Under the pieces are notes generated by a model. That model was not told where the DNA came from, did not search any database, and saw nothing but the letters and a program-made list of their open reading frames with translations. DNA of 42,251 bases. Source: Pirellulales bacterium (GTDB lineage: Bacteria > Planctomycetota > Planctomycetia > Pirellulales > DATAWG01). Where the stretch lies: positions 1-42,251 of the forward strand of contig DASZFO010000297.1 in NCBI GenBank assembly GCA_035939775.1. Direction: 5' to 3'. The translations under genes were made by a program, and so were the position numbers. This document shows positions 1 through 42,251 of this stretch, piece after piece (positions within the stretch are counted from its first letter, which is position 1; every line of letters begins with the position of its first letter).

Positions 1-461
1 CGATCCGCCGCCTGGCCGAGCTGCCGCGGATCGCGGGGATCAAAGATTCCTCCGGCGACTTGACCTTCATGATGCGGATGATCGCCGCGGTCCGGCCGGC
101 GCGCCCCGATTTCGCTTTCCTCACCGGTTGGGAAGCGCTCCTGGTCCCGTCGCTATTGATCGGCGTCAACGGCGGCACACACGCCACGGCCGGCGTCGTC
201 CCGGAAGTGATGCGATCGCTCTACGACCTTACCCGCTCTGGCCGGACCGAAGAGGCGATGAAGCTCCAATACCGCGTGCTCGATCTCTTCGACGCGATGC
301 TCCACTCCGCCGACTTCCCCGCTGGCTTCCACACCGCCGTCGAACTCCGCGGCATCCACCTCGGCCCAAGCCGCCAACCGCTGAGCGAGCGGCAGCAATC
401 GGATCGCAGCGAGCTGCAGAACACTTTGCAGGACCTGTTAAAAGCTCTCGGTTGCGTCTAG
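1..461 (+). CDS. Dihydrodipicolinate synthase / N-acetylneuraminate lyase family protein (C-terminal part, cut by window edge)
   Basis: The reading frame is open from base 3 and ends at TAG 459-461, so only the last ~152 residues are visible. The first visible segment reads RIAGIKDSSGD. In this class I aldolase family the Lys of the GIK(D/E)SSGD stretch forms the Schiff base with pyruvate or another 2-oxo acid. It is followed by a GWEALL..LLIGVNGGTHATAGVVPE stretch, resembling the family's conserved C-terminal (beta/alpha)8 barrel region. Members include DapA, NanA and many sugar-acid aldolases; the specificity residues lie outside the window, so the substrate cannot be named. The next feature on the same strand is a degraded gene, so no operon partner is visible downstream. 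Confidence 0.85.
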   Translation, partial: IRRLAELPRIAGIKDSSGDLTFMMRMIAAVRPARPDFAFLTGWEALLVPSLLIGVNGGTHATAGVVPEVMRSLYDLTRSGRTEEAMKLQYRVLDLFDAMLHSADFPAGFHTAVELRGIHLGPSRQPLSERQQSDRSELQNTLQDLLKALGCV

Positions 462-509
462 AAGTAGTTTGAAAACCGCCGAGTGGAACATCCGCCGTGG
501 CGGTGATTG

Positions 510-562
510 TCTCCTCCTCGTTCTCCCTCGCCCTCAATGGGAGAGGGACGGGGTGAGGGTGT
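510..562. repeat. Palindromic intergenic repeat, CCCTC/GAGGG type
   Basis: A C/T-rich arm (ctcgttctccctcgccctc) is followed at once by its imperfect complement (gggagagggacggggtgagggtg), giving a GC-rich hairpin. The same element occurs at 13347-13444 inside cinA, so this is a dispersed family. It lies just upstream of the truncated glycosylase gene. Confidence 0.6.
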
Positions 563-565
563 TTT

Positions 566-772
566 GTGATTTTGCCCATAAAATTCTTCGAGCGGCCAGT
601 ACTCGATGTCGCCAAAGAGATCATCGGCGCTTCGCTGGTCAGGCGAATTCCCAATGGTAACACAATCTCTTCGATGCTGACCGAGGTCGAAGCCTATGAT
701 GGCCCTGAAGACTTGGCCTCTCACGCCTCGAAAGGCCGAACACTGCTCACGAAACAGCAATGTGAATTATGA
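566..772 (+). pseudogene. 5' fragment of a 3-methyladenine DNA glycosylase (AAG/MPG family)
   Basis: The 68-residue frame (GTG start) reads like the N-terminus of alkyladenine DNA glycosylase: FFERPVLDVAKEIIGASLVR, then MLTEVEAYDGPEDLASHAS and KGRT. In the family the TEVEAY segment carries the catalytic Glu, and the homology normally continues ~130 residues with a Tyr-rich 'YVYLCYGIH' region. Here similarity stops right after GRT, and a short unrelated tail (LLTKQQCEL) leads to TGA 770-772. No continuation was recognised in any frame up to 1032. The gene therefore looks 3'-truncated and inactive. The 773-1032 stretch before the protease gene holds no gene I recognise. Confidence 0.7.
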
Positions 773-1032
773 CCAAGGGGTGACGTCATCAATCAAATTG
801 CCGAGAATTCGTCCAAACACGGGGTAATTGACGCTCCGCCCGGCTCTCGGAACGGCCATTCTGTCCGCGTCCTTACGCGCATCGGTACGTCGGACGCGCG
901 TTTGTCAGCGCCGCGCGCTGCGATGCCAAATGCACCCAGCAATAGCTCGATCGTTGCCAAGCCGTGACGGTCGGGCAGGAGGGCAGCATCGATCGCAGTC
1001 CGTTCCCGTTTTAGTCTTGTCTGATTTAGAGC

Positions 1033-2199
1033 TTACTGCCGCAATTGCGCCGGGCGCTCGGCGACGGTGATGTCGAGCTTGAGTTCTTCGCCGTTGCGCA
1101 GGACGGTGACTTTCACGGTCGTGCCGACTTTGGTTCGGGCGACGAGGAGGCGGAGCAGGTTCGGGTCTTCGATCGCGTGGTCGTCCCAGGCGGTGACGAC
1201 GTCGTTTCTTTGCAGGCCGGCCTTGGCGGCGGGCGAGTCGGGAGCTACGCCGGCGACGATTGCCCCGTTGAGCGTTTTCAGGCCCAACCGGCGGGCTAGA
1301 GAGGGTGTGATTGGCGCGAGGTTGACGCCCAAGTATCCGCTGACGACAGCATGGCCCGCTTTGAGTTGGTCGTAGGCCGCGTGGGCCGCGTTGCTCGGCA
1401 GGGCGAAGCCGATGCCTTGATATGTCGGACCATAAATGGCCGTGTTGATGCCGACAATCTTGCCACCCATGTTGATGAGCGGGCCGCCGCTGTTTCCAGG
1501 ATTCACTGCAGCGTCGGTCTGCAAGAAATCCTTCGGAGGACCATCGCCCACGTCGTGGCGATTCTTGGCGCTGATGATTCCGAACGTCACGGAGCGATCC
1601 AGCCCGAACGGATTGCCGATCGCGAGCACCATCTCGCCGACCTCGACCTGATCGCTATCGCCCCATTCGGCCGCGACGAGATTGTTCGCGGGGATCTTGA
1701 TCACCGCCAGGTCGGAAGCCGGATCTCGGTTGACGACCTCGGCGTTATCGTAACGGGTGCCGTCGCTGAGCGTAACGGAAACCTCCTGAGCATCCTCCAC
1801 GACATGGTTGTTGGTGACGATGTACCCATTCGATTCGACGATCACGCCCGAGGCCTCGCCCATTTCAGTTTCCTGGACGCCAAGGCCGCCGAAGAGGCCG
1901 CCGCCACTGCGAAGCTGATTTTGCGTCGTGTCGATGTGTACGACGCTCGGGGCGGCCTTCTTGGCCAACAGCACGAAGGCTTTTCCCAGCGAGCCGAACT
2001 TTTGGCCAAGGTCTCCGCCGAGCGATTCATCGATCGCCTGCACCTCGCCGCGCATCTTGGAGTATTCGACCCGCTGCAGGTAGTTCGGCAGATACAGAAG
2101 CACCAGCAATGCCAACAGCACGCCCAGCAGCATCGGCAACCGGGAAGCAGGACGCGGGGCAGGCTGGAGCGGCGAGGGAGGAGAGGGGAATGTGTCCAT
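1033..2199 (-). CDS. HtrA/DegP-like membrane-anchored serine protease with one PDZ domain
   Basis: This 388-aa protein has a proline-rich cytosolic start, one membrane anchor (about residues 22-38), a trypsin-like domain and a C-terminal PDZ domain (~285-385). The catalytic triad is visible: His132 in TNNHVV, Asp163 in DPASDLAVIKI and Ser237 in NPGNSGGP. The protease domain ends with the typical GIGFALPS motif and the PDZ carries YLGVNL and DSPAAKAGL. The family degrades or refolds misfolded envelope proteins. A single PDZ plus an N-terminal anchor resembles DegS-type or planctomycete S1C proteases. It is transcribed divergently from aat with ~280 bp of repeat-rich DNA between. I see no clear Shine-Dalgarno before ATG 2199. 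Confidence 0.93.
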   Translation of the reverse strand: MDTFPSPPSPLQPAPRPASRLPMLLGVLLALLVLLYLPNYLQRVEYSKMRGEVQAIDESLGGDLGQKFGSLGKAFVLLAKKAAPSVVHIDTTQNQLRSGGGLFGGLGVQETEMGEASGVIVESNGYIVTNNHVVEDAQEVSVTLSDGTRYDNAEVVNRDPASDLAVIKIPANNLVAAEWGDSDQVEVGEMVLAIGNPFGLDRSVTFGIISAKNRHDVGDGPPKDFLQTDAAVNPGNSGGPLINMGGKIVGINTAIYGPTYQGIGFALPSNAAHAAYDQLKAGHAVVSGYLGVNLAPITPSLARRLGLKTLNGAIVAGVAPDSPAAKAGLQRNDVVTAWDDHAIEDPNLLRLLVARTKVGTTVKVTVLRNGEELKLDITVAERPAQLRQ

Positions 2200-2218
2200 G
2201 AGAATCGGGGTCGAGTTG

Positions 2219-2466
2219 GAGGTCGGAGGACGGAGGTCGGCGAGCCGGAAGCGTAAGCGCCCGGAGGTCAGAAGTCAGCAGATTTCAGTTTCCTAGTATA
2301 TCGTTTTCGCGTTGATCGGCGACACGTTCTGTTGTCGAATGAAGCAGTTACTTCACGTGGTGAAATGCTACTGCATTTTGGATGCCGCATTCGTTCTGCG
2401 TTCGATTTTCAAACTCCGGGCGCTTACACTTCCGGCTCGTCAAAATCCGACCTCTGACCTCCGACC
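2219..2466. repeat. Inverted repeat pair between the protease gene and aat
   Basis: The left arm (about 2219-2252, gaggtcgg..ggaggtcgg..gagccggaag) recurs inverted at about 2427-2466 (cttccggctcgtc..tccgacctctgacctccgacctc). The arms are made of repeated GAGGTCGG units and end in a shared gagccggaag block. The left copy is followed by a small palindrome around gccggaagcgtaagcgcccgg. The spacer contains no recognised gene. The element abuts the chosen start of aat. Confidence 0.5.
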
Positions 2467-2480
2467 TCTGGTGTCTTCCG

Positions 2481-3161
2481 GTGCCTCCCACTCGCTTTCC
2501 CGCCGCCGATTCGGCCGACCCCGAAGGGCTGGTGTTCATCGGCGGTGCGCTCAGCCCGGACTGGCTCTTGGATGCCTATCGGAGCGGGATTTTTCCTTGG
2601 CCGATCGTGCCGCGGGTTTCGCGCATGCAGTGGTGGTCTCCCGATCCGCGGGCGATTTTCGAGCTGGATCGGTTCCACGTTTCGCGGCGATTGGAGCGCA
2701 CTTGCAGCTCGGGGCAATTCGCGGTCACGAGCGATCGTGATTTCGCGGGGGTGCTCGTTGGCTGCGCCACCGCGCAATCGCGCCGCTGGAGCACCTGGCT
2801 CAGCGGCGACATGATGGCCGCCTATCAGCGGCTCTTCGAGCTGGGCCATGCCCACAGCGTCGAGGTCTGGAGCGATGGCCAGCTTGCCGGCGGGACGTAT
2901 GGCGTGACGATCGGCGGGCTCTATGCCGGCGAATCGATGTTCTATCGCGTCCGCGATGCGTCGAAAGTTGCGCTCGTGCAGCTCGTGCGGCATCTCCGAG
3001 ATCGAGGCTATCGGCTCTTCGACATTCAGCAGCTCACGGCACACACGCAAAGTCTCGGTGCGATCGAGATATCGCGCCGCGAATACCTCGGCCGGCTGGC
3101 GGAGGCGTTGCACGCCCAGGCGACGTTTGGCTCTCTCGACCATGGGAGCAAGGAAAAATAG
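2481..3161 (+). CDS. aat: Leucyl/phenylalanyl-tRNA--protein transferase
   Basis: This enzyme transfers Leu or Phe from aminoacyl-tRNA to N-terminal Lys/Arg of proteins, marking them for ClpAP (N-degron pathway). Family blocks are visible in order: TRFP..PEGLVFIGG.LSPDWLLDAYRSGIFPW, WWSPDPRAIF, the VTSDRDF segment, TWLSGDMMAAYQRL, AHSVEVW, GGTYGV and the signature GGLYAGESMF, then ASKVALVQLV and SLGA. The frame is open from ATG 2382, but the 33 residues before GTG 2481 are encoded by the intergenic repeat and do not resemble the family. The GTG start gives 226 aa, which fits the usual length. No strong ribosome-binding site is seen at either start. Confidence 0.92.
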   Translation: MPPTRFPAADSADPEGLVFIGGALSPDWLLDAYRSGIFPWPIVPRVSRMQWWSPDPRAIFELDRFHVSRRLERTCSSGQFAVTSDRDFAGVLVGCATAQSRRWSTWLSGDMMAAYQRLFELGHAHSVEVWSDGQLAGGTYGVTIGGLYAGESMFYRVRDASKVALVQLVRHLRDRGYRLFDIQQLTAHTQSLGAIEISRREYLGRLAEALHAQATFGSLDHGSKEK

Positions 3162-3433
3162 TTGCCATTTGTTTCTGGTTTCGTTAGGCTAATGACTGGG
3201 GAAATCAAACGGAGACCCTGAGACCCCCGCCTCGCCTGCCAACACCTGCCTGCCTGAATCTCCGATTTGCCGAATTGACCGCGGCGATCGCGGCCCTTGC
3301 TGCGGTCGCCGCGAGCGTGATGAGCGGAAACGCTGAGATCATCGGTCGTTCTGTATCCAACAGTCTGCGTTCCTTGCGAAAGAGACGAGCCGGCTTCGTC
3401 GGCCCGGGATCGATTGATTAAGGAGGAATCCAC

Positions 3434-6058
3434 ATGCGCATCAGGGCGACGCTCTTTAGGAGGCTATCCGAAAACCGCCTGCGGAGAGGGGGACAGTCCC
3501 CTTTTGTTGCGAAGACTCCACAAAAGGGGACAGTCCCCGGCGGTTTTCGGATAGCCTCCAAGGTCTTATTGATCGGCGGCGCGGCATTGATTCCTTCGGT
3601 TTTGGCACTATGGAATGCAGCGGCCGATGAAGGGGCGCCGAAGCCAGCCGACAAGCCAGCCGCCGTCGATAGCCCCGGCACGCTAACGAGCATTGCATTC
3701 GATCTGGGGGATGCCGGCGATCGGTTAACGCTCGCCGGCCGCGACTCGCGCCGGCAATTGCTCGTGACTGGAACCTATTCGACCGGGCAGGTTCGCGACC
3801 TGACCCGCGGCATCAGCTATTCGGTCGAGCCGGCCACGATCGCCAAGGTGGATGGCGCCGGCTTGATTTTGCCGCTCGCGGAAGGAGAAGCCACGATCAC
3901 AGCTAAGGATGCATCCGGCCCGAGCGCGACCGTGAAGCTGGGCGTCAGCCATTTGGTCAGCGACTTGCCGATCAATTTTCCGAATCAGATCGTCCCCGTA
4001 TTCACGAAGCTCTCGTGCAACAGCGGCGGGTGCCACGGCAAGGCGAGCGGGCAAAATGGCTTTCGACTTTCGCTCTTGGGCTTCGAGCCGAGTGAGGATT
4101 ACGACCATCTCGTGAAAGAAGGGCGCGGCCGGCGGCTATTTCCTGCCGCCCCTGAGCGCAGCCTGTTATTGATGAAGGCGACTGGCCAGGTGCCGCACGG
4201 TGGCGGCCAGCGGATGGAGAAGGATTCCATTCCGTACCGCCTGATCTATCGCTGGATCGAGCAAGGGCTACCGTTCGGCAAACCGGAGGATCCCAAGGTC
4301 AGCCAGATCGAGGTGTTGCCGACGATGCGCACTTTGCCGCCAAAGGGCCAACAGCAGTTGGTCTGCATCGCGCATTACACGGACGGCTCGACAGAGGACG
4401 TCACTTCGATGACCCAGTTCGAGCCGAACGACACCGAGATGGCCGAAGTCACTCCGACGGGGTTGGTGAAAGCCCGCGATTTGTCGGGCACGGTGGCAGT
4501 GATGGCGCGCTATCAGGGGCAGGTCGCGGTGTTCCGCGCGAGCCTGCCGCTGGGGGCCGTGGTGAAGGATTTGCCTGCGCCGAAGAACTTTATTGATGAA
4601 CTGGTCTTCCAGCAGCTTACGACGCTCGGCGTTCCGCCCTCAGTCAACTGCGACGATTCGACATTTCTCCGCCGCACTTCGCTGGACATCGCCGGCCGCC
4701 TGCCGACCGCCGAGGAGACCGAGAAATTCCTGGCCGACCCTGATCCGGCCAAACGCGAGAAATGGATCGATCGGCTCTTGGAGAGTGAAGCCTACGCGGA
4801 CTATTTCGCCAACAAATGGAGTTCAATCCTGCGGAACAAGCGGCAGCAGGAGAGCTTTGCCCACGGCACGTATCTCTTCCACGATTGGATTCGCCAAAGC
4901 CTCTACGAGAACAAGCCGTACGACCAGTTCGTGCGCGATATTCTGACGGCCTCGGGCGAGATGGGGGAGAATCCGCCGGTGGCCTGGTATCGCTCGGTGC
5001 GAGAGACGAACCAGCAAATGGAAGACACGGCCCAACTGTTCCTCGGCCTCCGGATTCAATGCGCCCGTTGCCATCACCATCCGTTCGAAAAATGGAGCCA
5101 GCAGGATTACTACGGCTTCGAGGCCTTCTTCTCGCGCGTCGGGCGAAAGAAGGGGATGCAAGTGGGCGAAGAGCGGATTTTCCATCAACGCGGCGTGGCC
5201 ACGGCCGTCAATCCTCGGAGCGGACAGACGGTGAAACCGGCCGGACTCGGCGCGAAGACGCTCGACCTGAGCGCCGATCAGGATCCTCGCCAAGCGCTGG
5301 TGGATTGGATGGCCGACTCCAAAAATCCCTTCTTCGCTCGGGCACTGGCCAACCGTTATTGGAAGCATTTTCTCGGCCGCGGGCTGGTCGAGCCGGAAGA
5401 CGACATGCGCGTGACCAATCCGGCCACGAACCCGGCCCTGCTCGATGCGCTAGCGAACGATTTCGCCGAGAGCAAGTTCGACCTCAAGCATTTGATCCGC
5501 ACGATCTGCAACTCGCGCGTCTATCAACTGAGCGCCGAGCCGAACCAGTTCAACGCCGGCGACAAGCAGAGCTACTCGCGCTACTATCCCAAGCGGCTCG
5601 AGGCCGAGTCGCTGTTGGACGCCATCGATCAGGTGACTGGGGTGGATGAAAAGTTCAACGGGCTGCCGGCGGGAACTCGTGCGATGCAATTGCCCGACAC
5701 GGGCTTCAATTCCTATTTCCTTACCGTCTTCGGCCGGCCGGAAGGGGCCAGCGCCTGCGAATGCGAACGGAGCAACGAGGCGAATCTGGCGCAGAGCCTG
5801 CACTTATTGAACTCGGCCGAAGTGCAAAACAAGCTGTCCGCAGCGAGCGGCCGGGCCGCGGCGCTCGCCGCCGACCAGCAGCACACGCACGCGCAGAAAA
5901 TCGAGCGGCTCTATTTGCAGTTCTATTCGCGCCGGCCCGCTCCCGAAGAAACGGCCTTGGCGGTCGCGCACATCGCCAAGACCAAGAACGACAAGGCGGC
6001 CTATGAAGACATCGTCTGGGCGCTGATTAATACCAAGGAGTTCTTATTCAATCATTAA
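3434..6058 (+). CDS. DUF1549/DUF1553 secreted protein with Ig-like and cytochrome c-type motifs
   Basis: This 874-aa protein is exported or membrane-tethered (hydrophobic segment ~42-62). Order: Big2-like Ig-like domain (~83-170), a CNSGGCH motif (CX4CH, residues 195-201) in a planctomycete cytochrome-like region, a second Big2-like domain (~288-373), DUF1549 (~385-590, with IDELVFQQL, FLRRTSLDIAGRLPT and a CARCHHHPFEKW block containing CxxCH) and DUF1553 (~625-860, with NRYWKHFLGRGLVEP and LLDALANDF). Such proteins are abundant in planctomycetes; their biochemical role is not established, although linked cytochrome motifs suggest redox function. A strong AAGGAGGA sits seven bases before ATG 3434. 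A palindromic repeat (3459-3559) is read in frame within the signal region, so residues ~9-42 are repeat-derived. First gene of a four-gene operon. Confidence 0.9.
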   Translation: MRIRATLFRRLSENRLRRGGQSPFVAKTPQKGTVPGGFRIASKVLLIGGAALIPSVLALWNAAADEGAPKPADKPAAVDSPGTLTSIAFDLGDAGDRLTLAGRDSRRQLLVTGTYSTGQVRDLTRGISYSVEPATIAKVDGAGLILPLAEGEATITAKDASGPSATVKLGVSHLVSDLPINFPNQIVPVFTKLSCNSGGCHGKASGQNGFRLSLLGFEPSEDYDHLVKEGRGRRLFPAAPERSLLLMKATGQVPHGGGQRMEKDSIPYRLIYRWIEQGLPFGKPEDPKVSQIEVLPTMRTLPPKGQQQLVCIAHYTDGSTEDVTSMTQFEPNDTEMAEVTPTGLVKARDLSGTVAVMARYQGQVAVFRASLPLGAVVKDLPAPKNFIDELVFQQLTTLGVPPSVNCDDSTFLRRTSLDIAGRLPTAEETEKFLADPDPAKREKWIDRLLESEAYADYFANKWSSILRNKRQQESFAHGTYLFHDWIRQSLYENKPYDQFVRDILTASGEMGENPPVAWYRSVRETNQQMEDTAQLFLGLRIQCARCHHHPFEKWSQQDYYGFEAFFSRVGRKKGMQVGEERIFHQRGVATAVNPRSGQTVKPAGLGAKTLDLSADQDPRQALVDWMADSKNPFFARALANRYWKHFLGRGLVEPEDDMRVTNPATNPALLDALANDFAESKFDLKHLIRTICNSRVYQLSAEPNQFNAGDKQSYSRYYPKRLEAESLLDAIDQVTGVDEKFNGLPAGTRAMQLPDTGFNSYFLTVFGRPEGASACECERSNEANLAQSLHLLNSAEVQNKLSAASGRAAALAADQQHTHAQKIERLYLQFYSRRPAPEETALAVAHIAKTKNDKAAYEDIVWALINTKEFLFNH
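3459..3559. repeat. Palindromic GGGGACAGTCCCC repeat, copy 1, inside the DUF1549 gene
   Basis: Outer arms ggaggctatccgaaaaccgcc (3459-3479, first 20 bases shown by the pairing) and its exact complement at 3539-3559 enclose a core with two ggggacagtcccc palindromes and a ccttttgt/acaaaagg pair. The whole element can fold into one long hairpin and is translated in frame as part of the neighbouring protein's N-terminus. Further copies lie at 34476, 35602, 36393 and 37224. Confidence 0.85.
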
Positions 6059-6068
6059 GGAGCGAAAC

Positions 6069-6461
6069 ATGGCCGTTTCAACCAGCACGCTATGGGATCG
6101 CTTGGGCGGCGAACGGATCCTTAGAAAAGTGGTGGACGAATTCGTCACCTTGGCGATCCACGACCCAAAAGTCAATTACACTCGCGGCGGAAGATTTCCA
6201 CTCGACGAGCAAGCGGTCGCGGATGCGAAGAGGACCGCGTTTGAGATCATCAGCGCCACGGCCGGCGGCCCTTATTCGTATACTGGCCGAAGTCTTCGGG
6301 AGATCCACGCCGGAATGAGAATCACCGACGCCGAGTTCGATGCCATTGCCGCCGACTTCAGGGAAGCGCTCGACCGAACCGGCGCTGACCCGGCGGACAT
6401 CGACGTGGCGATGCAGATGGTCTATGTCGCCCGGCCGGAGATTGTAGAAGTTCACGCGTAA
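6069..6461 (+). CDS. Group I truncated haemoglobin (TrHbN-like)
   Basis: This 130-aa protein matches the 2-on-2 globin family: LWDRLGGERILRKVVDEF (helix A/B), DPKV, the GGPYSYTGRSLREIHAGM block containing the proximal haem-ligand His (in REIHAGM), and ITDAEFDAIAADFREAL. Members bind O2 or NO and several detoxify NO. The position normally holding the distal Tyr B10 (usually '..EFY..') appears to be Val (DEFVTL), which would alter ligand chemistry; this is my alignment by eye. The ribosome-binding site AAGGAG overlaps the stop of the preceding gene, and the next gene starts 19 bases after its stop, so it is an operon member among secreted cytochrome-type proteins. Confidence 0.88.
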   Translation: MAVSTSTLWDRLGGERILRKVVDEFVTLAIHDPKVNYTRGGRFPLDEQAVADAKRTAFEIISATAGGPYSYTGRSLREIHAGMRITDAEFDAIAADFREALDRTGADPADIDVAMQMVYVARPEIVEVHA

Positions 6462-6480
6462 ATGCCCAAAGGTCCGTTGC

Positions 6481-9400
6481 ATGAGGAATGCGTCTCGCCC
6501 AAGATTCTTCCGCCACGCCGTCTGTCTCCCAATTCATCGCTGGTTCCTGACTGCCGGAGCACTTCTGTGTTGCGGCACAGTCCGCGCGCAATTGCCCACG
6601 GCCGAGTTGACCAGCGTTTTTCCGCCCGGCGGCAAAGTGGGAACCAGCGTCGATGTCGCGCTAATCGGCGTCGATATCGACGACGCGCATGCGCTGATTT
6701 TCTCGCATCCCGGCATCACGGCCGCGCCAAAGATGAGCGCGGAAAGCCAGCCGGAAAAGGCGCCGCATCCGCTGGAGCGACAATTCACCGCGACCATTTC
6801 CGCGGCGGTCCCGACCGGAGTGTACGAAGTTCGCGCCGTGGGAAAGTATGGCGTCTCGAACCCGAGGGCGTTCATCGTCGGCAATTTGAACGAAGTGGAT
6901 GGTCGCCAGGCGGGGAATTCGCCGACCGCGCCAAAAGAAGTGCCGCTCGAATCATCGGTCAACGGCCAGATGAGCCCCGAGCGGGCCGATTTTTTCCGTT
7001 TCGCCGCCAAGAAGGGCCAGCGCGTGCTGGTCGATTGCTGGGCGCACCGGCTCGACTCGAAAATGGATCCGGCCATCGTGCTCCTCGACGCCAACGGCCG
7101 CGAAGTGGCTCGGGGCAAGGAGCGAGTGCACAGCGATCTGCTCCTCGACTACCTCGTGCCAGCCGACGGCTCGTACACCGTCAAGCTCTACGACTTCCTC
7201 TATAAAGGGGGCGGCGAGTACTTTTATCGTCTCGATGTTTCGACTAATCCGCTGGTCGATTTCATCATGCCGCCGGCCGGACTGGCTGGCACGAAACGAA
7301 AGTACACTCTTTACGGCCGGAATCTGCCGAACAGCGCGCCCTCGGAATTGAAAACCGCCGACGGTAAGCCGCTCGAACAAGTCGAAGTCGAAATCGAGTT
7401 GCCGGCCGATCCGACCGCGCAACAGCAGCTTCCGATCAACTCGATCGTCGAGCCGTCGGAATCGTTCCTCGATGCCTTCGCGTATCGCCTGCCGACGCCG
7501 CGCGGTGACGCCAACCCGGTCAATATCTTCTACGCCACTGCGCCGGTCACTGCGGAGCAGGAGCCGAACGATACTGCGCAGCAAGCTCAGAAGATCACTC
7601 CGCCCTGCGAGATCGTCGGCCAATTCAATCCGCGCGGCGACCAGGATTGGTATACATTTGACGCGAAGAAGGGAGACGTTTATTGGATCGAGGTCTATTC
7701 GCAGCGGATGGGAATGACCACCGACCCCTATCTGCTCGTGCAGCGCGTGAAGCGCAACGACAAGGGAGTCGAGGAAGCCAGCGACATCGCCGAGGTCGAT
7801 GATCCGCCGCCGAGCAACAAGCACGAGCGGCTCGAAACGCGCTACGATACCGCGGGAAATGATCCTTGGCTCCGCTTCACTGCGCCGGAAGACGGCGCCT
7901 ACCGGCTTCTCGTGCGCGATTTGTATTATCAGTCGCGCGGCAATCCACGGTTTGTCTATCGGCTGGCAGTGCGCCGCGAGAGCCCCGATTTTCGGCTGAC
8001 GGCCGTGGTAGAGCCACCGCAGGATCCGGAGAACCAGAACCGCATTCCGATGTGGACGCCGCTGTTGCACAAAGGGGAAACCACCGGGGTGACAGTGATC
8101 GCCGCGCGGCGCGACAACTTCAATGGCGAAGTCCATGTCGGCGTCGACGGCCTGCCGGAAGGGATCAGTTGCTCCGGCGCGACGCTGGGTCCGGGGGTGG
8201 ACGTGGGCACGCTCGTGTTCAGCGCCGCGGAGAGAGTCGCCCCTTGGAGCGGGATGCTCAAACTGAGCGGCAAGGCGAAGATCAACGGCGCGGAGATGGT
8301 TCGCGAAGCGCGGGCGGGAACAATTGTCTGGACCACCAACAACCGCGAGCAGGAGCCGGTCCGATTCCGGATGTGCTCGCATGTTCCGTTGGCCATTTGC
8401 GGCAGCGACCTAGCCGTGTCGGGCGTTCAATTGGGCGACGGCAAGCCGCTCGAAACATCGATCGGCGGGAAGCTGCAAATCCCGGTGAAGGTTACGCGCC
8501 GCGGCGAGTTCAAGCGCAACCTGAAATTGATTCCCGCCGGTTTGCCGCGCGAGTTGAAGATTCCTGAGATGAATATCGGCGACGGCGCGACGGACGGCAA
8601 TTTGCAAGTCGATGTTCGCAATGGAGTCCCGCCGGGCGATTACACTTTTTCCTGCCGCGTGGCGACGCACGTCACTTATCGACACGAAGCGGAAACGGCT
8701 GCTGCCGCCACCGAGGCCGTCAAGGAATTGGAGAAGCTCGCGACCGAGGCCGCTGCGGCCGCGAAGAAATCGGCCGACGACAAAGCGGCTGCCGACAAAG
8801 TCGCTGCTGACGCCGCCGCCACTGCCAAGCAAACGGCCGAAGCGCTGACAACGGCCAGCAAAAGTTTGACCGATTCACAAACCAGCTTGAAAGCGACTCA
8901 GGATTCTAAAGTTGCCGCGCAAAGGACGGCCAATGACGCCGCTGCGAAGGCTACGGAAGCCGCCAAGGCCAAGGAAACCGTCGACAAGAAACGCGCCGAG
9001 ACCGATCCGGATAAGGCCAAGGCGCTCGCCGATGCAAAGAAGGCCGCCGAAGAGGCCGCCAAACAGACGGCTGAGAAGAGCGCGCAAGCCGCCGCCCAAT
9101 TGGCGGCCGCCGACAAGGCCGTCAAAGAGACCGAGACCGCCGTCGCTTCCTTTTTGACCGTCATGGTGGTGGTCGAAAAGGCGGCCAACGACGCCGCTGC
9201 AAAGGCCAAAGCCGCCTCCGACGCCAAGAGCGCGGCGGAAGTTGCCGCCAACGCCGCTTCCGAACGAAGCAAGGCCGCTGCAGCAGACAAGCAGGCCGCC
9301 GCGGAGCGCGCTCGGCTGGCCAACGAAAAGGCCCAACCGCGGGATGTGCTCGCCATCTTCTACACGACTCCGGCAACGCTAAAGATCGCCGCCACGCCGA

Positions 9401-9846
9401 TCACGCTTGCGATCGCCGCGCCGGCAAGTCCGGCCAAGCCGGGAGACAAAGTCGAAATCCCGCTGACGCTCAATCGTCTCTATGGCTTCAGCGACTCCGT
9501 GACCGTCGCCTTGGCCGATCCGAATGCCGCCGCAGGATTGCATGTCAGCGAGGTCTCGATTCCGGGCGGGCAAACGCACGGCAAACTCACCATCCAGCTC
9601 GATCCGAAGGTCCCGCTCGGCGATCACCCGTTCACCGTTCGCGCTCGCATGAACTTCAACGGCCAGCCGCTTCAAACCGATCAACCGGTGACATTGAAAG
9701 TGGACATGCCCCCGCCGGCCGAAAAGAAGCCCGATCCCGAAAAGAAGCCCGAGCTGGAGAAAAAGCCAGAAACGGAAAAGAAACAGGACTCCAGCGCGAA
9801 GCCGGACTCCGACAAGACAACAACGCCGCCAGACAAGAAATCATGA
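6481..9846 (+). CDS. Large exported protein with pre-peptidase (PPC)-type beta domains and an Ala/Lys-rich coiled coil
   Basis: This 1121-aa protein has a signal peptide (cleavage likely near AQLP, residue ~37). An IPT-like FPPGGKVGTSVDV start precedes two or more PPC-like repeats, each with the E.NDTAQQAQ, G.FNPRGDQDWYTFDAKKGDVYWIEV type sequence (about residues 150-240 and 360-490), then beta-rich regions. Residues ~736-953 are almost purely Ala, Lys, Glu, Asp, Thr and read as a long charged helix, followed by another beta domain and a Pro/Lys/Glu tail. Planctomycete operons with DUF1549 proteins often include such a protein; function is unknown, with binding or scaffold roles possible. Its TGA overlaps the next ATG (ATGA, 9843-9846), which implies translational coupling. 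Confidence 0.82.
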   Translation: MRNASRPRFFRHAVCLPIHRWFLTAGALLCCGTVRAQLPTAELTSVFPPGGKVGTSVDVALIGVDIDDAHALIFSHPGITAAPKMSAESQPEKAPHPLERQFTATISAAVPTGVYEVRAVGKYGVSNPRAFIVGNLNEVDGRQAGNSPTAPKEVPLESSVNGQMSPERADFFRFAAKKGQRVLVDCWAHRLDSKMDPAIVLLDANGREVARGKERVHSDLLLDYLVPADGSYTVKLYDFLYKGGGEYFYRLDVSTNPLVDFIMPPAGLAGTKRKYTLYGRNLPNSAPSELKTADGKPLEQVEVEIELPADPTAQQQLPINSIVEPSESFLDAFAYRLPTPRGDANPVNIFYATAPVTAEQEPNDTAQQAQKITPPCEIVGQFNPRGDQDWYTFDAKKGDVYWIEVYSQRMGMTTDPYLLVQRVKRNDKGVEEASDIAEVDDPPPSNKHERLETRYDTAGNDPWLRFTAPEDGAYRLLVRDLYYQSRGNPRFVYRLAVRRESPDFRLTAVVEPPQDPENQNRIPMWTPLLHKGETTGVTVIAARRDNFNGEVHVGVDGLPEGISCSGATLGPGVDVGTLVFSAAERVAPWSGMLKLSGKAKINGAEMVREARAGTIVWTTNNREQEPVRFRMCSHVPLAICGSDLAVSGVQLGDGKPLETSIGGKLQIPVKVTRRGEFKRNLKLIPAGLPRELKIPEMNIGDGATDGNLQVDVRNGVPPGDYTFSCRVATHVTYRHEAETAAAATEAVKELEKLATEAAAAAKKSADDKAAADKVAADAAATAKQTAEALTTASKSLTDSQTSLKATQDSKVAAQRTANDAAAKATEAAKAKETVDKKRAETDPDKAKALADAKKAAEEAAKQTAEKSAQAAAQLAAADKAVKETETAVASFLTVMVVVEKAANDAAAKAKAASDAKSAAEVAANAASERSKAAAADKQAAAERARLANEKAQPRDVLAIFYTTPATLKIAATPITLAIAAPASPAKPGDKVEIPLTLNRLYGFSDSVTVALADPNAAAGLHVSEVSIPGGQTHGKLTIQLDPKVPLGDHPFTVRARMNFNGQPLQTDQPVTLKVDMPPPAEKKPDPEKKPELEKKPETEKKQDSSAKPDSDKTTTPPDKKS

Positions 9847-12842
9847 TCGCTCGTCCGTTCCTGCAAATCGCGCCGATTGTGTTGTTGCTTGCGTTCGGGA
9901 CGCTCGTCTGCACAGCGGCTCGCGCCGACGATGCGCCGAAGAAAGTGCGGCCGAAATCGTCGGCCAAAGCGACGCCGATCGCCATCGCCGATCTGAAGCG
10001 CGACAAACCGGTCGATTTCGAGACGGAGGTGCTTCCCGTTCTCCGCCGCAACTGCATCGCCTGCCACAACAGCACGAAGTCGGAAGATCATCTCGTGCTT
10101 GAAACTCCCCAGACGATTCTCAAAGGGGGCGATAGCGGTCCGGCCGTCGTGCCCAAGAAGAGCGGCGAAAGCCTGATGCTCAAAGCGGCCGCCCATCTCG
10201 ACGATCCGACGATGCCGCCGGTGGACAACAACGTGAAAGCGGCGCCCCTCACGCCCGACGAGCTGGGCCTCATCAAGCTCTGGATCGATCAAGGGGCGGC
10301 CGGGCAGGTCACGGGCTCGGCCGCGCCGCTCAAGTGGCAAAAGCTGCCGCCGACGGTCAGCCCGATCCTCGCCGTGGCGATTACTCCCGACGGGCAGTTC
10401 GTCGCCTGCGGCCGCGCGAACGACATTGTCGTCTATCACCTGTCGTCCGGCGCCCAGGTCGCGCGGCTCGTCGATCCGGCCCTGGCGGGCCGGTCCGGCG
10501 CGAAGGCCCCCGGCATCGCCCATCTCGATCTCGTGCAATCGCTGGCGTTCGATCCCTCGGGCGATCTGCTTGCCTCCGGCGGCTATCGAGAGGTGAAGCT
10601 CTGGCGCCGGCCGCATGATACGAAGCTCGCCGAGTTGGCTGGCTCGAGCGATTCGATTCGGGCCGTGGCGGTGAGCGGCGACGGAAGGCTGGCCGTCACC
10701 GGGGAATCCGGCGGTGCGATCAGGATTTGGGAGCTGCCCAGCGGCAAATCGCTGCAAACATGCACCGGCCACACCGCCGCAGTCACCGGTCTGCGATTCT
10801 CGGCGGACGGCACGAAGCTCTTCTCCGTCTCGCTCGACAAGTCGATCCGCGTTTGGACCACGATGGATGGCAAATCGGCTGGCCAAATCGATACGCCCGC
10901 GCCGATCAACGCGCTCACGCTCGCCGCCGGCGGAACTCAAATCTGCACCGGCCACGCCGACAATGTGATTCGCATTTGGGCCCTGCCGGATGCGAAGGAT
11001 GTTAAGGACGCGAAAGATGGTAAACCGCCTACGGCGCTTAAGGAACTCAAGGGGCATGGCGGCCCGATCACGGCACTCGTCACCCTGCCGACCAATGACA
11101 AGGAAATCATCTCCGGCAGCGAAGATGGGACAGCGCGGCAGTGGAATGTGGAGAGCGGTAATTCGTCGCGCCAGCTTCAGCATGGCGGCGCAGTCACGGC
11201 CATTGCCGTTCGGCCCGACGGCAAGCGGATCGCTTCGGCTGGTGCGACTAAATCGGTGAAGCTTTGGAACGCGGACAACAATCAGCTCGTCGCCGAGCTG
11301 CGCGGCGATTTTCGCACTCGCGTCGAAATTGGCCGGCTCGATCGGTCTGTCGATGTCGCGCGGTTCAAAGTAGCCGACCAGAAGCGACTCTTGAAGGAAG
11401 CCGAAGACCGCCTGAAGCAAGAGACCGACGCCATCCCGAAGGCGAAGGAGGCCAAGACTGCCGCCGAGAAGGAGCTTGCCGAAAGGTCGGCCGCCGCCAA
11501 ACCTGCCCTCGATGCCAGGGCCGCCGCGGCGAAAGAGGCCGAGTCCGCCGTCGCGGCCGCGAAAGCCGCGGCCGAAAAGCTCAATGAATCCAAGGCCGCA
11601 GTCGAGAAGGATTCAAAGAACAAGGATCTCGCAAAGGCAGCCGACGACGCCAAGAAGGCGGGCGCCGAGGCGGACAAGAAAGTGGCCGAGACGAAGCGCC
11701 GCGTCGAGGAAACGACCACTGCGGCGAAGCAGCCTCAGCGCGAGGTCAAGCGCGCGGAAAAGGCCGTTGAGGCTGCCGCCCGTCGCGTTGAAACGACCGA
11801 GCAAGCTGCCAAGCAGGCGAGCGAAGAACTGCCGATCTTGAAGAAGGCCGCCGACGAAGCCGAAGGCGCCCAGAAACAAGCGGAGTCGGCCGCTGCAAAT
11901 GGCAAGAAAAAGGCCAAGGATTCGGAGGCGACGCCGCGAGCGCTGGCCTTCTCGCCCGATAACCTCTATCTGGCGGTCGGCGGCGACAACGCGCTCGTGC
12001 AAACGTGGTCGGCCGAAAACGGCGCTCCCGCCGACACGTTTTCCGGCCAGAGCGGCGCGGTCCAATCGTTGGCTTACGCCGGCGCTGGCGCGATCCTCGC
12101 CGCGGCCGACAAATCGGCCGTGCTCTGGAACGCGCAAGCTCCCTGGACGCTCGCGCGGACGATCGGCGGTCCGGAGGATCCGAAGACTCTAGTCGATCGC
12201 GTGATCGCGCTCGATTTCAGCCCCGATGGCAAGCTTCTGGCCACGGGGAGTGGCGAACCATCGCGGAGCGGCGAACTCAAGCTCTGGAATCCCACGGACG
12301 GCAGCGTCGTCCGTACGATTCCGGATGCTCACAGCGACACGATCTTCTGCGTCCGCTTCTCGCCCAATGGAGAGCAGCTTGCAAGCTGCGGGGCCGATCG
12401 GTTCGTGAAGGTTTGGAGCACCGCGACCGGTGCGCTCGTCAAGCCGTTTGAAGGGCACACGCATCACGTGCTCGGCGTTGCCTGGCAGTCGGACGGCAAG
12501 GGCCTGGCAAGCTGTGGGGCGGACAACGTAGTCAAGATCTGGGACGTTCCCTCCGGCGAGCAACGGCGCACGATCGAAGGCTTCGGCAAAGAGGTGACGG
12601 CGATCAGCTACGTCGGCGGCGCCCAGCGGGTGCTCACCACCTCCGGCGACCGCACCGTGCGGCTGCACAACACGGAAAACGGCGGCAACGAACGCAACTT
12701 CGGCGGAGCCAGCGATTTCCTCTACTCCCTCGCGGTCACGCCCGACGGCAAAACCGTCGTCGCCGGCGGGCAAGACAGCATCCTCCGCGTCTGGAGCATC
12801 GAGAACACGCAGCTCATCCGCCAATTCGAGCCGCCGCGGTGA
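9843..12842 (+). CDS. Exported cytochrome c-domain / WD40 beta-propeller protein split by a coiled coil
   Basis: This 999-aa protein has a signal peptide (~1-27) and a planctomycete cytochrome c domain with CIACH (CxxCH, residues 71-75) and the family's MPP (DDPTMPPVDN) region. WD40 repeats run from ~170 to 490 and resume at ~695 to the C-terminus (typical units end in IRIW, VKLW, IRVW, VKVW). Between the two propeller blocks, residues ~500-690 form a charged Ala/Lys/Glu-rich coiled coil. The protein probably binds haem in the envelope and uses the propeller for protein contacts. It starts within the stop of the preceding gene and is the last gene of the operon; a hairpin at 12901 follows. 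Confidence 0.9.
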   Translation: MIARPFLQIAPIVLLLAFGTLVCTAARADDAPKKVRPKSSAKATPIAIADLKRDKPVDFETEVLPVLRRNCIACHNSTKSEDHLVLETPQTILKGGDSGPAVVPKKSGESLMLKAAAHLDDPTMPPVDNNVKAAPLTPDELGLIKLWIDQGAAGQVTGSAAPLKWQKLPPTVSPILAVAITPDGQFVACGRANDIVVYHLSSGAQVARLVDPALAGRSGAKAPGIAHLDLVQSLAFDPSGDLLASGGYREVKLWRRPHDTKLAELAGSSDSIRAVAVSGDGRLAVTGESGGAIRIWELPSGKSLQTCTGHTAAVTGLRFSADGTKLFSVSLDKSIRVWTTMDGKSAGQIDTPAPINALTLAAGGTQICTGHADNVIRIWALPDAKDVKDAKDGKPPTALKELKGHGGPITALVTLPTNDKEIISGSEDGTARQWNVESGNSSRQLQHGGAVTAIAVRPDGKRIASAGATKSVKLWNADNNQLVAELRGDFRTRVEIGRLDRSVDVARFKVADQKRLLKEAEDRLKQETDAIPKAKEAKTAAEKELAERSAAAKPALDARAAAAKEAESAVAAAKAAAEKLNESKAAVEKDSKNKDLAKAADDAKKAGAEADKKVAETKRRVEETTTAAKQPQREVKRAEKAVEAAARRVETTEQAAKQASEELPILKKAADEAEGAQKQAESAAANGKKKAKDSEATPRALAFSPDNLYLAVGGDNALVQTWSAENGAPADTFSGQSGAVQSLAYAGAGAILAAADKSAVLWNAQAPWTLARTIGGPEDPKTLVDRVIALDFSPDGKLLATGSGEPSRSGELKLWNPTDGSVVRTIPDAHSDTIFCVRFSPNGEQLASCGADRFVKVWSTATGALVKPFEGHTHHVLGVAWQSDGKGLASCGADNVVKIWDVPSGEQRRTIEGFGKEVTAISYVGGAQRVLTTSGDRTVRLHNTENGGNERNFGGASDFLYSLAVTPDGKTVVAGGQDSILRVWSIENTQLIRQFEPPR

Positions 12843-12900
12843 CGCGGCTAGCAGCGAGTGAAGAGAGCGATGAGCGTCATTGCCCCTTCAGGTTTACGTA

Positions 12901-12921
12901 GCCCAGGCGTTCACGCCTGGG
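12901..12921. terminator. Hairpin between converging genes
   Basis: The perfect palindrome cccaggcg-ttca-cgcctggg lies between the end of the cytochrome operon (+) and the end of cinA (-). It could act as a bidirectional terminator, although no T-run follows on either strand. It may simply be another dispersed repeat. Confidence 0.35.
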
Positions 12922-12985
12922 ATTCGGTCGGATAAAACATACTGTCCTTCCAAGCGCCATTCACGGGGCATTCCTGGGCTTCGGC

Positions 12986-14455
12986 TTATGCATGAAGAAG
13001 CTCGAGCCTCAAGAGATTGAGCGCTTGTTTGGCGGCGCGGAGTTTGAGGATGTCGGCAGGGCCGGCGTAGGGGGAAGAGCGGGCGCGGATGCCGGCGGGA
13101 GTGGCGATGGCGTAGTAGAAACGCGGTGGAACGGGCGCGGCTGGGTCGTATAAGGGAAGTTCGCCGATGGCCAGTGCATAGTCGGAGCTGAGGCGGAGCC
13201 GGCCGGCGGCGGCGAGAGCGCTGACGATGGATTCCGTCGCGGCGTCGGGGGGAAGGGCATGGCCGGTGGATTCGATGAGCTGACTGCGTGATTGCGGCGA
13301 CGTGACGACAAAGCCGCCCAGGTAAGGTGCGTTGGGGAGTTGATCTGTCCCCTCTCTCTTTGGAAGAGGGTTAGGGCGAAGGGAACCGGCAGTCGATGGT
13401 GCTTCACCCTCACCCCGTCCCTCTCCCAGAGGGAGAGGGAGATTCGGCGGCAAGCCACCGAGTTGGTGCAGAGCACTATCCTGCGCGGTCGAAAGCCAAT
13501 CGGCGATTAGTCCGCCGGTGCCCCATTCCGCGGTTGCCAGCGTTTTTCCTTTGGCGGCCAAGAGGCGGATGACGGCGTCTTGCAGCTCGTCGTCCTCTTC
13601 GCCGAACGCCAGATCGCCGAGGCAGTCGTGGATCGTGTCGACCGTCGGCTCCATCGCGGCCAGGCACGCCTCGCGGCTTTCGCCGGTTGCGGCGATGCGG
13701 AGCGTGATCGTCGCCCCGCTCACGGTAATGCCGACCTGCGGCTCGCGCCCTCGGCGGATCAAGTCCGGGAGCATCGCTTCCAAGTCGCTCTCGCCGACGC
13801 CGAAGCATTTGATCCGGCGATAGCAAATGATGCGCGGGGAAGGGAGCATTTCGCGGATCGCGGGCGCGACGCTGTCGTTCCACATCCGCTTCATTTCAGC
13901 CGGAACGCCCGGCAAAGCGAACACGCGGCATGTGCCGCCCGCCGGTGAATCCTCATTCGGAGCGCAAGTGTATTCGTCACGCTCCGCGTGACGAACGTCC
14001 TCACGCGGAGCGTGAGGAGTACACTGGCGGGGCACCGTCAAATCGATCCCTGGCGCCGTTCCTTCGGGATTGGGGACCACGCGGCTGCCGGCGGGGAACA
14101 TCGCCTGCACGCGGTTGCGCTCAGGCATCGGCCGCTGCCGCCGCGCGAAGAGCCGCTCGATGTGCTCCAGCGCGGCCGGATCGAGCGTGAGTTCCCGGCC
14201 TATCGCGGCGGCGAGAACGTCGCGCGTGAGATCGTCGGCGGTGGGTCCCAAGCCGCCGCTGGCTACGACGACATCGGCCCGCTCGATCGCCGCGCGAAAC
14301 ACCCGAACATTGGCGTCGAGATCGTCGGCCACGGTCGTGTGATACATCACGCGCAAGCCGAGTTCCCCCAGCCGCTCGCTGAGCCATTGGCTATTCGTGT
14401 CCAGCCGCTGGCCGCTGGTGAGTTCGTCGCCGATGGAGATGACTTCAGCAAGCAT
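12986..14455 (-). CDS. cinA: CinA-like protein (competence/damage-inducible, NMN deamidase family) with in-frame repeat insertions
   Basis: This 489-aa protein starts at ATG 14455 (MLAEVISIGDEL); an earlier ATG at 14488 would add only 11 unlikely residues. The N-terminal MoCF-binding-like domain is clear (SIGDELTSG..LDTNSQWL, SGGLGPTADDLTRD, FALPGVPAEMKRMW). The C-terminal CinA/PncC domain, which in active enzymes converts NMN to nicotinic acid mononucleotide, is present (KTLATAE..TGGLIADWL), but the family signature AES(C/A)TGG reads AEWGTGG, so the conserved Ser is missing. Two palindromic repeats are inserted in frame: one at about residues 144-163 (TPHAPREDV..), one at ~337-370 (LPLPLGEGRGEGE..). 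Usual length is ~410-420 aa; the inserts explain the excess. Deamidase activity is doubtful. Confidence 0.88.
   Translation of the reverse strand: MLAEVISIGDELTSGQRLDTNSQWLSERLGELGLRVMYHTTVADDLDANVRVFRAAIERADVVVASGGLGPTADDLTRDVLAAAIGRELTLDPAALEHIERLFARRQRPMPERNRVQAMFPAGSRVVPNPEGTAPGIDLTVPRQCTPHAPREDVRHAERDEYTCAPNEDSPAGGTCRVFALPGVPAEMKRMWNDSVAPAIREMLPSPRIICYRRIKCFGVGESDLEAMLPDLIRRGREPQVGITVSGATITLRIAATGESREACLAAMEPTVDTIHDCLGDLAFGEEDDELQDAVIRLLAAKGKTLATAEWGTGGLIADWLSTAQDSALHQLGGLPPNLPLPLGEGRGEGEAPSTAGSLRPNPLPKREGTDQLPNAPYLGGFVVTSPQSRSQLIESTGHALPPDAATESIVSALAAAGRLRLSSDYALAIGELPLYDPAAPVPPRFYYAIATPAGIRARSSPYAGPADILKLRAAKQALNLLRLELLHA
13347..13444. repeat. CCCTC/GAGGG palindromic repeat inside the cinA C-terminal domain
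   Basis: The stretch contains cccctctctctttggaagag and, after a spacer, ccctcaccccgtccctctcc..gagggagagggag. It matches the 510-562 element in type and is translated in cinA as a Pro/Gly/Glu-rich insert of about 33 residues directly after LHQLGG. Its total length is compatible with an uninterrupted reading frame. Confidence 0.75.
13968..14024. repeat. 57-bp palindrome inside the cinA N-terminal domain
   Basis: The arms gtgtattcgtcacgctccgc and gcggagcgtgaggagtacac are near-perfect complements around a short centre, making a long hairpin. It is translated within cinA as CTPHAPREDVRHAERDEYTC, a segment absent from the family, between GTAPGIDL and CRVFALPGVP. Confidence 0.8.
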
Positions 14456-14580
14456 TGGGGCCAGAGGCCGGGGACCAGGGAAAAGCATCCGCCTGCGTCG
14501 GATGGCATTAGTTTACCGCGTGTATTGTTTCTCTCGTCAACATCCGCTTGCGCTTCCCCTGGTCTCCGGCCTCTGGCCCC

Positions 14581-16014
14581 TTACCCCACCGCATCCGGTC
14601 CGATTAGACGGCCGACGGGGCGGCCGATTAGCACCGCACACATGCCTCCGCGCTGGGCCACGTTGACGACTTGCTTTTGCGATGCCCGCCCCAGGATTGC
14701 CACGCCAAACTTCGTCGGGGCGAATCCCATCACCAAATAGAACGGCTCGACCTGCACGCTGCCGTCGCCGTCGAGCACGGGGAATTCGCTTACCGGGATC
14801 GCCGCCAACCGCTGCACGACCCAGGGATTGGCGGGATCGGCTAGCGCCAGCTCGATCTCGGTTTCCCATTCCGGCTGGCTCACGAGATGGCCGAGCACGA
14901 CGCGGTCGCCGCCGTACGATCGGTTCGGCTTGAGGACCAGGATTTCGCGCTCGTCGCGGACGAATTCGAGCAGGTCTCCCGTGCTGCCGTCGGGGAGCAT
15001 CGTGCGGCGATCATAGACCAGCCGCGTCCAAAGCACGTGCCGGCGGAAGACCTGCCGCTCATCGGGATTGAAATACTTGCCGAATCGCGGATCGGTCAGG
15101 ATCTCCCAAGCGCTCTTGTGGTCGAATTCTCCGGCCAGCGATGAAATGATCCGGTTCTCACGGAACAGCACCCGTAGCGGCTCGATATTCACCCCTTCCT
15201 CGTGCTCCAGCGCGATCAGGTCGCGGACCTCGTAATCGCGATAGGCGATATCGACCGGGCTATCTTCATACCAGACCTCGCCGTCTCGAATATGAAGTTC
15301 CGCCGGATCGGCGTGCATGATCTTCAGCCCGTGGCGCTGCAGATAGTATTCGGCCAGCGGGGCCTGCTCGTCGATCCCGGTGCCGGAGTATTTCGGTTCG
15401 ATGAAGCAGACGTGGTGCCCCTTGCGGCCGATCGCTTCGAGATGATCCACCAGCTCTTGGATGAACAACTCGCGCAGGTCTTGTCCCTGCTCCATCACGA
15501 GCTTCGGATCGTGCCGCTGCAGAACCGGCAGCACCAGATCGATCAGCAACTGCTCTGCCGTCGGGCAAAGATGGATCCCGCCGACGCCTGACAGGTTCGG
15601 CTCGATCAGCTTGAGCGAATCTTTCCACATCGGGCTGGTGAATTCAATCACGCCATCGAGCCGGCCGATGACCGGATTGTTGTCGCGCTGGCTCGGTCCC
15701 CAGGCGTCGCGGAGCCATCGGTCCTCGGCCTCCGTGAGCGGCACGACCGCCCGCACCTCGGGATCGGCCAAATACATCTCGGGCAGCCGCTTGAGCGCGT
15801 TAAGGATCGTGAGCGTGACGAAATGGAGATAGGCCAATTGATCCGGCATCACTCCGGTCGGCCGGGCGAGCACGCGAATGATTTCTTCAACGCCATCGCG
15901 CTGATAAATGAGCCGCCGCCGCCGCGATTCGACCGTCATTTTCCGAATCAGATTTGCCAGCACCTCGGACGGCAGCGCGTAAAAGGCCTTACGCACTCGG
16001 CTATCGAGGCTCAA
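14581..16014 (-). CDS. ATP-grasp-like protein (possible circularly permuted ATP-grasp / glutathionylspermidine synthase-like)
   Basis: This 477-aa soluble protein has no signal peptide. A C-terminal region with ILVLKPNRSYGGDRVVLG (about residues 360-377) looks like the nucleotide-binding Lys and Gly-rich loop of ATP-grasp ligases, and WVVQRLAAIPVSEFPV and QVEPFYLVMGFAPTKFGVAILGRAS resemble the metal-binding end of that fold. The N-terminal ~330 residues have acidic and aromatic patches (MKWKDS-like, FIEPKYSGTGIDEQAPLAEYY) that I cannot assign. The likely chemistry is carboxylate-amine ligation, but substrate is unknown. It lies ~125 bp upstream of cinA on the same strand, so the two may be co-transcribed. 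Confidence 0.6.
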   Translation of the reverse strand: MSLDSRVRKAFYALPSEVLANLIRKMTVESRRRRLIYQRDGVEEIIRVLARPTGVMPDQLAYLHFVTLTILNALKRLPEMYLADPEVRAVVPLTEAEDRWLRDAWGPSQRDNNPVIGRLDGVIEFTSPMWKDSLKLIEPNLSGVGGIHLCPTAEQLLIDLVLPVLQRHDPKLVMEQGQDLRELFIQELVDHLEAIGRKGHHVCFIEPKYSGTGIDEQAPLAEYYLQRHGLKIMHADPAELHIRDGEVWYEDSPVDIAYRDYEVRDLIALEHEEGVNIEPLRVLFRENRIISSLAGEFDHKSAWEILTDPRFGKYFNPDERQVFRRHVLWTRLVYDRRTMLPDGSTGDLLEFVRDEREILVLKPNRSYGGDRVVLGHLVSQPEWETEIELALADPANPWVVQRLAAIPVSEFPVLDGDGSVQVEPFYLVMGFAPTKFGVAILGRASQKQVVNVAQRGGMCAVLIGRPVGRLIGPDAVG

Positions 16015-16103
16015 ACCGCTCAGGCCTAGTTCTTCGGCAGGAGTTAGCGTGGCAGCCTCTCTAGGGGGAAAATGTCGAACGCCTAATGCCTAAGGACGAA
16101 GCC

Positions 16104-16497
16104 GTAGGGTGCGTCAAGTCCGCGCAGACGCACCGGAACCTGCCGCAATGCCAATCTCACCTGCCCCTCGGCGCGCCTGCGCTGTGGCTTGTCGCACCCT
16201 ACCGACGCTTCGACGTTCCCGCATTGGGTATTCCCGCATCATTTTCATGGCGGTCGACGGATAGCACAAGGGCGGATGAGTTCGGGTAGCCCCTGTCCGA
16301 ACCAGCGGGCCGCTTGTATTCTGGCACTAGTCAACCGTGCGGTGGGGTGGCTGGGGCTGGAGGCGGCCGCCGAAGCCGCACCAGCACCACAGCCGGAGCA
16401 CCGCTTCGCTATGTTCCGGCCACCGCCGCCTGTACTCCGGCATTAGTCGACGTCTCGCAGCGTTCCGGTGCGTCTGCGCGGACTTGACACACCCTAC
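16104..16497. repeat. 394-bp element bounded by 36-bp inverted repeats
   Basis: The left arm (16104-16139, gtagggtgcgtcaagtccgc..gcaccggaac) recurs inverted at 16462-16497 (gttccggtgcgtc..gacacaccctac) with only a base or two changed. The ~320 bp between contain no recognised gene, but include another gcaccctacc tag. This fills most of the 16015-16534 gap. It could be two facing copies of a REP-like repeat or a MITE-like unit. No flanking target duplication was obvious by eye. Confidence 0.6.
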
Positions 16498-16534
16498 CCG
16501 CTCATCAATCGCCACTCGTCATTTCGACAACCGC

Positions 16535-17764
16535 ATGAAACTCGCCCTGCTGGGAGCCGACGATGCGATGCTGGCCATTGCTCGCCGCGCGCTGGAAAAG
16601 GGGTTGCATGAGATCGTATTGTTGACCGAACAGGATGTCACCGGCCACGAAGTCGAATCGATCGCGCGGCTTCGCGCGAGCCTGCCCGGCCGCGCGGAAA
16701 TCGCCTGGGAAACGCTGCTCTACGGCCATCCGGTCGACGCGGTGCTCGTGGCCCGAGGGCCCGATCAAGAGTTCCGCGCCGATCAGCTTCGCAAACTGGT
16801 TCAAGCCGCAATGCCGCTATTGGTCTCGCACCCGGTGCTCGACTCGATGCTCGTTTACTATGAGCTGGACATGATCCGTCGCGAGACGGGCTGCGTGATG
16901 CTGGCCGACTTGCCGTGGCGCTGGCATCCGGCGGCGGCGCAATTGGCCGCGTTGATTGCAGAGGGCGAAAACTCGTCGATCGGCGCGATTGGCCAGGCTG
17001 TCTTCGAGCGGTCGCTTGGCCGCCGCGATAAATCCGCCGTGCTTGCACAGTTCGCCCGCGACGTCGATCTGATCCGCGCCACCTGCTGCGACGTGACAAA
17101 GCTCTCGGCCCTCGGATCGGCCGCGGACGAAGGGACCTACGCGAACCTCGGAGTGCAGATGACCATGCCTGGTTCGCTCGCCGTTCGATGGTCCGTCGGA
17201 CCGGTGGAGGAATCGCCGCGCGGGAGCTTGACCGTCGTCGGCACGCGCGGCAAGGCCATCCTGCTCATGCCCGACAACGCTGCCTGGCGATTGGAAACGC
17301 GGTTCGACGGCCTATCGGAAACGGAGCCATTTCAAAAGTGGGACGCTCCCGCCGCCGCGCTCGAAGAACTCGCGGCGGCGATTGAAGGCGAACCGCCGGC
17401 CGCCGATTGGAACGACGCCGCGCGCTCGGTCGAGCTGGCCGAAGCGATCGACCGCAGCCTCGCCAAGGGGCGCTCGATCGAATTGCACAACGAAGAATTC
17501 ACGGACATCGGCACCTTCAAAGGGACGATGACCTCGCTAGGTTGCGGGCTGTTGCTGGCCGGATTGTGCCTGCTGCTCGCCGTCGGCGTGGTCGAGGCAA
17601 TCGCCCGCAAGGCTGGCTTCGTCAAGCTAGCAGATGCCTTGCGGGCGTGGCCGTATTGGCTGGTCGGGTTTCTCGTCGTCTTCTTATTGCTTCAATTGAT
17701 TATGAAACTGGCGGCTCCAGGCGATTCGGGCAAGCACGAGTCTGACGATCGGTCCCAAACGTAA
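16535..17764 (+). CDS. Gfo/Idh/MocA-like oxidoreductase domain with two C-terminal membrane segments
   Basis: The ATG at 16535 begins MKLALLGADDAMLAIARRAL, a Rossmann-like start; the open frame upstream (from 16337) runs through the inverted-repeat element and is not protein-like. The 409-aa product resembles a Gfo/Idh/MocA fold (an N-terminal nucleotide domain, DAVLVARGPDQEF near the second strand, and a beta-rich middle around residues 190-280). The usual EKP motif is not visible, so NAD(P) binding is uncertain. Two hydrophobic segments near the end (about residues 333-355 and 372-392) suggest membrane attachment, unusual for this family. Neighbours give no pathway clue. Confidence 0.55.
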   Translation: MKLALLGADDAMLAIARRALEKGLHEIVLLTEQDVTGHEVESIARLRASLPGRAEIAWETLLYGHPVDAVLVARGPDQEFRADQLRKLVQAAMPLLVSHPVLDSMLVYYELDMIRRETGCVMLADLPWRWHPAAAQLAALIAEGENSSIGAIGQAVFERSLGRRDKSAVLAQFARDVDLIRATCCDVTKLSALGSAADEGTYANLGVQMTMPGSLAVRWSVGPVEESPRGSLTVVGTRGKAILLMPDNAAWRLETRFDGLSETEPFQKWDAPAAALEELAAAIEGEPPAADWNDAARSVELAEAIDRSLAKGRSIELHNEEFTDIGTFKGTMTSLGCGLLLAGLCLLLAVGVVEAIARKAGFVKLADALRAWPYWLVGFLVVFLLLQLIMKLAAPGDSGKHESDDRSQT

Positions 17765-17779
17765 GGACACATATCGGTT

Positions 17780-17852
17780 CGTTCAACCCGGAGCCAACGG
17801 CGACGGAGAGCCTCACTCCGACAAACCGTCGCCGTTGGCTCCGGGTTAAACG
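17780..17852. repeat. Inverted repeat downstream of the oxidoreductase-like gene
   Basis: The arms gttcaacccggagccaacgg (17780-) and ccgttggctccgggttaaac (-17851) are complementary, with a further cgacgg/ccgtcg extension of the stem and a ~20-base loop. It may terminate transcription of the gene ending at 17764, but looks like a member of the dispersed repeats. Confidence 0.6.
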
Positions 17853-17989
17853 ATAAATGGGCTGAGTTTTCCGGTTACGTGAAAGTTTCCGGTCGCGTAA
17901 TCCGATTTGATTGCGGAGTCGGTGCGATGGCGGTCTTCCGCGCGCTGTCTCGAAAACTGGATCCATCTCGATTCTGTGGCAGCTAGCGC

Positions 17990-18532
17990 ATGGCTAATTC
18001 GAGCGGCAAAATGGCTGGTTGGCTGCTTGCATTGGCGACCCTGATCGCGACCGGCTGCATGCCGCGGGGCCCATTTCCACTGGCGACATTGTTCGGCGAA
18101 AAGGAACCGATGGAGTGCCGCGACTGTGGCTGCTGCAATCACCGCCGGAATGCCGGTCGTCAGGACGATGGCCAAGACGGAAATAGCAGTGCCGATACGC
18201 CGGCGCCGATCCTGGCCCCGCATTCCAACTTTCATCCGGTTCCGACGCGCCCGGTGTTCACGCCCTGGGCCGTGGAGAGCCCGGCACCGGAGGAGATCAG
18301 CGGACAGTTGGCGTGGAAAAACGCCGTAAACCCCGGCGAGGCCGGCAAACGGTCCACGAACCCGCAGCCAGTCGAACAACCCTCAAGCACGCCGATCGCC
18401 CGCCGCACACTTCCGCTGCCGGCGACGTTGCCGGACGAAAAGTCCTCCTTGCCGCGGACCGACCAGGGAGATTCGAATTCGCCTGGCGATCCAGGGCTGG
18501 GTGGCTGGCGTGCCGCGCCACTGCGGTTCTAA
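17990..18532 (+). CDS. Small predicted lipoprotein, unknown function
   Basis: This 180-aa protein has an N-terminal hydrophobic segment ending in LIATGC (lipobox, Cys ~23), so it should be lipid-anchored. The mature part holds a Cys cluster (ECRDCGCCNH, residues ~42-51) that could bind a metal or form disulfides, then a Pro/Ser/Thr-rich low-complexity tail. I do not recognise a family. It ends 54 bases from the oppositely oriented fucosidase gene. The lipobox and consistent codon use support a real gene. Confidence 0.6.
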   Translation: MANSSGKMAGWLLALATLIATGCMPRGPFPLATLFGEKEPMECRDCGCCNHRRNAGRQDDGQDGNSSADTPAPILAPHSNFHPVPTRPVFTPWAVESPAPEEISGQLAWKNAVNPGEAGKRSTNPQPVEQPSSTPIARRTLPLPATLPDEKSSLPRTDQGDSNSPGDPGLGGWRAAPLRF

Positions 18533-18585
18533 ATCGCGCGTCGGGCGTGACGACGTAACCTGCTCTCGGCATCCCGCTTGGATCC

Positions 18586-19998
18586 TCAGAGCCGCTTGGT
18601 GGCCGCGGGGGCCTCGCCGGCTTTGGTCACTTGCGGCTGGCCTTCGATCTCGACTACGACCACCGTCGCGTTCGGATCGGGTGTGATCTCGGGGAGCGCG
18701 ATTGTCTTTCCATCGGCGGCTGAGGTGACGGTCAGTTTTTCGTCGGGCTTGGTCAGCAGATAGGCGGCGCGGACATCGTTCGTCACCGGAACGAGCACCT
18801 TCCGGTCGCTCGGCCAGGCGAAGACGTGCAGATAGAGCTTGCCCGGCTTCTGCGTGCAGCGGCCATCGAAAGTGAGCTTGCCGAACGGGCTGGCGGTGGT
18901 GCCGTAGATGGCGTCGCCGTTGGCGGCGAGCCAGGCGCCGATCTCGTGCAGCCGCTCGACGCTGGCGGCGGGGATTTCCCCTTCGGAAGTCGGGCCGACG
19001 TTGAGCAGATAGTTGCCCCCTTTGCTGGCAATGTCGATCAGATTGCGGAGAAGCGTTTGCGCGCTCTTCCAATCGTTGTCGTAGCTCTTGAAGCCCCAGG
19101 TCTTATTCATCGTCATGCACGTTTCCCAATCGCGATCCATGCCGGTCGCGGGAATCTTCTGCTCGGGGGTCTCGGTGTCGCCGCGGAACTCCGGATCGCC
19201 GCGGAAGAGGCGATTGTTGGTGATGATTTGCGGCTGCAGCTTGAGCAATGCGTGCAGCTTGGCGGCGCGATCGCGATTCATGTTCACTGGCGTGTCCCAC
19301 CACAGCACGGCCACGTCGCCGTACTTGGTGAGCAGCTCGCGCACCTGCGGCACGGCGATCTGGTCGATGTAATCGTCCATGCTGCCATCTTGGGCTTTAT
19401 CCCAATGGCCTCCTTTGGCGGCCGCGCCGCCGGGGTGATGCCAGTCTTGGGCCTGCGAATAGTAGAAGCCGAGCTTGATCCCTTGCTTGCGGCAGGCCTC
19501 GGCCAATTCGGCCAGCGGATCGCGTTTGAAGGGGGTGGCGTCATAAATGTTGTACGGAGTGACGTGGGAATGGAACATCGCGAAGCCGTCGTGGTGCTTG
19601 GCGGTGATGACAATGTATTTTTGCCCGGCGTTCTTGGCGATCCGCACCCATTCATCGGCGTTGAATTTCACCGGGTTGAACTGCTCGGTGAACTTGGCGT
19701 AATCGGCGACGGGAATCCGGCCGCGGTTCATGATCCACTCGCCGATGCCGGGAATCTGCTTGCCGTTCCAAGTGCCGGCCGGCACCGAATAGACGCCCCA
19801 ATGAATGAACATCCCGAACCGCGCCTCGCGCCACCATTTCATCCGCGCGTCGAGCTGCTCCTTGGTTTCTTCGGCCGGAGCGGCCTTCTCCGTAGCGCCG
19901 GATTTCTCTGCCGCATCCGCCGCGCGGAGGTCGGCGATCGGCAGACAACTGGCGATGGCGGCGACGAACGAGATCATGAGTCGGAGGCGGGCTATCAT
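18586..19998 (-). CDS. Secreted alpha-L-fucosidase (glycoside hydrolase family 29)
   Basis: The 470-aa product starts at ATG 19998 with a signal peptide (IARLRLMISFVAAIAS..), cleaved near LRAAD. GH29 features are visible: ARFGMFIHWGVYSVPAG (~59-75), YIVITAKHHDGFAMFHS (~128-144, with the HHDGF substrate-binding His residues), GIKLGFYYSQAQDWHHP, and DVAVLWWDTP with the probable nucleophile Asp235; also GGNYLLNVGPTSEGEIP. The enzyme releases fucose from fucosylated glycans, which fits a planctomycete living on algal polysaccharides. A further 151 codons are open upstream (to 20451) but overlap the next gene antiparallel in frame and have no family similarity, so they were excluded. Confidence 0.92.
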   Translation of the reverse strand: MIARLRLMISFVAAIASCLPIADLRAADAAEKSGATEKAAPAEETKEQLDARMKWWREARFGMFIHWGVYSVPAGTWNGKQIPGIGEWIMNRGRIPVADYAKFTEQFNPVKFNADEWVRIAKNAGQKYIVITAKHHDGFAMFHSHVTPYNIYDATPFKRDPLAELAEACRKQGIKLGFYYSQAQDWHHPGGAAAKGGHWDKAQDGSMDDYIDQIAVPQVRELLTKYGDVAVLWWDTPVNMNRDRAAKLHALLKLQPQIITNNRLFRGDPEFRGDTETPEQKIPATGMDRDWETCMTMNKTWGFKSYDNDWKSAQTLLRNLIDIASKGGNYLLNVGPTSEGEIPAASVERLHEIGAWLAANGDAIYGTTASPFGKLTFDGRCTQKPGKLYLHVFAWPSDRKVLVPVTNDVRAAYLLTKPDEKLTVTSAADGKTIALPEITPDPNATVVVVEIEGQPQVTKAGEAPAATKRL

Positions 19999-20312
19999 GG
20001 CGATTCCGTTTCCAATAAAAGGAAAAAAGGTGTTGAAGGGTGGGAATTCCGCGGCCTTGGCTACGGTGGTATTATCCGTTGATTGCAATTCCGTTTCAAC
20101 CAGCGTCATGCCCACTCGATCGCACGAGTGTTCGACGATGAGTTCCGCCAATCCTTGTGAATCGCCGAAGGAATCGACGCCGATCAAGCGGCCTGGTGAG
20201 CAGTGCGGCTGGACGAGACAATCAAACGAGTTTACGAGAAAACGAAGAAGCCAGGCGGAAGCGGCGTGATCAAAACGCGCTCCCTGCCTGGCTTCAAGGC
20301 CTGCGTTCAGAT
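19999..20312. other. Gap without a recognised gene
   Basis: Between the fucosidase start and the end of the coiled-coil protein gene I see only an open but featureless extension of the fucosidase frame on the minus strand. No clear sigma-70 promoter, hairpin or repeat was identified. It probably holds the fucosidase promoter and leader. Confidence 0.4.
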
Positions 20313-20912
20313 TCATCTTTCGATGGGCGCCAGCGCGTTCGGAATCCGGTAGATCTGGCCGGGGACTGCGGGCGGGACGGCCGCCGGGCTTCCGCCAGGG
20401 CCGGTGTAAGTCATGATAGCGTGCTTCTCCCGGGCGCCTTCCGTTCCCCAACCCAAGCCTTCGGCGTCTTGAATCAAAGTCGTCAAGTGGTGGTCGATCA
20501 GTTCTTGCCGCATCGACTCCCGTTTCTTGAGCGTGTCGCGGAGGTGAGCGACGCGGTCTTCGATCTGCTTGATCTCCTCTTCGCGCTCCTTTTGCCGAAT
20601 GTCGAAAAGCTCGGTCAGCGAGCTTTGAATCTGCTTCTTCGCGGCATCGCGCTCGCCGTCATCTTTGGCGGCGGTGTACTTGTGCAACTGTTCGTCAATT
20701 TTCGCGTTTAGCTCCGCATCGCGCCGGTTTCCGCCATCCAGCGACCGATAGTAAAGGACATTTCCCTCTCCCCGAGAGCCAGGCTCAACCAGCCCTTTCT
20801 GGAGAAATACCGGCCCTTCCGGCCTCTCCTGGCCGAACACTTCACTGAATGCAATCACAGCACTGCAAATCGCCGCGCCGCAGAGCAAGCCAATAGTAAG
20901 TTTCTTCCGCAT
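20313..20912 (-). CDS. Small exported coiled-coil protein, unknown function
   Basis: This 199-aa protein has a signal peptide (MRKKLTIGLLCGAAICSAVIA, cleavage near VFGQE). Residues ~65-140 are rich in Glu, Lys, Arg, Gln with heptad spacing (KIDEQLHKY, KEREEEIKQIEDRVAHLRDTL), so a coiled coil is likely; the C-terminus is Pro/Gly-rich. AAGGAGA lies seven bases before ATG 20912, supporting the start. I do not recognise a family. It lies downstream of the kinase gene on the same strand with a 164-bp gap containing a repeat, so it is probably transcribed separately. Confidence 0.65.
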   Translation of the reverse strand: MRKKLTIGLLCGAAICSAVIAFSEVFGQERPEGPVFLQKGLVEPGSRGEGNVLYYRSLDGGNRRDAELNAKIDEQLHKYTAAKDDGERDAAKKQIQSSLTELFDIRQKEREEEIKQIEDRVAHLRDTLKKRESMRQELIDHHLTTLIQDAEGLGWGTEGAREKHAIMTYTGPGGSPAAVPPAVPGQIYRIPNALAPIER

Positions 20913-20983
20913 GATTTATTCTCCTTGGATGGATCGCGTGGTAACAACCAGCAACATTGCACAGACAATGATCGAGAATTATC

Positions 20984-21052
20984 AACCACGAAGGACACTG
21001 AGGATTCGCAATCAAGATTGGTTCTTCGTGTCCTTTGTGTTCTTAGTGGTTC
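20984..21052. repeat. Inverted repeat AACCAC..GTGGTT
   Basis: The left arm aaccacgaaggacactgagg pairs with the right arm around ccttTGTGTTCTTAGTGGTT, leaving mismatches and a ~20-base centre. It lies after the kinase gene and before the coiled-coil gene, both minus-strand, and could act as a weak terminator. Confidence 0.5.
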
Positions 21053-21076
21053 AATAAAATGGACTGGTCAATTGCG

Positions 21077-22654
21077 TTAATGCGAATCGGTCTCGACTCG
21101 GGAGTCCTCCGCGAGCGGAGCATCGAGGGTGTCGAGTCGCTGTAGTAGCGCCATGATTTCTCCCCGGATCGGCTCCGGCGAGGGAGTCGAGGCGTGGAGT
21201 TCGCCTTCGATCCGATCGATTTGCGAATTCAATTCGCCGACCGATTGCCGCCACATCCGATCCGACTGCGGATCTTCGCTTGTCCCGATCATCGCCGAGA
21301 CGGCGGTGCGACTCTGGCCGGGCGCCTGCGCGGCAGTCTGCTGACCGTCATCGCCCGCCGGCAAGAACTGCTTGAGCAGAACGACGCTCACGACGACCAT
21401 CGCCGCCGCGGCGCCGGCCCAAAGCCCGATTCGTCGCGCGTGCTGGCCCAGCCACGCGCGGGCCGACTGCGCGGCCTCAGTCCAAGAAAGCCCGAGCGCC
21501 CCGGAGGGCGATTGCAGCCGCGCCAAGTGGCGCTGCAGAATTTCCGCGACTTCCGACGCTGACGCGTAGCGTTTGGCCGGGTTCTTGGCGTGCAGCCGCG
21601 CGATGATCGCCGAGAGCCAGAGCGGAATCTCCGGATTAGCCTCTTGAATCGGCCGCGGGGATTCCTTGCAGATGCGGTGCAGCACTCCCATCGTCGTCTC
21701 GGCGCGAAACGGCGAATGCCCGACACAGAGGGCGTAGAGCACGCTTCCGAGACTGAACAGGTCGGTGCGGTAGTCGACGGCGTCGCCGCGGGCCTGTTCG
21801 GGGGCCATGTACTGCGGCGTGCCCGCGATCACGCCCGAGCAGGTCAGGCTCGCTTCATCGACCGTGCGGGCCAGGCCGAAATCGGTGATCAAGACCCGCT
21901 CGATGCCGTTTTCGAGCAGGATGTTCGCCGGCTTCACGTCGCGATGGACGAGTCCCTGAGCGTGCGCCGCCGCCAGCCCCGCGGCCGTCTGCATTCCAAT
22001 TCGCAGGATTTCGCGGATCGGCAGCGGCCCTTGCTGATCGAGACGCTGTTGCAACGAGCGGCCCGGCACATACTGCATTACGATGAACGGCAAGCCTTGC
22101 TGCTCGCTGACCGCGTGGATCGGCACGATGTGCTCGTGCACCACGGCCGCGGCAGCCCGCGACTCGCGGGCGAACCGTCTGCGAGCGGCGGCGCTGGTCG
22201 CGAGGTTCGGGACCAAAACTTTGATTGCGACCAGCCGATTCAAGGCGCCGTCGAATGCCTTCAGCACGATTCCGGTGCCGCCGCGGCCGACGACGCCCAC
22301 AACTTCATACGTCCGCAGCCGGCCGAGGCTGTGCGGATCGTCGGTCGGCGACAGGAATTCCAGCGAGATGGGAGGCGCGGCCTCCTCGTCGCGATCGTCG
22401 TCGCGATCGTCGTCGCCATCGCCTTCGGCGAGCGGCAGAACGATCGACGTCGTCGACCACGCATCTTCGCGCTCAGGACTTAGAAAGACCTGGGCCTCCT
22501 GCCACCAGCGTTCGCCGCCGGCGAGCCGCTCGACTTGCCGCTGGCATTGACCGCAGGTGTTCAAGTGCTCGACGATCTGCCGTTCCACGTCGGCGGAAAG
22601 CTCGCCAGAAAGAAAATGCGACAACAGGTCGGGATCACAAGTTGCGTTTGTCAT
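21077..22654 (-). CDS. Ser/Thr protein kinase with N-terminal anti-sigma-type zinc finger
   Basis: This 525-aa protein begins with a zf-HC2-like finger (His30, Cys34, Cys37: HLNTCGQC). After an Asp/Arg-rich linker comes a Hanks-type kinase domain (~116-380): glycine loop GRGGTG (122-127), Lys145 in VAIKVL, HRDVKPAN (Asp239), DFG (258-260), and APEQ. A transmembrane segment (~409-428) precedes a Ser/Thr-rich extracellular tail. The zinc finger is typical of anti-sigma factors that bind ECF sigma factors, and the ECF gene lies directly upstream. A model is that the membrane kinase holds and releases the sigma factor, possibly with phosphorylation; this pairing is inferred from gene order and known planctomycete arrangements. 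Confidence 0.92.
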   Translation of the reverse strand: MTNATCDPDLLSHFLSGELSADVERQIVEHLNTCGQCQRQVERLAGGERWWQEAQVFLSPEREDAWSTTSIVLPLAEGDGDDDRDDDRDEEAAPPISLEFLSPTDDPHSLGRLRTYEVVGVVGRGGTGIVLKAFDGALNRLVAIKVLVPNLATSAAARRRFARESRAAAAVVHEHIVPIHAVSEQQGLPFIVMQYVPGRSLQQRLDQQGPLPIREILRIGMQTAAGLAAAHAQGLVHRDVKPANILLENGIERVLITDFGLARTVDEASLTCSGVIAGTPQYMAPEQARGDAVDYRTDLFSLGSVLYALCVGHSPFRAETTMGVLHRICKESPRPIQEANPEIPLWLSAIIARLHAKNPAKRYASASEVAEILQRHLARLQSPSGALGLSWTEAAQSARAWLGQHARRIGLWAGAAAAMVVVSVVLLKQFLPAGDDGQQTAAQAPGQSRTAVSAMIGTSEDPQSDRMWRQSVGELNSQIDRIEGELHASTPSPEPIRGEIMALLQRLDTLDAPLAEDSRVETDSH

Positions 22655-22669
22655 GGATCGGTCCTCTTC

Positions 22670-22722
22670 GTTGGAGTTCCGCCTTTAGGCGGCAGCACAC
22701 CGGCTGGAGCCGGAACTCCAAC
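22670..22722. repeat. Palindrome between sigma factor and kinase genes
   Basis: The arms gttggagttccg and cggaactccaac, each extended by a small inner hairpin (gcctttaggc and ccggctggagccgg), fold into a cruciform-like hairpin. It lies between the ECF stop and the kinase start, so it is in the transcript if the two are co-transcribed. Confidence 0.6.
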
Positions 22723-22727
22723 AGCTC

Positions 22728-23321
22728 TCACGATTCTTCGCCAAGCATCGCTTCAATCTCGCTCCGCAGCCGCGCCAAAACTCTGCTCCGCGCGGCATAA
22801 ACCGAACCAGTCGAAATTCGCAGCTCGTCGGCCGCTTTGTCGATTGGCTCTCCCATCACACTGGTTCGCCAGAAGGCTTCCCAAGTGGCCGGTTGCACCT
22901 GCGCGCGCACCCGCTCGGCGGCCTGGTGAAACGCCGCCCGGCGAACTTCCAGTTCGAACGCGTCGCCAGCCTCCACCGGCTTGGCTTGCAGACGGCGCAT
23001 CGTGTCGGTGTCCCCCGTGCCGCAATCGCCGGTTCGGCGCCTGCGCATGGCGGCAATGGTCTTATTTCTCACGATCGCATAGAGCCAAGTGCGAAATCGT
23101 CCGCGCTCGGGATCTGGCTGCCACGTTCGGATCGCGAGAGAGACCGCCGCTAGCACGTCTTGCGTAAGATCGTTGGCGTCGGCGTCCTGCAAGCCAAACC
23201 GCCGCGCCATGCGATAGACGACCGGCTGATACAGCCGCCAAAACTCCCCCCACGCTCCGCTGTCCGCCGGGTCGCAAACCCGCATCAGTAGCGAATACCG
23301 AGTGTCAATGGCTGGATTCAT
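22728..23321 (-). CDS. ECF-type RNA polymerase sigma factor (planctomycete type)
   Basis: The 197-aa protein shows sigma region 2 (SLLMRVCDPADSGAWGEFW, QDADANDLTQDVL, WQPDPERGRFRTWLYAIVRNK; ~residues 10-95) and region 4 (EAFWRTSVMGEPIDKAADEL and a helix-turn-helix at GSVYAARSRVLARL, ~147-185). The 'RYSLL.R..DP.D..AW..F...Y.P..Y' pattern is typical of planctomycete ECF sigmas linked to kinases. GGAG sits seven bases before ATG 23321. It precedes the zinc-finger kinase, which is likely its regulator. Its target genes cannot be read from the window, though the neighbouring lectin and oxidoreductase genes are candidates. Confidence 0.93.
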   Translation of the reverse strand: MNPAIDTRYSLLMRVCDPADSGAWGEFWRLYQPVVYRMARRFGLQDADANDLTQDVLAAVSLAIRTWQPDPERGRFRTWLYAIVRNKTIAAMRRRRTGDCGTGDTDTMRRLQAKPVEAGDAFELEVRRAAFHQAAERVRAQVQPATWEAFWRTSVMGEPIDKAADELRISTGSVYAARSRVLARLRSEIEAMLGEES

Positions 23322-23391
23322 CGAGAGGCTCCAGTAAATGACACGCTCGGGTGGGCGGATTCTGACACGGCTCGGAGAAGAAAGCCGGCAG

Positions 23392-26073
23392 CTATTGCTT
23401 TCGAATCAGCCGCGCCTCACCCCAGACGACGCGGCCGGCGACGTCTTGGTTCTTTCCGAAACCCACTTCGAGAGTAAGCGTCTTGGCGGCAGCCACGTTC
23501 AGGTCGAGCACGGTCGGCGCGGCGTCTCCTTTCAGATCGGAATCTTGCCAAAGCACCTTTCCATCGCCGAGAACTCGGACGGCTGCGCGGCCGATTTTTC
23601 CCTCCGGCTGTTGAAATCCGAGCTTGGTTCGAAACCGCTCGAAGCCGCCGCCGATATCATAGGTCAGCACGCACTTCGAATGGACGGCGATGCCGCGGGC
23701 GACGACACCATCGGCCAGGGCCAGCGGACCGCCGGTCAGGCTTTCATTCACTCTATAGGGCATGAGCCGGTCGAAATAGGGGACTTGTGTGACCGCGATC
23801 GGCTTGAGGTCGCCGACCCAAGCGACTCGCCCACCGACGATCTCGATTCTGGCGAGCGCTGCCAAAGGAAGGCTGAAGCCAGCTCGATCATCTGCCGGAG
23901 CCGTCCACAACGGCGCGATGTGGAAAGTGCCGCCTTCCAGCGCTTCGATCCGGCCGGAAACGACATCACCGCTTGAGAGAGCAAATGTTTCGTACAGTGA
24001 TTTTTCGGCCGGCAACTCGCGCTGCGCCAGCAATACACCCACCAAGCGATCCAGTTTGATCTTTCGCTCCGCCCCTTCATATTTGAATTTGAGAAACTCA
24101 CCGTCCAACCCGTCGGCAACGCCCGCCACCGACTTCACCTTGCCGTCGCTTTCGACAAATGCAACATCTAGCGATTCGACGGCGACGTTCAGGTCTTGGG
24201 CTTGCTTTACTTTGGCGGCGTTGCTCGACCAGATCGCGCGCACCCGATCGACCGGGACTCTCAGTGTCGCCGATTTGAGCGAATCGATGGCGAGCGTCAA
24301 CTGGCCGTCCGTCCAATTGCCGATCGAGGCGGTGATATGGTCGGTCGGCGACAACTCGACGCGCCACCGGGCGCCCGGTTTTTGTGAGCCGCTGGAAGCG
24401 GCCGAGTGATCCGACTTGGCCGATGTCCCCGGCGCGGCGCGGTCTTTGTCGTCCAGGATGATCGAAATAATGTCCGCGAGTGCGATCTTCTTCTCGACGG
24501 CCTCGGTGGCGGGCTTCACGACCAGCGAGCGGCTTTCGTATCCGACGATTCGATCGGCGCCGGCGGACGATCCGGTTGTGTCGCCGAGGGAATAGGAGAA
24601 ATTGCTGACCTGTTGTATCGAAGCAAAGCCGCCGCAGGCGCCGGTCAATCCGACGTAGGCCGTCGGACCGCCTAAGATCTTCGCCACGTCGAGCGTCGTG
24701 TACGCCGTGGAATAGGTTGCCTTCGTGGTTTGATCGATAAGCTTGGCCGAGAGGGTCGTCGTCGCGGGATCGTAGCTCAAGTTGATGTCGATCGGATGAC
24801 CGCTGGCGACGTTGACCGATCCGGTCGAATCGTACGACCCGGTCTCGCCATTGCTCCGCCATGCGACACCGGGCTTCGAATAGAGGTTGATCTCAAACTC
24901 AACGCTAGGCGAGATCGGAGCGTCGTCGTGGCTGGCGCCAACTCCAAACGATCCGCCGTGACTGCCGAGAGCCGAGGCGCTGCGGGGATCGTTCTGCAAG
25001 ACGAACGCGACCCCATCGGCCTGCTTATTACCTGACGCTTTGTACGTGAACGACGCCGCGAATCCGCGGTGGCCGGCGATGACCGGCGCCGGCTTTTCAT
25101 AGAACGCGCTGCGGGCGCCGTCGGTGTTATCGGTCAGTTGCAATGTGTTCGCCGAGGGAAATGGCGTAAAGAATCCTTTGTCGCTGTTGACCTTCCAACC
25201 CGTGCCAGAGCCGCCGAACCCTGTCAGCTTGAACGGCCCGGCGGCCGATTTGTCGTCGGCCCTCGGCAGAGTTGCGCCGGCGACGGAATACGAGAAATTG
25301 CTGATCTGCTGAGTCGCCCGATGGCCGCCGCCCGTGAATCCGATGTAGGCCGTTGAACCTCCCAGAATGCTCGTCACGTTGAGCGTACGGTACGAAGTGG
25401 AGTAAGTTGTCTTGGTCACTTGATCGACCAGTTTGACCGAGAGAGTAGTTGTCGCGGGCGCATACGTCAGAGTCACGTCGATCGGGTTGCCGCTGCCGAC
25501 ATTGACCGATCCGGTCGCGTCGTACGTCCCCGTGCTGCCATTGCTAACCCAGGCGATGCCGGGCGTCTTCCAAATATTGATCTCGAACTCCACGCTGGAC
25601 GCGATAGGGGTTCCGTCGCTCTCAGTTCCAACACCAAGCGCCCCGCGGTATCCGCCAAGCGCCGACGCGCCGCGCGGATCGTTGTGCAGGACGAACGCCG
25701 CGCCGTCAGCCCATTTGTCGCCGGACGGAGTGTAAGTGAACGAAACGGTGAAGCCGCTGGCGCCGGCGACGATCGTCATTGGCTTTTCATAAAACGCACT
25801 GCGGGCTTCGTCGGAATTGCTGTTGGTTAAGAGCAGGACGTTCGACGACGGAAAGGGCGAAGACGGATTGTCTTTGCTGTTGACCTTCCAGCCGGTGCCA
25901 CCTTCAAAACCGGAAAGGGTGGCCGTCACGAATACCGGCTTGTCGTCGATCATCTGAATGGTTGCGGCCTTCAGTCCGACGGTGGCGGAAACCACGACCA
26001 TCGCCATGCTGAAGACGTGGCAACAGCCAAAACTGAATCGATAGCGAGCCGGCGAAGAGGTCATGCAACCCAT
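23392..26073 (-). CDS. Exported protein with two L-type lectin domains and a C-terminal NPCBM domain
   Basis: This 893-aa protein has an N-terminal hydrophobic signal (about residues 12-36). Two tandem legume-type (L-type) lectin domains follow (~37-270 and ~285-500), each opening with GF.G.GTGWKVNS and containing ADG.AFVL.NDPR.ASALG, SVEFEIN and a jelly-roll end (LSVKLVDQ.TK.TYST). A middle region (~500-745) with repeated beta strands is unassigned. The end (~745-893) looks like an NPCBM carbohydrate-binding domain (GGPLALADGVVARGIAVHSKCVLTYDI). The protein likely binds polysaccharide outside the cytoplasm. The lectin pair arose by internal duplication. Stop and start neighbours are 6 bases apart, so it is co-transcribed with the upstream oxidoreductase. 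Confidence 0.82.
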   Translation of the reverse strand: MGCMTSSPARYRFSFGCCHVFSMAMVVVSATVGLKAATIQMIDDKPVFVTATLSGFEGGTGWKVNSKDNPSSPFPSSNVLLLTNSNSDEARSAFYEKPMTIVAGASGFTVSFTYTPSGDKWADGAAFVLHNDPRGASALGGYRGALGVGTESDGTPIASSVEFEINIWKTPGIAWVSNGSTGTYDATGSVNVGSGNPIDVTLTYAPATTTLSVKLVDQVTKTTYSTSYRTLNVTSILGGSTAYIGFTGGGHRATQQISNFSYSVAGATLPRADDKSAAGPFKLTGFGGSGTGWKVNSDKGFFTPFPSANTLQLTDNTDGARSAFYEKPAPVIAGHRGFAASFTYKASGNKQADGVAFVLQNDPRSASALGSHGGSFGVGASHDDAPISPSVEFEINLYSKPGVAWRSNGETGSYDSTGSVNVASGHPIDINLSYDPATTTLSAKLIDQTTKATYSTAYTTLDVAKILGGPTAYVGLTGACGGFASIQQVSNFSYSLGDTTGSSAGADRIVGYESRSLVVKPATEAVEKKIALADIISIILDDKDRAAPGTSAKSDHSAASSGSQKPGARWRVELSPTDHITASIGNWTDGQLTLAIDSLKSATLRVPVDRVRAIWSSNAAKVKQAQDLNVAVESLDVAFVESDGKVKSVAGVADGLDGEFLKFKYEGAERKIKLDRLVGVLLAQRELPAEKSLYETFALSSGDVVSGRIEALEGGTFHIAPLWTAPADDRAGFSLPLAALARIEIVGGRVAWVGDLKPIAVTQVPYFDRLMPYRVNESLTGGPLALADGVVARGIAVHSKCVLTYDIGGGFERFRTKLGFQQPEGKIGRAAVRVLGDGKVLWQDSDLKGDAAPTVLDLNVAAAKTLTLEVGFGKNQDVAGRVVWGEARLIRKQ

Positions 26074-26079
26074 CCTACT

Positions 26080-27423
26080 TTAAGTCACTTCCGGATGCAC
26101 CCACGGCGGGCGATACGGTCGCCGGAGCCATTGATTCGCCTCATCGTCGCCGGCGATTTGTTGCTTCGCGGCGTCCCAAGTCAATTCGCGGCCGAGCCGC
26201 AACGAAAGGTTGCCCAGAATGCAGGTCGCCGTCGAGATATAGCCCTGTTCGATGTCGGCGACCGGCTTGCCGCGCGTGGCGATCGCTTGCAACAGGTCGC
26301 GCATGTGGTGGCGGATCGCCGGGGCGACGTGCTGTTCCAAATCCTTCTCGGTTTTGTCCTCGGGATACTCTTCCAATTCGTACTTCACGTCGCGATGGAC
26401 CGGCTTTCCGCCGCCGATCGGCGTGAAGTCGTAGCTCATCACGCTGATCTTGAGCGTTCCCTTGTCGCCGTAGAGCGTCGCGCCCCACGGATATTTTGGA
26501 TCGGGAGCATCGCCCCAACTCCGCATCTGCCAGACGATGTCCAAATCGCCGTAGTCGAAGGCGGCCGTCTGCGTGTCGGGGATATTGGCCTTGCTGCGCT
26601 TGTCGACGAGAATGCCGCCGGTCGATGAAACTCGCGTCGGCCAGCCGAGATCGAGCATCCACCGCGCGCAGTCGAGGAAATGGATGCACATGTCTCCCAT
26701 GATCCCGTTGCCGTATTCCATAAAGGCCCGCCAACCTCGCGGATGGACGAGCTTGTTGTACGGCCGCATGGGGGCCGGGCCGGTCCACATTTCATAATCG
26801 AGGTTTTCCGGGGGCGACGTGTCCGGCGGGTTCTCCCTGGCGCGCATGTGGTAGTAGCAATACACCTCCACGAGCGCGACTTTGCCGAGCTTCCCTTCGC
26901 GGATGATCGTGTCGCGGGCTTCGACGAGGTGCGGCGTGCTGCGGCGCTGCGTCCCGACCTGGACGACGCGCTTGGTGCGCCGCGCGGCCGCAAGCATCGC
27001 TTGCCCTTCGACGATATCGACGCTGATTGGCTTCTGCACGTACACGTCCGCCCCGGCTTCGACCGCGGCGATCATCGCCAGGGCGTGCCAGTGGTCGGGC
27101 GTGGCGACGAGCACGATGTCGAGGTCTTTTTCCTTCAACATCTGGCGATAGTCGGCGTAGGTGCGCGGTTTCTTTTTTGACACTTGGCGGGTGGCGACCA
27201 TCTCGGCCGCGTCGGCCAGCATTTTCTTGTCGACGTCGCAGAGCGACACGACTTCGACCGGCGCCACCTGGATCAAGCGAAACAGGTCGGCCTTGCCATA
27301 CCAACCCGTGCCGATCAGGCCGACCCGGGGCGGCTTCTGATCGAGAAACTCGGCGGCAAAACTCCCGGCCGCGGACAAGGCCAAACCCGCCGCGCTGCTC
27401 TGCACAAACTGTCGGCGATTCAT
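26080..27423 (-). CDS. Tat-exported Gfo/Idh/MocA family oxidoreductase
   Basis: The 447-aa protein starts MNRRQFVQSSAAGLALSAAG, a Tat-type signal (twin Arg). Then comes a Rossmann domain with GLIGTGWYG (~34-42), SLCDVD and the DIVLVATPDHWHA segment; the usual EKP motif is QKP (VQKPIS). The C-terminal domain has GIMGDMCIHFLD, where His likely serves as the catalytic or sugar-contact residue. Members oxidise or epimerise sugars and polyols with NAD(P). Its partner is the lectin/NPCBM protein gene 6 bases downstream, suggesting a joint role with carbohydrates. The specific substrate is unknown. Confidence 0.9.
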   Translation of the reverse strand: MNRRQFVQSSAAGLALSAAGSFAAEFLDQKPPRVGLIGTGWYGKADLFRLIQVAPVEVVSLCDVDKKMLADAAEMVATRQVSKKKPRTYADYRQMLKEKDLDIVLVATPDHWHALAMIAAVEAGADVYVQKPISVDIVEGQAMLAAARRTKRVVQVGTQRRSTPHLVEARDTIIREGKLGKVALVEVYCYYHMRARENPPDTSPPENLDYEMWTGPAPMRPYNKLVHPRGWRAFMEYGNGIMGDMCIHFLDCARWMLDLGWPTRVSSTGGILVDKRSKANIPDTQTAAFDYGDLDIVWQMRSWGDAPDPKYPWGATLYGDKGTLKISVMSYDFTPIGGGKPVHRDVKYELEEYPEDKTEKDLEQHVAPAIRHHMRDLLQAIATRGKPVADIEQGYISTATCILGNLSLRLGRELTWDAAKQQIAGDDEANQWLRRPYRPPWVHPEVT

Positions 27424-27497
27424 CGTTGCACTCCCGCGAAGGACCGATGGGTGGGAGAGATTAGTCTAGCAACGCGCGGCGCGAAAGACGAGCTAGC

Positions 27498-29351
27498 TTA
27501 AGCTGACCCAGGAGACGAACCTGTCGCGCGCAATGTGAACCAGAATGTGCTGCCGTGCCCCGGCTGGCTTTCGACGCCGATTCGGCCGCCGTGGGCTTCG
27601 ACGATTTCCTTGCAAAGCGAGAGCCCAAGGCCGGCGGCGCCGGCGCTAGAGCCCGGGATGCGGAAGAACCGCTCGAAGATGGCCGCGTGGTATTCCTTCG
27701 GAATTCCTTCGCCGGTGTCGCTGATCTCGAACCGCACGGCTGAATCGTCGGCGATTCCACGGACGCGGACGATTCCGCGATCCGGCGTATGCCGCAGGGC
27801 GTTGGCGATCAGGTTGTGAAAGACGATCTGAATCCTCTCGACGTCGGCCATCACCTGTTCGTGGATCAAGAGCGATTCGGCTTGCAACTGAATCTGCTTC
27901 TCGGCCGCCGCGCCGTGCAGCGGCACGACGGCTTCTTCAATCAGCTTGGCCGCGGCGACCGGCTGCAATTCCATCTCCATGCGGCCCGACTGGATGCGAG
28001 CCAGATCGAGCAGCTCGTCCACGGTGGCCTGAAGTCGCTCGCATTCCTCGCGGGCGGCGTGCAGAAGATCGGCCTGCTTGTCGGTCAAGGGGCCGGCAAC
28101 TCCTTCCAAACACAGATGCACGGCCATGCGGAGCGACGTGAGCGGCGTACGGAATTCGTGGGCAACCGTGGCTACAAGATTGTTTTTCAGCTCGTCGAGG
28201 CGCCGAAGCCGCGTCACGTCTTGGAGGATGGCGGTCGCGCCGGTAATCTTCCCCTCGTCTTCATAGACCGGATTGGCCCGCAGCAAGAACCAGCGATGCC
28301 CCTCGGCGCTGGGGACGTCGAAGGCGTCCTCGAAACCGTTGGGCAAGAACGCCCCTTTGCCCTGCAAGACGTGGGCCTTCGCACGATCGAGCGCCGAGCG
28401 CACGGCAGGTGGGAGCGTGACGAGGGTCTTCGAATCGGGTTCAAGACCATTGGTCTGCCAGAGCGAATCGGCCGCGCCGTTGGCCTTGAGGATGTTGCCT
28501 TCGGCGTTAAAGACGATCACCGGATCGGGGATGCTATCGATCGTGGCCTGCGAGGCGCGCTGGGCGAGCAGCAACTCACCGAGCGAACTCTCGCGGTATT
28601 CCTGTAAGTGCTCGGCCATCAGATTGAATTGCGTCGCGAGCTGCCCGATCTCGTCGCGGCTCATCACGAGCGCACGGGCGGCGAAGTCTTTCTGCCCGAG
28701 GCGGTTCACGGCCATAGTCAAGAGCGAGAGCGGGCGCAGCAGGCGTTGCGTCAGGAGGATCGAAGCGAGCGCCCCGACTACGAGCGCGCCGATCGCGACG
28801 GCGGCCACGATCGAGTTCGTCAACTGACCGGCGCGCAGCGCCGCGTCGGCCTTGCGCTGCATCGCAATCTCATTGATCTGCAAAATCTCGTCCGCATCAT
28901 CTTTGACGACGACGAATTGCGGCTGCAAGATGTCGAAATACTGCTTGTTCATCTGCTTGAGATCGGTAAGCTTCAAGTAGTCGGTCAAAAGGCCTTCGTA
29001 TTTGGTCCAAGCGTCTCTCAGCGTCTTGGTCGCCACGTCTTCGCGTTGATCGAATTCCGTGATGTTGTTCTCTTGGACCTGCAGTTCAGCCGCGAACTTG
29101 TTCCGATGCTCGGCGATTTGCGGCTCGGCCCGGTTCCTCTCTCCCGCGACGATGAAGATCGCGGCGCTGTCGAGCCGCTCGATCGATTCCTTCATCCGCT
29201 GGGCGGCCAAGACACTGCGGTAGTTGTCCTTGAGAATCAGTTCGGATTGGTGGCTAAGCGCCGATACTCTCCAGACAGCGACGACCCCCAGCAACACCAG
29301 CGCCAGGGCGAGAGGTAGTTGGGCAAGCAAGAGTTTCGCGCGGAGGCTCAT
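27498..29351 (-). CDS. Membrane histidine kinase (HAMP-PAS-HisKA-HATPase), partner of the KdpD sensor domain
   Basis: This 617-aa kinase has TM1 (~7-29), a periplasmic four-helix-type sensor, TM2 (~179-201), a HAMP linker, a PAS domain (~268-385), HisKA with phospho-acceptor His398 (HEFRTPLTSLRMAV) and a HATPase domain (N box NLIANALRHT, G box DTGEGIP, GLGLSLCKEIV). It starts at ATG 29351, overlapping the stop of the KdpD-like gene (ATGA), so the two are translationally coupled. In classic KdpD these parts are in one protein with a DUF4118 membrane domain; here DUF4118 is replaced by a HAMP/PAS sensor. A larger open frame upstream (to 29744) is an overlap with the neighbour. The likely response regulator is the NtrC-type gene at 37431, since no KdpE is seen. 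Confidence 0.88.
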   Translation of the reverse strand: MSLRAKLLLAQLPLALALVLLGVVAVWRVSALSHQSELILKDNYRSVLAAQRMKESIERLDSAAIFIVAGERNRAEPQIAEHRNKFAAELQVQENNITEFDQREDVATKTLRDAWTKYEGLLTDYLKLTDLKQMNKQYFDILQPQFVVVKDDADEILQINEIAMQRKADAALRAGQLTNSIVAAVAIGALVVGALASILLTQRLLRPLSLLTMAVNRLGQKDFAARALVMSRDEIGQLATQFNLMAEHLQEYRESSLGELLLAQRASQATIDSIPDPVIVFNAEGNILKANGAADSLWQTNGLEPDSKTLVTLPPAVRSALDRAKAHVLQGKGAFLPNGFEDAFDVPSAEGHRWFLLRANPVYEDEGKITGATAILQDVTRLRRLDELKNNLVATVAHEFRTPLTSLRMAVHLCLEGVAGPLTDKQADLLHAAREECERLQATVDELLDLARIQSGRMEMELQPVAAAKLIEEAVVPLHGAAAEKQIQLQAESLLIHEQVMADVERIQIVFHNLIANALRHTPDRGIVRVRGIADDSAVRFEISDTGEGIPKEYHAAIFERFFRIPGSSAGAAGLGLSLCKEIVEAHGGRIGVESQPGHGSTFWFTLRATGSSPGSA

Positions 29352-30496
29352 CGGCGCGGCTCCTTGTCGTCGAGCGACACGATGTGCAAATCGAAGCCGC
29401 GAGCTTCGTGGACCAACCGGTCGATCATGCTCCGCCCCAGGATGCGCTTCCACCAGGGTCTTTCCGAGCGGCCAATCACGATGTGACCGACGCCACGCGT
29501 GCGGGCGAAATCCAACAGCGCGGTCACCACGTCGTGCGCTTGGAGCCGAATCACCTCGGCCCCCAACTCCTTGGCCATCGAGATCGTGGCGATCAATTGC
29601 CGCTGCACGGCCGAATCGATGCGATTGGGGGCCTCGCCGGGCGTTTCCACATAGACGGCATACCAATCCGTATTGAGACGCCCAGCCAGGCGCGAGCCGC
29701 GCCGCAACAGGGCCGCCCCGCGCGGCGATTGCGATGCAATGCAAACCATCACGCGCTCGATAGTCGATTTGTGATCGTCGCCGCCGGTTAAACTCACGGC
29801 AGCGGTCCGATCGATGCTCTCGGCGACTTCGCGGAGTGCCAATTCCCGCAGGGCCGCGAGATTCTCCTGCCGGAAGAAATTGCCGAGCGCCGTATCGACT
29901 TTTTCCGCCGCATAGATTTTGCCCGACTTCAATCGATCGACCAGGTCTTCGATCGCCAGGTCGAGATTGACGATCTGATCGGCCTGCTTGAGAAAGGTGT
30001 CAGGAACCGTTTCGCGGATGACGACGCCGGTCGCCCGCTCGACTACGTCCTTGAGGCTCTCCAAATGCTGAATGTTAAGCGCCCCAATGACGTTGATTCC
30101 CGCGGCCAGGATGTCTTGCACGTCCTGGTAGCGCTTGTTGTGCCGCGAGCCTGGGGGATTGGTGTGCGGGAGTTCATCGACGATTGCGACGGCCGGATGC
30201 CGAGCCAGAATGCCGTCGAGGTCCATGTCGTCCACCTGGAAGCCGCGGTATTCCACCTTGCGGCGCGGCACGACCTCGAGCCCGTCGATGAGCGCGGCAG
30301 TTTCCGATCTGCCATGCGTTTCGACGAAGCCGATCACCACGTCCGTGCCGCGCTTTTGCAAGGCATGGGCTTCTTCGAGCATCCGGTAGGTCTTGCCCAC
30401 TCCGGCCGCGAAGCCGACATACAGCTTCAGCCGCCCTCGCTTGGAGCGCTCGACCAGTTCCAGAAAGTCTTCAGGACGTGGCTGCGCGCGAGTCAT
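29348..30496 (-). CDS. KdpD N-terminal sensor domain with universal-stress-protein domain (split KdpD)
   Basis: The 382-aa protein (ATG 30496; a TTG at 30517 is less likely) holds the KdpD domain: RLKLYVGFAAGVGKTYRML (Walker A, ~24-42), VAIVDELPHTNPPGSRHNKRYQDV (Walker B block), GINVIGALNIQHLESL, and DQIVNLDLAIEDLVDRLKSGKIY. A USP domain follows (~235-382, starting RVMVCIASQ; GHIVIGRSERPWWKRILGRS). In full KdpD this cytosolic half senses K+ and ATP status (and, in some bacteria, c-di-AMP) and is followed by DUF4118 and a kinase. Here it ends at TGA 29348, inside the start of a separate HK gene. The KdpD-only layout is known in other phyla, but the fusion partner differs. Confidence 0.93.
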   Translation of the reverse strand: MTRAQPRPEDFLELVERSKRGRLKLYVGFAAGVGKTYRMLEEAHALQKRGTDVVIGFVETHGRSETAALIDGLEVVPRRKVEYRGFQVDDMDLDGILARHPAVAIVDELPHTNPPGSRHNKRYQDVQDILAAGINVIGALNIQHLESLKDVVERATGVVIRETVPDTFLKQADQIVNLDLAIEDLVDRLKSGKIYAAEKVDTALGNFFRQENLAALRELALREVAESIDRTAAVSLTGGDDHKSTIERVMVCIASQSPRGAALLRRGSRLAGRLNTDWYAVYVETPGEAPNRIDSAVQRQLIATISMAKELGAEVIRLQAHDVVTALLDFARTRGVGHIVIGRSERPWWKRILGRSMIDRLVHEARGFDLHIVSLDDKEPRR

Positions 30497-30503
30497 GTGG
30501 TCT

Positions 30504-30848
30504 TCAGTTCGCCCCAAACTGGATGACGAGTCCTCCGAGAATAATGATGGCTAGTCCGGCCCAGGTCGAGAGCGGAATATGCTCATCGAGCGCGAACCGC
30601 CCAGCGAGAACGCTGACGAGGGCAAAAGCACCGACATAGACGCCGATTAACTTCGAGAAGTCCCATTTTACCGTGTTGACGACGACCCCATAAGTCGCCA
30701 ACAGCAGCCCGCCGCCGACAACCCAGGGCACACCGCCTCCGCGCAATCCTCTGCGAGTGACGGCATCACCTCCAGCTTCGATGGCGGCCGCAGCAAGAAA
30801 CACGAGCCATGCGACGGCGGATAAATCCCGTTGGTGCATGGGGGTCAT
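30504..30848 (-). CDS. Small four-helix membrane protein (EamA/SMR-like) in the kdp-1 operon
   Basis: The 114-aa protein starts at ATG 30848 overlapping the kdpC stop (ATGA). It has four hydrophobic helices: AVAWLVFLAAAAIEA, GVPWVVGGGLLLATYGVVV, LIGVYVGAFALVSVLAG, and STWAGLAIIILGGLVIQF. This size and the repeated small-residue helices resemble drug/metabolite (EamA) or small multidrug-resistance transporters. The position between kdpC and the KdpD sensor, with the KdpD start only 7 bases after its stop, suggests a role in the K+ response, but no function is established. The name is tentative. Confidence 0.65.
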   Translation of the reverse strand: MTPMHQRDLSAVAWLVFLAAAAIEAGGDAVTRRGLRGGGVPWVVGGGLLLATYGVVVNTVKWDFSKLIGVYVGAFALVSVLAGRFALDEHIPLSTWAGLAIIILGGLVIQFGAN

Positions 30849-31465
30849 TTTGCCGCTGGCTTGGGGCGCCCGAATTGGCGGTCCAACGCCAAATTCAAGG
30901 ATAGCACGTTCACGCGCGGCTCGCCCAACAGGCCGAAAGTGGGCGACTCGATCTGGTCCTTGACGACCTGTTGAACGCGCTCGGGCTTTTCGCCGCGTGC
31001 CTTGGCAATTCGCGGCACTTGCCAAAGAGCGGCCTGAGGGGACAGATTCGGGTCGAGTCCACTGGCTGACGTCGTGACAAGTTCGTCCGGGACGGGGCCG
31101 CTGGCGTCTGGATTTTCCTTTTGCAATCGCTCGACGTCTCCCTTGATGCGATCATACAGCGCCTGGGACGTAGGGCCGTAATTCGACGCCCCGGAATTCG
31201 TCGCGTTGTACGGTTTCGGCTTCGATGAATCGGCCTCGTCGTTGGTTGCCGAGGGGCGCGGCTGGACATAGGCCGGGTTCGTGAAATTCTGCCCGATCAA
31301 TTCCGAGCCGATGACAACCCCTTTGTCGTCGGTGACGAGGCTGCCGTTGGCTGCGTGAGGCGCGATCACCTGGGCCAAGCCTGTCATCAAGAAGGGATAC
31401 ACGATCCCAGTCAGAACCAGCGTCACGAGCGTCACGCGCAGGGCGATCATCAATTCGGATTTCAT
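30845..31465 (-). CDS. kdpC: Potassium-transporting ATPase subunit KdpC (kdp-1)
   Basis: The 206-aa protein (start ATG 31465, GGAG about ten bases upstream) has one TM (~8-30, TLVLTGIVYPFLMTGLAQVI) and the KdpC periplasmic domain: ANGSLV, GSELIGQNFTNPAYVQPRPSA, ASNYGPTSQAL, DELVTTSASGLDPNLSPQAALWQVPRIA, and FGLLGEPRVNVLSLNLALD. It stabilises the KdpA-KdpB complex and may raise K+ affinity. It starts 4 bases after the kdpB stop and overlaps the next gene's start, confirming one operon. Confidence 0.96.
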   Translation of the reverse strand: MKSELMIALRVTLVTLVLTGIVYPFLMTGLAQVIAPHAANGSLVTDDKGVVIGSELIGQNFTNPAYVQPRPSATNDEADSSKPKPYNATNSGASNYGPTSQALYDRIKGDVERLQKENPDASGPVPDELVTTSASGLDPNLSPQAALWQVPRIAKARGEKPERVQQVVKDQIESPTFGLLGEPRVNVLSLNLALDRQFGRPKPAAK

Positions 31466-31469
31466 TATC

Positions 31470-33575
<2,106 letters not shown>

Positions 33576-33585
33576 AATGGAAACC

Positions 33586-35580
33586 TTAATAAAGTTTGCC
33601 TTGGCCGGCGAGGAAGTGCTCCACAATCGGCCCCAGGCATTGCGCGGGAAAGAACGTCAAGGCGCCGACGATGACGATCACGCCGACCAATAGCACGGTG
33701 AATAGCGGCCCGTTGGTTGGAAACGTGCCCAGGCCCGGGGCCACCGTCTTCTTGCCCACCATCGAACCGGCGATCGCCAGCACGGGAACGATCATCAGAA
33801 ACCGCCCGGCGAGCATCACGATCGCTATCGTGACGTTCCAAAAATTCGTATTGGCATTGATCCCGGCGAACGCCGAGCCGTTGTTGCCGGCCGCGCTGGA
33901 ATAGGCATAGAGCATCTCCGAAAGCCCGTGCGGACCGTTGTTGTTGAGGGCCGAGCCCGTGGGGGCATGCTCTTTGTCGGAGTACCAATTGTCGGGCAGG
34001 TCGGGCACGGGCGCCTTATAGTCTGCCGGCGGTTTGGCCGGCGCCGGATGAGCCTTGGCGAAATCCGCTGCATAATCCGCGGCTCGCTTTTCGTAAACCG
34101 CCGACCAGCCGGCAAATCCGAGAATGATCGCCGGGAAAATCAGGATATAGAACATCGCGTACTTCATCTCGCGCGACTCGATCTTCTTACCTAGGTACTC
34201 GGGAGTGCGCCCGACCATCAGACCGGCGATGAAGACCGACAGGATGACGAACACGAGCATCGCATACAGCCCGGCCCCGACGCCGCCGAAGATCAATTCG
34301 CCGAGTTGAATGTTCGCCAGCGGCACCAGCCCGCCGAGCGGCGTGAAGCTGTCGTGCATGGAATTGACGGCGCCGCACGAGGTGTCGGTCGTCACGGTGG
34401 CGAACAGGGCCGAATTCGAGACGCCAAAGCGGACTTCCTTCCCCTCCATGTTCCCTTGCGGCTGAGCGATCTTGAAGCCTATCGGAGAACCGCTTGGGGA
34501 GAGGGGGACAGTCCCCTTTTGTTCCGAGGACTCCACAAAAGGGGACAGTCCCCGGCGGTTCTCCGATAGGCTCTTGGCCTTCTCCGCGACGGACGGAGTT
34601 GCCGCCGCCAGATCGGCCTCGAGCTTGTGGATTACCGGGTTGCCGCCGGATTCCGCCCAATAGGCGACGCTCACTCCCGTCAAAAACAAGAGCGACATCG
34701 CCGCGAAAATCGCCCAGCCCTGCCGTTGGTCGCCGGCCATGCTGCCGTAGGTGTAAGTCAAGGCGGCCCCAATGCTGAAGATCAACAGCAGCTCGACGAA
34801 ATTAGTCAGTGGCGTCGGGTTCTCGAACGGATGTGCGCTATTGGCGTTGAAGAATCCGCCGCCATTGGTGCCAAGTTCCTTGATCACTTCCTGCGAAGCC
34901 ACCGGGCCCATTGCGATGGTTTGCTTCCCGCCGTCGATGGTGGTCACTTCTTGATACGGCGAGAAGTTCTGAATGATTCCCTGCGTCACCAAAAACAGGC
35001 CGACCACGACGCTGATCGGCATTAACACGTACACGATCGAGCGAATCATATCGACCCAAAAGTTGCCGATCGTTCGCGCGGCGTCAGGGGCTAGGCGGCG
35101 TGTCAGCCCACGGGCCACCGCCAGCGCGACCGCAATCCCCGCCCCGGCCGATACGAAGTTATGCCACGCCAAGCCGGCCATCTCGCTGAGATAGCTCATC
35201 GTCGTTTCGGGCACGTACGACTGCCAATTCGTATTCGTGTTGAAGCTGACCGATGTGTTAAAGGCCAAATGTTCGGGCACTGCGGGCAATCCCTGCGGAT
35301 TGAGCGGCAAACGGTCTTGCAATCGCAGAATCCCATACGTGACGACGATGCCGAACAGACTGAACGCCAAGAGCGCCAGCGCATAGCGCTGCCAGGTTTG
35401 CTCGCGTTTTGGATCGACACCGCAAAGCCAATATAAAAACCGCTCGGTTGGCCCAAAGAACCGCGGCAGCGGTTGTTTCGAGCCTTCGAAGACTCGATAC
35501 ATGTACGCCCCGAGCGGCTTGGTGATCGCGAAGATCAGGACCGAAAACAGGCCGATTTGCAGCCAACCTTGCAGAGTCAT
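33586..35580 (-). CDS. kdpA: Potassium-transporting ATPase K+ channel subunit KdpA (kdp-1) with repeat-derived insert
   Basis: The 664-aa protein starts at ATG 35580 ([12 protein letters not shown]). The four K+-pore loops are clear: [51 protein letters not shown], and [15 protein letters not shown]. Typical KdpA is ~560-600 residues; the extra comes from a palindromic repeat translated in frame at residues ~336-368 ([16 protein letters not shown]..), between the AESGGNP and [10 protein letters not shown] landmarks in an extramembrane loop, and from a further insert before the fourth pore (~residues 510-550, [11 protein letters not shown]..). It channels K+ toward KdpB. Confidence 0.96.
34476..34573. 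repeat. Palindromic GGGGACAGTCCCC repeat, copy 2, inside kdpA
   Basis: The outer arms agcctatcggagaaccgc and gcggttctccgataggct enclose the same core as copy 1 (two ggggacagtcccc palindromes and ccttttgttcc..acaaaagg). Copy 1 reads gctatccgaaaaccgcc in its arm; the paired changes on both arms keep the stem intact. The frame is preserved and the repeat is part of the KdpA protein. Confidence 0.85.
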
Positions 35581-35601
35581 GGGGAAACTTCGTCCTTTAG
35601 T

Positions 35602-35699
35602 GCGGCTAACAAATCCGGCGGGGACTGTCCCCCTTTTGCGCAGTCCGCGGAGCAAAACGGGGACTGTCCCCTTCTCTCAGCCGGATTTGTTAGACGCGC
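35602..35699. repeat. Palindromic GGGGACTGTCCCC repeat, copy 3, between kdpF and kdpA
   Basis: Arms gctaacaaatccggc and gccggatttgttagacgcgc enclose the core in the opposite orientation (ggggactgtcccccttttgcg .. caaaacggggactgtcccc). It fills the whole kdpF-kdpA gap and ends exactly at the kdpF stop codon, so it would be in the operon mRNA as a strong hairpin just before the kdpA start. Confidence 0.85.
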
Positions 35700-35789
35700 T
35701 TAAAAATGTTCGGGGCGCACGAGCGCGTAAAGAAGATAGATGGTCAACAGCACCGTGACGATGCCGCCTAAGAGAAACTCGATGTCCAT
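35700..35789 (-). CDS. kdpF: KdpF, small membrane stabiliser of the Kdp complex
   Basis: This 29-aa single-helix protein reads MDIEFLLGGIVTVLLTIYLL followed by YALVRPEHF, ending at TAA (35700-35702). The pattern of one hydrophobic helix followed by (L/Y)YALxxPExF at the C-terminus is diagnostic of KdpF, and it directly precedes kdpA. In E. coli KdpF sits at the edge of KdpA and stabilises the complex with lipids. It is too short for usual gene callers. Confidence 0.93.
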   Translation of the reverse strand: MDIEFLLGGIVTVLLTIYLLYALVRPEHF

Positions 35790-35831
35790 GCGATATTTCC
35801 TGATGCCGTCGGCAGGGATGGGTCTTACGAC

Positions 35832-35915
35832 TTAGCAGTGCTCGCAGGCGCGAACGTATAGCCAACAGACCGCGAAAAATACAACGCAAGCGCTCACGAA
35901 AACTGTGTCCCACAT
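35832..35915 (-). CDS. 27-aa membrane peptide at the head of the kdp-1 operon
   Basis: The 27-codon frame (ATG 35915, TAA 35832) encodes MWDTVFVSACVVFFAVCWLY then VRACEHC: one hydrophobic helix with a short polar Cys-containing tail. Many kdp operons have an equally small helix peptide ahead of kdpF with a similar 'FF..A..YV..C' pattern (from memory, no search done). It lies 42 bases upstream of kdpF and about 44 bases after the predicted start of transcription, so it should be the first gene of kdp-1. Function unknown; it may be an additional stabilising helix or a leader peptide. Confidence 0.65.
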   Translation of the reverse strand: MWDTVFVSACVVFFAVCWLYVRACEHC

Positions 35916-35970
35916 AAACAGATTCCCCGCGTCGACTCTTGATTCCGAATAAACGTTGCCGGCAATGGAG

Positions 35971-35985
35971 GCAATTGGAGTGCCA
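35971..35985 (-). promoter_or_regulatory. Sigma-54 promoter for the kdp-1 operon
   Basis: On the minus strand the sequence is TGGCACTCCAATTGC. It has GG and GC doublets separated by exactly 10 bases and matches the consensus TGGCACG-N4-TTGC at all fixed positions except the G after TGGCAC. Transcription would start near 35959, about 44 bases before the 27-aa peptide gene. It implies that kdp-1 needs a sigma-54 activator, in line with the NtrC-type gene at 37431. Confidence 0.78.
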
Positions 35986-36063
35986 AACTCCTGGCGGACG
36001 CGCCAAGCAGCATCAGCGCAGCATCTTAAGGAACATTTACGCGGATGGCTTCCATCCCCGAGC

Positions 36064-36220
36064 ATTGCATCTTGCACTGAAGTCACGATGCGGCAATGCA
36101 AAATGCAATCACCGATCAGGATCGACTAAAGCCGCTAAGAGGACTGCGACCTGAGACATACCAGGCGACTGTTCGCTTCGACGCCCTGCAATTCGCAGGC
36201 GGAATATCGCAATATGCAAC
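36064..36220. promoter_or_regulatory. Candidate enhancer with four TGCAA-N2-TGCAA-type sites between divergent sigma-54 promoters
   Basis: Sites: 36064-36076 (TGCAAGATGCAAT on the minus strand), 36097-36109 (TGCAAAATGCAAT), 36187-36199 (TGCAATTCGCAGG) and 36208-36220 (CGCAATATGCAAC). Each holds two TGCAA-like half-sites 7 bases apart. The first two face each other as an inverted repeat. They lie ~105-260 bp upstream of both predicted start sites, the usual distance for NtrC-type activator binding, and their midpoint (36142) coincides with that of the two start sites. The binding protein is inferred. Confidence 0.5.
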
Positions 36221-36297
36221 CCGCCGGCGGACCGCGTCCGCGGCGATTGATTCTCGAAATCATTCCCCGCCACGGGCTTACGCGATCTTGATGGCCG

Positions 36298-36313
36298 CGG
36301 CACGCTCCTTGCT
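36298..36313 (+). promoter_or_regulatory. Sigma-54 promoter facing the orphan actuator-domain gene
   Basis: The plus-strand sequence is CGGCACGCTCCTTGCT, matching TGGCACG-N4-TTGCW at all fixed positions but the first. The GG-N10-GC spacing is exact. Transcription would start near 36324, leaving a ~290-base leader that contains palindromic repeat copy 4 before ATG 36614. Its divergent partner is at 35971-35985. Confidence 0.72.
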
Positions 36314-36392
36314 TTCATCCGAGTCGTCATTCGGTTCGTTGATCACGCGGCCCTGTTTAGAATTGCCGATCGATTCGCTGCCATCACGATTC

Positions 36393-36498
36393 AGAACCCC
36401 TCACAAAGCTGCCGGGGACTGTCCCCATTTTTGCGCAGTCCGCGGAGCAAAAACTGGGGACTCTCCCCTTCTCCCAGGCAGTTTTGTGGGGGGTTCTT
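36393..36498. repeat. Palindromic GGGGACTGTCCCC repeat, copy 4, in the leader of the orphan gene
   Basis: Arms agaacccctcacaaagctgcc and ggcagttttgtggggggttct pair with few mismatches around the same core as copy 3 (ggggactgtccccatttttgcgc .. gcaaaaactggggactctcccc). Its arms differ in sequence from copy 3 but again stay complementary to each other. Confidence 0.8.
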
Positions 36499-36613
36499 GG
36501 AGCACTTAACAATCCCTCTTGATGGCCGCGAGTTGTCGGTTTCTTTCTCTTCGCCCGAGAAAGGCTGCACGACCGGCGCCGCGGCCATCATTTTTTCTGC
36601 CGCAAGGTGTGCC

Positions 36614-37210
36614 ATGACCATCACTAATGTTCGCATCGCGCCGTACATTCGCGGTCCCGAACTTGATCCCGAATCGGTGAAAACGCCCTCACCGGCGAAT
36701 TGGATTCGTCGGTTGACGCGGCTTTGGGGCAGAGTTTTTGGAAACTCCACTGAATGCGGCGAGCAGCCTGCGATCGCTGCCTCGCCGGTTTCAAAAACGC
36801 ACTGGGCTTTCCGAGCGGTCAATTACCACCGACTTCACGCCGCGGGGATGCCGTGCGTAATCGCCGCGCCCTCGATCGCGGCCGGCATCTCGTCACATCT
36901 CGAACTCGAAGCGATCGTGCCGTCCGAATTGCAAGTGGGCGACGTCTTCCTCGTCGAGTCCGGTCAAACCATCTTTGCCGACGGCCTGATTCTCGAGGGA
37001 ATCGCCATAGTCGACGAGGCCGTCATTTCCGGCCAATCGGCGCCCGCCCTGCGTTCGGCCGATGGAGATAGCGCCGTCATGCGAGACAGCCACGTCATCG
37101 AAGGACAGATTCTAATCGAAGTGGCGCCCCGCCGCGGCCACCCACTGGATTGGATTAGCGAAGCGACCGTGGTCCGATGGCCGCCCGCGGCCGCTGTCGC
37201 TCGAAGATAG
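36614..37210 (+). CDS. Stand-alone KdpB actuator (A)-domain-like protein with inactivated TGES motif
   Basis: The 198-aa protein has no membrane segment. Residues ~102-180 align with the KdpB actuator domain: SELQVGDVFLVESGQTIFAD, GLILEGIAIVDEAVISGQSA (Kdp[40 protein letters not shown]), then PALRSADGDSAVMRDSHVIE matching the [18 protein letters not shown] region. The catalytic TGES loop, whose Glu drives dephosphorylation, is S139-G140-Q141-S142, so Glu is lost while the Ser is kept. Residues 1-100 are unassigned. AAGGTG lies seven bases before ATG 36614. The frame is open back to 36431 through a repeat. It runs divergently from kdp-1 behind a sigma-54 promoter and could bind or regulate KdpB; a decaying kdpB fragment is the alternative. 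Confidence 0.72.
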   Translation: MTITNVRIAPYIRGPELDPESVKTPSPANWIRRLTRLWGRVFGNSTECGEQPAIAASPVSKTHWAFRAVNYHRLHAAGMPCVIAAPSIAAGISSHLELEAIVPSELQVGDVFLVESGQTIFADGLILEGIAIVDEAVISGQSAPALRSADGDSAVMRDSHVIEGQILIEVAPRRGHPLDWISEATVVRWPPAAAVARR

Positions 37211-37223
37211 CATTCGCGGTTAA

Positions 37224-37310
37224 GAGCCTATCCGAGAACCGCCGGGGACTGTCGCCTTTTGTGGAGTCTTCGGACCAAAAGGGGACTATCCCCCTCTCCG
37301 CGAGCTAAGA
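37224..37310. repeat. Palindromic GGGGACTGTC repeat, copy 5 (degenerate)
   Basis: The left arm agcctatccgagaaccgccg and the core (ggggactgtcgccttttgtgg .. ccaaaaggggactatccccc) are present, but the matching right arm (expected ggcggttctcggataggct) is missing and replaced by unrelated bases. It sits between the converging orphan gene and the NtrC-type gene and may help terminate both. Confidence 0.7.
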
Positions 37311-37330
37311 GCGCTTCACAAAACCGGAAT

Positions 37331-37408
37331 GGGTGCCATGCCCACGGCTCGGCGTGGGCAGGAGCCCCAATGAGGCATGGCCACTCAGGGCAGTGGCCAT
37401 GGCACCCA
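37331..37408. repeat. Nested palindrome GGGTGCCATG..CATGGCACCC
   Basis: The outer arms gggtgccatgcc and ggccatggcaccc enclose an inner hairpin tgcccacg..cgtgggca. It follows repeat copy 5 between two converging genes, a place suited to a bidirectional terminator. Confidence 0.6.
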
Positions 37409-37430
37409 ACGATTCAGCATTAAGGCTCCG

Positions 37431-38822
37431 CTAGGCATCGCTTCGCTCCGGACCCTCGTATTTCTTCCGTTTTCGCCACAGCGTCGAGCTGTCGATGCCG
37501 AGGATCCGCGCGGCGTCGTCCAGTGTGGCGCTGCGCGCAAGCACGGAGAGAACGTGTTGGCGCTCGATCTCCTCCAGCGAGAAATCGCCCCCCAACTGCG
37601 GCGATGAGCCACTGCGCGAATGCATTCGCTCGGGCAAGGCTTGTGGCTCGACCACCTGCGCCGGCCAAAGGATGACGGCACGTTCCATCGCGTTGCGCAG
37701 CTCGCGAACGTTGCCGGGCCAGGCGTACGACAGCAGCACCTCTTCCGTCGCTTTCGACATTTCGGGCGTGGGCCGTCCGACCGAATGGCCGAAGAACGCC
37801 AGGAAGCGCCGCGCGAGAATGATGAGATCTTCCGGCCGCTCGCGCAATGCGGGAACGTGAATCTCGATCACGTTCAGACGAAATAGCAGGTCCTCGCGAA
37901 AATGGCCGGATTTCACATCGACTTCGAGATCGCGATTGGTCGCGGCGACCACCCGCACGTCGGCCTTGCGCGTGCGCGTCTCGCCGAGCCGCTCGAACTG
38001 CTTTTCCTGCAAGAATCGCAGCAGCTTAGCTTGCAGACCGGGAGTGATTTCGGCGATTTCGTCGAGAAAGAGCGTGCCACCTTCGGCCGCCTCGACGCGC
38101 CCCGGCTGATCGCGCACGGCGCCGGTAAACGCCCCTTTCGCATGACCGAAGAGTTCGCTGGTCAGCAGGTTCTCGGAAAGCGTAGGACAGTTGACAACGA
38201 CGAACGGCTTCGTGCGGCGCCGGCTTTGAGCGTGCAGGGTGCGGGCCAGCACTCCCTTGCCCGTGCCGCTTTCACCGCGCAGCAGCACGGCCACTTCCGA
38301 ATCGGCAGCCCGGCCAAGCACGTCGAGCGCCGCCTGCATTTTCGGCGACCGCGTCTCGAGCACTGTCTCGGGCACGGCCAGCTTGAGCTGCTGGTCGAGT
38401 TCGGCCAGTCGGCCGAGCGTGGCCATTCGTTCGGTGAGCTTGGCGACGAGGTGGCGGATCTGATCGGGCGTGAAGGGCTTTGGGAGATAATCGGCGGCCC
38501 CGCGCTTGATCGCCTCGACGGCCGTGTCGAACGTCGCGTAGGCAGTGAGCACCACCGCGGCCAGGTTCGGATTTTCAGCTAACAGCTTGGGCAGCAGATC
38601 CAGCCCGCTCGATTCGCCGATCTTGAGATCGACGAAGGCCACGTCGAACGGCCGCTGAGTGACCGCCGCCAAGGCCATTTCAGCCGAGGCCGAGGCAACT
38701 ACCTCGCAGCCGATGTCTTCCAGGCAAACGGCGAGCGTGCGACGGATGTTTTTTTCGTCGTCAACGACAAGCACCCGCAGGCCTCGCATCGAGGATGCGC
38801 CAAGTTGCTCGGGCCGGGGCAT
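37431..38822 (-). CDS. NtrC-type sigma-54-dependent response regulator
   Basis: The 463-aa protein (ATG 38822, GAGG seven bases upstream; an open extension to 38885 is unlikely) has a receiver domain (~14-125) with the acidic DDE pocket (VVDDEKN), phosphorylated Asp65 (AFVDLK) and Lys of the KPF motif. The AAA+ domain holds Walker A GESGTGKG (183-190), the sigma-54 contact loop GAFTGA (230-235) and Walker B LFLDEI. A Fis-type helix-turn-helix ends the protein (~415-460, [21 protein letters not shown]). It is placed next to the sigma-54 promoter of kdp-1 and downstream of kdp-2, and no OmpR-type KdpE is seen. I infer that it is phosphorylated by the kdp-1 kinase and activates the Kdp promoters. 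Confidence 0.93.
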
Positions 38823-38898
38823 GAAATCCTCGTGCCTATGCCGGAATAGCAAGGCAATCTGAAGGACGATTCGTGTGACAGCCAACGCGGAGGGGCCA

Positions 38899-38967
38899 TT
38901 ATAGCAAAAAGGAGTCCGCGTGCTTCCACCGCCATGTCGAGACGCTGATGCCCAGGATGCTCGGCAG
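38899..38967 (-). pseudogene. Fossil of a Fis-type helix-turn-helix (third copy)
   Basis: On the minus strand the frame reads LPSILGISVSTWRWKHADS after an in-frame TAG and ends at TAA 38899. It aligns with [19 protein letters not shown] of the neighbouring regulators (ILGI..ST.WR.K), and at DNA level with gagcatcctgggcatcagcg. It is the remnant of an additional regulator gene between the shrunken regulator and the NtrC-type gene. No start or other domains remain. Confidence 0.55.
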
Positions 38968-39023
38968 CTACGATGCGGCGGAGTGAGCCGGCAAAGAATG
39001 TGGTGACGCTCCTTCGAGTCGCG

Positions 39024-39407
39024 TCACGATAACTCGTATTTCTTCCGCTTTCGCCAAAGGGTCGAAAGGTCGATGCCCAGGATGCGGGCCGCCTCGTCGA
39101 GCGTGCTGGTCCGAGCCAGGACCGCCGAAACGTGACGGCGCTCGATCTCGTCAAGCGTGAAGTCGCCGCCGAGATCCGGCAGGCATTGTGCATAAACCTG
39201 CACGGATTGGGCAAATGCTTGTGGGCCGACGTCAGACGCGCGCTCGATGGCGGGGAGCAATTGCTCGGGTGAACGTGCCGCCGCGGCCTCGCAGCCCGCG
39301 CCCGCAGCGTAGACCGCGAGTGAGATGCGATCCTCCTTGTTGTTGGCAATTGTGAACACGCGCACAGGTTGCGCGGAAGACCCGTTGGGTGAGTCGTGTC
39401 GCGCCAT
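39024..39407 (-). CDS. Shrunken NtrC-type regulator: degenerate receiver start fused to a Fis helix-turn-helix
   Basis: This 127-aa protein is homologous at both ends to the regulator at 37431 but lacks the AAA+ domain and most of the receiver. Residues ~15-58 (VRVFTIANNKEDRISLAVYA..GCE) align with [23 protein letters not shown]; the acidic pocket DDE is NNK, so phosphorylation is unlikely. Residues ~79-125 match its C-terminus in about 38 of 47 positions (LGGDF.L.EIER.HV...[25 protein letters not shown]). The reading frame survives across the junction. It lies 36 bases after kdpC of kdp-2, hence probably in that operon. It may bind the same sites without activating, acting as a repressor or decoy; it may also be a decaying gene. 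Confidence 0.75.
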   Translation of the reverse strand: MARHDSPNGSSAQPVRVFTIANNKEDRISLAVYAAGAGCEAAAARSPEQLLPAIERASDVGPQAFAQSVQVYAQCLPDLGGDFTLDEIERRHVSAVLARTSTLDEAARILGIDLSTLWRKRKKYELS

Positions 39408-39443
39408 GAGATTTCGCGCTGGCGAATAAGCTGTCGCCCGAAA

Positions 39444-40511
39444 TTACGGCTTGCCGCCGGTCGTCGCTCCGTATTTGTTGTCTAGTGCGAGGTTGATTTC
39501 CAGGACGTTGACCATCGGCTCTCCCCACGCGCCGCCCAGGGGAGCCGAACTCTTTTCCTTCAGCAAGGTTTCAATTTCGTCGTGGACCTTCTTCACGTCG
39601 GCCTTGGTGTCCTTGGCCCAGGCCCCGGCCACGCCATCCAATTGGAACATCGCGTTGGCCAAGGTGATGTGCGGATCGAGCCCGGAACCGGACGTTGTCG
39701 CCCAATCGCCGGGAACGTCGTTCAATTCAACAGTCGGATTGTCCGTCAGCCACATGTCGAAGAAATGCGCTTGGATGTCAGTCTGAGTATCGGAGCCCTT
39801 GTCGACAGGCTCGATGGCCGTCGTGCTGGTCTTGCCGTCAGCCGACATGTGGGTCACCGACGAGGGGAATTTGCCCGGATGCTCTTTAGAAAATGACTCG
39901 AAGAACACCATGGCCAAATCGGACGGCGAGGGATCGGAATTGTCGGGATTGTCTTTTTTGAACTTCTCGACGATTGCCGCGTGAGTCTTCTCCCAATCCA
40001 ACACATACTGCTGCTGCGGCGTGGGATTCTTGGCATCGAATGTCGTGCCGACCCATCCCTGGGCCACACTGTTGTGGAGATCGGCCCATTGGGCCACGAT
40101 CGACGGCTGGCCTTGGAATTTATCCTTGTGGAACCATTCCTCGACATCGGGAGCGACATTCTGGTCCTTCTTGGGACCGGTCTTATACGTGACGACCGGG
40201 CCGAGCGCATTGGCTACGCGATCCCGCAGCGCATAATTCGACACCGCCAGCGCCGACGACGTGGACGAAGTCGCATCGTAGGGCGTCGAGATCGCCGAGG
40301 GGCGCGGCGTAAAATGCTCGGGTTTCGCAAATGGCTGGGCGATCAACAACGATCCCACAGGCTTGCCGTCCGGTCCGTTGACGATGCTGCCGTTGGCCTG
40401 GAAGGGAAACACGGTCTGGCCGATTCCCCACAGTACCAGCGGATAGATGACGCAACAGATGACGACCGAAAAGAGCAGAAGCCAGAGGCTCTTGGAAATG
40501 ATTTTGAACAT
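39444..40511 (-). CDS. kdpC: KdpC subunit with a ~165-residue insertion (kdp-2)
   Basis: The 355-aa protein starts at ATG 40511 (GGAG about nine bases upstream). TM ~7-29 and KdpC landmarks are present: FQANGSIV, GSLLIAQPFAKPEHFTPRPSAIS, ALAVSNYALRDRVA at the front; SGSGLDPHITLANAMFQLDGVA and LGGAWGEPMVNVLEINLALDNKYG at the back. Normal KdpC is ~190-210 aa. Between the two halves is an extra region (~residues 100-265) rich in Trp, Asp and Lys (VEEWFHKDKFQGQPSIVAQW) that I cannot assign. It lies outside the membrane and could add a ligand or partner site. It follows kdpB-2 by 28 bases. Confidence 0.92.
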   Translation of the reverse strand: MFKIISKSLWLLLFSVVICCVIYPLVLWGIGQTVFPFQANGSIVNGPDGKPVGSLLIAQPFAKPEHFTPRPSAISTPYDATSSTSSALAVSNYALRDRVANALGPVVTYKTGPKKDQNVAPDVEEWFHKDKFQGQPSIVAQWADLHNSVAQGWVGTTFDAKNPTPQQQYVLDWEKTHAAIVEKFKKDNPDNSDPSPSDLAMVFFESFSKEHPGKFPSSVTHMSADGKTSTTAIEPVDKGSDTQTDIQAHFFDMWLTDNPTVELNDVPGDWATTSGSGLDPHITLANAMFQLDGVAGAWAKDTKADVKKVHDEIETLLKEKSSAPLGGAWGEPMVNVLEINLALDNKYGATTGGKP

Positions 40512-40539
40512 AGGAGAAACTCCGTGATCGGTTAGGTAA

Positions 40540-42251
40540 TCAGGCCATGTGCAGGGCGACCATCATCGGGTAAATCACGACGTCGATTAATTTGATGCCG
40601 ATGAACGGCAGGACTACGCCGCCTAGACCCCAAATCAGCAGGTTCTTGCGCAGCAGCGCATCGGCCCCCAGCGGCTGATACTTGACCCCTCGCAACGCCA
40701 CTGGAATCAAGGCCGGGATGATCAAAGCGTTGAAGATCACCGCCGACAGGATGGCCGAGGTCGGCGTATGCAGATACATGATGTCGATCTTCTTCAGCCA
40801 CGGCAGCGTGCCGGCGAACAGCGCCGGGATAATCGCGAAATACTTCGCCACGTCGTTGGCGATCGAGAAGGTCGTCAGCGCGCCGCGGGTCATCAGAAGC
40901 TGCTTGCCGATCTCGACGACTTCGATCAGCTTGGTCGGGTCGCTGTCGAGGTCCACCATGTTGGCCGCTTCCTTTGCGGCCTGGGTGCCGGCATTCATCG
41001 CGAGCGCGACGTCGGCCTGAGCAAGAGCGGGGGCGTCGTTGGTGCCATCGCCCATCATGGCGACGAGCTTACCTTCGGCCTGCTGCTTCCGCAGGTATTC
41101 CAGCTTGGTTTCGGGCGTGGCTTGCGCGACGAAGTCGTCCACTCCGGCTCGCTTGGCGATGGTGGCTGCCGTGAGCGGGTTGTCGCCCGTGATCATGACA
41201 GTTCGAAGCCCCATCTTTCGCAGCCGCTCGAAGCGCTGTTCCATCTCGGGCTTGAGAATGTCCTCGAGCACGATGACGCCCTTGATCTGATTTCCTTCGC
41301 AGACGGCCAGGGGCGTGGCGCCTTCCGACGCAATGCGCTCAACGACTTTGGTCATTTCCGTTGGCACCATGCCCCGCTCCGCTTGGACAAACCTCGCGAT
41401 CGCGTCGGGCGCGCCCTTGCGAATCCGTCGACCGTCGTCGAAATCGACGCCGCTCATCCGCGTTTGCGCGGAGAACGCGACGAATTGGGCCGAGGTCGGT
41501 AGATCAGCGTGGTTCTTGGCTTGTCCCTCGTAAAGTTTGACAATGCTTTTCCCCTCCGGCGTCTCGTCCGCCGCCGAGGACAGAGCGGCCAATCGGCCAA
41601 CCTCTTCGCTCGAATGATTGCCGACGGGTATGAACTGAGTCGCATGGCGATTGCCCACCGTGATCGTTCCGGTCTTGTCGAGGAGCACAAGATCCACGTC
41701 GCCGGCCAGCTCGACCGCCTTGCCGCTCTTGGCGATGATGTTCGCCTGGAGCGCCCGCTCCATGCCGGCGATGCCGATCGCGGCCAACAGCGCGCCGATT
41801 GTCGTTGGGATCAAGCAAACCAACAGGGCTACGAGCGTGGGGACGTCGGTGCCGAGGCTGTGCAACGGGTCCGAAGAAAGGCCAAATTGACCCACCATGT
41901 ACTGTTCGGCTTGGTAAGCCATCGGCCACAGCGGGATGACAACGATAAGAAAGATCAATGTCAAGGCGGAGAGGGCCAGAGTGAGCGCGATCTCGTTCGG
42001 GCTGCGTTGGCGAATGGCGCCTTCCACCAGTGCGATCATCCGATCGAGGAATGATTCGCCGGCCCCGCTCGTGATGCGAACCACGATCCGGTCGGAAGTG
42101 ACCGTCGTGCCGCCGGTGACACCGGAGCGGTCGCCGCCCGATTCGCGGATCACGGGGGCCGATTCGCCGGTTATCGCTGACTCGTCGATCGAGGCGATCC
42201 CTTCGATGATCTCGCCGTCGCCGGGAATGACTTGTCCCGCCTCGACGACAA
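40540..42251 (-). CDS. kdpB: Potassium-transporting P-type ATPase KdpB, second system (5' end beyond window)
   Basis: The frame is open from the right window edge ([20 protein letters not shown]..) to the stop at 40540, so the N-terminal membrane part is missing but ~570 residues are visible. TGES is intact (ITGESAPV), and [31 protein letters not shown], and [12 protein letters not shown] are present, so the pump is likely active. Compared with kdp-1 KdpB it has a longer loop after the second membrane pair ([16 protein letters not shown]). kdpF and kdpA of this set should lie just outside the window. It is part of an operon with the long kdpC and probably the shrunken regulator. Confidence 0.96.

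Follow-up and report, generated by a model that had tools for sequence, protein, structure and literature searches.

A predicted sigma-54, enhancer-dependent control region upstream of a kdp operon in a planctomycete-type genome

In the classical KdpDE system of E. coli, KdpD is a single protein, KdpE is an OmpR-type regulator, and transcription depends on sigma-70. NtrC-type enhancer-promoter regions carry paired palindromic sites ~80-150 bp upstream of the -24/-12 element. In D. vulgaris Hildenborough, the kdpFABC operon is controlled by DVU3334, a sigma-54 response regulator encoded in that same operon, and KdpD is split (PMC3333781, PMC4641369). Because DVU3334 already regulates kdpFABC in that organism, sigma-54 control of kdp is not new, and an earlier note on the present DNA, which had called such control unusual, overlooked this precedent. 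For planctomycetes, no report of kdp under sigma-54 was found in the literature searched, and a 2025 sigma-54 survey that covers planctomycetes makes no mention of kdp or potassium. Here, we describe an intergenic region that, judged from sequence comparison, is very likely a sigma-54/enhancer control region for a kdp operon (operon 1), activated by the regulator encoded at 37431-38885.

The window, that is, the whole stretch of 42,251 nucleotides analysed, is contig C297 of a 6.39 Mb genome in 384 contigs. The genes found in its relatives and its REP-like palindromes would fit a planctomycete. Operon 1 is read from the minus strand. Its first ORF after the promoter is a small open frame for a one-helix membrane protein (MWDTVFVSACVVFFAVCWLYVRACEHC, 35832-35915), located just before kdpF (35700-35789, 29 aa); similar small ORFs, read by eye, precede kdpF in several relatives. 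kdpA1 (33586-35580; Pfam KdpA; start probably ATG 35580), kdpB1 (31470-33626 for the ORF as listed; Pfam E1-E2 ATPase and Hydrolase; best match KdpB of kdp loci) and kdpC1 (30845-31489; Pfam KdpC) follow. kdpA1 contains an in-frame insert of ~49 residues (window 34504-34553) that is absent from four relatives in the alignment and leaves the frame open. The DNA of this insert holds a REP-like palindrome pair (GGGGACAGTCCCC), which is also found elsewhere in the window. The operon continues with a 389-aa ORF (29348-30517) that has the KdpD sensor domain and Usp (Pfam) and lacks a kinase domain, and with a separate HAMP-PAS histidine kinase (27498-29744; Pfam), the second half of a split KdpD, as in related loci with the same order. 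An NtrC-type gene near kdp, as the earlier note had it, is indeed present at 37431-38885 on the minus strand. Its product, P0002, has a receiver domain, an AAA+ domain with GAFTGA and a Fis HTH, and it is the likely activator, its orthologues being linked to kdp. In addition, a 127-aa HTH-only ORF (39024-39407, minus) matches the HTH of the regulator at 64% over 69 aa (tblastn) without an AAA+ domain; it could be a decayed duplicate of the regulator, or it might compete with the regulator for its sites.

We scored sigma-54 promoters on both strands of the window with a weight matrix whose weights are approximate. Among 84,472 positions, the two top-scoring sites are the two proposed in the earlier note. 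The plus-strand element CGGCACGCTCCTTGCT (36298-36313; predicted start ~36324) ranks first with a score of 15.8. The minus-strand element that faces operon 1, TGGCACTCCAATTGC (35985->35971, listed also as TGGCACTCCAATTGCC; about 35970-35985), ranks second with 12.6 and has its predicted start at ~35959. Both show the GG-N10-GC layout with TGGCAC/TTGC, and rpoN is encoded in the genome. A scan of 35700-37450 against Rfam yielded no hit that exceeded the gathering scores. The exact TGGCAC-N5-TTGC string alone is weak evidence, because the 6.39 Mb genome contains 21 copies and the reversed control 10 (~two-fold). This modest excess would suit a chance pattern, in which functionless sigma-54-like, TGCA-rich sequence lies upstream of a kdp operon transcribed from a housekeeping promoter. 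However, the motif, its spacing, its location and its conservation occur jointly, and no sigma-70-type promoter was found at 35600-37500, so that we consider a chance origin very improbable. The case is carried by combining the promoters with the TGCA-N3-TGCA sites that lie between them.

These sites are real, and they lie between the promoters as the earlier note had said, but they are better described as TGCA-N3-TGCA than as TGCAA-N2-TGCAA. Two are perfect: TGCATCTTGCA (36066-36076) and TGCAAAATGCA (36097-36107), located 81 and 112 bp from the kdp promoter, with gaps counted from the 11-bp site to the first G of the -24 GG. The other two, TGCAATTCGCA (36187-36197) and CGCAATATGCA (36208-36218), have one mismatch each and are 101 and 80 bp from the plus promoter. 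In dinucleotide shuffles of the 312-bp stretch (n=5,000), the mean was 0.01 perfect sites and 0.23 sites with at most one mismatch, and none of the 5,000 reached two and four. The sites had been taken for one enhancer shared by the two promoters. Since the gaps are kept per promoter, they instead form two separate pairs, one per promoter, at 80-81 and 101/112 bp.

The same distances recur outside the window. At the second kdp operon of the same genome, on contig C312 (locus L127), the gaps on the two sides are 81/102 and 101. In the relatives they are 101 (L119), 79/102 (L120), 102 and 99 on the two sides (L121) and 80/101 (L122); L009, L056 and L177 are exceptions, with 42-86 bp. When bins taken from the plus promoter of the window alone were tested on ten other promoters, which are partly related, and one-mismatch sites were counted, eight of the ten fell in the bins against 0.8 expected (P below 4e-5). 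The whole 6.39 Mb genome has four instances of a site combined with a promoter core at 72-102 bp; the two kdp operons account for two of these, and the reversed control gives two. Conserved upstream activator sites at a constrained distance, as looked for in a sigma-54 promoter, are therefore present. The predicted spacing rule, with sites at about 80 and 101 bp and thus separated by two helical turns, is unusually clean.

The sites also follow the regulator into other genomes. Among 77 genomes (our own and 76 relatives), a clear P0002 orthologue is present in four others, at ~50% identity and 460-475 bits against at most 340 for the rest. In all four loci, L119-L122, the regulator is divergent from kdpFABC, and the genes for the kinase and the KdpD-sensor protein come after that of the regulator. 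kdp-linked orthologues are also found in L009, L056, L163, L166 and L178, and 19 of 392 genomes sampled across the phylum match P0002 at the same threshold. Wide use of the regulator in this order was considered and rejected, with an orthologue in seven of 396 order genomes. A perfect TGCA-N3-TGCA site is present upstream of kdp in the relatives L009, L026, L119, L120 and L122, and also at the second operon of the window's own genome. Further perfect sites lie before a kinase-kdp operon (L056), before a regulator-kinase-kdp operon (L161) and between regulator and kinase (L177 and L181); altogether, 34 scanned loci hold 22 perfect sites, with 4.2 expected. We compared 12 regulator-tied loci with 132 others; the loci with a divergent regulator are kin and not phylogenetically independent, so the counts are not fully independent. 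A perfect site no more than 900 bp upstream of kdpA is present in 5/12 against 4/132 (P = 1.7e-4), and a strong sigma-54 site (score of at least 10.5) in 8/12 against 15/132 (P = 4e-5). Only the window, L119, L120, L127 and L026 combine a perfect site with a strong sigma-54 site at matching spacing across these loci, and the contig of L026 ends before the point where the regulator could be seen. The conservation of promoter and TGCA sites in related genomes, which the earlier note had named as a check, is thus observed.

L163, L166 and L009 (another phylum) share the kdpABC-sensor-kinase order of operon 1, with the regulator convergent at the end. The KdpA of operon 1 is 54-57% identical to those of the L163/L166/L009-type loci and 30-37% to those of the regulator-bearing relatives in its own order, which makes horizontal acquisition of operon 1 plausible. 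The window regulator groups with the L009 regulator (support 0.865). Within the phylum, the closest regulator-linked kdp loci are L163 and L166, and neither has a perfect TGCA site. The L163 regulator has the recognition helix TTVWRTKK, not STLWRKRK, and TGCA-N3-TGCA is missing upstream of its kdp genes, hinting that helix and site changed together. The L166 regulator has the STLWRKRK helix, yet only one-mismatch sites are present there. Some near relatives of the window regulator are not near kdp (L164, L165), and the regulator may therefore have other targets.

Together, the conserved sites, the promoter and the fixed spacing support a sigma-54, enhancer-dependent kdp promoter, as the earlier note had proposed. 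We infer the following course for its action. At low K+, the split sensor, composed of the KdpD-sensor/Usp protein and the separate histidine kinase, would phosphorylate the 37431-38885 regulator. Bound as dimers to the TGCA-N3-TGCA sites at 36066 and 36097, the regulator would then form an AAA+ ring. The ring would loop to RNA polymerase-sigma54 at 35970-35985 and open the promoter, and the small ORF-kdpFABC-sensor-kinase operon would be transcribed. Alternatively, another Fis-type activator might bind the TGCA sites, as the genome encodes at least 14 P0002-like proteins. This is unlikely: the other paralogues score far lower (the next in the genome has 321 bits), and in relatives the motif tracks the P0002 orthologue group, standing beside its genes and kinases even where kdpABC is not in view (L177, L181, L165). 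We thus keep P0002 as the candidate activator.

In the divergent pair that the earlier note had placed over kdp, the minus promoter does face the kdp operon, but there is no sign of a functional gene behind the plus promoter. Downstream of it lie REP-like palindromes and an orphan KdpB-actuator-like ORF (36614-37210, plus; Pfam), which is possibly decayed and is itself flanked by REP-like palindromes. No standalone relative of this ORF was found in 316 genomes, where matches lie only inside full-length P-type ATPases. The same geometry is seen in other divergent pairs: one in L121, a relative from the same family, with its second promoter directed at the regulator gene, and one at the kdp2 operon of the window's own genome. 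The plus site is probably a genuine sigma-54 promoter, whose counterpart in relatives drives the regulator gene; in the window, the gene behind it was probably lost or rearranged. It was probably once an autoregulatory promoter whose gene has been displaced. Around the plus promoter, TCTTGATGGCCGCG is present as an exact direct repeat and TGATGGCCGCGGC is present again in inverted form (36286-36299, 36517-36530, 36578-36590), hinting at a local rearrangement.

A refinement of the main explanation has, in our estimate, an even chance of being right. Only the minus (kdp) promoter would be functional, and the plus site would be a decaying remnant of an ancestral divergent promoter that drove the regulator gene and stayed in place when the regulator was relocated or inverted. 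What the plus promoter faces and the orientation of its L121 counterpart favour this refinement, as does the one mismatch in each plus-side site where the kdp-side sites are perfect. Two features of the plus -24/-12 element speak against a long decay, however: no other element in the window scores higher, and the spacing (80/101) is exact.

In the preferred reading of a control region activated by P0002, the second kdp operon would extend the reach of the regulator. The genome has two KdpA genes and two KdpC genes, and both KdpC genes are within the window. kdpC2 (39444-40511, minus; 59% to the L120 KdpC) and kdpB2 (40540-42251, minus, cut by the contig end) belong to the second operon. The kdpB of C312 is 96% identical to kdpB2 in protein and 87% in DNA, so C312, which carries kdpFA2B, is either the upstream portion of the second operon, a duplicate of it or an allele. 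The two kdpB copies are each at a contig end (C312 1-2152; window 40540-42251), which may mean that the gene was duplicated recently or that the assembly mixes two strains. Should the second operon begin the way it does in C312, the regulator gene would close a sigma-54-driven kdp2 operon and would thus be autoregulated. The second operon is probably driven by the same regulator. A wider scheme can be drawn, which we consider rather improbable: one NtrC-type regulator would coordinate two kdp pumps of different ancestry via near-identical, helically phased enhancer pairs, and the divergent sigma-54 promoter would now drive a potassium-responsive non-coding/antisense transcript toward the 3' end of the regulator gene.

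Sigma-54/enhancer control of Kdp has been described experimentally for a sulfate reducer, and it is very probably at work in planctomycete-type bacteria and other phyla too. The predicted binding motif, TGCA-N3-TGCA, and the ~80/101 bp rule offer a concrete means to find and test such systems. Like E. coli KdpDE, the locus would place kdpFABC under two-component control, and it has a KdpD-type sensor domain. Unlike E. coli KdpDE, KdpD sensor and kinase are not in one protein (the 389-aa KdpD+Usp ORF stands apart from the kinase), the regulator linked to kdp belongs to the NtrC type and is accompanied by sigma-54 sites, and a scan of ORFs neighbouring operon 1 showed no OmpR-type KdpE. Compared with NtrC-type regions in general, the locus differs in its target, a K+ pump, and in that each of two divergent promoters has its own pair of sites. 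It comes closest to the DVU3334 system (PMC3333781, PMC4641369), to which we liken it by gene content and regulator type (PMC3333781): kdpFABC, a KdpD divided between a sensor+UspA ORF and a kinase ORF of its own, and a linked NtrC-type regulator with GAFTGA, whose proposed target here is kdpFABC. For the DVU3334 system, we found no mention, in the passages of the cited accounts that were covered, of paired sites, of a fixed 80/101 spacing or of a divergent promoter pair. In that system, as its accounts describe it, the binding site is upstream of the kdp genes, and the candidate sites of the window are likewise upstream; the DVU3334 regulator lies inside the same operon, whereas that of the window is 1.5 kb upstream and comes after a second kdp operon.

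Follow-up and report, generated by a model that had tools for sequence, protein, structure and literature searches.

A free-standing and probably retained KdpB-type actuator domain between two kdp clusters of a Pirellulales bacterium

A single actuator domain beside the kdp genes

The window under study (the whole stretch of 42,251 nucleotides analysed) carries a 198-aa open reading frame that lies between two kdp clusters and is divergent from the first of them, kdp-1. The frame and its kdp neighbors comprise the following features.

31470-33626, minus strand: kdpB-1, intact, with a normal TGES motif (profile match, alignment)
33586-35520, minus strand: kdpA-1, conserved part of the open frame (profile match)
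36604-36609, plus strand: Shine-Dalgarno-like AAGGTG, 4 nt 5' of the ATG (sequence reading)
36614-37210, plus strand: 198-aa ORF with a C-terminal KdpB-type actuator (A) domain (frame, profile and PDB sequence matches)
36890-37141, plus strand: A-domain segment, residues 93-176 (alignment, codon bias, core pattern)
37028-37039, plus strand: SGQS, residues 139-142, the TGES equivalent, with Gln for the dephosphorylating Glu and the Ser kept (alignment)
37431-38885, minus strand: full-length sigma-54 response regulator, its gene converging on the A-domain ORF (profile matches)
40540-42251, minus strand: kdpB-2, cut by the contig end, with a normal TGES motif (profile match)

An earlier note on this DNA had described the frame as encoding a soluble protein with a plausible ribosome-binding site and a KdpB-like A domain. 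The frame is open as described, the AAGGTG element provides the Shine-Dalgarno-like sequence, and solubility is consistent with a sequence that, as read, contains no transmembrane segment; the domain assignment holds for residues ~93-176 but not for residues 1-92. Pfam E1-E2_ATPase (PF00122) matches residues 98-170 at 40.4 bits (gathering score 28.1), with profile positions 15-85 of 181 covered, and the top NCBIfam model is kdpB (TIGR01497; residues 87-175, 46 bits, E 2e-12), the rival P-type models scoring lower (generic 37 bits, heavy-metal 36 bits). The TIGR01497 score lies below the equivalog cut-off of 527.9 bits, the ORF being a single domain and not a full-length pump, and both the DKTGT phosphorylation motif and the N domain are absent from the frame. 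Its best PDB sequence matches are likewise KdpB chains (E 2e-9). With a KdpB alignment as input, AlphaFold2 places strands at residues ~100-130 and 160-170 with pLDDT >90, and the top Foldseek match of this model is KdpB of KdpFABC (E 8e-6); the confidence of the A-domain model stems from the alignment supplied, single-sequence folding of the ORF being uninformative (pLDDT 32).

A search for the gene beside kdp in other planctomycetes found no stand-alone relative. The protein searches drew on overlapping sets that together amount to roughly 1,100 genomes: this genome, 58 relatives, and 397, 398 and 334 genomes from the order, the class and the phylum, respectively. In these sets all other matches are full-length pumps or fragments, the latter including reading frames cut at contig ends, and a degenerate-pattern scan of the genome contigs likewise recognized no stand-alone relative. 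The single other genome of the family lacks the ORF, and the kdpB genes of this genome itself number three, two of them complete and the third cut by a contig end. A narrow search of the literature returned no description of a truncated KdpB or of a natural free-standing P-type actuator domain.

The neighboring kdp genes have features of their own. A copy of a dispersed palindromic element (34504-34553) sits in frame within kdpA-1 and adds ~28 residues to a loop, in the manner of the Rickettsia palindromic elements found in genes. Ahead of KdpF (MDIEFLLGGIVTVLLTIYLLYALVRPEHF) lies a second small membrane ORF, which ends in ACEHC (the pair at 35832-35915 and 35700-35789, minus strand), and a comparable small ORF with the ending ACEHV lies close to the kdp genes of genome G001. 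KdpC-2 (39444-40511, minus strand) is 355 aa long, a ~140-residue insertion splitting its match to the KdpC profile; the KdpC of G001 (344 aa) likewise matches the profile in two stretches.

Loss of KdpB-type constraint and retention of the fold

In E. coli the pump is inhibited when the TGES serine is phosphorylated, and the E161Q exchange blocks dephosphorylation (PMC7535926; PMC9651954); the identity of the kinase that acts on this serine is discussed as an open question (PMC7535926). The ORF presents SGQS at this position, and its serine aligns with phosphorylated Ser162 of E. coli KdpB, as the earlier note had read it. That reading of a changed TGES captures one alteration among several: 14 of 33 near-invariant KdpB sites are altered in the A-domain segment, the VTGGT and SD loops being lost alongside the Glu-to-Gln exchange, and a model with KdpB site rates fits the segment ~20 log units worse than one with uniform rates. 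The segment is thus released from KdpB-type constraint.

What the segment shares with KdpB (TIGR01497) is the A-domain alignment itself, the Gly, Asp-Gly and Gly-x-Ser-Ala-Pro (GxSAP) signature residues and the Ser162 equivalent, all without a frameshift; what separates the two, beyond the SGQS motif and the lost loops, is the absence of transmembrane, P and N domains and the possession by the ORF of its own N-terminus. The same Glu-to-Gln exchange is present in the KdpB-E161Q and Ser162 variants (eLife 2020, PMC7535926), where it blocks dephosphorylation in the pump, but those proteins are full pumps engineered in the laboratory whereas the ORF is a natural, free domain. The isolated A domains of CopA and ATP7A (PDB 2hc8, 2kij), which are structural matches to the model of the ORF, demonstrate that a P-type A domain is able to fold by itself once excised; these, too, are laboratory constructs, from the metal-pump family, in contrast to the natural gene described here.

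Against every KdpB compared, third codon positions of the ORF are close to saturation, which leaves dN/dS without power for the A domain; the same observation rules out a recent copy of a kdpB from this genome. Retention was therefore judged from other properties of residues 93-176. Every one of the 22 core sites that are hydrophobic in KdpB is still hydrophobic in the ORF, and the conserved polar, Gly and Pro sites are 15/28 identical and 13/28 changed. In neutral-decay simulations, whose sources are surrogates and not the true ancestor, the core pattern and the polar changes arise jointly in ~0.25-0.4% of runs; with six kdpB sources and 0.2-0.3 substitutions per site, the open frame, codon bias and GC3-GC2 contrast arise together in 0-3.2% (<=0.5% for most sources, up to 3.2% for the most favorable), figures to be read as those of mutually dependent tests chosen after the sequence had been seen. 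Synonymous codon bias of the segment is 0.298 (adjoining genes, 0.24-0.45). An LG-type exchange model gains 2.5-5.5 log units over neutral codon change with no stop penalty counted, the absence of stops adding a further 1-2 log units. These tests, post hoc as they are, agree in suggesting that residues 93-176 have been kept for their fold and freed from the catalytic role that the domain has in the pump.

The N-terminal half and the upstream region

The remainder of the ORF and the sequence that leads into it contain the following features.

35970-35985, minus strand: sigma-54 promoter-like site TGGCACTCCAATTGCC, upstream of kdp-1 and divergent (consensus match)
36063-36115, no strand assigned: TTGCA/TGCAA repeats between both sigma-54-like sites (sequence reading)
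36298-36313, plus strand: sigma-54 promoter-like site CGGCACGCTCCTTGCT, with one mismatch, the top-scoring site of the window
36390-36498, plus strand: dispersed palindromic element with ~40 copies in the genome, between the sigma-54-like site and the ATG
36520-36596, plus strand: strong terminator-like stem-loop with a T6 tract after it, its end lying 17 nt 5' of the ATG (-41.3 kcal/mol, z -5.0)
36614-36889, plus strand: N-terminal 92 residues, no detectable homologue, the coding signal before codon ~61 being weak or absent
36698-36739, plus strand: predicted cationic amphipathic helix NWIRRLTRLWGRVF, residues 29-42 (hydrophobic moment)

Residues 1-92 match the KdpB profile no better than shuffled sequences do (151/300 and 259/300 shuffles score equally), which rules out the homology to KdpB TM1-TM2 at which a multiple alignment had hinted. 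Among 392 genomes of the phylum the region has no credible relative; two weak matches were discarded, one being an antisense frame of another gene and the other running through stop codons. Codons 1-60 show neither codon bias nor coding signal, hence the true start is uncertain and may lie downstream, perhaps at the ATG at 36848, which lacks a good Shine-Dalgarno sequence. The view of the earlier note that this is a retained gene and not debris gains support for the A-domain half (from its intact core, codon bias and open frame) and is weakened for the N-terminal half. The helix predicted at residues 29-42 has a hydrophobic moment of 0.94, equaled by 0/2000 shuffles, with a chance expectation of ~0.014 per 198-aa frame over six-frame translations of the window; having been noticed first and tested second, it is suggestive of a possible membrane-surface anchor.

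The sites at 36298 (plus strand) and 35970 (minus strand) are the two best sigma-54-like sites of the whole window, and the kdp genes of G001 and those on C312 of this genome likewise have such sites upstream. By chance, 0.41 sites with <=1 mismatch are expected per whole window, so that the 36298 site is made notable by its position beside kdp. The TTGCA/TGCAA repeats may form an activator-binding region. The ORF had been credited with its own sigma-54 promoter opposite kdp-1: the consensus site is there, ~300 nt upstream of the ATG, but the palindromic element and the terminator-like hairpin intervene, and since the T6 stem-loop could end or attenuate a transcript the promoter assignment is unproven. 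Rfam recognizes no family in the upstream region, returning only a match to SgrS below its gathering score.

Two further repeat features were seen. A 14-nt direct repeat, TCTTGATGGCCGCG, occurs at 36286-36299, where it abuts the sigma-54-like site, and again at 36517-36530, where it forms the stem of the T6 hairpin. Elsewhere in the window, the GGGGACTGTCCCC element has a further paired copy at 3489-3538, close to the beginning of the 874-aa ORF at 3434.

A shortened regulator nearby and the possible action on Kdp

A second shortened derivative of a Kdp-cluster protein lies 2 kb from the A-domain ORF, between kdpC-2 and the full sigma-54 response regulator.

39024-39407, minus strand: 127-aa mini-regulator, made up of the N-terminal receiver part and the Fis-type HTH that belong to the kdp sigma-54 response regulator but lacking the AAA+ domain

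Leaving aside a 62-aa frame at the beginning of a G149 contig, the mini-regulator is a free-standing ORF in this genome only. It is 38% identical to the full regulator in the receiver remnant, where the conserved acidic DD has become NN, and 81% identical in the HTH; the receiver and HTH regions of full-length regulator orthologues differ by less (31-42% against 49-51%), from which it follows that the HTH has probably been under selection since truncation while the receiver has relaxed. The HTH halves of the two regulators show dN 0.14 and dS 1.07 (dN/dS ~0.13), with codon-position identities of 0.87, 0.89 and 0.51. The mini-regulator could be a competitor at kdp activator sites. That a truncated derivative has been kept at this locus raises the prior for the A-domain ORF having been kept as well; equally, it tells of a region that has seen duplication and loss.

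On balance we regard the ORF as probably a retained protein. More tentatively, and with somewhat less than even confidence, we read it as a fold-preserving, catalytically dead A-domain protein derived from a KdpB-type pump, which would be co-produced with Kdp from the region under sigma-54 control, be held near the membrane through its N-terminal amphipathic helix and act in trans on Kdp regulation; action on Kdp is itself a possibility that we hold at no greater strength. The free domain would not be a working actuator, and a decoy or antagonist is a more plausible role than that of a substitute: such a role fits best because the core and the GxSAP stretch are kept while the catalytic Glu and the adjoining conserved loops are lost. 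Loss of the loops around TGES also makes it less likely that the protein docks on the P domain of KdpB as a replacement for the resident A domain, the competition that the earlier note had proposed. One form of antagonism would be competition for the kinase that inhibits KdpB through TGES serine phosphorylation, although in this specific form we consider the proposal unlikely.

Decay offers a different account, to which we assign an appreciable but clearly smaller probability than to retention: the ORF would be the remnant of a further kdpB copy, left amid the duplications of the clusters and still open through luck and GC richness. It is a singleton among the genomes searched, the altered near-invariant sites and the rejected KdpB site rates are what decay would leave behind, dispersed repeats flank the ORF on either side, and the flanks look as non-coding as the first 60 codons do; under neutral substitution alone, moreover, the 82 aligned codons stay free of stops in 15-33% of cases. 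Decay would, however, require ~0.3 substitutions per site, after which the wholly hydrophobic core, the codon bias and the GC3-GC2 contrast are improbable, and it sits poorly with a segment that has no frameshift and is not a recent copy of any KdpB compared. Other frames flanking the ORF contain no kdpB debris, the KdpA matches there being the dispersed repeat.

The evidence for a retained fold would serve equally well if the protein had been co-opted outside Kdp, for example as a membrane-surface scaffold, its position beside kdp telling of its origin only; the lost KdpB-specific loops and the amphipathic helix suit such a role, but the location between two kdp clusters, the pair of sigma-54-like sites in common with kdp-1 and the kept GxSAP stretch do not, and we think it improbable. 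Still a little less probable is that a short RNA or leader (~36325-36596) is transcribed from the sigma-54-like site up to the T6 hairpin, the ORF being expressed by read-through (attenuation) or from another promoter. The stability of the stem-loop (-41 kcal/mol, z -5), its six T and its position 17 nt 5' of the ATG all speak for this, and an upstream region that belongs to no Rfam family is compatible with it; conservation of the hairpin was seen in no relative, and a simple-terminator scan did not pick the long stem.

Returning to the reading of a retained protein that acts on Kdp, the mini-regulator lends support to the view that truncated versions of the proteins of this locus are retained there for regulatory use. 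In its fullest form, which we regard as a long shot, the kdp locus would make antagonists by truncation, a dead actuator working on the pump or as a kinase decoy and an AAA+-less regulator occupying activator sites without opening the promoter. Single-domain microproteins of plants and animals are likewise short, derive from one domain of a larger protein and are placed to interfere with their parent; they differ in usually being interaction or dimerization domains, and interference by the ORF is hypothetical.

Should the ORF act on Kdp, it would represent a P-type pump regulated in trans by one of its own domains in excised form, and it could open a way to the kinase responsible for inhibiting KdpB at the TGES serine. 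If the locus does make antagonists by truncation, it would constitute a microprotein system through which a bacterium controls a P-type ATPase. The AAA+-less regulator nearby makes the locus a compact place in which to study regulators that arise by truncation.

Follow-up and report, generated by a model that had tools for sequence, protein, structure and literature searches.

Introduction

The RegA/PrrA/ActR proteins combine a full phosphorylatable receiver with a Fis-type helix-turn-helix (HTH) and have no AAA+ domain. Fis itself is said to descend from an NtrC-type protein, a proposal associated with Morett and Bork in 1998. For the kdp potassium pump genes the described counterpart is DVU3334, which we take to be an NtrC-type regulator. 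It is an experimentally mapped regulator of its own kdp operon in Desulfovibrio vulgaris; upstream of the Kdp genes of that organism the putative site of another regulator overlaps that of DVU3334, and the DVU3334 binding motif is conserved in two relatives (PMC3333781, partial text). The NtrC of Caulobacter is without GAFTGA and has lost the usual engagement of sigma-54, but still binds DNA and regulates (PMC10274813, partial text). The isolated DNA-binding domain of NifA is a monomer in solution and nevertheless recognises its UAS specifically, while DNA-binding domains that include a helix A dimerise stably (PMC10590331, partial text).

Here we describe a short gene, mini, that lies beside a gene for a full-length NtrC-type regulator, REG, in a 42,251-nucleotide stretch of DNA from a Pirellulales bacterium; this whole stretch is called the window (Table 1). 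The likeness of mini to RegA/PrrA/ActR lies in its receiver-derived N-terminus and Fis-type HTH with no AAA+ domain, and the difference in its half receiver, which has neither the acidic residues nor the phospho-acceptor Asp, and in its being the immediate paralogue of an NtrC-type protein. Like Fis and the phage Fis-mimic NinH it carries a stand-alone Fis-type HTH, but unlike these it is a copy located next to its parent and retains a receiver stub (PMC7166090, partial text). REG resembles DVU3334 as a kdpFABC regulator accompanied by a split KdpD/UspA protein and a separate kinase, whereas mini, without receiver function and AAA+ motor, differs from the full-length DVU3334 (PMC3333781, partial text). 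The Caulobacter NtrC retains both AAA+ domain and receiver, while mini has neither (PMC10274813, partial text). Within the literature searched, which lay mostly outside the subscription journals, no AAA+-less paralogue of a Kdp or NtrC-type regulator was found as an antagonist beside its parent.

Table 1. Features of the window considered in this study
Feature	Position	Strand	Remarks
mini, 127-aa AAA+-less REG paralogue	39024-39407	-	receiver stub 1-60, linker 61-79, Fis HTH 80-126
inferred deletion junction in mini	39222-39230	-	about codons 60/61; from alignment, exact breakpoint blurred by divergence
third Fis-domain coding relic, frameshifted	38926-39011	-	between mini and REG; DNA similarity
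REG, NtrC-type response regulator, 463 aa	37431-38822	-	receiver + AAA+ with GAFTGA + Fis HTH
putative REG/mini site	36065-36077	.	TTGCA-N3-TGCAA type, 1 mismatch
putative REG/mini site	36096-36108	.	TTGCA-N3-TGCAA type, 1 mismatch; 31 bp from the 36065 site
putative REG/mini site	36207-36219	.	TTGCA-N3-TGCAA type, 1 mismatch
sigma-54 (-24/-12) promoter-like TGGCACTCCAATTGCC	35970-35985	-	between the three sites and kdpA1
kdpA1	33586-35655	-	first large gene of kdp1 operon
kdpB1	31470-33626	-	kdp1 operon
kdpC1	30845-31489	-	kdp1 operon
kdpD-N	29348-30517	-	kdp1 operon
histidine kinase	27498-29744	-	kdp1 operon
kdpC2, long planctomycete-type KdpC	39444-40511	-	directly upstream of mini; KdpC family 3.6e-49
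kdpB2	40540-42251	-	5' end lies past contig edge

Results

Domain structure of mini

The open frame of mini comprises 384 bp read from 39407 to 39024, with an ATG start, 127 codons and no internal stops; the plus-strand translation of the same interval is interrupted by stops. The initial annotation had proposed a 127-aa protein at this position, to which the minus strand can now be added. Pfam recognises the Fis family HTH_8 (PF02954) in mini at 1.6e-10, above the cut-off, and finds neither a receiver nor an AAA+ family there, whereas REG has both in addition to HTH_8, so the AAA+ motor is missing as had been proposed. The C-terminal Fis-type HTH is a trait of NtrC-type bacterial enhancer-binding proteins and is present in mini; the GAFTGA-loop AAA+ domain of NtrC-type sigma-54 activators is found in REG but not in mini. 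As for the traits of RegA/PrrA/ActR, mini has the HTH directly behind the receiver part with no AAA+ domain, and its receiver, with respect to the acidic pocket and phospho-acceptor Asp, is incomplete. NCBIfam returned a weak DhaR match and nothing else, and a phmmer search of mini against solved structures gave zero matches.

A single-sequence structure model of mini is weak overall (mean pLDDT 66) and usable only for approximately residues 80-126, where a Fis-type fold is predicted with pLDDT of about 75-89 in blocks. The HTH gave fold matches to 2m8g (prob 1.00, E 0.36) and 3e7l (prob 0.99, E 1.1), and the best fold matches of mini were the DNA-binding domains of NtrC1 and NtrC4, ranked above Fis. 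Model confidence is low for the receiver stub, which cannot form a receiver. The model also predicts a helix at residues 62-79, preceding the HTH, that would suit a helix A; we regard this as suggestive only.

Probable origin of mini from REG

Starting at the initiator Met, residues 1-60 of mini are colinear with residues 1-61 of REG; 22 of the 60 are identical, and the BLOSUM62 score is 79, compared with a mean of 24.7 and a maximum of 51 in 2000 shuffles. The claim that mini keeps the start of a receiver is therefore borne out. At the other end, alignment with the protein encoded at 37431 gives an identity of 38 of 47 over the final stretch compared (LGGDF to KKYE), exactly the figure that had been given as approximate, and the 11 residues of the Fis recognition segment are the same in both proteins. 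Residues 62-391 of REG (330 residues) are absent from mini and the reading frame is kept. Because the phospho-acceptor Asp (D65 of REG in our numbering) falls inside this deletion, it is lost from mini altogether. One detail had to be corrected: the acidic pocket was originally read as changed from DDE to NNK, while the alignment gives ANN with the next Lys kept.

The stub scores higher against the receiver than against the AAA+ domain in 35 of 38 REG-type proteins (mean 63.8 vs 33.6). These direct scores led us to drop an origin of the stub from the lid or end of the AAA+ domain, as appeared in one unconstrained MAFFT alignment. A chance open reading frame was likewise ruled out, by the end-to-end colinearity with REG and the Fis identity.

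When the position of mini among related regulators was compared by likelihood, pairing it with REG was the best of four placements for both the Fis part (-1587.2, next -1589.2) and the stub (-1908.5, next -1911.3). The pair had support of 81 (SH-aLRT) and 99 (bootstrap) in a full-length tree in which mini is placed on the columns of REG, and was not recovered in a tree from the shared short columns alone. With both ends colinear and this placement preferred, the earlier proposal that mini is an internally deleted copy of the adjacent REG is supported.

Age and selection

The 38 identical residues of the Fis part are encoded by only 21 identical codons, and comparable orthologue pairs have 12 to 19 identical codons of 35 to 36. 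Synonymous sites are thus almost saturated, which makes the duplication and deletion event old. Compared with 37 delta-type REG orthologues, the Fis part of mini is identical at 28-35 of 47 positions and that of REG at 30-36, whereas in the receiver stub mini matches at 8-16 of 45 positions and REG at 23-30.

A codon model with a separate branch for mini was applied on fixed trees to 16 of 44 aligned sequences, using 47 codons for the Fis part and 45 for the stub; L024, L028 and L050 had been left out of the alignments as below the length limit, and L014, L068, L080 and L082 for internal stops. For the Fis part, omega on the mini branch was 0.038 against a background of 0.051, and omega=1 was rejected with 2dlnL of 11.46, a level that none of 43 neutral simulations attained (maximum 6.9), in a test whose weak points are saturated synonymous sites, branch lengths near or at the bound and a weakly penalised home-made likelihood. 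For the stub the same test gave 0.18 against 0.08 in the background (2dlnL 8.4). With the three other placements of mini, 2dlnL for the rejection ranged from 6.4 to 20.0 for the Fis part, the lowest value marking a weaker rejection under one of them, and from 4.5 to 10.3 for the stub. The GC content by codon position of the C-terminal part of mini (0.67/0.45/0.72) can be compared with that of REG (0.71/0.44/0.77) and the spacer (0.60/0.58/0.58).

Statistically, the Fis half of mini is under purifying selection and evolves as slowly as in functional REGs, while the stub is relaxed. This slow evolution, together with the rejection of neutrality, argues against a simple pseudogene: within the limits of the omega test, neither neutral evolution nor a broken frame was found. 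That the frame had survived the deletion, as was claimed at the outset, holds for the open frame and for the selection detectable on its Fis half.

The same spot contains a third, frameshifted Fis copy. The interval 38926-39011 matches the Fis coding sequence of REG with a DNA score of 43, reached by 0 of 500 dinucleotide shuffles, and that of mini with a score of 35, reached by 1 of 500. The spot has therefore carried at least three Fis ends, one full, one short and open and one broken.

The kdp neighbourhood

On the minus strand mini lies upstream of REG with a gap of 201 bp; the length of REG is counted from the ATG at 38822, and its open frame reaches upstream to a TTG at 38885. Only 36 bp separate kdpC2 from mini on the same strand, which makes the assignment of mini to a second kdp operon (kdp2), as in the initial annotation, a reasonable one. 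Just ahead of mini or REG we found no terminator-like site, no TTGCA-N3-TGCAA palindrome at up to two mismatches and no minus-strand -24/-12 site at up to three mismatches, so that cotranscription of mini and REG with kdp2 is likely. RpoN is encoded in the genome.

REG is 60-70% identical to regulators of Deltaproteobacteria and Myxococcota (metagenome-assembled genomes (MAGs) and isolates) and of one Rhodopirellula-labelled MAG, but its identity to the best regulators from the window's own order is no more than about 50%; REG-like proteins also occur in other planctomycete classes, as found in the phylum search. The order REG-kdpA-kdpB-kdpC-kdpD(N)-kinase, which in the window runs along the minus strand between 38822 and 27498, is found again in loci L058 and L057 and in part in L021, L024, L050 and L055. 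By contrast, kdpC2 resembles the planctomycete type, with 53-60% identity in L064 and L071. REG and kdp1 (27498-38822) therefore look acquired from outside and set beside a native kdp2, as these similarities suggest in place of a rooted tree.

Several other features of the neighbourhood were observed. KdpC2 (39444-40511) has 355 aa, and the KdpC family matches it in two pieces around a long insert. An open frame at 30504-31025, between kdpC1 and kdpD, resembles a small membrane protein. Between REG and kdpA1, a plus-strand KdpB-like fragment at 36923-37141 has 41% identity to residues 157-230 of KdpB1 and is, judging from its sequence, the remnant of yet another kdp copy. A dispersed palindromic element with the core CGGGGACTGTCCCC occurs at 35596-35703, 36393-36497 and about 37222-37305 and inside kdpA1 (approximately residues 361-388); the last copy is apparently inserted in frame, and the others are close to gene ends.

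A second contig of the same bin, C312, carries a kdpB with 87% DNA and 95% protein identity to kdpB2. The compared stretches, 40560-42249 of the window and 1-1687 of C312 (locus L104), both run into contig edges, and the two contigs have a 43-base end in common. Possible explanations for C312 are a further copy, a second strain within the bin, the lost beginning of kdp2 or an assembly fork.

Candidate binding sites

The palindrome TTGCA-N3-TGCAA emerged when sequences preceding kdpA and REG were compared. Across the 40 loci L020-L059, the upstream zones (22,900 bp) contain 17 exact matches and the remaining 476,240 bp contain 4, and matches with up to one mismatch number 32 upstream, in 23 of the 40 loci, and 12 elsewhere; because close relatives, and some loci used in motif discovery, are among the 40, the enrichment folds are not independent. 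Among six planctomycete-type loci, up to one mismatch, the zone between kdpA and REG has hits in three (5 hits), with 2 hits in 83,876 bp outside. Upstream zones with the palindrome come from the L020-L059 set and from L065, L068 and L071, and the palindromes are often paired, about 21 to 33 bp apart.

At up to one mismatch the whole window has only the sites at 36065, 36096 and 36207, which make up the region that the initial annotation had nominated for DNA binding. Upstream of the native-type kdpA on C312 are two sites with one mismatch each (L104 4416 and 4437, the latter to 4449), two weaker sites and a -24/-12-like sequence at 4321. Elsewhere in the genome the exact motif occurs at 5 palindromic places, compared with 2 for a control pattern; in the stretches fetched around these 5 places there was no Kdp-type gene and no -24/-12 site at up to one mismatch. 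Exact hits away from kdp mean that the motif is not perfectly specific.

From its recurrence, TTGCA-N3-TGCAA is probably the binding site of NtrC-type Kdp regulators across phyla. It may already have been published, as the DVU3334 motif. The identical recognition segment, together with the occurrence of a cross-phylum motif in the region proposed, makes it likely that mini and REG share sites.

Distribution of mini

Mini is known from one genome. A search of 396 genomes from the order, with E 1e-6 as the limit, gave matches in 12, of which only the genome of the window had a short frame of its own; a 62-aa frame in genome G148 belongs to a regulator truncated at a contig end. Among 392 genomes of the phylum there were 17 matches at 1e-8, with the short frame again confined to this genome. 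The search of 40 REG-bearing genomes, covering 40 of the 43 loci found, gave full-length regulators throughout, except for G400, cut by a contig end, and G404, which is frameshifted. The regulator of M. vastator (L042), short-looking in the search table, proved to be full length. No mini was found among the open frames upstream of 14 delta-type REG loci. For the sampled genomes we therefore rejected the idea that mini is an accessory conserved with these regulators. One other genome from the window's family, of a different genus, is without mini and has a native-type regulator; with a single family relative of another genus, the uniqueness of mini says little about its function.

Discussion

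The best single explanation of these observations, to which we give a little under even chances, is that mini is a retained, motor-less DNA-binding paralogue of REG that would compete at the kdp enhancers. An old tandem copy of REG would have lost 330 codons in frame, comprising half of the receiver, including its phospho-Asp, and essentially the whole motor. The product may then act as a constitutive, phosphorylation-blind DNA-binding protein. With the identical recognition segment and the predicted Fis fold, mini should bind the sites of REG; by itself or in mixed dimers with REG it would occupy the TTGCA-N3-TGCAA sites that precede the sigma-54 kdp promoters, and this occupancy would damp transcription driven by REG. 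To judge by the absent AAA+ motor, mini is unable to activate. As it has neither receiver nor motor it can neither sense nor activate, and competition at the enhancer would be the simplest effect, which makes a "built-in antagonist" plausible. Lying just ahead of REG in the kdp2 unit, mini would be produced alongside the activator, and the outcome could be negative feedback or a cross-operon restraint of kdp1.

A larger scheme is conceivable, though less likely than not: the kdp2 unit would encode a decoy, kept by selection, followed by its parental activator, and both would act on the same enhancers at two pump operons, so that one pump restrains the other. This arrangement would have arisen inside a single genome, once a foreign kdp cluster had come to lie next to the native one.

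The foremost rival is decay: mini would be a pseudogene, an old REG duplicate in the course of being lost, whose frame is open by luck and whose product is inert. The frameshifted third Fis copy next door indicates that the locus also yields pseudogenes and keeps decay a live rival, and the eroded receiver stub and the absence of mini from every other genome examined fit the same picture. Against it speak a Fis half that remains 81% identical despite near-saturated synonymous sites, the rejection of omega=1 on the mini branch and a GC content by codon position in the C-terminal part like that of REG and unlike that of the spacer. We consider decay unlikely.

Selection confined to the Fis part is compatible with any DNA-binding role, and a DNA-binding fragment could also be neutral or helpful. 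Mini might accordingly be a stand-alone DNA-binding protein with another job, such as an independent repressor, a Fis-like architectural protein or a half-filler of paired enhancers that aids the loading of REG. The pairing of the enhancer sites at about 21 to 33 bp and the proposed derivation of Fis from an NtrC-type protein speak for such a job. However, the recognition segment is unchanged from REG and points to the REG sites, and we know of no other target of mini; such a separate job is distinctly improbable.

That mini is an independently acquired piece of some other REG-type gene within this family is very improbable, since the weak grouping with L026 and L035 in the shared-column tree (55/46), and a Fis identity of 35/47 to L020 and L021, about what many orthologues share with one another, are outweighed by the position of mini next to REG on the same strand, by REG having the highest Fis identity (38/47) and by the pairing with REG being the best of four placements by approximately 11 lnL summed over both segments.

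Whatever the role of mini, the palindrome is a concrete candidate for the site bound by NtrC-type Kdp regulators in Myxococcota, delta-lineages and Planctomycetota. If mini does compete in this way, a single deletion would have sufficed for a sigma-54 regulator, which normally depends on phosphorylation and an ATPase ring for its activity, to yield a natural competitor, much as Fis is proposed to have arisen from an NtrC-type protein, but with the parent still adjacent. The locus would then also offer a testable case in which potassium pumps of seemingly separate descent are wired together.
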